Shown here piece after piece: positions 1 through 64,000 of a stretch of DNA of 64,000 nt. Numbering within the stretch: the stretch's first letter is position 1; every line of letters begins with the position of its first letter. The notes below the pieces were generated by a model. It saw only the letters and a program-made list of their open reading frames with translations, did no database searches and was not told the origin of the DNA. Source of the stretch: Piscicola geometra (taxonomy: Eukaryota; Annelida; Clitellata; Hirudinida; Piscicolidae). The DNA lies in NCBI GenBank assembly GCA_943735955.1, contig OX030963.1, positions 3,864,158-3,928,157 of the forward strand, in the 5' to 3' direction. The position numbers and the translations under genes are program-made.

Positions 1-3832
<3,832 letters not shown>

Positions 3833-4348
3833 TTTGATTTTTTCTCACACTTTTATCATGGTGTGTGTGAGACTTGGATTTTCATGGTATTACAACTTTT
3901 GAAAAGGTTGTAAGAGTGCATTTAGGTGATCGCTTGTTTTTTGTCAAACTTAATTTAAAATATTGTTTTCACTCAGATATTTTTCTAAATATTGTATTAT
4001 AAAACTTTTAACTTTAAAGGCTTATCATTATAAAGCCCTTTAAAGTTTAAAGACTATTATAATGAAGTGAAAAGTGCATCAAAGTTAAAACTAACTAAGA
4101 ATATCAATCAATAAATTAATCAAATAAATTTTTATCAGAATCATGAACCGTTTAATTAAAAAATATTGGTTAACCAAACTTTTTATTACATTGCTAGAAT
4201 TGACAATTTCCACAGATTCAATTTGATTGCAATAAAGTATGTTTAAATCGAATTCACGTTTAAATAATCACAATTTGAATCATATGATACTAATTAGTTT
4301 TTTATATTTAAAGGTAGGTAAAAGAATAATCATTAGTAACTCTTCAAA
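3833..4348. promoter_or_regulatory. Divergent intergenic spacer, probable bidirectional promoter
   Basis: This AT-rich 516 bp spacer separates the start of the minus-strand coiled-coil gene from the start of plus-strand AMDHD2. No simple repeat interrupts it, unlike most spacers here. Promoter function for both genes is inferred from position only; no clear TATA box or initiator could be assigned. Confidence 0.35.
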
Positions 4349-7300
4349 ATGAATTCAAAAAGTTTTACTTATATAGAGGGAAAACTTTACCAATTTATAA
4401 ACTGTAAACTTTTGAAGAACCATAAAATAGTGCAAGAAGATTTGTGGGTAAAAAATGGAATAATTCAGGATCCACAAGAAATATTCTTTGATCAAAAAAT
4501 CATTTCAGACATTGTTGTAGACTGCAGAAGCTGTCATGTTTTTCCAGGCCTGATAGACTTGCAGATAAATGGTTAGATGCAACTGAATAGAAGTAGAAAA
4601 TATTTTTTATAAGAAAAATATATTCTAAATTTGAATGAAAAAATTTTTAAAGGTGCATTTGGTTATGACTTCTCATATGATGCAGACAAGTTTGAGGATG
4701 CCCTTGAAAAAGTGTCACATGGTTTAAAATTGTTATTTTTACATTATATATAATTCATTCTCAATGAATTGTTAGTTCTATAACTATTTATAAAAATGAC
4801 ATTCTGAGAATTGCAATGTATTGAATGGTTTCTATTGCAAACACAGGTCTTTTAAAGTATGGAGTTACATCATTTTGTCCAACCATCATTAGCAGTCCAC
4901 CTGAAGTGTACGAAAAAGTGGGTTAACCAATTAGTTTCTCAGCTAACTAATAATTTATGAATTATGAATTGCTTAATTAATTCACACTTTACAGTAAAAC
5001 ACCATGTATAAAGCGCATTGTTATTATTATTTTTACTAATAAAACTTTCAAATATCATGAATTCATAAACTTTCCAATAGTCAAATCATGTAAATTTAGA
5101 ATTAAATTCGCTATACTTTTTTCTCGAACTATTTTTTAAATATTATTGTTCCACTTTGAAAAACAAATGCGCCTTGCAAATGGTGTTCACGATAATCACG
5201 AATTATTCGTTCAGGTTTTATCACAAATGAAAGACAAAGGAAAGCAAGAAGGAGCAGAAGTGATAGGTTGTTCATGATTATTCATATAAAATATTGAAAT
5301 CATTCATAAATCGATTGTTAACTCGAATTTTAAGTCGTTTAATTTAACAATTTAATTATAATTATAATTCATTTATATTATTATTCAGGTCTGCACCTGG
5401 AAGGCCCTTTCATAAGCCCTAAACACAATGGTGCCCATCCACCCCAGAACATCTACGCCATAGACAGTGAAGAGGGCGATAAAATAGTCAATCTAATGCT
5501 AGCAAACTCATCAAAAATAGCTATAGTAACTTTAGCCCCGGAGTTGGATAAAGGGATGGAATTGGTGGAGAGGCTGGTGAAGGGGGGCGTTGTGGTGTCG
5601 ATGGGTCATTCTGCCGCTGATATGGGCGTGGGGGAGAGGGCTGTCAAGGCTGGAGCGTGTTTGATCACTCATCTGTTCAACGCCATGTTACCTGTGAGGA
5701 GGGGTAGTGGAGTGGGTAGCTTGTCATCATTCGTATTACTATCTAACCATCTATCATTTCAACCACTCATTTACTTTACTTCCATCTCACCATAATCTAA
5801 CCAAGCCACCATCAACCAATCTATTTCCTAACCAAAACACTTCTAACCAACTCACTTCTAATCAATCCAGCCCACCCTTAATCAGCCTTACCCTAACCAA
5901 CCAACCCAACCCATCTCTAACTCACCCTCTCTCAACCAACCCACCCCCAACCCACCCTCTCCCAACCAACTCACCCCCAACCCACCCTCTCCCAACCAAC
6001 CCACCACTAACTAATACACTCCCATCCTTAACGACCCCTAAACAAACCAACCCACCCACAGTTCCACCACAGGGACCCTCATCTTATTGGACTTCTAGTT
6101 TCCCATCGTCGCCACCTTCACTACGGTGTCATTGCAGATGGCATTCACACACACCCAGCCGCACTGTCTCTAGCCTATAGTAGTTGTCCTGAGGGTTGGT
6201 GGGTTGGTTGATGGCTGGTTGGTGGTGAGTTGGTTGTTCAGGTGTTGTTTATTGGTAAATTGAATGGGAGGAGTAAGTTGAGAAAGAGGAGGATGGGGTG
6301 TAAAAGTTGATAGTAGAAAGTAGGGATGGGTGCTTCTAACAATTCAAACATCTTTTTACAACTTACAAAAACCGTTCAAGACTTTTCCCATCTAACGAAA
6401 ATGCACCAAAACTTCCATTTCATCCCATCCACATCTATCCATGCCTATCGCTTCCCATTTATCCATCTTTTTTCACTCTTATCCTTCCACATTCACTCCC
6501 ATCCATCCAATTTCACACCCCCTCCATCCAAATCCACATCCACCACCATCCCAACAGGCATGGTCTTGGTGACTGACGCGGTTTCGGCGTTGGGATTAGA
6601 GGATGGGATACATCATTTGGGTGGGAGGAGGATCGAGGTGAAAGGGAGCAGGGCTGTCGTGGCTGGTACTGATGTGCTGTGTGGCAGGTGGGTGCGATGA
6701 GGGGGTGAGGTGGGTTGGGAAGGAGGAGTTGTGCTGTGGGGTAGATGGGTGGGATGGGGGCTGGTAGGATCGGGAGGTGAAATGGGGGAAAGTAGTGTTA
6801 GGGAGGAGAAAAATGACGAATCATCATCTACTACTATCATCATCACCATCATCTTTATTTCCATTGCAGTTTGACTCCATTGAACGAATGTGTCAGATAT
6901 TTGCATCAAAACGTCTGTAAGTAAAGTCTTTTAAAGCTATTCTTTTGTTTGCTTTCCCATTTTGTTTTCTTATTCTTTAAAAAAACATTTATTGTAAGTT
7001 TTCTTTGAAAAAATGATTTTTTTGTTTCAATCGGAACATTTTTCCACCTGTGAAAACTTATTCTTCAACCATCACCAAACCACCACAAAGCAATCAAACA
7101 CAATGAGCATCCCATATTTCTCCTACGAACCACCCATTGCCTCAAAAATATCCCACTACCAAAGCACCACGGTCTATCAAATCAACAAAGCAACACCAAA
7201 CTACCACACACAATTCACTAAACCACCAACAACTCACCCAATAAAACAAAACCACACACAACTCACCCAACCACCAACAACACAACTCACTCAACAAACC

Positions 7301-7571
7301 AAAACCACACCCAACCACTACCACCACAACTCAACAACCCACCAACGAACCAAACTACCACACAGCCCACGACATAGTCGCCAGCATCGAAGCAGCCACT
7401 CTACAAGCCGCTAGAGTACTGGGTCTGCAAGAAATCATTGGCACTCTGGCATATGGATCGAGGGCTGATGTCGTGCTGATGGATGTGGACTTGAATCCCA
7501 TGGCAACGTTCTTGAAGGGCAGGCTTGCATGGGTGAGAGAGGGGTTTGAGGTGGAGTGTTTGTATCGTTGA
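4349..7571 (+). CDS. AMDHD2: N-acetylglucosamine-6-phosphate deacetylase, 9 exons
   Basis: Removes acetate from GlcNAc-6-phosphate to give glucosamine-6-phosphate in cytosolic amino-sugar catabolism. Exons: 4349-4571, 4653-4721, 4847-4917, 5215-5266, 5389-5693, 6062-6194, 6558-6687, 6870-6916, 7366-7571. They join in phase to 411 residues; the human enzyme is about 409. Seen in the sequence: [10 protein letters not shown] near residue 65, the metal ligand Glu143 in LHLEGPF, His212 in MGHS, His233 in THLFNAM, substrate-side His269 in ADGIHTHP, and the catalytic Asp291 in LVTDA. All amidohydrolase key residues are present, so the gene looks intact. Donors are mostly GTNNGT-like. Introns 5, 7 and 8 carry C- or G-rich minisatellites. 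The next gene downstream is convergent, and there is no sign of co-regulation. Confidence 0.93.
5800..6055. repeat. C-rich minisatellite in AMDHD2 intron 5
   Basis: Degenerate CCAACC-type repeat containing about three ~30 bp units (5918-6003) with CCAACCCACCCTCTC cores. Similar CCAAC/AACCACC repeats fill intron 8 (about 7050-7360). Confidence 0.8.
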
Positions 7572-9329
7572 GATTGTGGGATGAGTGGAGGTGGGTTGTT
7601 GATGGGTGGATTGTGGGCTGGGGAAGGGGATGGATGGGTGGGTTGTGATTGGGTGAGTGGATTGTGAATGGATGGATTTTTGATGGGTGGGTTGTGGATA
7701 GGTGGGGTGTAGATGGGTGGGTTATGGATGGGTGGGGTGAGGGTGGGTGGGTTGTAGGTGGGTTGGGTGTGGATGGGTGGAGTGTGGATGGGTGGGGTGT
7801 GGATGGGTGGGGTGAGGGTGGGTGGGTTGTAGGTGGGTTGGGTGTGGATGGGTGGGGTGTGAATGAGTGGGTTGTGGGTGGATAGATTTTTCTTGGTGGG
7901 TTGTGAATGGGGTCGATGGTTGATGGTAATATGGACGGGGGGATTGTGGACAATAGGTTGTGGATTTAGTGGTTTTGAGTTGGGTGATTTATGGTAGAAG
8001 GGTTTCATATGATATAACACACAAATTATTTTCACGGTTTTTTTCTAACTTTACTAAGTCAATGGATTGGTTGAAATTATTGACCTTCTACATTTTTTCC
8101 AGTCTCCGTTATACATAAATAGTCTGTAAAACATCTAAAGATCTGCTCATCGCTGGTTTTAAATCATTATCAATATCATAAAATTTTCCATTTTTTTTTT
8201 CATTTCTTCAATTTCATCATATTTTTCTACATTATCATTATCATCATCAGCATCATCATCATCTTCATCATCATCATCACTTTATTTTGCGATTCAACCA
8301 CTCGGTTTTATTTATTCAAAACACTGACACGACTTCAGACGATTTAATTGGCTATAAAGTATGTCACAGGGTGAACTAACCCTGAAATGAGGTCAAGCGA
8401 TTTGAGACTAGAACTTCGAAAATATAATTAGCAAATTAAATAATTTAATTGTTAAATAAATTTGAAAAAATGTTTATTAATGAGGATAATATTATTTTTA
8501 AGTAGTAATTATATAGTCAAAATGCATAGCTTCTTTGAACGAAAGTTCTGTATCTACAAAAATATGAAAAAATGCCAAATAAAATACGTAAAACGTGAAT
8601 AATTTTGAAATAAAAGTAATTTCTCATAACAGACGTCTTCACAGTGTTTCAACCGGAGAAAGCATTGGTTGGAGGGATGAACCTAAAATATGTATCTAGT
8701 AGTAAGCTTTTTAGATGAGAGATCAGGTTAATAATGATGAAGAATGAACAATAGTTAAGTATTTCATACTATTTTATTAAAATAAGTATAAAAACATTAA
8801 TTAATTACTGAGCAGCTCATTAAAAATATATTAGTTAATCGATAATTACCGTAATTAGAACTAATCGTGTGAAATGTAACAGTTCTAAACTAAGATTACT
8901 CTTTACATAATAGCTGAGTGAAGTATAAAGATTAAAAAGTTCAGCGCCTAGGAAGCATTTGTATAGCGTTGCATTTTATTGCTGTGTTAAAACTCGAAAT
9001 GAGAACCGGCAGTTGAAAGGATGAAAATGATGGAGGCTTTGTGAATGATGATAATGATGATTATATGATGATACTGACGATGAGGATGACGATGATGATG
9101 ATAATTATGATGAGGATGACGATGATGATGATTATGATGATGATGACGATGATGATGATTATGATGATGATGACGATGATGATGATTATGATGCTGGTAA
9201 AAGGAGGGGATAATAACGAAGGCAATGATAACGGCGAAAAAAACGATTATAAGAATGATGATGATGATCACGAAGAAAATTATAATACTGACTATAAGGA
9301 TGGTAGCGATGATAATGATGATGATGATA

Positions 9330-9397
<68 letters not shown>

Positions 9398-9515
9398 AAT
9401 GATGATGATGATGATAATGATGATGAGAGTTCGAATAACAAAGTGATGAAATGATAAAAAGTCGATGATTGAACACAAAGAAAAGCCCTTGAGAGGGGAA
9501 AAATACTCGAAGCGT
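7572..9515. other. Intergenic spacer with G-rich minisatellite and GAT repeats
   Basis: 7590-7890 is a GATGGGTGGGTTGTG-type minisatellite directly behind the AMDHD2 stop. 8000-8980 is AT-rich with short ATC runs near 8230-8280 and no coding signal. 9040-9440 is GAT trinucleotide repeat, purest at about 9310-9425. The long Asp, His, Met or Ile ORFs here are repeat translations. Confidence 0.8.
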
Positions 9516-10889
9516 TCAACCCACAAAGTTGCTAGCCCTCCTGCCTACTGCCGTGGGATCGGGCACAAACTCTTCGGTGAATCTTTCAGACCTCAGGTAG
9601 GCGTTGATGTTTCGGCACTTGCATAGGAGGATTGCCTTGAAGGGTGCTCTGAAATCTCGGTTGAATCGCGCGTAAATGATGGGGTTTAGGAAGCTGTTCG
9701 TGAAGCCCAGCCATTGCAGAAGGCAAAAGATCCAGTGCGGGATGACTGACGGATCAGAGAGGAAGGGAGCGACGAATGCGATGATGAAGAAAGGCAGCCA
9801 GCAAGCGATGAAGGCGCCCATGATGATGCCCAGAGTCTTGGTCGTCTTGCGTTCCTTCGAGGCGTTGTGCGCTTGCGTGGCTCGTTTGGTGTGGAAGGAG
9901 ACGGTTTTGACGAGTTTGCTGGCCGAATTCTCTGGGATGTTGAGGGAGGTGGAGGGCGCGTCTTGTTTCACCTCGGAGGTGCAGGAGGTCCTGCCGTGGA
10001 GGGGCTTGCTGCTGCTAGAGCTTTCAATCGATTCTTTGCGGTTCTTCCGCTTCTTCTTGTGCTTGTTCTCGAACGAGTTTTCCGAGCGGCTGTTGCTGTT
10101 CGAAAAGGAAGACGACTTCTTGAGGTTCTTTTGCTCGTTCGGATTCGAGTTGAGTTCTTTCTTGTGGATGCGCGCTGAGACGGCGTAGATGCGGTAGTAG
10201 ATGATGATCATGACGGTGAGCGGGAGGTAGAAGGCGCCTATGGTGGCGTAACACTGGTATCCGATCGCTTGGCTGAGCTCGCAGGCGTTTTCCTTGATGT
10301 CGGACTTCCATCCGAAGAGCGGTGGGATGCTGATGAGAGCCGAGAGGATCCACACAGACACGCACATCAGCGCCATTAACGCCGGTGTCCGCTTCATCGC
10401 GTAGTCGAACGGACGAGTGATCACGAAGTACCGATCAACACTGATCATACAAAGGTTCAAGATCGATGCAGTGCATAGAAGAACGTCTAGTGAAGTCCAC
10501 ATGTCGCATAGTTCCTGTCCCAGCCTCCACTCACCCATCAGTTCGTACACCAATGCTAACGGCATCACTGCGATCGCCACTAAGAGGTCAGCAACCGCTA
10601 ACGAGACGATCAGAAGGTTTGAGGGTGTTCGTAACTTCTTGACGATGCCCACTGCCATGCAGACAAGAACGTTTCCGATGATGGTTCCGATGATGATGAG
10701 GGTGCAGGCGATGATGACCAGGATGGCAGCCCAGAGAGGGTAGGCAATCGGCTCGAGTGGTGTGTCGTCGGTGGTGGAGTTGGTGAATGGGAGGGTGGTG
10801 TTGAGGTTGATGATGAGGTTGAAAGGATGTGTAGTGGTGTGGTTGCTGTGCATTGTAAGTGTGGTGGTGGTGGTTGTGGTGGTGTTCAT
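9516..10889 (-). CDS. Serotonin (5-HT1/5-HT7-like) G-protein-coupled receptor, intronless
   Basis: A 457-residue class A amine receptor in one exon. The N-terminus has N-x-S/T sites at Asn2, 16, 30 and 37. TM1 starts near residue 51. Asp101 (2.50), Cys128 at the top of TM3, the amine-binding Asp135 (3.32) and the DRY motif (152-154) are present, as are WKSD...C in loop 2, CWLPFF in TM6 and NPIIY in TM7. Loop 3 is long (about 120 residues), Ser/Asn/Lys-rich and basic, typical of Gi or Gs aminergic receptors. The tail has CKC, a possible palmitoylation site. The TASILNLCMISVDRYF stretch and LSALISIPPLFGW resemble invertebrate 5-HT1 and 5-HT7 receptors; an octopamine or dopamine receptor is less likely. 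The Met at 10889 is the first; Met13 is an alternative start. The protein would sit in the plasma membrane of neurons or target cells. Confidence 0.9.
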   Translation of the reverse strand: MNTTTTTTTTLTMHSNHTTTHPFNLIINLNTTLPFTNSTTDDTPLEPIAYPLWAAILVIIACTLIIIGTIIGNVLVCMAVGIVKKLRTPSNLLIVSLAVADLLVAIAVMPLALVYELMGEWRLGQELCDMWTSLDVLLCTASILNLCMISVDRYFVITRPFDYAMKRTPALMALMCVSVWILSALISIPPLFGWKSDIKENACELSQAIGYQCYATIGAFYLPLTVMIIIYYRIYAVSARIHKKELNSNPNEQKNLKKSSSFSNSNSRSENSFENKHKKKRKNRKESIESSSSSKPLHGRTSCTSEVKQDAPSTSLNIPENSASKLVKTVSFHTKRATQAHNASKERKTTKTLGIIMGAFIACWLPFFIIAFVAPFLSDPSVIPHWIFCLLQWLGFTNSFLNPIIYARFNRDFRAPFKAILLCKCRNINAYLRSERFTEEFVPDPTAVGRRASNFVG

Positions 10890-12420
10890 TGTGAGTGCGT
10901 TGTCGTTTTAGTTGGAGTGGAGCAGTTGTAGCGAGCGTGGATTTATAGTCTATTTATTTTGTGTGTGCTTGTTGTAGCGTGTTTTTTCGTGTTGTGTGAA
11001 TCTTGTTTTGCAGATATAAAATAAATAAATACTGATTTTTGGAACAACCTTTATCTACTTTTATCTATATTTTTGCTGCAGGGCGGGTCTTTTTAATGGT
11101 TTTATGTAACAGTCTTTTGCAGTGTTTATTGGCAGTAGTCGTGGATTCCTTGAAAGTTTTGGCTAGTCATTGTACTTGTTGAGAAAATAAATTATTCATA
11201 TATATATATTTAAATAAAAATTAAATAAATGATTATATATAGTTAACGAAATTTTAAAAAAAAGAATTTTAAAATCAATTTTCTTCGCCCGAAATCATAG
11301 CAAGAATAATGCCTGCAATGCGTTCAATCAATTAGCCTTGACGTGCTCAAGACGCGCGGAATTTGAGAATGATATATCATAATAATTTATAATTTATATG
11401 CTTTTTATTGATATAATTATATGTGTTAAATATTTATTAAAAATAAAATATTTTATACGTTTATTTTCAATTTTCAAAATTAATTATAAAATGATCTGAT
11501 TAAAAATCAAAGAATAATTTATTTTGGTAAAAACTAGGCTTTTTTCTCCCAAACACCTTCCGTCAGAAAGATGTTAACAATGTTAAAAGTCTGCACTAAG
11601 ATTGAAATCTCTAATTTATGCATTGCTTAAAAAATTCTGTAAAAATGTATTAACCGACTCACTGGTAGTCGAGTGTTTGGGTACACTATTTATTGAAAAA
11701 AATGTTAATAAAATCAAAAGTAATGATGAATATATTAATAATATTATGAATATATCAATAATATAATGAATATATCAATAAAATAATGAATATGTTATAA
11801 ATATAATGAATATATTAATAATAATTGATATAATAATGATAATGAATATAATAATGATAATTGATATAATAACAAAGATAAAGGATATAATGACAATTAT
11901 AAAGAATATAACAATATAACTGAAAAGATTAAAATTATTAATAATGAATTCATATTAAATAATAATAATAATAGTATAAATAAATGAAATTTATTTCATT
12001 AGTTGTATTTCTAATTCATTGTCGATAGATTGTTAATGAGAGATTAAAGCCGTATTATCTAACCTGTATTGGTTCTGGTAATTTTTGACTATCAGCTTCT
12101 AATTTCCAAAAAAGCATAAAACAATATATACTACACACAAATGATATATTTCCAATTGTTCAAATTGCTTGGAAATGGCAAGAGTTTTTCAAATAGTGGA
12201 AGCTAAGTTTAATCCCTTTATCCCAATTAATTAATGATTCCAGGCAAAGCAATAAAAATAAATTTAATATTTTTAAAACCTAATTATCAATAATTATCAA
12301 TAATAAATTAATAAAAAGCGAGATATTTAAACTTTGTTTATAACTTGCTTATTTCAGAATCTACCGCGGGATTCCACCAAAGAAGATCTGTTACATATAT
12401 ACATCCATACACGCTCTACA
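10890..12420. other. GPCR upstream region and AT-rich spacer
   Basis: 10890-11100 should contain the receptor 5' UTR and promoter. 11698-11960 is an imperfect AT-rich tandem repeat of ATGAATATATCAATAATA-like units. No exon signal found. Confidence 0.6.
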
Positions 12421-12423
12421 TTT

Positions 12424-12553
12424 GTATTTAGATTTGTCTATAGATTTGTATATAGATTTGTCTATAGATTTGCATATAGATTTGTATATTGATTTGTCTA
12501 TAGATTTGTAAATAGATTTGTATATAGATTTGTATATAGATTTGTCCATAGAT
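12424..12553. repeat. 12-bp tandem repeat (TATAGATTTGTA)n
   Basis: About ten copies with one- or two-base variants. It lies about 115 bp before the giant (GT)n tract. Confidence 0.9.
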
Positions 12554-12666
12554 AATAACTGATAAAAGGTTTGAAAAAATGTAGCAAGCAGTCTTTTGTA
12601 TAACATTTTATGGACAGTTGTTTATCATTATTTGTATGTGTGTTGAAAACATATACAAGATTGATG

Positions 12667-13558
<892 letters not shown>

Positions 13559-13930
13559 ATGTGTTTGTGTGTTTATGTGTTTATGTGTTTGTGTGTGTAT
13601 TGTTGAGTGTTTAGATACATATAAAGCACAAAAGGTTCATTAGTTTTGATGTAGGTTGTGTGTAAATAGGATGAGGATTTAGGATGGCCTCAAATTCCCC
13701 GTGGGATGGGATCAGATGCAATGATGGCGTTGAGATTTTATCGTGTGGCTGTGATGATAATGGATAAAAAAAGGTAAAAGTTGATTTGTAGATGTGAAAA
13801 ACAAAAACAAAAAAGCGATCAAAAGAAAGACCAAAAACACATGGATGCCAAAAAAATTACAAGATAGAGAAGCAGCGCCGATACTGGAAAGAGTGTTGCA
13901 AAAAAGTATGTTGTTGATGGAAGGAAGAGA

Positions 13931-14051
13931 ATGATGATGATGATGATGAGGAAGATCATAATAATCGTCTATGATGATGATGATGATGATGATGATGTTG
14001 ATGATGATGCTGATGATGATGATGAGATGATGATGATGATGATGGTGATGC

Positions 14052-14086
<35 letters not shown>

Positions 14087-14335
14087 TTGTTGATGATGAT
14101 GTTGTTGATGATGATGATAGTGATGCTGATGTAAGGAGGAGGAAGATGATAAAGATAATGATGAAGATGATAAGATGATGATGAAATGATGATGATGATG
14201 AGATGATGATGAGATGATGATGAAGATGATGAGATGATGATGATGATGAGGAGATGATGATGATGATGAGGAGATGATGATGATGATGAAGATTATGGTG
14301 AGATGATGATGAGATGATGATGAAGATGATGAGCA
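13931..14335. repeat. GAT/GATGAGAT-type trinucleotide repeat block
   Basis: About 400 bp of GAT variants with GTT, GCT and GAG interruptions. No coding evidence. Confidence 0.92.
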
Positions 14336-15316
14336 TAGGCAAAAGGGAGGTATGCAAAGTTTGGGAAAGAGAGATCATCATAACAAGGCTGTACTGACGG
14401 CTTGTTTGTAGCGATCTCAGCTTCACAGAACGGCCTGGAATCCTCTAATAATCAAATAGCATTATATATGGAGAAAAAAACATTTCCAGTAAATTGATTT
14501 TTGGTATTTTTTATGTTGCATCAAAGTTTTTACTTTTATTTTTGTTTAAATACAGAAATGTATTTTTTGTTTTATCCAATGGCTCTGTTATTTATGACTA
14601 TCCATTGATTTTCTGAGCCAAATTCCTCCCTCATGAGCAAACTTTCTGAAACATTTATGCATACTTTGGCACCCATCAATCAGGAAAATATAATTATTTG
14701 TCGTCTTTATGTGTTATTTTTATAAGTCCTCCTCTTTATCATTCACGCATCTGCAAGACAGAGATTCCCTTGATACACCAAAGGAATTTCTTATCTACGG
14801 CCCTTGTTACCAAATAGTATGCAGTCTATCAGTTCCAGATAACATCTTTCCAGTGTATGATCTTAAGCTTTGATATAGGCTTATGAAATGTCCTTCGAAT
14901 AGTGTATCAGACAAGATGGTCACTTAAATAATATACGTTTTCGGGTACTGTGAACTTAAATGTAGGTTAAATACTTGGTGTTGTTTTGAAGTATTTTAAA
15001 TTCAAAACAATTGCTCCAACAAGAAAAAAAATCAAATAAAATTATTTTTACTTATAAATAAACTTGGATGAATATATTAATGCATAACTTTAAAAATGTT
15101 AAAATTTATACATATTCTTGTTAAAATATTTTAAATAGTTCTATTTAATTTATAGAAACAGTGATACATTGTACACTCATACGGGAAAGCTATATTTGAT
15201 TAGAAAGTTTCTCTAGTGCAGCAAGTAGGATGGAGCAGATACATAGGAAAAGTGGGTGAATATGGAGAAATCATTTTATTACTATTATATTAGTATAATA
15301 ATAATATAATAATAAT
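14336..15316. other. AT-rich spacer, nothing recognised
   Basis: No splice-framed coding stretch, RNA gene or repeat array seen. Confidence 0.5.
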
Positions 15317-15487
15317 GACGAGCATTATTATAGTGGCGTATAACCCGAACGGGCTTCCAGGCCACTTAGGCTGCATATTTTCATTTGCGCCTTTGGGTTA
15401 CTAGGGCATTGGTTGCACTTGAACCTAGGACCTTTCATTGTTGGTCAAGCCGAGAGTCGTTGCCCACTCAGCTACCCGTTCACCCTA
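15317..15487 (-). mobile_element. tRNA-derived SINE, family A, copy 1
   Basis: Read on the minus strand it starts with an A box, TAGCTGAGTGG (near 15475), followed by a B-box-like AGGTTCAAGT near 15420. It ends in CCACTATAATAATGCTCG and a (TTA)n tail (15316 downwards). A second copy lies next to it in the same orientation, and two 3' stubs are at about 54768 and 55332. Confidence 0.8.
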
Positions 15488-15502
15488 TAGTATATATTAT
15501 AG

Positions 15503-15665
15503 ACAATCATTGTTATAGTGGCTGATAACCCGACGTGCTTCTAGACCAAAAGGCTGCATATTTTCCAGCTCGCGCCTATGGGCTACTAGGGCATCGGCTA
15601 CACTCGAACCTCGGACCATTATTCATTGGTCAAGCCGAGATTCGTTACACACTTGCCTACCTATT
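15503..15665 (-). mobile_element. tRNA-derived SINE, family A, copy 2
   Basis: Same family and orientation as the copy ending at 15487, with the B box GAGGTTCGAGT on the minus strand and the 3' end GGGTTATCAGCCACTATAAC. It differs from the first copy by many substitutions. Confidence 0.8.
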
Positions 15666-17062
15666 TATCAAAACTTAAAAAAGAAATTTTATTGAACTCA
15701 CGTTGTAGTAGCAGAATTTATTTCCTGAATATTATTCTCTTATGAGTTTATAAAAATTTAGCCAAGTTTGTTTTCATTTCTATGGATTATATGAATTATT
15801 CAAAATACATAATTAACCCATTTTGCCCCCTAAAGGTTGATAAATGGGATATTTCAATGCTAGATATGTCCCAGCTTTTGTTAGAACTACAATAAATAAG
15901 AAGAGAAAAATATTTCTTATTGAACAGCATCGCATTGAAAAATGTAAAATCAAAACACTTTTTAAACATTTTCTTATAAAATTATTATTTATTACTAAAA
16001 CTCTTCAACAAAGTGGCTTGGTCGGCTATGTGAAGAAGATGCAAAAACTAAAAAGCTATAAATCGCAAATCAAATATTCTTAATCTTAAAAAGGCGGGAC
16101 CCCCATATTACCCGAGGTTCCATATTAGCCCCCTTTTCCCTACACATAAATGAAAAGATACAAGAACAGATACAAAAATATAGACGCATACTTTTAGAAA
16201 CATACTTATAAAAAAGGAAAAATGTATACTTATAGATAAGTACATTTGATACATACTTATAGATAAATAAATATAGATATACATACATTAGATACATACT
16301 TATAAATGAATACATATAGATATATATACATTAGATACATAAATACAAGAAAAGATACATGCATGAGATACATACATACACACGATGATTGTAGGTTATG
16401 CACTGGTTCGTGGATGCTTTCAAACCATAGAAGAATTTATCCGTTTATCGAAAAAAACAATATATATATTTTTGTTAATTTTTCAAAAACAGGCTTATAT
16501 TTTTTTGCGAAGATGAGGTACTATTTTTATTCTCAAGTTTTCATCACTCGATAGTAAAATCTATTTTCCAGGTTCAAAAGAAGGCTCAAAAATTTATTTT
16601 TCATTTTTTATGCATGAAATATTGCTCTTCAACGGAATGAAATGTGCTAGAAGCTTGTTTTCCGAAGCTGTTATTTTTATTTATTTTATTTTTGATATTT
16701 TTATTATTATTTTTATTTTTATTTTTTGTGTGCACATTTTCTCTTCCCTTTTTAGTTGCGTGTTTATGTAGCTTTTCAGCGGCATTTTTATTCTTTATTT
16801 GGAGTTCATGGATTTCTTATGACGGATTTGGAAACATTTGGTTTTATCTTAATTATAAGTTAATTATTTTATTTGTGCTTAAAAAATATATTAAATATAA
16901 TATTCTGCTGTATCTGAAAAGTCATACTGAGAGGGATATACCATATATCATAAACACATATTTATATTCATATTAAAATTAAAACTCTCTTTAGTCATTA
17001 ATCACCTACAATAAATAAAATGATAAATAGACAATATATAATAGTATATTATAATACATTTT
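15666..17062. other. AT-rich spacer with short open frames only
   Basis: 15844-16083 and 16644-16976 are open on the plus strand (79 and 110 codons) but AT-rich, with no recognisable domain or splice context. 16150-16400 is full of GATACATA-type repeats. No gene is supported. Confidence 0.5.
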
Positions 17063-17241
17063 ATTGGCCTAAATGGTAAAGTGGTTGAACCTGCAACTTA
17101 AAGGTCGCCAGTTCGAATCCCTGCTCAGCCAACCGTGAGCTATCATATACCTAATGTATATGATGCGCTGTTTTACGACTTATGTCGTGTGAGTGGCGCC
17201 TCAGTTGCGTGCCTTGGCGCATTATAAATAGGCATTATTGC
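17063..17241 (+). mobile_element. tRNA-derived SINE, family B, copy 1
   Basis: A tRNA-like head (TTGGCCTAAATGG with a B box AGTTCGAATCC at about 17110) is followed by a body with two hairpins and a 3' end GGCGCATTATAAATAGGCATT. A second copy with the same layout is at 44884-45060. Confidence 0.85.
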
Positions 17242-17569
17242 CAATGCTGTTGCGTACATTTAAAAGTAAACATTTAAATGTGATTATAATAATACCAATT
17301 TTAATAATAATGAACATAATTAATCTTCTAGTTAAAAATTTTAAAAATTTAAATATAAAAATGATAATAAACATAATAATACATCTTTTTGTCAAAAAGT
17401 ACAGGTTATTTATAGAATTAAAAACTAAGCATTTTTTAAAATATGAAAATGGTAATAAATAAATCAAATAAGCTATCAAACTCATCAAAAATCCATTCGT
17501 TTTCTTTGATTAGATTTCCCAAAACTCAGTTATCAATGAGCTCTCATTCAAAAAAATACTAAAAAGTAA

Positions 17570-17915
17570 ATACGAGAAAAAAATAAAATAAAAACAATAA
17601 ATAAATAAATAAGATAAAAAAATAAATCAATAACATAAAAAGAATAAACAAATAACATAAAAAGAATAAATAAATAACATAAAAAGAAAAATAAATAACA
17701 TAAAAAGAATAAATAAATAACAAAAAGAATATATAAATAACATTGAAAGAATAAATAAATAACAAAAAAAGAATAAATAATTAACATAAAAAGAATAAAT
17801 AAATAACTTTAAAGGAATAAATAATTAACATAAAAAGAATAAATAACATTAAAAGAATAAATAAACAACATAAAAAGAATAAATATATTACATAAAAAGA
17901 ATAAATAAGTAATAA
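17570..17915. repeat. A-rich tandem repeat (AATAAATAACATAAAAAG)n
   Basis: About 18-bp units with length variants, about 350 bp in all. The Tyr/Phe/Leu ORFs on the minus strand are repeat translations. Confidence 0.9.
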
Positions 17916-18654
17916 TTAGTAAAAAAAGTACTTGAAGAAAAAAACAACAAAAATGGAAAATAGAACACAGCAGCACATAGTTGTTCATCAACACTCCAAC
18001 GCCTTCGATCGCACTAGAGACTCAAGGCGTCTGTGTTTATAAATCAACTTGCAAATACTGCAATGAGGCGCTGCAAAAATGTGAAAAAAATTAATTGAGT
18101 ACTTAATAAATAGAAATTTGTTGAATTGAGAATTAAATAATTGAACAATTTAATCAATTAAAGGCTAAGTGAATGTAAAAAGCTACTAAATTGAGTGCTG
18201 GATGCATGTAAAATATAAAATTTCTGGCCAAACAAATTTAAAAATAGTGTAATGAACGGGGAATTTAATGGGGCAACATCAAAGTGTTTTTACATACACA
18301 TAAGTCTATCTAAATGTACAACATACAGCACTTTTTGTAACTCTATAGTTTTATCGCCACGGTTAATAAAAACAGAAAATTAGTAACAAAAATATTGGTA
18401 ATAAACCGATTATCCGTTAAAAAGTTAACACTTTAAATCAAAGTTTAATCTAATGAATTAACGGTTAATTATGATTATCATGGAATTATCATCAATATTA
18501 TCAATTATCAATATTAACGATTAATTTTAAAAGTGGCAACGAGTCCAAACTCAAAACCCGGATACCCAGCCACCTTACACGTGTATTACCCTACCCAACC
18601 CAACCCGTTACCATCCCTACTTAATCGTCGATACCCAATGTATAATAACATTAC

Positions 18655-19445
18655 AACAGTAATAATTATAATAAATTAATATTAATAATATATAATAAAA
18701 TTAATATTAATAATATATAATAAAATTAATATGAATAATATTGATAATAAAATTATTAATTATAATAATATATAATAAAATTAATTTAAAAAATATATAA
18801 TAAGATTAATATGAATAATAAATAATAAAATTAATTTGAATAGTATTGATAATAAAATAAATAATAATAATAATATATAATAAAATGAATTTTAAAAATA
18901 TATAATAAGATTAATATGAATAATAAATAATAAAATTAATATGAATAGTATATAATAAAATTAATATGACTAATATATAATAAAATTAATATGAATAAAA
19001 TATAATAAAATTAATATGAATAATATATAATAAAATTAATATGAATAATATATAATAAAATTAATATGAATAATATATAATAAAATTAATATAAATAATA
19101 TATAATAAAATTAATATGAATAGTATATATTAAAATTAATATGAGTAATATATAATAAAATTAATATGAATAATATATAATAAAATTAATATGAATAATA
19201 TATAATAAAATTAATATGAATAATATATAATAAAATTAATATGAATAATATATAATAAAATTACTATGAATAATATATAATAAAATTAATATGAATAATA
19301 TATAATAATAATAATATATAATAATATTAATATTAATAATATATGATAATATTAATATATAATAATAACAATAACATTAATATTAATAATATATAATAAT
19401 AACAATAAAATTAATATTAATAATATATAGTAAAAATAATAACAA
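18655..19445. repeat. 25-bp AT satellite array
   Basis: Unit TTAATATGAATAATATATAATAAAA, about 30 copies over roughly 790 bp, more diverged at both edges. Confidence 0.92.
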
Positions 19446-20944
19446 ATAAAGTACTAATAAATATATAATAACATACCAGAAATGTATCCGTTTACAGGGC
19501 TTCTTGTATACGAGCAGCAATCAAAGGTCCTATAACGACGAATAAATATACGCAATCGAGTGATAAATAATGACACAAGTCAAAACAATATCAACACAAA
19601 AACTTCCATAACCTATTTTTAGGCGAGCCCACTAAACCTCTCTCTCATTCAGATACACCTACTACTAAGCCTTTTCCAATCCAAACATCTTCCTTTTTTC
19701 ATCCTTCACCTTGAATATTTTCGAAAACAAATTTTATGAAACCAATTACCACCCATTCCTTTACTCATCTCAAATTGTGTTCTCTCTATTCCCTCTTTTT
19801 TACCGTCTAAAAACATTCTGTTAAATCCAAACCTATCTATTATCATCCTTTTAAGTGTAATTCATTTGTGTGTTTTTAACACTTTTTAAACATTTTTTTA
19901 GAAATGTTTTCTACTTTTATTATTCTAATTTTTCGCTCCTATATTTTTGCTTTTTTTGCCATTTTTGTACCTAGAGGTGAGCTATGGAATATTTTTGATT
20001 TTTCGTTTTTTCTTTCGGAGCCATGAAGATTTGGTATCTTCTTGATGAATCCAACACACGCCCATCTTCACTCCACTTACTGGAGAACCAAAACATAAAA
20101 AATATACATAAATTATTGTTGTAATATATTATATAATATATATTTAAGTGATTTTAAAATCTTACATTTTTCTGAGTGAGTGCTGATTTCAATTTATTAT
20201 ATATATTATCAAGCAGATAATAAAAACATAGCTTCCAAACTCTTCCAAGCTGCTTCTTCTCTTGGGATCTCTTGAATTTGATGAAAGAGCGCTATAGAAA
20301 TTTATTTGATTGATTGATTAGTGAATTCTGGTTGCAGATTTAAACCTCTTAAGATGAGTTGTCCCAAGTATCTAAACGGCACTCATTACCTTCTTACTGG
20401 AGTGAAAACAAGTGATAACAACATTAATTTAAAGACGTGATAAAAAATGTAATCAGTTTAGTGTCATTTAAATAATTAATTTGTTAAGTATATAAAAGCC
20501 TGAGCCTTGATGAGCTATAAATTCCTCTTCATTATTTGCCCAAAGATTTTGAATATTTATAAAACTATTTTCAATTTTAAAATTTTTATTTACTATTATT
20601 TTTTTGTCATCTAAAATTCGGATTAAACAAAACGCAAACAATTTAATCTCCAAAAAGGTTCCATCGAACAAAAGTAGTTATAATTCAAAAGAATGATAAG
20701 AAATAAAATATATAAAAAGAGACTCAACAAGTTAAGGCACAAAAAAATGCAAATCAGGTGTTGCAACAAAACAAAATATTAAATCAAAAAAATAACAAGC
20801 AAAATAAAAATATTTTTTTTGGGGTGAAATATAAGCCATGAAATCATTCCATTACGGAATAAATAAATTAGATAAAATATAAACTAAATAAATCCAAAAA
20901 CCCTATAAAATAAACGTCAATCCAGCAATGACGTCACTATGAAA
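19446..20944. other. Spacer behind the carboxypeptidase gene
   Basis: AT-rich. A SINE 3' fragment at 20284-20323 (AGAGCGCTATAG then a TTGA repeat) is the only recognised element. A 67-codon minus-strand frame at 20468-20671 has no support. Confidence 0.5.
20284..20323 (+). mobile_element. SINE 3'-end fragment with (TTGA)n tail
   Basis: AGAGCGCTATAGAAATTTATT followed by a TTGATTGA run. Near-identical stubs lie at 47350-47388 (+) and 47688-47742 (-, with GCGCTATATAAATGCC). Confidence 0.6.
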
Positions 20945-27333
<6,389 letters not shown>

Positions 27334-27815
27334 TTCTTAACAATTTTTAATCTAATTCATTTAAGTTAGTTAATTTCATTAAAACATTTAATTTGATTAT
27401 ACTCTGTAAATCAAAATGAAAACAAAAACGTTAACAACGGTATTCTGATTCAAATTCAAAAAAGAAAGATATATAAAACACTTTTAAAGAAAATAAGTTT
27501 TTTTAATTTTAAACTAACAAAGTAAAAAATAAATTTGAAAAACTAGTTTTAAATTTTAAAAATTAAATTTACTATTCTATTATTTGACAATGAAATGGGT
27601 TTTAACTACTCCAATGTTATCCCTTAGAAAATAAAAACCGATTTAAAAACTGCAATTCAAAATCTATAATATATTACATATTCCATTTCACAAATCTGAG
27701 ATTTTCTAAAAATTTATGGCTATAAAAAAGAAAGATTGTTTAAATTTACTGGAATAGCTTTAAGAAGGAAACCCTATAATCTGTTTATTTGGAGAAATTT
27801 GAATTATGAAAATTC

Positions 27816-28265
27816 GTATAGATTTTTTGAATCATTTAAAAATACTTTTGAATCATTTAAAAATACTTTTGAATCATTTAAAAATACTTTTGAATCATTT
27901 AAAAATACTTTTGAATCATTTAAAAATACTTTTGAATCATTTAAAAATACTTTTGAATCATTTAAAAATACTTTTGAATCATTTAAAAATACTTTTGAAT
28001 CATTTAAAAATACTTTTGAATCATTTAAAAATACTTTTGAATCATTTAAAAATACTTTTGAATCATTTAAAAATACTTTTGAATCATTTAAAAATACTTT
28101 TGAATCATTTAAAAATACTTTTGAATCATTTAAAAATACTTTTGAATCATTTAAAAATACTTTTGAATAATTTAAAAATACTTTTGAATCATTTAAAAAT
28201 ACTTTTGAATCATTTAAAAATACTTTTGAATCATTTAAAAATACTTTTGAATCATTTTAAAATAC
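27816..28265. repeat. 21-bp tandem array (TTTTGAATCATTTAAAAATAC)n
   Basis: About 21 nearly perfect copies. Because the unit is a multiple of three and lacks stops in two frames, it makes 144- and 164-codon frames that are not genes. It separates the carboxypeptidase gene from the next minus-strand gene. Confidence 0.96.
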
Positions 28266-28301
28266 TTTTTTTAATTATAATTATTATTATAACATCATAA
28301 T

Positions 28302-31187
28302 CTAAGAGCCTATTTTTGCCCCTCTAGAAGCGAGAGCAGAGTCGCAACAAGCAGGACAACAATATGTGGTCACATGGCAGTTCGGACATCGGAAAGAGCT
28401 GGGTCGGAAAGGAGAGCCACACGGACACATGATGGGAGCACCTTTGCTGCACAGGGAACCAGCCTGTTGCTGTTCTTTGCGACAACATGTTTGTTGCTTG
28501 ATGCACTTGTCCGCTCTGTTTTGTGTTTTTTGTGTTGGTGAGCACGGCTTCGGTTCAAGCTTTTCTTTTTCGTTCAATGAATAGTTTTCATCACGATTAC
28601 TTGGTAAGTGCTCTGGCAACGGAATGATATTGCTCGTTGGCTGCATGGAGGGAGGTTCAAAGTCAGGCTTGCACTTCGTTGAAAACTGCGTTCCTTTGTT
28701 CGTTCGCCGTGGCATGGCAGGGGGTTGTTGGACGCTTGGTGGATAGCACACTGAGTTGGGAACATCTGGGTCTATGAAGACGGATAGCTGAGTATCGCTG
28801 AACGTGAGCTGCAGTGGAGCTGTTTTGATGGGCAACAGTTGCGGAAAAGGTGGTGGGTCGTTGTAGCCAGCCATGAATTCTTCCTCCAAGACCTCTGAGT
28901 CTGCCTTCGTCAGTTCTGCTGACTCCTTCGGGATGGATTCAACTCCGTATACACTCGTGTCGAGGATGGCACTTTTGAGCGTCTTTTCAAGAGTTTCTGT
29001 GCGCTTTGAAGGGGCCGAGTGGTCAGAGGGAGGGTAGGGCATGTTGGAGGGTTCGGAAACAGCAAGTTTTCGGTCCAGCAGTTGAAGCCAGTCTGTCAGC
29101 TTGTCTATTCGTTCGTTCATGCTCTCCATCAAGCGCTCGAGGTTCTTCTGATGAAGTAGCAGTCAATTGGTGAGTGTGTGAAAAATAAAACCACCAAAAT
29201 ATAACTCTGCCCTATAGCTTATACAAATCTTTTGAAAAACCCTATTATTTACTAGAATTTTTATATAAAAATGTTAAATTATGATTTTATAATCATTTAT
29301 AGAGAATTAATTGTGGATTTTGTGCGGCTATTAAGTTGCAAACCGTCGCTTGGCACGTTTCCTCGTTGGAAGATTCTCGTTCACCACGCTTTTCTTTTGA
29401 ATAATAAAATATCAATAAGTTAGAAATACATTTTTTATCAAACCTTTTCTATCCTGTTTTATTATTTATTCTAAAAATTATATATCATTATGAAACCTAC
29501 GTCTTATGGGAAGGTACACAGCTTGATCTGAGTAGAAAAGAAACAATTTAAATGTGAATAATACACAAAAACTAAATAATTAGTTAATAAAAAAAACTTG
29601 GAGTAGATACGCATTTTTATTTTATTTTTTTTCCGTTATGATAATTTATACAAATCAATTTCGAATTATGCGTGAAGTTTTGTTTAAAAAAGAACAAAAT
29701 AAAATACATTTATAAAAAAATAAGTATCTTAATATTTTTCAAAAAATTGTTTTATTTTGAGAAAAGACCAAGATTTGGTAAAGACACATGGGCGTATTTT
29801 TCTGTATATTATGTAAAGATATATTTTTTCTGTAAAGATATATTTTGCTTTAAATCAAAAAAAAGTTATGTAAATAAATATTTTTTTGTAAATAACTATT
29901 TTTACTGTGAATAAATATTTATTCTGTGAATGAACATTTGTTCCGTAAATAACTATTTTTTCTTGAAAAATAAAATTGTAATAAATATTTTCTCTTTAAA
30001 TAAATATATTTCAAACAAGTTTTTAATAAATAGTAAGCGTATAATTTATTTCTTTGTGTTTAATGATGCAAACATTTGTTTAACAAAATCAAAATAATAA
30101 AAACTGCCTCCTTTTATTCGGGGCTGGATACGCTCATGGTAAGACATTCACAAGACATTTACTCACATTTGATGTCACAGTGGCTCAAATCTGCCATGAT
30201 TAATTTTACATTTAAAGAATAATTCTTTAAAAACTTTAAAAAAAATTAATGTCAACATTACAGTAAAATTAAATTGACACTATTAACCTTGCTGGTCTGA
30301 AGTATTAAAAGCCTCGTTTTCTATAAATTAGGGTTAGAGAGTGAAATTAATTTTATTTCATTTTTTTATTTTTACAATTAATTTTTACATCGTTTTAGAG
30401 TGTTTTTATGGCATTCTCTACTAGTAACACCAACCGTATGTGAAGTTAGTTTCGCAATCGCCACACCACTCATCCGTCTCTCCATCCTCCCCTCCAATCC
30501 TTCCTTTTTTTCCCATTTTTCTTATTTGATCACATTTCTTCAAAACTTCACTTTTCTGCCTCTTCACCAGCTTCTGCATCCTGTGCACGACTTTCACATC
30601 CTTTTCGAAATAATTTTCAGCAGTAGTTGATGAGGGTTGTTTCTGATTATAGTTCTATATTCCAACCGATGTTCCACTGATACAAAAATGGTCATCACCT
30701 TGTTTATCTCAATCACCTCTTCTAAGTTTCTCACTCTACCCTCATTACTAACGATGCCACATGACCACTACTACTTCCATCATCACCATGACCATAACTA
30801 CCACAACTCCCATCATCATCATCATCACAGCCACCACTGCGACCATTATCATCACTACCGTCACCAACAGCACCTTGCCCCTTTGGCACAAGCATCCATT
30901 CTTCATCCATTTATGACACCTTCTGCACACCTAATTAACGGCGTCATTAAAACATTTACATTAAAATATATCATGATTATCAATAATTTATACCCATTAT
31001 CAAATAATTATATAAAACAATTAATTTTTAAAAATAAATATTTTCTATTAACAACGAGGATTTTTTGAAAATTCGATCTGAAAACCAGCAAAAACAAGGA
31101 TTTCAACTTAGGCTAAATCATTCAACAACATCCAACTTCTTTTCTTGTTCTTTCATCCTCCATTGGATAACTTGTTCTCAGATGTTT
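28302..31187 (-). CDS. Unknown Cys-rich protein with coiled coil and zinc-ribbon-like C-terminus
   Basis: No family recognised. Exons that join in phase: 31187-31137, 30930-30874, 30642-30435, 29393-29344 and 29147-28302 (stop at 28302). The small second exon carries CRRC and CLC pairs. Exon 3 is basic with heptads and ends in a WCGDC motif. The last exon begins with a coiled coil (LERLMESMNERIDKL), has an acidic and proline-rich middle, and ends with CPCG...CPNC...CCPACC, spaced as in zinc ribbons. Exons further upstream are likely; 31620-31399 is an open, splice-bordered candidate. A link to the Cys-rich gene at 31975-34236 is possible, but the phases did not fit. Function unknown. Confidence 0.55.
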
Positions 31188-31974
31188 CTGAAGGGGATGG
31201 TTAGATGAAAAGGAAAAAGGTAAATGAATAGAGATAAAGAATATGATAGACAGAACGGACTATAAAAATGTCACTTGGGTTTTCAGTGTTTGCTGTTCAT
31301 TCTGTTTTTCGGGTTTTCTTCACTTTTACACATTTACGTCAATAAATTCTCTTTTTAGACATTAATGCAGCAAGCGCTTTAATAAAGTTAAGACTATGGG
31401 GGAAACGTGCTAGTCCACACTTGAAGGCTACTTTTAGTTTTGAGGCAAAACCTTTGCCTCGGTGTAGAAAAGTAGGCTTGAAACAAATAAATTGAAACTC
31501 AACGTATGAGACGGTCTTTTCATAATGCGATAATTTAATTAAAAAATTGGATGAGCCGTATTCACTCATTTCTTCTCTTGCAGATACAGCACCCTTGGAT
31601 ATAGGAGCTTGTGCCGGCGCTTAGAAACACTTTAGGGTTATAAAAAATGAGATTCACAGAGACACCGAAAGTGAGACCGTCACACTGCCATTATCTAGAA
31701 AGTCTTTCACACTTTTCTCTCTGAAAATAACACTCGAAACTTGAAATGTTTAGATGGTTTGAATCGTTTAAATTTAAACAAAAGATATTTATAATTAGAA
31801 TTTTTTTTAAACCTTTAAAGTAGTTTAAAGGGGTAGAAGGCGTGGATGGTAGACCCTGTAGTAAATGAGACTGAAATGGACAATGCCCACTTGAAAATAC
31901 AGAAAACAATTCGCTTTGGTTATTAAAATTCGCAATAACTTTCACATATTGGTGAAAAACATCTCTCATGAAGC

Positions 31975-34236
31975 TTAAGAAGGAAGAACTAGAACTAGTT
32001 TGATAGGCTCTTGCGTTGGACAGCGTGCTGTGGCCTGGTTGGCTGGGGTGAGGCAAGCAGGCACCGTTCGATTGGCCTGGCCACACGTGCGTTGAGGGCT
32101 GCATACTGCTTGGTTGTTATTGAGACTGGTCGGTCCAAAAGAGTTCGTATTCGGGCTTTTATCGTCATGACAGTTCTGCGAGTTCCTCGGAACTCCGTGC
32201 AAGAGAGGCATCATTCCCTCAACGGGTTTGCTGATTCGGTGCTTCAGTCTTTCCAGTTCGTATAGGCAGTCGACGGAGCTGAAGTCGTTGTTGTAGACAG
32301 GATCCAGGCAACAGCCCTGTCTGCAACGAGGCTTGACGCAGGAACAACAGTCGCAACAACATGAACCTTTACAACAACATCGATCTTTACAACAACATTT
32401 GCAACAACAAGAGTCTTTGCAACAACTTTTACAACCACATTTACAAGAGCCTTTACGGCTACATGAATTTTTACGACAAACTTTTTTAGAGCATTTACAG
32501 GAGCATTTACAACATTTGCAACAGCAATCTTTGCCCAAATCTTTACAAAACTCTTTAAACCCGCAATCTTTACAACAACAGTCTTTACAACAACAACCAC
32601 AACAATCTTTACAGCAACAACAATCTTTACAGCAACAACAATCTTTACAGCAACAACAATCTTTACAGCAACAACAATCTTTACAGCAGCAGGAATCTTT
32701 ACAACACGGGAAATTACAGCAACATTTACAACAACAAAGCTCATTGCAACAACAATCCCCACAACAACAATCTTTACAACAACAATCCCCACAACAACAA
32801 TCTTTACAACAACAACAATCTTTACAACAACAATCTTTAGAACAACAATCTTTACAACAACAAGATTCTTTACTAGAATCCGACTCTTTCAAATTTGTCT
32901 TCTCCTTTTTATTTTTATTTTTATTTTTCTTTTTCTTATTCTTCTTCTTCTTCTTTTTCTTGTTCCTCCTTTTCCTACTGCCATCACTGGACCTGGAGGC
33001 ACCACTACCACCACTACTACTACGGGAAGAGCTTGATGAGTGGTCGGAACGGGATGAACCCGAAGAAGAAGATTTTTGCGGAAAGGGCATGCAATAGCCG
33101 GGGTAGCAGCCCGGACAACAACAGCAACAAGTGGGGTAGCAACATTGGTCGGAGCAGCAAAAGAATGGAGAACAAGGATAAGCACACGAAGATTCCATTT
33201 GGTTGCTGCTTTCTTGTTGTAATTGTTGAGATTGTTGAGATTGCTGAGATTGCTGAGATTGTTGAGATTGTTGAGATTGTTGAGATTGCTGTAGTTCTAG
33301 ATAGGACGTTCGAGGTCGTTGTTGAAGTAGTTGTTGCTCTTGGCTGGAGGGTGGTTGGTTCAGTTGTTGTTGGTAAGAGGGGCGTCTATGATGCAGAAGT
33401 GGTTGTTGTTGTTGTTGTTGATGACTTGTTTGTTGCTGGTGTAAGGATGATGATAGTTGATGAAGTGAATGTTTTCGATTTTGGAGCACTTGTTGTGAGG
33501 GTGGTTGTGACTTTTGTTGTGGAAGTGGTTGTGATTCTTGTTGTTGAGGAGGCGGTGATTGTTGTTGTGGGGAAGGATGTTGTTTTAAGACTCTTTTTTG
33601 TTGTTGCAGCGATTTCACGTAAGAGGGTCGTTGTTGTGGCAGCGTTGGTGGTGGTTGTTGTTGTTGGGAGAGTGGTGTTTCATACTCAACAGATGGTGGT
33701 GGTTGTTGTTGTGGTTGTTGTTGCGGTTTTTGCTGTTGCAGTTCCTGCTGAGATGAACCGTCCTCTTTCTTGTGTTTGTGTTTCTTTTTCGAATGTAAAT
33801 GACGTCGTTTGCGATGGTGTTTATGTTTTTTTTTCTCCGTCTTCAATTCTTCTTCATTAGATGGAGCCTTTTCTGACACCGACAGCTGAATCTCTTGAGA
33901 TGCTGGGTTGTTGGGTGTGCTAGAAAGCTGTGGTTCATCCAGCGGGAAACTCTCCAGTTTCTCGAAGCTTTTTTTGGGGGGGTTTTCAACTTCTATAGTT
34001 GGATCGCTGCCCTTTCTGGGGTTGTTTGAATTGTTCACGTCGATTGTTTTCCCATAGTGATCTCTTAGTTTCACGTAAAGATCTCTTATTTTCCCGTGGT
34101 GATGCCTTACTTTCCCGTGGTGGGTGTTTCGGTTGCGTTCTGTGAATTGAGTGGCGGTGCTGGCTAAAGTGTTCAGGGAGGATGCTTCGAATGAAGATGA
34201 GGCATTCACCTCAAGACTTGACTGTTGAAGACGCAT
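31975..34236 (-). CDS. Low-complexity protein: poly-Gln, Lys-rich and Cys-run blocks
   Basis: One open frame of 753 codons from the Met at 34236 to the stop at 31975. Order: Ser/Thr-rich N-terminus with HHGK repeats, a Lys/His-rich patch, about 200 residues rich in Gln/Pro/Ser, a QQSQQSQQS run, a Ser/Arg patch, a Lys/Asn run, then about 200 residues of KDCCCC-type 18-bp repeats, and a non-repetitive C-terminus with spaced Cys. The Cys block recalls keratin-associated, metallothionein-like or egg-case structural proteins; no homology is claimed. The frame may be spliced near its end. The complementary Gln-rich frame at 32333-33097 (+) is a shadow of the Cys codons. The non-repetitive ends use mixed codons, which favours a real gene. 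Confidence 0.65.
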   Translation of the reverse strand: MRLQQSSLEVNASSSFEASSLNTLASTATQFTERNRNTHHGKVRHHHGKIRDLYVKLRDHYGKTIDVNNSNNPRKGSDPTIEVENPPKKSFEKLESFPLDEPQLSSTPNNPASQEIQLSVSEKAPSNEEELKTEKKKHKHHRKRRHLHSKKKHKHKKEDGSSQQELQQQKPQQQPQQQPPPSVEYETPLSQQQQPPPTLPQQRPSYVKSLQQQKRVLKQHPSPQQQSPPPQQQESQPLPQQKSQPPSQQVLQNRKHSLHQLSSSLHQQQTSHQQQQQQPLLHHRRPSYQQQLNQPPSSQEQQLLQQRPRTSYLELQQSQQSQQSQQSQQSQQSQQSQQLQQESSNQMESSCAYPCSPFFCCSDQCCYPTCCCCCPGCYPGYCMPFPQKSSSSGSSRSDHSSSSSRSSSGGSGASRSSDGSRKRRNKKKKKKKNKKKKNKNKNKKEKTNLKESDSSKESCCCKDCCSKDCCCKDCCCCKDCCCGDCCCKDCCCGDCCCNELCCCKCCCNFPCCKDSCCCKDCCCCKDCCCCKDCCCCKDCCCCKDCCGCCCKDCCCKDCGFKEFCKDLGKDCCCKCCKCSCKCSKKVCRKNSCSRKGSCKCGCKSCCKDSCCCKCCCKDRCCCKGSCCCDCCSCVKPRCRQGCCLDPVYNNDFSSVDCLYELERLKHRISKPVEGMMPLLHGVPRNSQNCHDDKSPNTNSFGPTSLNNNQAVCSPQRTCGQANRTVPACLTPANQATARCPTQEPIKLVLVLPS

Positions 34237-34672
34237 TATGAAATTTATAAAATCTTCAAAGTTGGTTTTTTCGATTTAAACTTTTGGAATAGTTTCATGA
34301 GAAGAGTTCATTGTACGTATAAAAAACTGTTTGTTCGCTTTTTAAATAAAATTTGAATAATCTAAAAATATTTGTATCGAAAATAATTTGGTTTTACATT
34401 TTTTACTTTTTATTTGTTGATTTGTTTTTTATAACTTTCAAACTAATTCACGTCAGTTTAAATTTTATAATTACAATCATTTTTTTAATTATATACATAT
34501 ATACAAAAAGTAATTTTAAAGTTTAATATGACTAAAAAATATTAACGTTTTAAACTTTTTAATTCTAATACACCCTATTTGTCACTCGAATCCTTTTTTA
34601 AGAAGTCCGGAAAGTTTGGGATTATGATCATACTAGTTTTTAGTTTTAGTTTGGTATAAACGGCAGTTCAGA
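34237..34672. promoter_or_regulatory. Divergent spacer between the Cys-rich gene and Ig receptor 1
   Basis: A 436 bp AT-rich spacer between opposite starts, probably holding both promoters. It has no counterpart upstream of the inverted Ig paralogue. Inferred from position. Confidence 0.35.
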
Positions 34673-37600
34673 ATGAAGAATAGTTTTTTATTATTTTTTA
34701 TTTTATTATTACAAGATTCAGTACAACGTTAGATTCATTTTCTCTTAGATTAACATTATTGATAGAAAATATTCAATTAAGACTTAATAATTAAGTTATG
34801 GAAATGAATATTTTAACATTTCAGAAGACCAAGATATCTCAGAAACAGTCTTGCTATTAGTGAAAGCTGGAGACCCTGTCATATTTGAATATGATAAGGA
34901 AATAGGCGAATTAGACGAGTGGACAACTGAAAGTATCCACTAAACATTTTAATATTAAATCTTTCAAAATTCAGAAAATTATAATAATTTGATTCTTATA
35001 ATTCATATGATATACCGTAAAACTATTTATTATTCAGGAACAATCTTGAAATCGATGCAAGGCAATGAATGCGCTCCTGGTTATAATTACTCGTGTAAGG
35101 GTACTAAATGCTTCTTCAAGATTGAATATATGTCAAAAGAAACTCCACCTTTTTTTCAATTGATGATAAATAAAGATGGTGATTCAAGAATTAAGAAGTA
35201 TTATCTTATAACTGGCGGTGAGTTGAGTAATTTATAATTTACTTATTTATTTTTCTTAACACTAAAAATCTATTCACAGAACTGAAATGTGACATTAATG
35301 CACCAAAAGCCATGATTGGTGAGACTAACTGTCCCGAAGTTGAACAGAGCAAAATGAGTGGAAAGTGCACACTCACGCATGCGCGCCGCGATGGTTTCAC
35401 GCCATCAGTAAAATGGAGGGTTACAGACCAGAGTGGAGAGGCGGTGAGTGATTCTGGAATGCACAAAGGCAAGATTATAGACGATCGGTCAGACAAAATA
35501 GTATGGGAACTGTATAATAACAACATTCCAGTGAAGAAGAAAAATTCAAAGTTTGAGTGTTATGTGGAAGGAAGCGATCTGAAGTGCTCCGAAACCTTGC
35601 CTGCGTTGAAGATTCTGTGTGAGTGGCACCTTTGATAAATCCCAATTTATTATTTTTGTTATCCATAATTATAAAAATAGATTAATTCATGGCTTTGGCA
35701 TTTCTCTTCAAAACTTGATCCCAAAGTTTCAGTTACACGCGATTATAATCCTAGTTAGTGTTTGGGATAGTACACTGTGGGCCAAAAACACGCTATTGTA
35801 TATTTGCTTATAACTTTGGCAAAGTTAAATCGATGTACAATTTTTTTTGTTTTACTTAGAAATGAATTCCAACAAGATGTTATAACATATATTTTGCCCT
35901 CTTTACTATGCAATATTTTAACCAAGGGTTTAAACAAATGGGAACGCTTGGGAACATTCCCGGGTCCTCTGAATTTGGATCACTGTTTTTTAATTATTTC
36001 ATGTAACAAGATTTTTTCCCTCACGGGCAAGCAAAATACCTGAACCATTACAGACGCCTTGAACACCTCATACGACCTCTTGACCTCCTACTCCCTGCAC
36101 CCAATGACCTCCGACAACAAAAAAACCATCACGTGCCAAGCGCACGTCAGTGAGGGCATCCCTTGCTCATACAAGTGGCTCCACCAAGACGGCACTGTCA
36201 AAACCGAGTTCAACAGCGCCGTTTTGAGAGAGAACCAAATCGAAAAGTTTGGCAGTTATGAGTGTTTGGCTGACTGTGCGCTGAGAGAATCTGACCGTTG
36301 CATTCTGCTGGCTGACAGGTTCCAGTATCACCCATCAAATAAACTCGGTTTGTTTTTCAAGATTTCATCACTGTCTTCAATTCCATCTTTTACAATAGCA
36401 CTTACAAACTTGTATTTTTATGTTTAATATATTTTATTGAATCTTTCAGCTTTTCTGTACGTCATTCCGATCATTTTGTTGATCGTGATGGTTGTGGCGG
36501 TCCTATTGTTCTTGCTATTCAAAAGAAGAACTAGGTATTATTGTTTTTCTCAAATAATTAATCTCAGTATACGTTTTTTATAAAGAAGAAACATTTTACA
36601 GAAGAAAAACACAAAAAAAGAAAGATAAAGAAAGCCAGCTTTTACCTCCTACAAGCACAGTTACAAATTCTGCCCCAACTTCAACTTCAGCCACAACTAC
36701 AAGCCCAGCCACTCCTCTAGTCACGACAGGGCTGACTCAACCAATCAGCACACCCATGCCTCAGTCGAAACCACCTCTGCATAACACACCACGCAGGAGC
36801 TCTTTCAAACGTACCAGTTCCAACAGAAGTCTCATGGAAAAGATCACTGAGGAAGATGCTAATGGAGATATCGTTGGTAGAAGTTGGTCCAACTAATTTA
36901 TTTATTTATTAATATTTGGAAATTGTTTCTAAATTGATGGAAAGTCATTTTTTCCATAAAAAATGAGTGCTCTCGCCAAATTAGATAGTTTCAAATGAGA
37001 GAGCTTGTTTCGCTAATTTATACATTCTGAAGAACATTTCAAACTAACACACCAGGAGTGCCAAAGATCACAATAAACGACTCGAAGGGCAGTGTAATGG
37101 GGGTGGCGGTGATGGCTGAGCGCATCTTTTGCGTCTGCAGCGACAGCAAGAACCTCTTCGTCTACCACAAAGACCCGCCTCACAACCGCATCTTGCCCGA
37201 GGAGGTTTTAGTGCCGGGTTTGAAGAAACCAACCGATCTGGCTGTTTGTGCCAAAAGTTACTCTGTCTTCATTTGCAACTACACCGACGAAAATGCCGTC
37301 TTCAGGTCCGTTATGAGTTTCTATATATCATCATCATCGCCGTTATCATCATCACTATCATCTCCGTTATCATCATTACACTGTTATCATCATTATCATC
37401 TTGTATCATATTATCCGGCGTTTAATTATTTAATTAATTTTAAAGCGCTGCTTATTAAAAAAAATAGAACTTGAAATTAATTGTTGCCCCTCGAAATTTA
37501 AATCACCCCTTATCACAGAGTTTATCCGAACACGGCTTCGGCCGAGAACAAGGTTTGTGTGTGCAAGGTGGATGGCAATCCTGCTTCGATGAGCGTGGTA

Positions 37601-38215
37601 GGAGGTGACGAAGAGACCGCTGTGCTGATCCTGAAACGAAACAAACGTCTCCACGTTGAGTTGTACAGCACTTTATACTGCAGAAACAGATACAACGCCA
37701 TAAGGGAGAGTGTGGTGTGGGAGAAGAAGATGCTCTTTGAGCTGGGAGCAGACGTGAAACTGCCTTTGAAGGCGTGCATCAGTGGCTTGACGTCAGGGGG
37801 AGGCAGAGATTCTCACTTGACTTCCAAGTGCATGTGTTTGCTGTACGGCTCTGGCAGCTATGGCAAAAACAGATTTGAGAAGTACTTTCTGGCACACTAC
37901 GACCTCGAGACCGGCCGTTTGCTGGCGCAGAAGTTCGATTTGAGTTTTGCGGTCTCTTCATCTTTCGTTCCGTCTTCTATCGTGAGCGACACAAATAGAG
38001 GAGGGGTTTGTCTGCTGCAGGAGGGAGTCGATGGTGGTATCTGGCATTTTGACCATGCCTTCAAACCCTTCAAAAAGCTACTCCGTGTTGAATCTCCAGG
38101 AATACGTTACAGTCTCAATGAAGACGCTAGCACTGCTGTCATTGGTTGCAGCGGCAAAGCTAATGCTTCTTTAATATGCAAACAGCTTCTGCCAACGTCG
38201 GATCCTTCTGTCTAA
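34673..38215 (+). CDS. Ig-domain membrane receptor with propeller-like cytoplasmic region (copy 1)
   Basis: Exons 34673-34727, 34825-34932, 35038-35217, 35280-35618, 36054-36347, 36450-36534, 36602-36876, 37056-37305 and 37519-38215 join in phase to 760 residues. The first exon is a hydrophobic signal peptide (MKNSFLLFFILLL). The ectodomain has paired Cys and Trp in Ig-like spacing, clearest in exons 4 and 5 (VKW...FECYV; TITCQA...YKWLHQDG...YECLA), many extra Cys and N-glycosylation sites. Exon 6 is a TM helix with an FKRRTR stop-transfer. Exon 7 is a Thr/Pro-rich linker. Exons 8-9 (about 315 residues) show repeated GVAV..RIFCVCS and PTDLAVC-type strands, as in NHL/WD-like propellers. If intron 7 is retained, translation stops six codons later, giving a short-tailed form. 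Likely a cell-surface recognition or adhesion receptor; the ligand is unknown. Confidence 0.8.
35768..35905. mobile_element. Dispersed repeat inserted in Ig receptor 1 intron 4
   Basis: Begins CACTGTGGGCCAAAAACACG after a TA. About 125 bp match, in reverse orientation, 57124-57273 next to the hAT-like pseudogene. The inverted Ig paralogue matches the intron up to this point but lacks the insert. The right border is unclear. Confidence 0.6.
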
Positions 38216-39992
38216 TTAATAACTAGCGCTACATAAATAATATTTGTTTTTCATCAGTGTTTCTTTTCATGAGATTATGTGTGGATGGCCGCTGCCTATT
38301 TTGTTAGCCATTACATGTATTTGATAATCTGCATTTTTTTATCTATACTAAAAATTTTCAAAGTTTGTTAGCTCAACTGTTTTTTTAATTGCTAAATGGT
38401 TGAGTTTTTTGCCTTAAAAGTTGAATACTAATTCAACAATTTAATGATTCATCATGCTTATTTTTTTCAGCTTTCATGAGAACATGTAATTTTAAAATTA
38501 GAGCTTACTATCTTCAGGGGCGAAAATGAAGCTAATATACATCCAGCTGAGTATTCTAGTATGATGAGTAGCAATATTGGTCACGACAACAAATGCGTTC
38601 CAAATAAAAGATATTTACCTAACCTTCGTTTGTTTATAAAACATTATTGATATTTGTTCATGTTCACCGTTCTGTACCACATGTTTCAAAGCAAACTTTC
38701 ATTTTAAATTCAACACTCAATCAATCTATCAACACTATGAAGGTATTACAGTAAATTATTCTGCTGAATAGATATATTACTTCATCCGTTCAGCCTCACT
38801 TGACATGTCTATCTTTGAGGTTGAAACACCCATTTCTACAATATTGTCACTAGTTTTTATAAGAGTTTTGACGTTTTTAGAATTTTCTTTAAACTACGAA
38901 TCTTGACTGTCCGTGTCTAAAAAAAACAAGTATTTTAGCTTCAATTTTTTTACAATTTCATGTGTTGCTTCTTTTTTAGAATTTTATATTTCAATGTTCG
39001 TTTTTTTACTATGAATCAATTTTAATCGTGTTTTTATTATACTTATTTGGGCCATTAAACGGGATATTTTCTACACTAGAATCTACAGTTTCATTTTCAA
39101 ATATTAACACCAAGTTTCCCATTTGATAAGGCTAAGTTATATAAATAATTAAAATGAATTATTTGGAAAATCGACTAAAAAACGGTTTCTTTTGGAATAC
39201 ATTGTGAAAAGTTTTTAGATACTTGAAGGATAAAAAGAATAATCATTCATAAGCAGGCGATAGGAAAATTACAGTGCGTAGAAGCGCTGTACTCGAAAAG
39301 TATTACATTTTTCATGAGATATGTACTTTTACGTAAAGTTATAGTAATTAGAACTCACGTTGTTTATATATTTTCAGATGTATTATGTTTAATTTGAATC
39401 GTGTTTGTTTAATAGGAATGCCGACCATTCTATAAAAATTAAAAGATATTAAATCATTTAATAAAAAATTGATTCGAATAACTTTATAAATCAATAATTT
39501 CTATAAAAATTATAATCTCATGATTCGAATAACTTTATAAATCAATAATTTCTATGAAAATTATAATCTCATGATTCGAATAACTTTATAAATCAATAAT
39601 TTCTATAAAAATTATAATCTCATAATTCACATATTATAATCTAACAAGTGACCTCTTTATTTTATTCTAAACTTAATGTTGATTTTTAAAACCTTAAAAT
39701 GGCTTATCAAGAATCTTTTAAATGATATTTAAAATTATCATGATTAAATATATAAATTAATATGCTTTTCTAAAAAGCATTGAACCCAAGATAAATTGGT
39801 TTATTAATTAAATATTGTACCCTTGAAATCGAATTAACATTTCTTAGTAATCATCGAAACATAAAGGTTGTAAAATTTACAATGTAAATGTTGTTTCTCC
39901 TTTAATATTAAAAAAAGCCTTAAAAGAAAACTCATTTTAATTTTGGAAAATTGAAAGCATTTTTCAAATCATAAGCAGGTTTGTTCATAGAC
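38216..39992. other. Spacer between Ig receptor 1 and OXSR1
   Basis: 38570-38770 matches 47165-47330 in inverted orientation (shared core ACAAATGCGTTCCAA). 39463-39625 is a tandem repeat of about 57 bp, three copies (core TTCGAATAACTTTATAAATC). The AG just before 39973 may be the acceptor of a 5' UTR exon of the kinase. Otherwise AT-rich without coding signal. Confidence 0.6.
39463..39625. repeat. ~57-bp tandem repeat, 3 copies
   Basis: Direct repeats containing TTCGAATAACTTTATAAATC and TTTCTATAAAAATTATAATC. Confidence 0.85.
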
Positions 39993-45400
<5,408 letters not shown>

Positions 45401-46100
45401 GAGGGGCTTGGGGGGAGGAGGGGGAGGGAGAGTGGGGATGGAAATGAGGGGGAGAGGGGGGTTGGGTGGGGGATGAGGGGGTGAGTGGAGTGGAGTTGGT
45501 TGAGGGGGAGGAATGGGTAAGAAGAGAAGGAGAGGGGTGAAGTGAGTGTAGAGAGGAGAAAGAGTGGGTTGATTGCTTAAGAGGTGGAGAGGAGGCTTCC
45601 GGAAGGAGGTTGTAGGAAGAAGGGATAATGGGTTGAGTGGGTGGTGAGATGGGTGGGAGTGGGTGTAAAGAGGGGTTTTAGGAAGAAGGGAGAATGGGTT
45701 GATTGGGTGATGAGTGAGAGGGTTGAAAAGGGTATTGAGTGATGAGATTGGAGTGGGCTGAATAGAGGGGTAAAGGGCCAAAGAAAAGTGAGAGGAGGGA
45801 TTGGAAAATGGTTTTCAAAGAAGCTTCGATGGGTAAATAGTATGTGGAAAGAGTGGGTGTCTGCTGAATGGTGGATGGGGGGGTGAGTGCTGGGGAAAGA
45901 GGCAACAATCACACGGGAAGGCGGTAATATCCGAGGGCTTGCATCCCCGCGCAAGGTCACATCTGGATCTGCCCATGTCTGCCGGCCTCTTCTTCCTGAG
46001 ACTGCTCCATTATTTAAGAAATGCGATTCGAGCGGTAAATGCTGTGATGAGCTCGCATTGAGGCTTTCTTCGTGTAAATCGAGAATTATTTAATTCACAA
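45401..46100. other. OXSR1 3' flank with an unassigned GC-richer stretch
   Basis: 45415-45900 is a G-rich GGAGTGGGTTGA-type repeat. 45900-46090 is richer in GC and open on the plus strand (68 codons from 45887) with several Cys, but has no recognisable domain and frames on both strands compete. It could be a spliced 3' UTR or a small unknown exon. Confidence 0.35.
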
Positions 46101-47992
46101 TTGTAATTCTGGCATTTATATAAAAAGAACGATTAAGAATGTACATTTTTCTCTAATCTTCAAAGTTTGTAAAAGCTTTTTCGGAAATCATTATTCTGGT
46201 TGGGTATCGCTTCTGAGCACTGCCTTTGAGCCGCTATAAAACGCCAGACCGCTTTCGAAAAACGCCCTCAAATCACAAGTTTCCGCCAATTTTAATCCCC
46301 CAAACTCCCTTTTATTATCTCTTTTCTCCTGATTTCTACCCACTCTGTTTCATCCTTTTCCTTCTCCCCATCTACCTCAAAATTCCCCCCTTCCCTTTAA
46401 TCGACCCCTGTTCAAATACACCGAATAGTTGCGTTTCCAATCAACTTCTATCGATTATCAAATGATTAATTCATTTCAGCGTTTAATATTTGATTTGATT
46501 TTTTATATTTGATTTATTATTTCGTATTTAATATGTGTAATAGGTTATATTTATATAAAGGTTTTTTAAATGAATTGTCCATTAATCCGTCACATGGTTT
46601 TTGAAAATAATTTACGCTTCTTCCTTAACCTATTATTCATGCATTTCTACTTTTCTCATTAGCCGTTATACTAGTTTTTATTTACAATTATTTTTCAAAT
46701 ATATTTTTCTTATTTAAAAATAATTGTTAATTTCTTTTTTTATTATTTATTTTGTAAAAAAAATTCAGATTATTATACATTTTAAATATTTCTCTCCATT
46801 TTTAAAACATTTTTCTAGTAAACCCCAACCCTTAGTTTTTTATTAAATGTTTTAGAAATTAAACCTCGAAATATGATTTATATTTCAACATTTAAACAAA
46901 TTAAAAGTTAATTTTCTTTTTCTTTCAATTGTTTTAACTTCTCAAAATTACTCTGATTGTAATTCTTTTAGTGTTTCAATATAATCAATACTAACATGAT
47001 ATTATTATTATTTTCATTACTTTATCAATTATATTCTTAAATACAGAAGTTGTCTTTAATATTCACTTTTGAAATAGTATTAGGGTTATTACTAGAATTA
47101 TTGACTAATTAGTTGGACATTTCAAATGAAGCTGTATGGATGAAAATAGTCTAAAAATCAATTTGGCAGAATAATTTACCTTCATAATGTTGAAATTAAA
47201 ATGAAAGTTTGATTTGAAGCATGTGGTCAACAGAGCGGTCAATATAAACAAATCAAATAAATGTTTTATAAAATAAACGAAGGTTACTTAAATATCTTGT
47301 AGTTGGAACGCATTTGTTGAGACCAATATTCATAATTGAATTTGCCTAAAGAGCGCTATAGTAATTTATTTATTTGATTGATTGATAATCGCAATAACTA
47401 GTTTAAATTCTCAATTATTCTTTCTAAAAGCAAAAAATGAAAGATAATGGAGAAAAATATCGGAATTGGAATTAAAATTAAATTATAAAAGAATGTAATT
47501 ATTTAATTAGAATACTATCATAATTATTTCATTAAAATACTATTATAATTATTTAATTAAAATACTATTATAATTATTTAATTAAAATACTATTATAATT
47601 ATTTAATTAAAATACTATTATAATTATTTGATTAAAATACTATTATAATTATTTGATTAAAATACTATTATAAATATTTCATTCAATCAATCAATCACAG
47701 GCATTTATATAGCGCTTTTTATCTAATTCAAAAGCGCTTTTCAAATTTATTTGTTAAATAAAACGGTTTTTAGACCACTACCAATATATTTATATATATC
47801 AATTAAAATATAAAAAAACAAACAATCAACCTCAATAGTCCAACCTCACCCACACCAACATGACAATCACCGCCAAAAAATCACTGTCTCCACCATAAAA
47901 AATTCAATCATCACCACAGTACCGACACTCGTACCACAGCACAATCATCACCACATCATCCTCAAAACCACAAAACACAATCATCATTCTTC
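46101..47992. other. AT-rich spacer with SINE stubs and inverted-repeat arm
   Basis: 47165-47330 is the counterpart of 38570-38770 in inverted orientation. SINE 3' stubs lie at 47350-47388 and 47688-47742. 47500-47690 is a 24-bp repeat (AATACTATTATAATTATTTA core). No gene seen. Confidence 0.6.
47500..47690. repeat. 24-bp AT repeat, same monomer also at 48290-48445
   Basis: AAAATACTATTATAATTATT units, about seven copies here and six in the second block, separated by a coding-like exon and a SINE stub. Confidence 0.9.
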
Positions 47993-48136
47993 TCAATTTT
48001 TGGTGCTGAGGCTGCGATAGAGGGTGAAGGGGAAGTCCTTGCCAGCACTGTAACTGCTTCTGCTATCGAAGGTTTTCTCCTTTATGTCGCAGTTCACTTG
48101 ATTCCCTGCGACCATGTTGGTCTGCTGCGGCCATTC
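47993..48136 (-). CDS. Orphan terminal exon candidate (47 codons)
   Basis: After an AG at 48138-48137 the frame is open to a TGA at 47993, with balanced codon use in AT-rich surroundings. It includes QVNCDIKEKTFDS and FTLYRSLS. It lies downstream of, and on the same strand as, the inverted Ig receptor, so it may be an alternative last exon of that gene or a relic of another. Not recognised. Confidence 0.35.
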   Translation of the reverse strand, partial: EWPQQTNMVAGNQVNCDIKEKTFDSRSSYSAGKDFPFTLYRSLSTKN

Positions 48137-48597
48137 CTTGATAGATTCAAAACAACCAACATTCGCACACAAAAAATTCTAATTAATTAAATTAAATTTT
48201 TATGTAGACTTAATATTCTAACATTTTAATTTACTATACCCAAAACCGTTTATTCTACAAATTTATTTATAACCAAAAATCTGTTTTTCATTAAAATACT
48301 ATTATAATTATTTAATTTAAATACTATTATAATTATTTAAGTTAAATACTATTATAATTATTCACTTAAAATACTATTATAATTATTCAATTAAAATACT
48401 ATTATAATTATTCAATTAAAATACTATTATAATTATTTCATTAAAATATAAATAAAAATTAAACTTCTGAAAATTCATTTTCCGAATTTCTATTATTTGT
48501 TCAATTTATTAAATATTTTTTAATCTTTTAATTTAATGTGAATTCGCAAATTCTAGTTTTCCATCCGTTGTATAAATAGTTTTACAATTTAAATACA

Positions 48598-50012
48598 TTC
48601 TGGAACTCCGCGCTTGGAGACCCCGCCTTCATACAAACATATACCCATACATTTATAACTAGTTTGATTGGCCCAGCGTTAATATATGCATGACTTTGAT
48701 TGGTCACTATTTGTGAACAAACATGACTAAAACATATATGCAGCTTTAAGATTAACATTTTATAGCTAACGGCACTCTTTATTTACTAATATCAGCTGAT
48801 GTATGAAAGACATGAATATAATGATAAATAAAGGCGGCCATATTTTTTTTTTCCTTTCGCCAACTATTTGATACGAGATATATCGTAAAATGAACAATAA
48901 TTATGGCTTATTTACTTCTAGAATATTATTATAACCTAAATGAAAAAGATTGAAACAATCGAAGTCGAAAAAATTCCATCGAAATGATCTATTGCTATAA
49001 TTTGCAGCATATATCCTTTGCAGCTTTAAAAAATTAAAGTATTTTCTTCTGCCTATCAGCAGTCCGAATATTTCTTCTTGGATAGTCCTGACATGTTTTA
49101 TTTTAAATCTTCTTTTTATCAATGTCAGCTACCATGATACAAAATAGGTGGTTAAATTAAATTGATAATGGGTTCGAAAAAATTATAAAACAGTGTCATA
49201 ATGTTGAAAAAAAGACCTATTTCACTGTTAGTGGGCAAGTCACTTCAAAACCCAACAGGTCATAGGCTGCTCCATTTTCTTCACTGATCTCTTGCTTCTG
49301 CTGGTGCACATGGGATGTGCTTGGTTTTCTTTAGCTCAAATCCCTTCTAGCCTTTTACATTTTGTTGTTGTTGAATGAGTGAAAATGAATAAGTCTTATT
49401 CAATAAGGAAAGAACATATTCTCTCAGTGGGATGGTTTTCGAGAATAAAAACAATTGATGCACTTGTAGCGTGCCGCATTTGTGTACGCTATGTACACAC
49501 GGCCACTCCTTAGCACCCCTTTGTCTCTCGAACCATATATATAAGGAAGCTTCTCGTTAATAAACTCTCTCTTGTCCCCATATTTCAATCGCATGCGCTT
49601 CACAATATCTTTACGTGAAATACTTAATAATTGGTCAAATAGGATATTTTAAATTTATAAGATATTTTTCACCATATTACTAGTAAATTTTTTTTATAAA
49701 TTTACAAATATAATGTGAAATTGTTCAATAAAAAAGTTGTGGCCTAATATTGGTCAGAGCACTAAAAGTCATAGGCAATATTTAAAGTATTTTATTTTGC
49801 CTATTAGCATTACCGTTTTTTTACCATACAGCTATTTAAACATTGGAAACTTGTCTTTATTAATTGTTATGGATGTGTGCTTGGGTGTATGTGCATTTTA
49901 TGTTTGGTGGACCAATCAAATGCATGCATACTAGTCAAAGCTGGGCCAATCAAACTATATGAGTATTTGTTTATATGAAGGTGGGGGTCTCCAAGCGCGG
50001 AGATCCGTGAAA
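48598..50012. mobile_element. Probable DNA transposon with ~110-bp inverted ends
   Basis: 48598-48715 and 49895-50012 are imperfect inverted repeats sharing CTCCGCGCTTGGAGACCC, TTCATA.AAACA.ATA and TTTGATTGGCCCAGC. The inner 1.2 kb has only short frames (73 codons at 48901-49122, minus), so it looks non-autonomous. Family unknown. Confidence 0.65.
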
Positions 50013-50035
50013 ACTTGTAGAACGTATTTCTGAGA

Positions 50036-50427
50036 TACCCCAGCATACGTTAAATAGTAGAATTATTCCTAATAAAAATTTTTTTAAATGTTGTTTACAA
50101 TTTATTTAAAATATTTAACATATTTTTTCATCTTTAAAATGTATAAAAACTATTTATAAAATGTATAATTTTTTGAATATTTTAGTGCCTTTTCATCTAT
50201 GCAATTGACTGGAAAGATTGACTGAGAGACCGAGACCGCAATGTTCGGTTACCACTTTCGAGAAATAAAACTCAATCCAACAATTAAAATATAAACCATA
50301 AGTTTTTTTAACGAGTTGTAAGTATAGTAAATATATTTTATATTATACGATTAGAATATCTTATATCACCCTTTATGATACAGAAATAAACAAAGTCACG
50401 TGATACTTTTCTTTCTATGCTGGGGTA
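50036..50427. mobile_element. Small inverted-repeat element (MITE-like), 392 bp
   Basis: Ends TACCCCAGCATA and TATGCTGGGGTA are perfect 12-bp inverted repeats that include TA at both ends, as expected for TA target duplication. No coding capacity. It ends 32 bp after the stop of the inverted Ig gene. Confidence 0.6.
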
Positions 50428-50458
50428 TTTGAAGAATGACGGTCTCTTGCATTGGTGA

Positions 50459-53400
50459 TTAATACAGAGTACCTATACTACGTATTGTATTTAGGATATC
50501 TATGCAACCAGCAATATCTCCTACTTGGCGTACTTTTTCGTAATACCCATCTTCCACGGATACCGATTTGTACGATGGGTTGGACGTCTGAGAGATGCTA
50601 TAATTCCTTGTCATTTTTCTGATACAACAGAATATGACAGCAGCAACGACGATACAAATCGGAATGGCGCACAGAAAATCTGAAAGATTCAATAAAATAT
50701 ACGAAACATAAAAACTTAAAATACAATTTTACAATTTCTTTTGGGAAAAAAATGAATTGAGGATAGTGATGAAATCTTGAAAAACAAACTTTGAGTTTCT
50801 GATGTTTTATATTGGAATCCCATTGTAGGTGATGGTTGATACTGGAACCTGTCAGCCAGCAGAATGCAACGGTCAGATTCTCTCAGCGCACATTCAGCCA
50901 AACACTCATAACTGCCAAACTTTTCGATTTGGTTCTCTCTCAAAACGGCGCTGTTGAACTCGGTTTTGACAGTGCCGTCTTGGTGGAGCCACTTGTATGA
51001 GCAAGGGATGCCCTCACTGACGTGCGCTTGGCACGTGATGGTTTTTTTGTTGTCGGAGGTCATCGGGTGCAGGAAGTAGGAAGTCAAGAGGTCGTATGAG
51101 GTGTTCAAGGCGTCTGTAAGGTTCAGGTATTTTGCTTGCCCGTGAGGAAAACCTCTTTAAAAAAATAACAAAAACATCAACAAGTCTTAGAACATTATAT
51201 ACTTTTTTGTTGTTTTTCGAAGATGTTGATAAGAAAATATTCATAATATAAAAGTTTTAGAAAATTTGAAGACTTTCTATAAATATTTGAAACTGCTTAC
51301 CGAATTTTCGAAACATCAGTGATAAGAAAGCAGCAATAATTCTGACAACGACGTAAAATATACTATTCGAAATACTAACTAGGATTATTATCACGTATGG
51401 CCGAAACTTTGAGATCGAGTTTTAAAGAAGAATTTTCCAAGTCATGAATTAATCTATTTTTATAATTATGGATAAAAAAAATTATAAATTGGGATTTATC
51501 AAAGGTGCCACTTACACAGCATCTTCAACGCAGGCAAGGTTTCGGAGCACTTAAGATCGCTTCCTTCCACATAACACTCAAACTTTGCATTTTTCTTCTT
51601 CACTGGAATGTTGTTATTATACAGTTCCCATACTATTTTGTCTGACCGATCGTCTATAATCTTGCCTTTGCGCATTCCAGAATCACTCACCGCCTCTCCA
51701 CTCTGGTCTGTAACCCTCCATTTTACTGATGGCGTGAAACCATCGCGGCGCGCATGCGTGAGTGTGCACTTTCCACTGATTTTGCTCTGTTCAACTTCGG
51801 GACAGTTAGTCTCGCCAATCATGGCTTTTGGTGCATTAACGTCACATTTCAGTTCTGTGAATGGATTTTTAGTGTTAAGAAAAATAAATAATTGAATTTT
51901 AAATTACTTAACTCACCGCCAGTTATAAGATAATACTTTTTAATTCTTGAATCACCATCTTTATTTATCATCAATTGAAAAATGAGTGGAGTTTCTTTAG
52001 ACATGTATTCAATCTTGAAGAAGCATTTAGTACCCTTACATGAGTAATCATAACCAGGAGCGCATTCATCGCCTTGAAACGATTTCAAGATTGTTCCTGA
52101 ATAACCAATAGTTTTACGGTATATCATATGAATTACAATAATCAAATTATTATAATTTCCTGAATTTTGAAAGATTTAATATTAAAATGTTTAGTGGATA
52201 CTTTCAGTTGTCCACTGGTCTAATTCGCCTATTTCCTTTTCATACTCAAATATGACAGGGTCTCCATATTTCACAAGCAAAACTTCATCTTTTTCTGAAA
52301 TGTTAAAATATTTATTTTCGTAACTTGTTAAAAAAATGATTTTTTTAGTTAAAATATTCATTTTCATAACTTTTTTTATATATATATTTGATCAATTATG
52401 TTAATCTAAAATAAAATTAATCTAACGTTGTATTGAATTTCTTATTAGAAAAATTAAACTATAGATTACTTTGAGCTTTTTTTATTTTAAACAGAATGTA
52501 AGCACATCTCTCAATTTCAACTAATTTCAAGTTTTATATAGTTTTATAGTTTTATATTTTCTAAAACCAAAGGAATATGATGTAATAATATATGTTACAG
52601 TCAAAACGCGTAACTAGTCATTTCGCGTAAAGCCTGTAAAAACCAGTCACTTCGCGCGAAGCCTGTAAAAATGACTCACCATATTTCACAGTTTGACTGA
52701 AATGAAACATTCAGATCTTCAGTTATTTATTTGGCTCTTTTCATTCATACATTTCGAATATTTTAAAATAAAAACTTTCAATTATTAAAACTACAATGTT
52801 TCAGATTTTTAATTATAGCCTATAATTTATTGGTTTCCAAAATTGATAAGAATAATTAACAAGAAGTTTGGAAAAATTTTGAAGATGGTAGACATTTCTT
52901 TCAACAATTTTCCAAAAACAATTTCAAAAAGAATTGCAAATTAAAATATAAAAATAATATGTGGGTCCTATATGGGTCCTACTTAATTAAATAAAATATA
53001 AATTTAAAATTTAAATAAATTTATTAAATTTAAAATTTAAATAAATTTATTAAGTTTAAAATATAAATGAAATTTAAAATATAAATAAAATTTAAAATAT
53101 AAACGAAATTTAAAATATAAATAAAATTTAAAATATAAATAAAATTTAAAATATAAATGAAATTTAAAATATAAATGAAATTTAAAATATAAATGAAATT
53201 TAAAATATAAATGAAATTTAAAATATAAATGAATTTTAAAATATAAATGAAATTTAAAATATAAATGAAATTTAAAATATAAATGAAATTTAAAATATAA
53301 ATGAAATGTGAAATATAAATAAAATTTAAAATATGAATGAAATTTAAAATATAAATGAAATGTAAGATATAAATGAAATTTAAAATATAAATGAAATTTA

Positions 53401-54056
53401 AAATATAAATGAAATTTAAAATATAAATGAAATTTAAAATATAAATGAAATTTAAAATATAAATGAAATTTAAAATATAAATGAAATTTAAAATATAAAT
53501 GAAATTTAAAATATAAATGAAATTTAAAATATAAATGAAATTTAAAATATAAATGAAATTTAAAATATAAATGAAATTTAAATTATAAATGAAATTTAAA
53601 ATATAAATGAAATTTAAAATATAAATGAAATTTAAAATATAAATGAAATTTAAATTATAAATGAAATTTAAAATATAAATGAAATTTTAAAAATAAATGA
53701 AATTTAAAATTTAAATGAAATTTAAAATTTAAATGAAATGTAAAATTTAAATGAAATTTAAAATTTAAATGAAATTTAAAATTTAAATGAAATTTAAAAT
53801 TTAAATGAAATTTAAAATTTAAATGAAATTTAAAATTTAAATGAAATTTAAAATTTAAATGAAATTTAAAATTTAAATGAAATTTAAAATATAAATGAAA
53901 TTTAAAATATAAACATAAAAAATAAAGTCCGTTTTTAACTATTTTGAGGAGTGATTGATTGATGAAGAATAGAAGCTCTAAATATTGGAGCTTACCTGTC
54001 GTGTGGCAGAGAGCAACACATGTGAGGGTGCCGATGAGAAGTTTAAGGCAGAACAT
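50459..54056 (-). CDS. Ig-domain membrane receptor with short tyrosine tail (inverted copy 2)
   Basis: Exons 54056-53996, 52294-52202, 52096-51917, 51854-51516, 51113-50790 and 50679-50459 join in phase to 405 residues. The signal peptide (MFCLKLLIGTLTCVALC) is unrelated to copy 1. Exons 3 and 4 have the same lengths as in copy 1 (180 and 339 nt) and differ in only a handful of residues (for example Met/Ile, His/Arg and Ser/Ala in exon 4). Exon 5 is near-identical but ends differently (QPSPTMGFQYK). The TM exon starts like copy 1 (FLxxIPI) and then diverges to a short helix. The tail has NPSY (Tyr369, PTB-type) and YYEKV (Tyr379, YxxV, SH2-type); neither fits the strict ITIM. There is no propeller region. 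Likely a signalling partner or competitor of copy 1 for the same ligand (inference). Confidence 0.8.
52430..52500 (-). pseudogene. Relic of ancestral first exon in Ig copy 2
   Basis: On the minus strand, GATTCAGTACAACGTTAGATT of copy 1 (exon 1 end and donor) corresponds to AATTCAATACAACGTTAGATT here, but the ATG and leader codons are gone. The leader is supplied instead by an unrelated exon 1.5 kb upstream. Confidence 0.55.
52985..53920. repeat. 18-bp AT array (AAATTTAAAATATAAATG)n, ~935 bp
   Basis: About fifty copies, with ATATAA and TTTAAA sub-variants clustered in blocks (53700-53890 mostly the TTTAAA form). Lies within the first intron of Ig copy 2, between the new leader exon and the ancestral exon relic. 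Confidence 0.96.
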
Positions 54057-54597
54057 TTTGGTATGAATTTATCAAAATATTGTCAACTTCACTATTTTAT
54101 TTGTTCAAAAATAAATTCAAAGATTATTTTAATAGAAATTTGTCTTCAATTTGATATTATTTAATCCAAGTTAATTATTTTAAAGTTTAGGTTTTGATTA
54201 AATGTTGCAGAAAAACAAATTTTAACTCATGTTTAAAGACCTATTTGTATTAAATTATTGTTTGCAAGAGGGGCATTGCGCAAACTTTTGGTTTTATGTA
54301 TCCACCTTGCTATCGCACACTATATAAAGTTACGAGTCCTTTGATTTATTATATTCGCCTATCAGCACTTGACTAAATATAGATATATGTATGTGTATAT
54401 ATGTTACATTCAAATAATTTAACTTCAGACTCATTTAAATTCAATTATATTCTAAATAAATCCTCAATATGTGTATATTATATACTATATATAAAATAAT
54501 ATAAAAGAAAGTAAGGAAAATAACAATTAGTATAGTTGAGATTTTTTTATATTAAATAATTATGAAACTTTCTGGTGATTATAATGATGAAACTTGA
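54057..54597. promoter_or_regulatory. Upstream region of Ig copy 2
   Basis: AT-rich and unrelated to the upstream region of copy 1, so the two receptors probably have different promoters. No motif assigned. Confidence 0.35.
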
Positions 54598-54800
<203 letters not shown>

Positions 54801-54964
54801 GTGTGTGAAGAGGGTTGTTGAAGAGAGAGAATAAAAGATATGATACAGAGTGATGATTAGATAAGATGGAGAAGAGAATAGGTGTGTGGTGAGGTGTTGT
54901 GCTTATTGTAATCTGTAGTGATAAAGGTCTTGCCAATTTAGGTTTAAAATATATGATTACGATG

Positions 54965-55160
54965 ATAAAAATGAAGATATAATAATGATGAAACTTTCTG
55001 GTGATGATAATGATGAAACTTTCTGGTGATGATAATGATGAAACTTTCTGGGGATGATAATGATGAAACTTTCTGGTGATGATAATGATGAAACTTTCTA
55101 GTGATGATAATGATGAAACTTTCTGGTGATGATAATGATGAAACTTTCTGGTGATGATAT
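54965..55160. repeat. 24-bp repeat (AATGATGAAACTTTCTGGTGATGA)n
   Basis: About eight copies. A single unit-like stretch also occurs at 54563-54595, before the (AAT)n tract. Confidence 0.92.
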
Positions 55161-55263
55161 TGATTAATTTAGTATAAAATACTTCATTGCAATCGTCATT
55201 ATCATCATCACATTTAAAAGATGCAGCACATAATTGTCACAGGAATTTGATCAAGATGCATCC

Positions 55264-55264
<1 letters not shown>

Positions 55265-55311
<47 letters not shown>

Positions 55312-55372
55312 TAATAATAATAATAATAATGACGAGCATTATTATAGTGGCGTATAACCCAAACGGGTTATT
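55265..55372. repeat. (AAT)n plus SINE-A 3' stub
   Basis: (AAT)n to about 55330, then GACGAGCATTATTATAGTGG and CGTATAACCC, identical to the 3' end of SINE-A copy 1. Confidence 0.85.
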
Positions 55373-55828
55373 TGCGTCAGGATATATTGAAAAAAATTGA
55401 AAATGGTTTTGTGGCGGGACTGAAAAATAACGACGAGAAAATGTTATGGTTCAGGGATGTGTGGGTCCTATATGGGTCCTATATGGACTAAATGGGCTTT
55501 GAATTAATGTAACATTTGGCCATGGTTTTGGTAAAATAATTATTTACAAATGAACTGAATTTGAATAAATTTCTAAATAATAAATGTAGAAATTTTTAAA
55601 AAATACTAGTTGTATACTTTTACAGAATGTTTCTGACAAATATCGTTTCATATCTTTGAAATAATTTAGATTATTCTTTCTATGATTTCCGGTCTAACTT
55701 ATCATTCTCTTACCGTTATCCCCGTCGTGGAATTCTCTTCTCTGATATTGAAAACTCATTTTTTCTAAAACACCAATTTATCACTTGAAAGATTATTTAT
55801 TTCAAAAAGTGAGTATTTGTTTTTATGA

Positions 55829-56432
55829 TATGGATAACGTATTTTCTTATTGTAGAAGTACTAGAGCTCGACATATTAAAAGAAAAATAGCCGAAATTTT
55901 AGAGAGATTAATTCCCAAGAAAGTAATAGCCCAAAAAAATGGCATAAGTTAAAGATTTCAAATGTAGGGTTATGGATGAAAGAGCGTGTAGTCCACATGT
56001 GAAAAGCTTGGATGAAAAGCGTGTAGTCCACGGGCTAAAGATGTGGATGAAGTAATTATAAGTGAAATTCTTAATAAAAGTAGTAAATGTGAGATGACTT
56101 CAGATAAAGATGAAATTATATATAGCGATTTTGCTGAAAAATTAGTTACCATTGCTCAGGGTAACAATTGTTTTGAATTTGGAGATAAAATCTTAGTTAT
56201 TAAGAATATTTTGATAAACCAATTTGATAAAACCTTGGCTTACTGTTCAATTACTGAAAAGAGAGGTTCATTTTTCGATCAGCCCCTAGACTCATCTCTT
56301 TTGGTAATGCGCCGTGTAAAAATTGATTTTAAAAAAATGATTGCAGTAGACATGAACTGTTTGTCTAAAAAATTATTATTATTACCTTATAACAAAATGT
56401 ATGTTTCTTTGCCACTTTTGCATAGGAAGTGA
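55829..56432 (+). CDS. Transposon-associated unknown ORF, likely two exons
   Basis: A short exon (55829-55945, with YCRSTRARHIKRKI) and a 129-codon frame at 56043-56432 rich in Ile/Lys that ends in LPYNKMYVSLPLLHRK before a good donor (GGAAGTGAGT at about 56428). This layout, with a C-terminal Val/Leu-Pro-Leu-Leu-His motif, recalls proteins encoded next to transposases; no family name is certain. It lies just before a decayed fragment and a hAT-like transposase. Confidence 0.4.
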
Positions 56433-56522
56433 GTCTACCCTAAATTTTAAATGATGTCAGATCTTTTATAAAATTAATAAACATATTTATAAATATTGAA
56501 AATCCATTTTTAGATTTTCAAA

Positions 56523-56720
56523 ATGTCTTTCACAATTGAGGAATTTTTTAATGAAAAAAGTTCAGCTCTTGTGCCGTCTAAATGGTTAACTGAGGTCGAT
56601 GCTTTTTGCTTTTGGGCACCCTTCACTTCAAACAAAAATACTCAATTGTGTAAAATGGAAGAACAACCGGCAAATGGTTGAAACAAATGTCCTATCAGGA
56701 TCCTTGGTACAGCAGGTATT
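56523..56720 (+). pseudogene. Frameshifted fragment of a transposon-related protein
   Basis: Starts MSFTIEEFFNEKSSALVPSK and continues with a Trp/Cys pattern. It is interrupted by a stop near 56681, after which coding-like sequence continues in another frame (ILGTAG / YQDPWYS). The VPxxW start resembles proteins found with DUF4806-type domains; low confidence. Confidence 0.35.
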
Positions 56721-57123
56721 TTCCAATTCTGCGTCGTTTATTTTCTTTATTCATTTTAGGGACTGCAAACTGTCTGCATCTGAAACTAATAACATATTGG
56801 GTATTTAATAATTCTCACTATATTTTAACATCTTATGACCTTAGCAGGGGCGGCGATCTGCGGAAAATCTTGGGGGGTCCTCCCCAGGGTTGGAATCAAA
56901 GAACCGGTATCGACCAATACAGTACCAGCGATACTATTTTGGATTGTTTGCTGTAGTGCAAATTATTTTCATATCAACTCTTAATATTTGTATCACCAAA
57001 CATTAAAAAAAAGTTTGATACTAAATAAAAATACTTTTCTATTGCCACTATGAGCGATTTGAAGAAAAACATTAGCGATTTTAGTACCTTTTATTAATTG
57101 TCATCTATATAAATTCAATTACA

Positions 57124-57273
57124 ACTAGCCATCAACCCATCAAATGAATGTTATAACATCTTGTTTTCCATTCATTTCTGAGTCAAATTATTTAAAAAAA
57201 TTACAAATAGATTTAAATTTGCCAAAGTTATAAACAAATATACAATGGGAAATTTTTGTGTGGCCCACAGTGA
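57124..57273 (-). mobile_element. Dispersed repeat copy (CACTGTGGGCC family)
   Basis: On the minus strand it begins CACTGTGGGCCACAC directly after the transposase stop and matches the insert at 35768-35905 for about 120 bp (shared TATAACTTTGGCAAA and AAGATGTTATAACAT). It may be the 3' end of the same transposon. Confidence 0.6.
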
Positions 57274-58331
57274 TTATTTAGATAACATAAAATAACCTCT
57301 CTGCCCTCTCCCCACTCCTCGTTTACTCAAATTTCTAAAAAGACCCCTTCGAATGTCTGACCGAGTAGCAAATTCTTCTGCTAGTCTTTTTAAATCCAGA
57401 CTCTCAAGTATATCCTGATGTGTATGACAAACGGCCAGTGAATTCAAGCGAGGCTGTGTCATAGGTGCACGCAACTATGTCTTAAGACGCCGCAAAGCAC
57501 TAAAAGATCTTTCTGCAGTACATGACGTTATTGGACACACAAGCATCAACCTGATCAATCTTTCAACCAGGAAACAGATGTCTGGTTTCCGTGATCATAG
57601 CTTGCATTATTTTTTTCGTTTGTGCTAAAGTTCTGTATTCATTTTGGTCTTTAAAAAAAGTTAACTGTGAACAAAGAACTGATCATCTGATCATAGATTT
57701 CATAATGTTAAAGCAGAAAAGACACTGTAGATACTTTGGTAAGCCATCTTGTAGGACAAAGAAGTTTTATACTATACTTTTTATTCAGTGGCTCATCAGG
57801 AAAGTCAATTATAAGAGACACTAAAGCATCACTAAACTGCTTCTTGATCTTCCCTGAACGATTGTAAAAAGCACCTAACTCTTGGACAAACTGAAGTGAA
57901 TTGCTCACAAAGGGATTTGCGGCAGCTGTGTGCTGGGCAACAAGATTTGCACAGTGTGCAGAACAATGGAAAAACAATGCAAGCGGATGCTCACTGCTGA
58001 TAATAGCCTGACAACCATTATATCGGCTGCTCATGCTAGCAGCGCCGTCATAAGTCTGAGCTCTTAGTTTTTTTATAGATAGCCTAATTCTGATCAGAAT
58101 ATCTTTTACTACAGCAGATAATGTTTTTCCGATCGTGTCTGGCGGGCTGAATAAACCAATAAACTGTTCATTTACATTCAGAGCTTCATCAAAAAAACGA
58201 ATGCCTATCGATTCCTGCTCTAACCCATTGCAGTTTTGTGTGCCGTCACCACAACACCAAACTGGCTTGATTCGGCATAAACAGTGCACACTGTTTCTAA
58301 CGATAGAATAAGCTAAAAGCATCAGCATTTC
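57274..58331 (-). pseudogene. hAT-superfamily transposase (ZMYM1/DUF4371-like), broken
   Basis: 58331-57708 matches the catalytic core of this family: DEALNVNEQFIGLF, LRAQTYDGAASMSS, FHCSAHCANLV and LCPTRW. 57600-57274 carries the C-terminal hAT dimerisation region (CTAERSFSALRRLKT, then RLNSLAVCHTHQDIL) with an in-frame TAG between them at about 57480. The middle (about 57600-57708) is missing or out of frame, and the N-terminal catalytic start reads GDGTQN where the family usually has DE..D. The element is therefore dead. No intact terminal repeats were identified. Confidence 0.8.
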
Positions 58332-58696
58332 TTTTTGACAGTTATGCGAAATGAAACTTTTAGTTTGATTAAACCAAAACTTTAGTAAATGTTCGAAGTC
58401 TTTTGAAATTCATTAACTTTGATTCATCTAAAAAATTGAAAGGGTCAATATTGAAGTGGAGCTCAGAACCCCCTATGAATATTGCCCATGCAAAATAAGT
58501 AGCACAATATAAATGATTTTAAAAAAAAGTAAATCTATCTGCTTGCAAAAAATGTACCGATATTTTTTTTAAAGCATTCTGAATGTCTGCTTGCAAAAAT
58601 TGAAAAACCAGAAATTTAATTTATATATATATATTTTATTAATTTAAATCCATAAATATAAAAAAAAGAGTAGGTGGATGAGTATTTGAGTTTTTT

Positions 58697-59530
58697 TCTA
58701 TTTATGTGGCTAAAAAAATTGAGAGTTTTTTATTTCTTATTTTAAACAAATAAATTCCATTCATATATTTTATATTTTGATTTTATTGAAATTTAACGAT
58801 TTTATTTCACGTTTTTATTAAACGGTAGAATCCAAAGTTGAAATTTCAAAGTGCGTAAAAAAATAGAAAAAAAAAATTCATTATTTTTTTCATTGATTAC
58901 ACTTATTTGTAGTGTATCCTATTCGTATTTAATTTTTGACATTTTTGTCAAATTTATTAAACTTTTTTTTTTCTTTTTATGTTGCTAGAAAATCGAGAAT
59001 TTTTTATTTTTTATTTTAAACAATTAAATTTCATTCATATATATTATATGTTGATTGTGTGAAAAAAAAACAAATTTTATTGAAATTTAACGATTTTATC
59101 TCACGTTATTATTAAACGGTAGAATCCAAAGTTGAAATTTCAAAGTGCGTAAAAAAAATAGTAAAAAAATAAATTCAATATTTTAAAAATTGATTACACT
59201 TATTTGTAGTGTTTTCTGTTCGTATTTAATTTTTGACATTTTTTTCACATTTATTAAACTTTTTTCTTTTTTTCTTTTTATGTTGCTAAAAAAATCGAGA
59301 TTTTTTTATTTCTCATTTAAAACAAAAAATTCTATTAATATATATTATATGTTGATTGTGTGAAAAAAAATAATTTTTTATTGAAATTTAACGATTTCTT
59401 CTCATGTTTTTATTTAACGGTAGAATCCCTGTATGGTACATTCCAATGTTTAAATTTCAAGTGGCGTAAAAAAAAAGAAAAAAAAATTTAATTAAAAAAA
59501 AAAAATTTTGTTTTTTTGTAGTGTTTCCTA
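58697..59530. repeat. Three tandem copies of a 280-300 bp AT-rich repeat
   Basis: Copies start near 58697, 58978 and 59278. Each has TTGAAATTTAACGATTT, AACGGTAGAATCC, GTGCGTAAAAAAA, ATTACACTTATTTGTAGTG and TATTCGTATTTAATTTTTGAC in the same order. The third is most diverged and has an insertion after GGTAGAATCC. Confidence 0.9.
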
Positions 59531-59777
59531 TTCGTAAAAATAAAATAATAAAAAAATTCTTGAGGTAAATTCCTCGTATGGTAGATTTAAAGTATGGTTG
59601 ATTTAAACGCATACCATCCAAAATATATTAGTATTACTCAAAATATATATAACAATACATATCATCGTTTTAATTTAATTTAATGGTAACTTTCTTTCCT
59701 AGGTTAACTTTTAAAAAGTTTAACTAAAACGCTATTTATTAAAATATCAAAAAAACCAAATTTCTATAACAATTCAT

Positions 59778-60152
59778 TTATAAAATTAATTCAATAAAAA
59801 TGATATAGAATGCAGTTAAAGCCAGTGAATGTTGCTTCTCAACATCTCTGTTACAGCCATATTGTCGCTTTTCGTCCATGCAATTATACAATCTGGCATT
59901 CCTTACACCACCTCTTCCACTCACACCACTGTCTTCAAACTTGTTGTATTTCCTATGCTTAGAAGCAAAGTTGTTGCTCTTGTCAATAGTTCTTTCTCCA
60001 TTATTATTTTTTTCACTCTTTCCCCTTTCACAATCTCTCCTACTTTTTTCTCTCCTGCTCTTTCTATCATTTTGAAAACCCTTCATCGTCTGAGTTTTTA
60101 GGGAATTTTTGGCCCTGACATTATTGTTAAATCCTTTATTGTTTCCCCTCAT
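59778..60152 (-). CDS. Basic Asn/Arg/Lys-rich hypothetical protein, 124 codons
   Basis: Open from the Met at 60152 to the stop at 59778. It has a charged RKSRREKSRRD patch, an Asn-rich N-terminus and a hydrophobic end. It lies 60 bp beyond the stop of the proline-rich gene on the same strand and could be an alternative last exon of it. Not recognised. Confidence 0.3.
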   Translation of the reverse strand: MRGNNKGFNNNVRAKNSLKTQTMKGFQNDRKSRREKSRRDCERGKSEKNNNGERTIDKSNNFASKHRKYNKFEDSGVSGRGGVRNARLYNCMDEKRQYGCNRDVEKQHSLALTAFYIIFIELIL

Positions 60153-60214
60153 GCTCCTTCCTCCTTAGTCGTTTCCATATATTTCATAATTAACATACCA
60201 TCACTTGCTCTCCT

Positions 60215-61891
60215 TCACTCTGTCTGCTTTTTCAGCCATCCTTCAACTCCCATCAACTCTCTTCCACTCATCCTCCCATCCCCCTTTCCTCCTCTTCCAT
60301 GCCCTCCCCTTTCCACCCATCTTCCATCCCTGTAACCTCTTCCACTCAATCCCCCTCCATTCGTTTTGTAGTGGCGTTGAGACGCTGCACTGCAACCCCT
60401 TGCAGAGTTGTGTCGGCCTAGGTTTATGATCCGATCCCCATCATCCTCATCATCATCACTCTCTTCCATGGTCGCCAACTCACTTGGACTACTGCTTGTG
60501 ATTTCTGTGGTGCTCTTGAGGGGTGGCGGTGGTGGTGGAATGAAATCTGGCCCTGGGGGTAGGAAATCTGAATCGAACTCTGTGAAGGCTTCTGTGGCGT
60601 CTTTGGCAGTGGCAGTAGTAGCATCTGTGTCTGTGGTGCTTTTAATAGGCGGTGGTGGAAGGAAATCTGGCTCAGGTGGAAAAAGAGCTGGTTCTTTGGG
60701 ATTTGACAATGAGAACATTTTCGGGACATACGGTGCTGATGATGATGTTGATGATGGTGATGGTGCTGATGATGGTGATGATGATGATAGTGTTTGTGGA
60801 GAATAATGTCTTGGCGGTTTTGGGGACGGTGGTGCGCGTCTCTTATGATTGAAGGCTGACAAGGAGAGTTGTGATGATGCTGTGTCAGATGTGGAGGTGG
60901 CTTCGTGTGGTTGGGGTCTGCTGGAGGCTGGTGGAGGTGATGCAGGGACTTTTTTGTGTCTGGGTGGAGGTGGTGTAAGTCTTTTTGTTGGAGATGAGTG
61001 TGGAAAGGTGGGACTGGGTGGAGGTGGTTGGGGGGAAAGGGGGGACTGGGTGGTGGTGGTTGGGGGGGAAGGGGGGACTGGGAGGTAGTGGTTGGGGGGA
61101 AGGGGGGACTGGGAGGTAGTGGTTGGGGGGAAGGGGGGACTGGCAGGTGGTGGTTGGGGTGGAAGGGGGTACTGGGTTGTGGTGGTTTGGGGGGAAGGGG
61201 GGACTGGGAAGTGGTGGTTGTGGAGGAAAGGGGTACTGGTTGGAGTGGTTGGGTTGGAGTGGTTGGGTTGGAGTGGGTTGGTTGGAGTGGTTGGGTTGGA
61301 GTGATTGGTTGGAGTGGTTGGGTTGGAGTGTTTGGGTTGGAGAGGTTGGTTGGAGTGGTTGGGTTGGAGTGGGTTGGTTGGAGTGGTTGGGTTGGAGTGG
61401 TTGGGTTGAAGTGGTTGGGTTGGAGTGGTTGGGTTGGGGTGGTTGAGTTGGAGTGGTTGGGTTGGAGTGGTTGGGTTGGAGTGGTTGAGTTTGAGTGGTT
61501 GGGTTGGAGTGGTTGGGTTGGAGTGGTTTGGTTGGAGTGGTTGGGTTGGAGTGGTTGGGTTGGAGTGGTTGGTTGGAGTGTTTGGGTTGGAATGGGTTGA
61601 TTGGAGTGGTTGGGTTGGAGTGGGTTGGTTGGAGTGGTTGGGTTGGAGTGGTTGGGTTGGAGTGGTTGGGTTGGAGTGGTTGGGTTGGAGTGGTTGGGTT
61701 GGAGTGTTTGGGTTGGAGTGGTTGAGTTGGAGGGTTTTCACTGAAGCCGTGGTGCCAAAGAGACTTTCCTTCTTCAGGGAAATCTTGGTCACCAGTTTGA
61801 TGCTTGCTGACTGCTGTTTTTTTCGGCTTTGGCACTTTTTCGGCAGCAACACGATCTTTATGACCACCACTTTCACCAACGTTTCCTCCAT
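60215..61891 (-). CDS. Proline-rich protein with FPPEP/FLPPPP motifs
   Basis: Open for 558 codons, stop at 60215. The C-terminal half (60215-61000) is non-repetitive in codon use: KRRAPPSPKPPRHYSP, ALFPPEPDFLPPPP, DFIPPPPPP, an acidic SDDDEDDGD patch, then Gly/Arg-rich sequence. Such proline motifs bind EVH1, SH3 or profilin-type domains, suggesting an actin or signalling adaptor (inference). Upstream (61000-61740) the frame runs through minisatellites, so the true exon start is uncertain; introns may be hidden there. The first residues (VTKISLKKESL) match duplicated exons at 62960-63010 and 63720-63780. Confidence 0.55.
   Translation of the reverse strand: MEETLVKVVVIKIVLLPKKCQSRKKQQSASIKLVTKISLKKESLFGTTASVKTLQLNHSNPNTPTQPLQPNHSNPTTPTQPLQPNHSNQPTPTQPLQSTHSNPNTPTNHSNPTTPTQPLQPNHSNPTTPTQPLKLNHSNPTTPTQPLQLNHPNPTTPTQPLQPNHSNPTTPTNPLQPNHSNQPLQPKHSNPTTPTNHSNPTTPTNPLQPNHSNPTTPTSTPFLHNHHFPVPPSPQTTTTQYPLPPQPPPASPPFPPTTTSQSPLPPNHYLPVPPSPPTTTTQSPLSPQPPPPSPTFPHSSPTKRLTPPPPRHKKVPASPPPASSRPQPHEATSTSDTASSQLSLSAFNHKRRAPPSPKPPRHYSPQTLSSSSPSSAPSPSSTSSSAPYVPKMFSLSNPKEPALFPPEPDFLPPPPIKSTTDTDATTATAKDATEAFTEFDSDFLPPGPDFIPPPPPPLKSTTEITSSSPSELATMEESDDDEDDGDRIINLGRHNSARGCSAASQRHYKTNGGGLSGRGYRDGRWVERGGHGRGGKGDGRMSGRELMGVEGWLKKQTE
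61010..61235. repeat. ~32-bp G-rich minisatellite
   Basis: Units with GGTTGGGGGGAAGGGGGGAC and TGGGAGGTAGT. The same family resumes at 63790-64000 on the plus strand, with the exon copy C just before it. Confidence 0.92.
61236..61738. repeat. 11/15-bp minisatellite (TTGGGTTGGAGTGG)n
   Basis: About 500 bp. The complementary array (CCAACCCAACCACTCCAAC) is at 63022-63495, as the outer part of an inverted duplication. Its Trp/Gly/Val and Pro/Asn/Thr frames are artefacts. Confidence 0.94.
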
Positions 61892-62092
61892 TTACCCTCA
61901 TCACCTTCTCCAACTACCTTTCCTTCACCACCACCCTTCTCACCACCCTTCTCACCACCCGAACCACCTCCACCCCGACTGCCCCTCCTCCCCTCCAACT
62001 CCTCAACAGCACTTCCCACCATCGAACTGCTCGACGACGACTTCGCCTTCTCCTGCCACGAAGAAACCAACGAGGAAACCTTAGAGTTGGTC
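61740..62092 (-). pseudogene. Duplicated exon, copy A (inverted)
   Basis: On the minus strand, SKVSSLVSSWQEKAK, VEELEGRRG and GGEKGGEKGGG run in one frame, then a +1 shift at about 61890 (GGTAAATGGAGG versus GGTGATGGAG in copy C) leads to a stop. Copies B and C on the plus strand share the sequence. Confidence 0.55.
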
Positions 62093-62311
62093 AAGAAAGC
62101 TGAGAAGGAGCTCGCCAAACTTGCTCGCACCAACCTGAACATGTTCCGTACTGGGCACCACCCGGCGATCAGAGCCTACCAATGTAGAATTGGTCTAAGC
62201 CAAGAGGACCTGTGCAGACTCTGCAAGACAGCCCAAAAGACAACAACTCATCTCTGGACAGACCACTACCATCACCTGCAGTCTTCACCATTTCTGCAGT
62301 CTCCACCATGA
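62093..62311 (+). pseudogene. Reverse-transcriptase-like C-terminal fragment
   Basis: Plus-strand frame with LARTNLNMFRTGHHPAIRAY, then RIGLSQEDLCRLCKTAQKTT and HLW. The pattern (leucine, RTGHHP, a CxxC before a TTHLW-type motif) is typical of the region behind the RT domain of non-LTR retrotransposons. It abuts the inverted-duplication breakpoint at 62092/62093. No RT core is present. Confidence 0.5.
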
Positions 62312-62380
62312 GGCAGAAATGGTGGAGAATGCACAAAGGGTGGATGTTATTCGACTAAGAGAACGTCTGCAGAAAACGAA

Positions 62381-62845
62381 GGGAAACTGAAGAAGAGTCA
62401 GCATGCAAAGGAAGCATCCCAGCACCAATGCAGGCAAAAACACCATGCCAATCAAGGGTATCATGCAGGTGATGGTAGTGGTGCATTTCATTGGAACCAG
62501 AGTTACCATGGCAAAAATGCATCTACAAGAATGCACTACAACAGAAAACCCCATGTAAATAATGAAAAAACCAACATGAACAACGGTCCCAATGGCAACA
62601 ACGCATCCCAACTCCACCACAAGCACTACAATTACAACAAAAGCCACCACGCCAAGCCCACGCAGTCGACCAACTCTAAGGTTTCCTCGTTGGTTTCTTC
62701 GTGGCAGGAGAAGGCGAAGTCGTCGTCGAGCAGTTCGATGGTGGGAAGTGCTGTTGAGGAGTTGGAGGGGAGGAGGGGCAATCGTGGTGGGGGGGTTCGG
62801 GTGGTGAGAAGGGTGGTGAGAAGGGTGGTGGTGCAGGAAAGGTAG
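62381..62845 (+). CDS. His/Asn-rich to Ser-rich exon, copy B (frameshifted end)
   Basis: After an acceptor (CTGCAG at about 62381) a frame rich in His, Asn and Lys (QHAKEAS, HWNQSYHGKNAS, NNGPNGNNAS) leads without interruption into the duplicated Ser-rich exon (SKVSSLVSSWQEKAK). It goes out of frame at a G7 run (about 62789), where copy A has different spacing, and stops at 62845. The upstream part is unique in the window, so copy B may be the source locus. Function unknown. Confidence 0.4.
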   Translation, partial: GKLKKSQHAKEASQHQCRQKHHANQGYHAGDGSGAFHWNQSYHGKNASTRMHYNRKPHVNNEKTNMNNGPNGNNASQLHHKHYNYNKSHHAKPTQSTNSKVSSLVSSWQEKAKSSSSSSMVGSAVEELEGRRGNRGGGVRVVRRVVRRVVVQER

Positions 62846-63495
62846 TTGGAGAAGGTGATAAGGGTAAATGAGGAAAACGTTGGTGAAAGTGGGGGTCAAA
62901 AAGATCGTGTTGCTGCCGAAAAAGTGCCAAAGCCGAAAAGAACAGCAGTCAGCAAGCATCAAACTGGTGACCAAGATTTCCCTGAAGAAGGAAAGTCTCT
63001 CTGGCACCACGGCTTCAGTGAAAACCCTCCAACTCAACCACTCCAACCCAAACACTCCAACCCAACCACTCCAATCCAACCACTCCAACCCAACCACTCC
63101 AACCCAACCACTCCAACCCAACCACTCAAACCCAACCACTTCAACCCAACCACTCCAACCAACCCACTCCAACCCAACCACTCCAACCCAAACACTCCAA
63201 CCAACCACTCCAACCCGACCACTCCAACCAAACCACTCCAACCCAACCACTCCAACCCAACCACCCCTACTCAACCACTCCAACTCAACCACTCCAACCC
63301 AACCACTCCAACCAACCACTCCAACCAACCCACTCCAACTCAACCACTCCAACCCAACCACTCCAACCCAACCACTCCAACCCAACCACACCAACCACTC
63401 CAACCCAACCACTCCAACTCAACCACCCCAGCCCAACCACTCCAACCCAACCACTCCAACCAATCACTCCAACCCAACCACTCCAACCAACCCAC

Positions 63496-63785
63496 TGCTG
63501 TTGAGGAGTTGGAGGGGAGAAGGGGCAATCGTGGTGGGGGGGTTCGGGTGGTGAGAAGGGTGGTGAGAAGAGTGGTGGTGCAGGAAAGGTAGTTGGAGAA
63601 GGTGATGAGGGTGATGGAGAAAACGTTGGTGAAAGTGGTGGTCAAAAAGATCGTGGTGATGCCGAAAAAAGTGACAAAGCCGAAAAGAAAAGCAGTGGCG
63701 GTGAGCCGTCGCAGCAAGCACTCAAAAAGGTGACCAAGATCTCGCTGAAGAAGGAAAGTCTCTCTGGAACCACTGCTTCAGTGAA
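63496..63785 (+). pseudogene. Duplicated exon, copy C (tandem)
   Basis: Starts at GCTGTTGAGGAGTTGGAG, as at 62748 in copy B. After the same G7 run the frame GGEKGGEKSGG, then DGENVGESGGQKDRG, SDKAEKKSSGG and VTKISLKKESLSGTTASVK is fully open, making this the best-preserved 3' half of the three copies. Confidence 0.5.
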
Positions 63786-63789
63786 GGGG

Positions 63790-64000
63790 AAGGGGGGACT
63801 GGAAGGTGGTGGTTGGGGGGGATGGGGGGACTGGGAAGTGGTGGTTGGGGGGGAAGGGGGGACTGGGAGGTGGTGGTTGGAGGGGAAGGGGGGACTGGGA
63901 GGTGGTGGTTGGGGGGGAAGGGGGGACTGGGAGGTAGTGGTGGTTGGAGGAGAAGGGGGGACTGGGAGGTGGTGGTTGGGGAGGAAGGGGGGACTGGGAG
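63790..64000. repeat. ~31-bp G-rich minisatellite at window edge
   Basis: GGTGGTTGGGGGGGAAGGGG and GGACTGGGAG units. Same family as 61010-61235 and still running at the window end. Confidence 0.92.

Follow-up and report, generated by a model that had tools for sequence, protein, structure and literature searches.

A young cluster of putative single-pass receptor genes in the leech Piscicola geometra, with alike ectodomains and diverging membrane anchors and tails

Introduction

A 64,000-nucleotide stretch of the leech Piscicola geometra (contig OX030963.1, positions 3,864,158 to 3,928,157; the window) carries two inverted genes, copies A and B, whose predicted products share an ectodomain and end in different cytoplasmic tails. 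A preliminary description suggested that these immunoglobulin (Ig) receptors could form an invertebrate paired-receptor locus, a type of system with matching ectodomains on opposite signalling tails. Is this a paired-receptor locus, or a set of young duplicates in which most tails are decaying?

Results

Copy A lies at 34673–38215 on the + strand and copy B at 54056–50459 on the − strand. Their opposite orientation and the near identity of their ectodomain exons were confirmed by two pairs of inverted arms far above chance, 34860–35705/51429–52274 (846 nt, 95%) and 36048–36351/50816–51119 (304 nt, 96%). As described before, exons of 180 and 339 nt occur in both copies and the introns can be aligned, with homology across 34696–35772 and 36015–36471 (copy A coordinates). 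All modelled introns are GT-AG, and both frames are open, for 760 (A) and 405 (B) amino acids.

In the gene model of copy A (+ strand), a putative proximal leader (exon 1, 34673–34727, MKNSFLLFFILLLQDSVQ) precedes the first ectodomain module (34825–35217; exons 2, 34825–34932, and 3, 35038–35217), the second (exon 4, 339 nt, 35280–35618) and the third (exon 5, 36054–36347). The transmembrane (TM) exon follows (exon 6, 36450–36534), and then the tail, composed of a low-complexity Thr/Ser/Pro linker (exon 7, 36602–36876), with a similar exon start in a copy on chromosome 1, and a 314-residue C-terminal domain (37056–38215; exons 8, 37056–37305, and 9, 37519–38215). In the model of copy B (− strand), a putative distal leader (exon 1, 53996–54056, MFCLKLLIGTLTCVALCHTT) is separated by an intron with an 18-bp repeat array of ∼0.9 kb (53000–53900) from exons 2 (52202–52294) and 3 (51917–52096), which together span 51917–52294. 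Exon 4 (339 nt, 51516–51854), an exon 5 that is 30 nt longer than that of A (50790–51113) and exon 6, with the TM core and a short tail (50459–50679), complete the gene.

The kinase gene reported between the two copies was recovered at approximately 39975–45400 (+ strand, span judged from open frames), and its hand-joined kinase domain matched PDB entry 5d9h (E 2.6e-149). It is an ordinary SPAK/OSR1-type gene, judged unrelated, and was ruled out as a component of the receptor system.

The copies are not a pair. The search for further copies proposed in the preliminary description recovered copies C to F and one unlinked, broken copy with a long tail on chromosome 1, so that A and B are two of at least six linked copies inside 102 kb, five with exons 2–5 and one partial. 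The cluster sits very probably on P. geometra chromosome 9. Exons 2–3 are present in A, B, C, E and F, and in these five every modelled splice site and frame is intact. Copy D is a fragment with exon 5, the TM segment and a tail, and its exons 1–4 are absent from the searched stretch. Judged from the sequence, the copies are recent tandem duplicates in which the outer part is nearly constant and the membrane anchors and inner tails differ.

Since copy D lies on the strand of E and ∼9 kb downstream of it, a modular locus could be envisaged in which long-range cis-splicing shares exons, e.g. E exons 2–4 with D exons 5–6. We consider this highly improbable, because A, B, C, E and F each own an exon 5 and a TM exon. 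An assembly artefact or haplotype duplication is barely credible: tandem repeats are prone to misassembly, but the copies differ by 2–33% depending on the region and have unlike flanks and leaders. If the assembly is the one documented in the available text of PMC11134150, it has 76-fold HiFi coverage and QV 51.3.

The three-module ectodomain is probably Ig-like, although an Ig fold was not confirmed. An Ig_3 match was found in two of the five members, at sub-threshold level only (best E 0.0035, under the curated cut-off; in A it falls in exon 5). A profile of the five ectodomains gave three PDB matches (E 0.59–1.3), the best of which is an Ig protein, and copy B matched one antibody chain (E 0.37) and none of the NCBIfam families. 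Structure prediction for exon 4 of A and B yielded five strands at pLDDT 51, a quality too low for a fold search. Neither copy B nor the five-ectodomain profile had relatives in the protein database at E≤0.1, which is weak evidence given that annelid coverage is uncontrolled; no relatives outside this genome were found in the protein-database searches.

Exons 4–5 differ by 2–6% among copies, and some introns reach 15–18%. Pooled pN/pS values were 0.076/0.254 (exon 2), 0.060/0.167 (exon 3), 0.032/0.041 (exon 4) and 0.038/0.086 (exon 5). Gene conversion was at first favoured as the cause of the alike ectodomains. Segment trees conflict (A and F are identical in intron 3, 0/62, and differ at 19/141 positions in intron 4), and the longest identical run was significant by permutation (p<0.05) in eight of ten pairs. 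Five of these eight runs, however, fall in exon 2, an exon in which A is the main outlier, the remaining ones being A–E, A–F and B–F. The longest noncoding flank matches differ by only 3–7% (shorter flank pieces by 4–15%), so that recent duplication alone would suffice to explain the ectodomain similarity. On both grounds gene conversion was lowered to a weakly supported candidate. Similarity at the level of recent duplication does not in itself indicate that a common ligand has been kept.

The leaders of A and B differ, as first described, but the difference is a swap. Ahead of exon 2, an A-type leader frame can still be read in B and E, which have lost the ATG, and in F, which has kept it. 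The distal leader is common to B, C and E (located at 3988686 in E), and B and E share 1.3 kb of 5′ flank.

The TM exons had been described as mostly different; they proved to be homologous, with similar first ∼20 nt and a differing core. The TM exon differs by 14–33% among cluster copies and by 27–29% from the chromosome 1 copy, so that divergence within the cluster matches that to the unlinked copy, unlike exon 4 (2–5% vs. 11–13%). Divergence in the family peaks in this core: mean difference over 30 columns was 0.37–0.45 in the TM segment, compared with 0.01–0.13 in exon 5 and no more than 0.18 in intron 5. The TM core exceeded the adjoining intron 5 at p<0.05 in seven of the ten pairs tested (15 are possible), with no significant excess in A–B (TM 12/50 vs. 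intron 5 14/102, p 0.17), A–E and B–D. The exon is short and gapped, and alignment there is uncertain; the clean, ungapped C–D comparison gave 22/83 differences in the TM segment, 4/103 in intron 5 and 4/90 in the exon 8 stub. Positive selection was considered on the basis of dN/dS but could not be demonstrated: a clear replacement bias was confined to C–D (19/60 nonsynonymous and 2/18 synonymous sites), and pooled TM pS (0.431) is not below pN (0.351), which argues against simple replacement-driven selection. The cores remain hydrophobic. Charged TM residues are absent from A–D, whereas E has D and R and F has K, at the helix ends.

The tails differ as well. Exons 8–9 of A share 70–71% identity with the chromosome 1 pieces at dN/dS 0.32–0.55, which indicates constraint on the long tail. 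In B–F the tails are short or Thr-rich and have a juxtamembrane tyrosine on the cytoplasmic side, exons 8–9 being lost or cut. The tail of B continues across the segment that corresponds to intron 6 of A and matches an eroded exon 7 (GDIVG/GDIAG, by alignment and by eye). In C, E and F the tails consist of Thr-rich repeats. In C and D exon 8 is cut at one common point, and the stubs differ from A at 4/90 and 2/90 positions. This common stub, together with the presence of the long tail in the broken copy on chromosome 1, makes it probable that the long tail is ancestral.

The long tail may resemble NHL-like repeats. Its description as propeller-like found no backing: the best Pfam E-value was 0.25, the tail alone had no PDB match at E≤1, and a two-sequence tail profile gave one irrelevant PDB match (E 1.2). 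Prediction for exon 9 alone reached pLDDT 35, again too low for a fold search. The tail alone had no protein-database relatives at E≤0.01, which is likewise weak evidence with annelid coverage uncontrolled.

Tail motifs were scored as [SIVL]xYxx[IVL] (ITIM) and TxYxx[VI] (ITSM); the ITSM and ITAM definitions are standard motif patterns. The ITIM pattern also appears in the available text of PMC12447643. The NPxY and YxxV motifs reported for the short tail of B are there, as NPSY, YKSV and YEKV, and none of the six tails carries a canonical ITIM, ITSM or ITAM. The degenerate double YxxPhi seen in the tails of A and of B is at chance level (reproduced in 315 and 242 of 2000 shuffles, the latter figure being that for the double YxxV of B). 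A loose hemITAM pattern was reproduced in 289 of 2000 shuffles for A and in 9 of 2000 for F (EKYFRI), uncorrected for many tests. YxxPhi motifs are common in general.

Tandem duplication followed by tail decay would explain much of this: A would work, and the other copies, truncated and with unconstrained tails, would be heading for loss. The relics (the D fragment, the broken chromosome 1 copy, the exon 8 stubs) and the Thr-rich repeats of C, E and F speak for it. The intactness of five copies in all modelled splice sites and frames speaks against it, although copies with flanks only 3–7% apart would still look intact. Lost constraint, moreover, cannot raise divergence above the neutral rate, whereas in most tested pairs the TM core lies well above intron 5 and flanks and is still hydrophobic. 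We regard decay as a sizeable but doubtful explanation.

Discussion

These data suggest that the locus contains a tandem family of recent origin, made up of single-pass receptor genes with a shared ectodomain and diverging TM segments and tails, a reading that we rate as evenly poised. The family is best read, from sequence comparison, as one binding face placed on diverging membrane and signalling parts, and a paired-receptor role is plausible. Of the original proposal, near-identical ectodomains on clearly different TM cores and tails stand, across six linked copies; opposing signalling finds no support in the sequence, since canonical ITIM, ITSM and ITAM are absent from all six tails and A–D have no charged TM residue.

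The ancestor would have combined a probably Ig-like ectodomain of three modules with a TM helix and, as its long cytoplasmic tail, a linker followed by the 314-residue domain, and it would have duplicated within ∼102 kb of chromosome 9. A would have kept the long tail, the tails of B–F would have become short or Thr-rich after loss or cutting of exons 8–9, and B, C and E would have acquired a second leader and upstream region. The ectodomains would have stayed alike while the TM core and juxtamembrane part diverged past the neighbouring intron and flanks in most pairs tested. If displayed at the cell surface, the copies might bind the same or overlapping ligands with different outputs: A may signal via its tail domain, and the short-tailed copies may compete for ligand, internalise via YxxPhi/NPxY, or pair with other partners via their different helices. 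A bolder version, which we think unlikely, is a paired-receptor design without ITIM/ITAM, the first in an annelid, in which a conserved binding face is joined to a fast-diversifying TM/juxtamembrane cassette that chooses the membrane partner, A is the master and signals through its long intracellular domain, the short-tailed copies are tuned competitors or endocytic scavengers, and the leader switch alters expression.

Among the matches listed in the literature searches there was no prior description of such a leech family. The vertebrate paired receptors CD300A/CD300C of the Ig superfamily (IgSF), in the available text of PMC12447643, are likewise encoded by linked genes whose ectodomains are very similar, whose TM segments and tails differ, and whose divergence is concentrated in the tail half. 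They contrast with the leech copies in the four ITIMs of CD300A and the charged TM residue of CD300C. CD300 ectodomains are homogenised by gene conversion (PMC12447643), where recent duplication is enough in the leech. No shared sequence family was found between the CD300 type and the leech copies.

An allorecognition or polymorphic self/non-self locus, with a role like that of Hydractinia Alr or Botryllus FcoR, is most unlikely. Ectodomain polymorphism is the hallmark of Alr, opposite to the leech pattern, in which the ectodomains vary least among paralogues where allelic variation would be expected. The PDB and protein databases, with coverage uncontrolled, gave no match to Alr or Botryllus proteins. 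In its favour, the layout of Botryllus schlosseri FcoR, as available in PMC12065747, is an invertebrate cluster of linked IgSF-like genes whose products are type I TM receptors, have Ig domains and vary in their tails. Hydractinia Alr likewise comprises clustered invertebrate IgSF-like receptors. FcoR, however, has a canonical ITIM, hemITAM or core tyrosine motif and is paired with fester genes, and Alr candidates are reported with ITAM/ITIM motifs (PMC12065747), whereas no leech tail has a canonical ITIM or ITAM.

The observed divergence peak has likenesses elsewhere. In duplicated genes such as the red/green opsins (exon 5; available text of PMC3924837) and CEACAM32 of ruminants, where a TM exon was co-opted (available text of PMC7042247), a short high-divergence segment within far more similar flanks was read as selection for difference between the duplicates. 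Unlike these cases, gene conversion is weakly supported in the leech, and the peak lies in a TM/juxtamembrane coding segment.

If the short-tailed copies only decay, this is an ordinary young gene cluster. If the copies are expressed as modelled, an ectodomain-constant, tail-variable design known from vertebrate immune receptors would have arisen in an annelid with other signalling parts, and six same-age copies, one of them long-tailed, would offer a compact locus for testing diversifying selection on TM segments.

Copies A and B in a cluster of linked receptor genes

Copy A (C9:3898830-3902372, + strand; gene model of 9 exons, 760 residues) and copy B (C9:3918213-3914616, - strand; gene model of 6 exons, 405 residues) lie in opposite orientation on contig C9, very probably chromosome 9, where the window spans C9:3864158-3928157; all their introns are GT-AG. 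Inverted arms of 846 nt (95%) and 304 nt (96%) span their ectodomain blocks, which differ at 7 of 343 aligned sites in exon 4 and 9 of 296 in exon 5. The preliminary description had the coordinates and exon lengths of both copies right, as judged from the gene models, and the inverted duplication is real and wider than first described. That description had taken A and B for a receptor pair. When the copy B protein was compared with its own genome (E ≤ 1), 25 of the 31 matches fell on C9 (3.899-4.001 Mb), five near 14.01 Mb of contig C1 and one, weak (E 0.066), on C2. The search for further copies yielded copies C-F, so that A and B belong to a larger cluster, and a broken, unlinked relative (C1 copy).

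Modelled from genomic sequence, the additional copies are all on the - strand: copy C (leader C9:3959879, exons 3950949-3949015), copy D (exons 5-6 only, C9:3971749-3971105), copy E (leader C9:3988686, exons 3982374-3980410) and copy F (exons 3-6 and 2, C9:4000544-3994196, with an intron 4 of 4.6 kb). Copies A, B, C, E and F are modelled with GT-AG sites and a reading frame that stays open from exon 2 through to its stop codon. In the C1 copy there are stop codons, exon 4 is split and exon 9 is partly inverted.

Between A and B lies a kinase gene that matches SPAK and OSR1 (PDB 5d9h, E 2.6e-149), and its presence there appears incidental. Directly upstream of copy A ends a 766-codon open frame (window 31975-34275, -) with long Cys-rich CCCKDCC-type and Gln-rich repeats, possibly encoding a structural or metal-binding protein. 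A 233-codon open frame (window 57708-58409, -) resembles, by its motifs, part of a hAT-type transposase or of a zinc-finger MYM-like protein. Very long simple repeats occur at window 12600-13600 (~0.9 kb of (AC)n) and 43100-43300 (~0.2 kb of (AT)n). Adjoining copy F is a 1033-codon frame (C9:4006537-4009635, +) that by eye is like a non-LTR retrotransposon endonuclease/reverse transcriptase, and ~10-17 kb past copy F lie receptor tyrosine kinase-like fragments (C9:4010665-4017233, -) that include an Ig_3 match (C9:4016993-4017226). The genome has 43 antistasin matches, as expected of a leech.

Leaders and tails

A distal putative leader (MFCLKLL or MFWLKLL) is common to B, C and E, and ~1.3 kb around it to B and E; the putative leader of copy A sits directly upstream of exon 2. 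The A-type leader frame is readable without an ATG in B and E and with an ATG in F. Its persistence in these three copies, while B, C and E have the distal leader, indicates that leaders were swapped.

Of the 12 matches that the long tail of copy A (exons 7-9) gave in its own genome (E ≤ 1), A and the C1 copy account for three each, short exon 8 stubs near C and D for two (E 0.0028 and 0.021), and apparently low-complexity sequence for four. In C and D the match to A breaks off at the identical point of exon 8, beyond which the two sequences are alike; relative to A, the 90-nt stub has 4 changed sites in C and 2 in D. Given these stubs, and the exon 7-8-9 layout common to A and the C1 copy, the ancestor probably had the long tail, which B-F then lost. 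A dN/dS of 0.32-0.55 over exons 8-9 (A vs. C1 pieces) argues that the long-tail domain was under constraint.

In B-F, the segment corresponding to A intron 6 is an open reading frame with a membrane-proximal tyrosine (B NYSI, C YYSL, D YNSM, E YYSM, F YQTI), and the copy B tail has further NPSY, YKSV and YEKV motifs. The C-F tails are predicted from read-through of this segment, where splicing may occur instead; those of C, E and F would be Thr-rich (40, 21 and 49% Thr).

Divergence peaks at the transmembrane exon

Noncoding flank matches and intron 5 served as yardsticks for divergence. The longest flank matches differed by 3.0-6.8% (n = 6 comparisons), second flank pieces by 3.8-15.3% (n = 5), and intron 5 by 3.6-13.7% in 10 pairs (up to 17.6% in another alignment). 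Within the cluster, exon 4 differed by 1.7-5.3% (10 pairs), exon 5 by 3.0-6.4% (15 pairs) and the transmembrane (TM) exon by 14-33% (15 pairs, gaps set aside). In 30-column windows the mean difference reached 0.37-0.45 in the TM core, against 0.01-0.13 for exon 5 and at most 0.18 for intron 5. The core exceeded intron 5 (p < 0.05 per pair) in A-C, A-D, C-D, C-E, D-E, E-F and A-F, and no significant excess was found in A-E (p 0.31), A-B (0.17) or B-D (0.14); the test covered 10 of the 15 pairs, and p values are single-pair and uncorrected. In the clean, ungapped pair C-D, 22 of 83 TM exon sites differed, vs. 4 of 103 in intron 5 and 4 of 90 in the exon 8 stub. Exon 4 differs by 2-5% inside the cluster vs. 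11-13% to the C1 copy, and the TM exon by 27-29% to the C1 copy, as much as inside the cluster. The TM exon of copy E (C9:3980756-3980640) is ~30 nt longer, looks to combine an A-like core with a C-like end, and is a possible recombinant.

Relaxed constraint by itself cannot exceed the neutral level. Two readings of the TM peak remain. The first, that the TM/juxtamembrane segment diversified after duplication, fits C-D alone (19 replacement vs. 2 silent differences). The second is that old differences were retained in this segment while the remainder was copied over. Retention of old differences is the better fit to the pooled TM exon (pN 0.351, pS 0.431), unless these values reflect misalignment. 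Support for gene conversion among the copies is weak. In two published accounts of duplicated genes, local divergence peaks of this kind are interpreted as pointing to selection for divergence between the copies (PMC3924837; PMC7042247).

Signalling motifs and proposed function

A motif scan found a canonical ITIM, ITSM or ITAM in 0 of the 6 tails of copies A-F, and the predicted TM helices of A-D hold no charged residue. The double YxxV of B arose in 12% of shuffles and YSTL...YNAI of A in 16%; in copy F a single loose match to a hemITAM-like pattern, EKYFRI, arose in 9 of 2000 shuffles, one among many tests. Gene design and divergence pattern partly support the earlier proposal of a paired-receptor locus, the signalling motifs do not, and classical paired-receptor signalling is not supported at the sequence level.

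The anatomy of the cluster is observed, and from it we infer function. The mechanism that we consider most likely has, in our judgment, an even chance of being right: the copies would bind a shared or overlapping ligand, copy A would signal via its long tail, and the short-tailed copies would compete, have their tyrosine motifs drive internalisation, or use their TM helices to pair differently. If functional, the cluster would be a variation on a known design; if not, it would be an ordinary young cluster.
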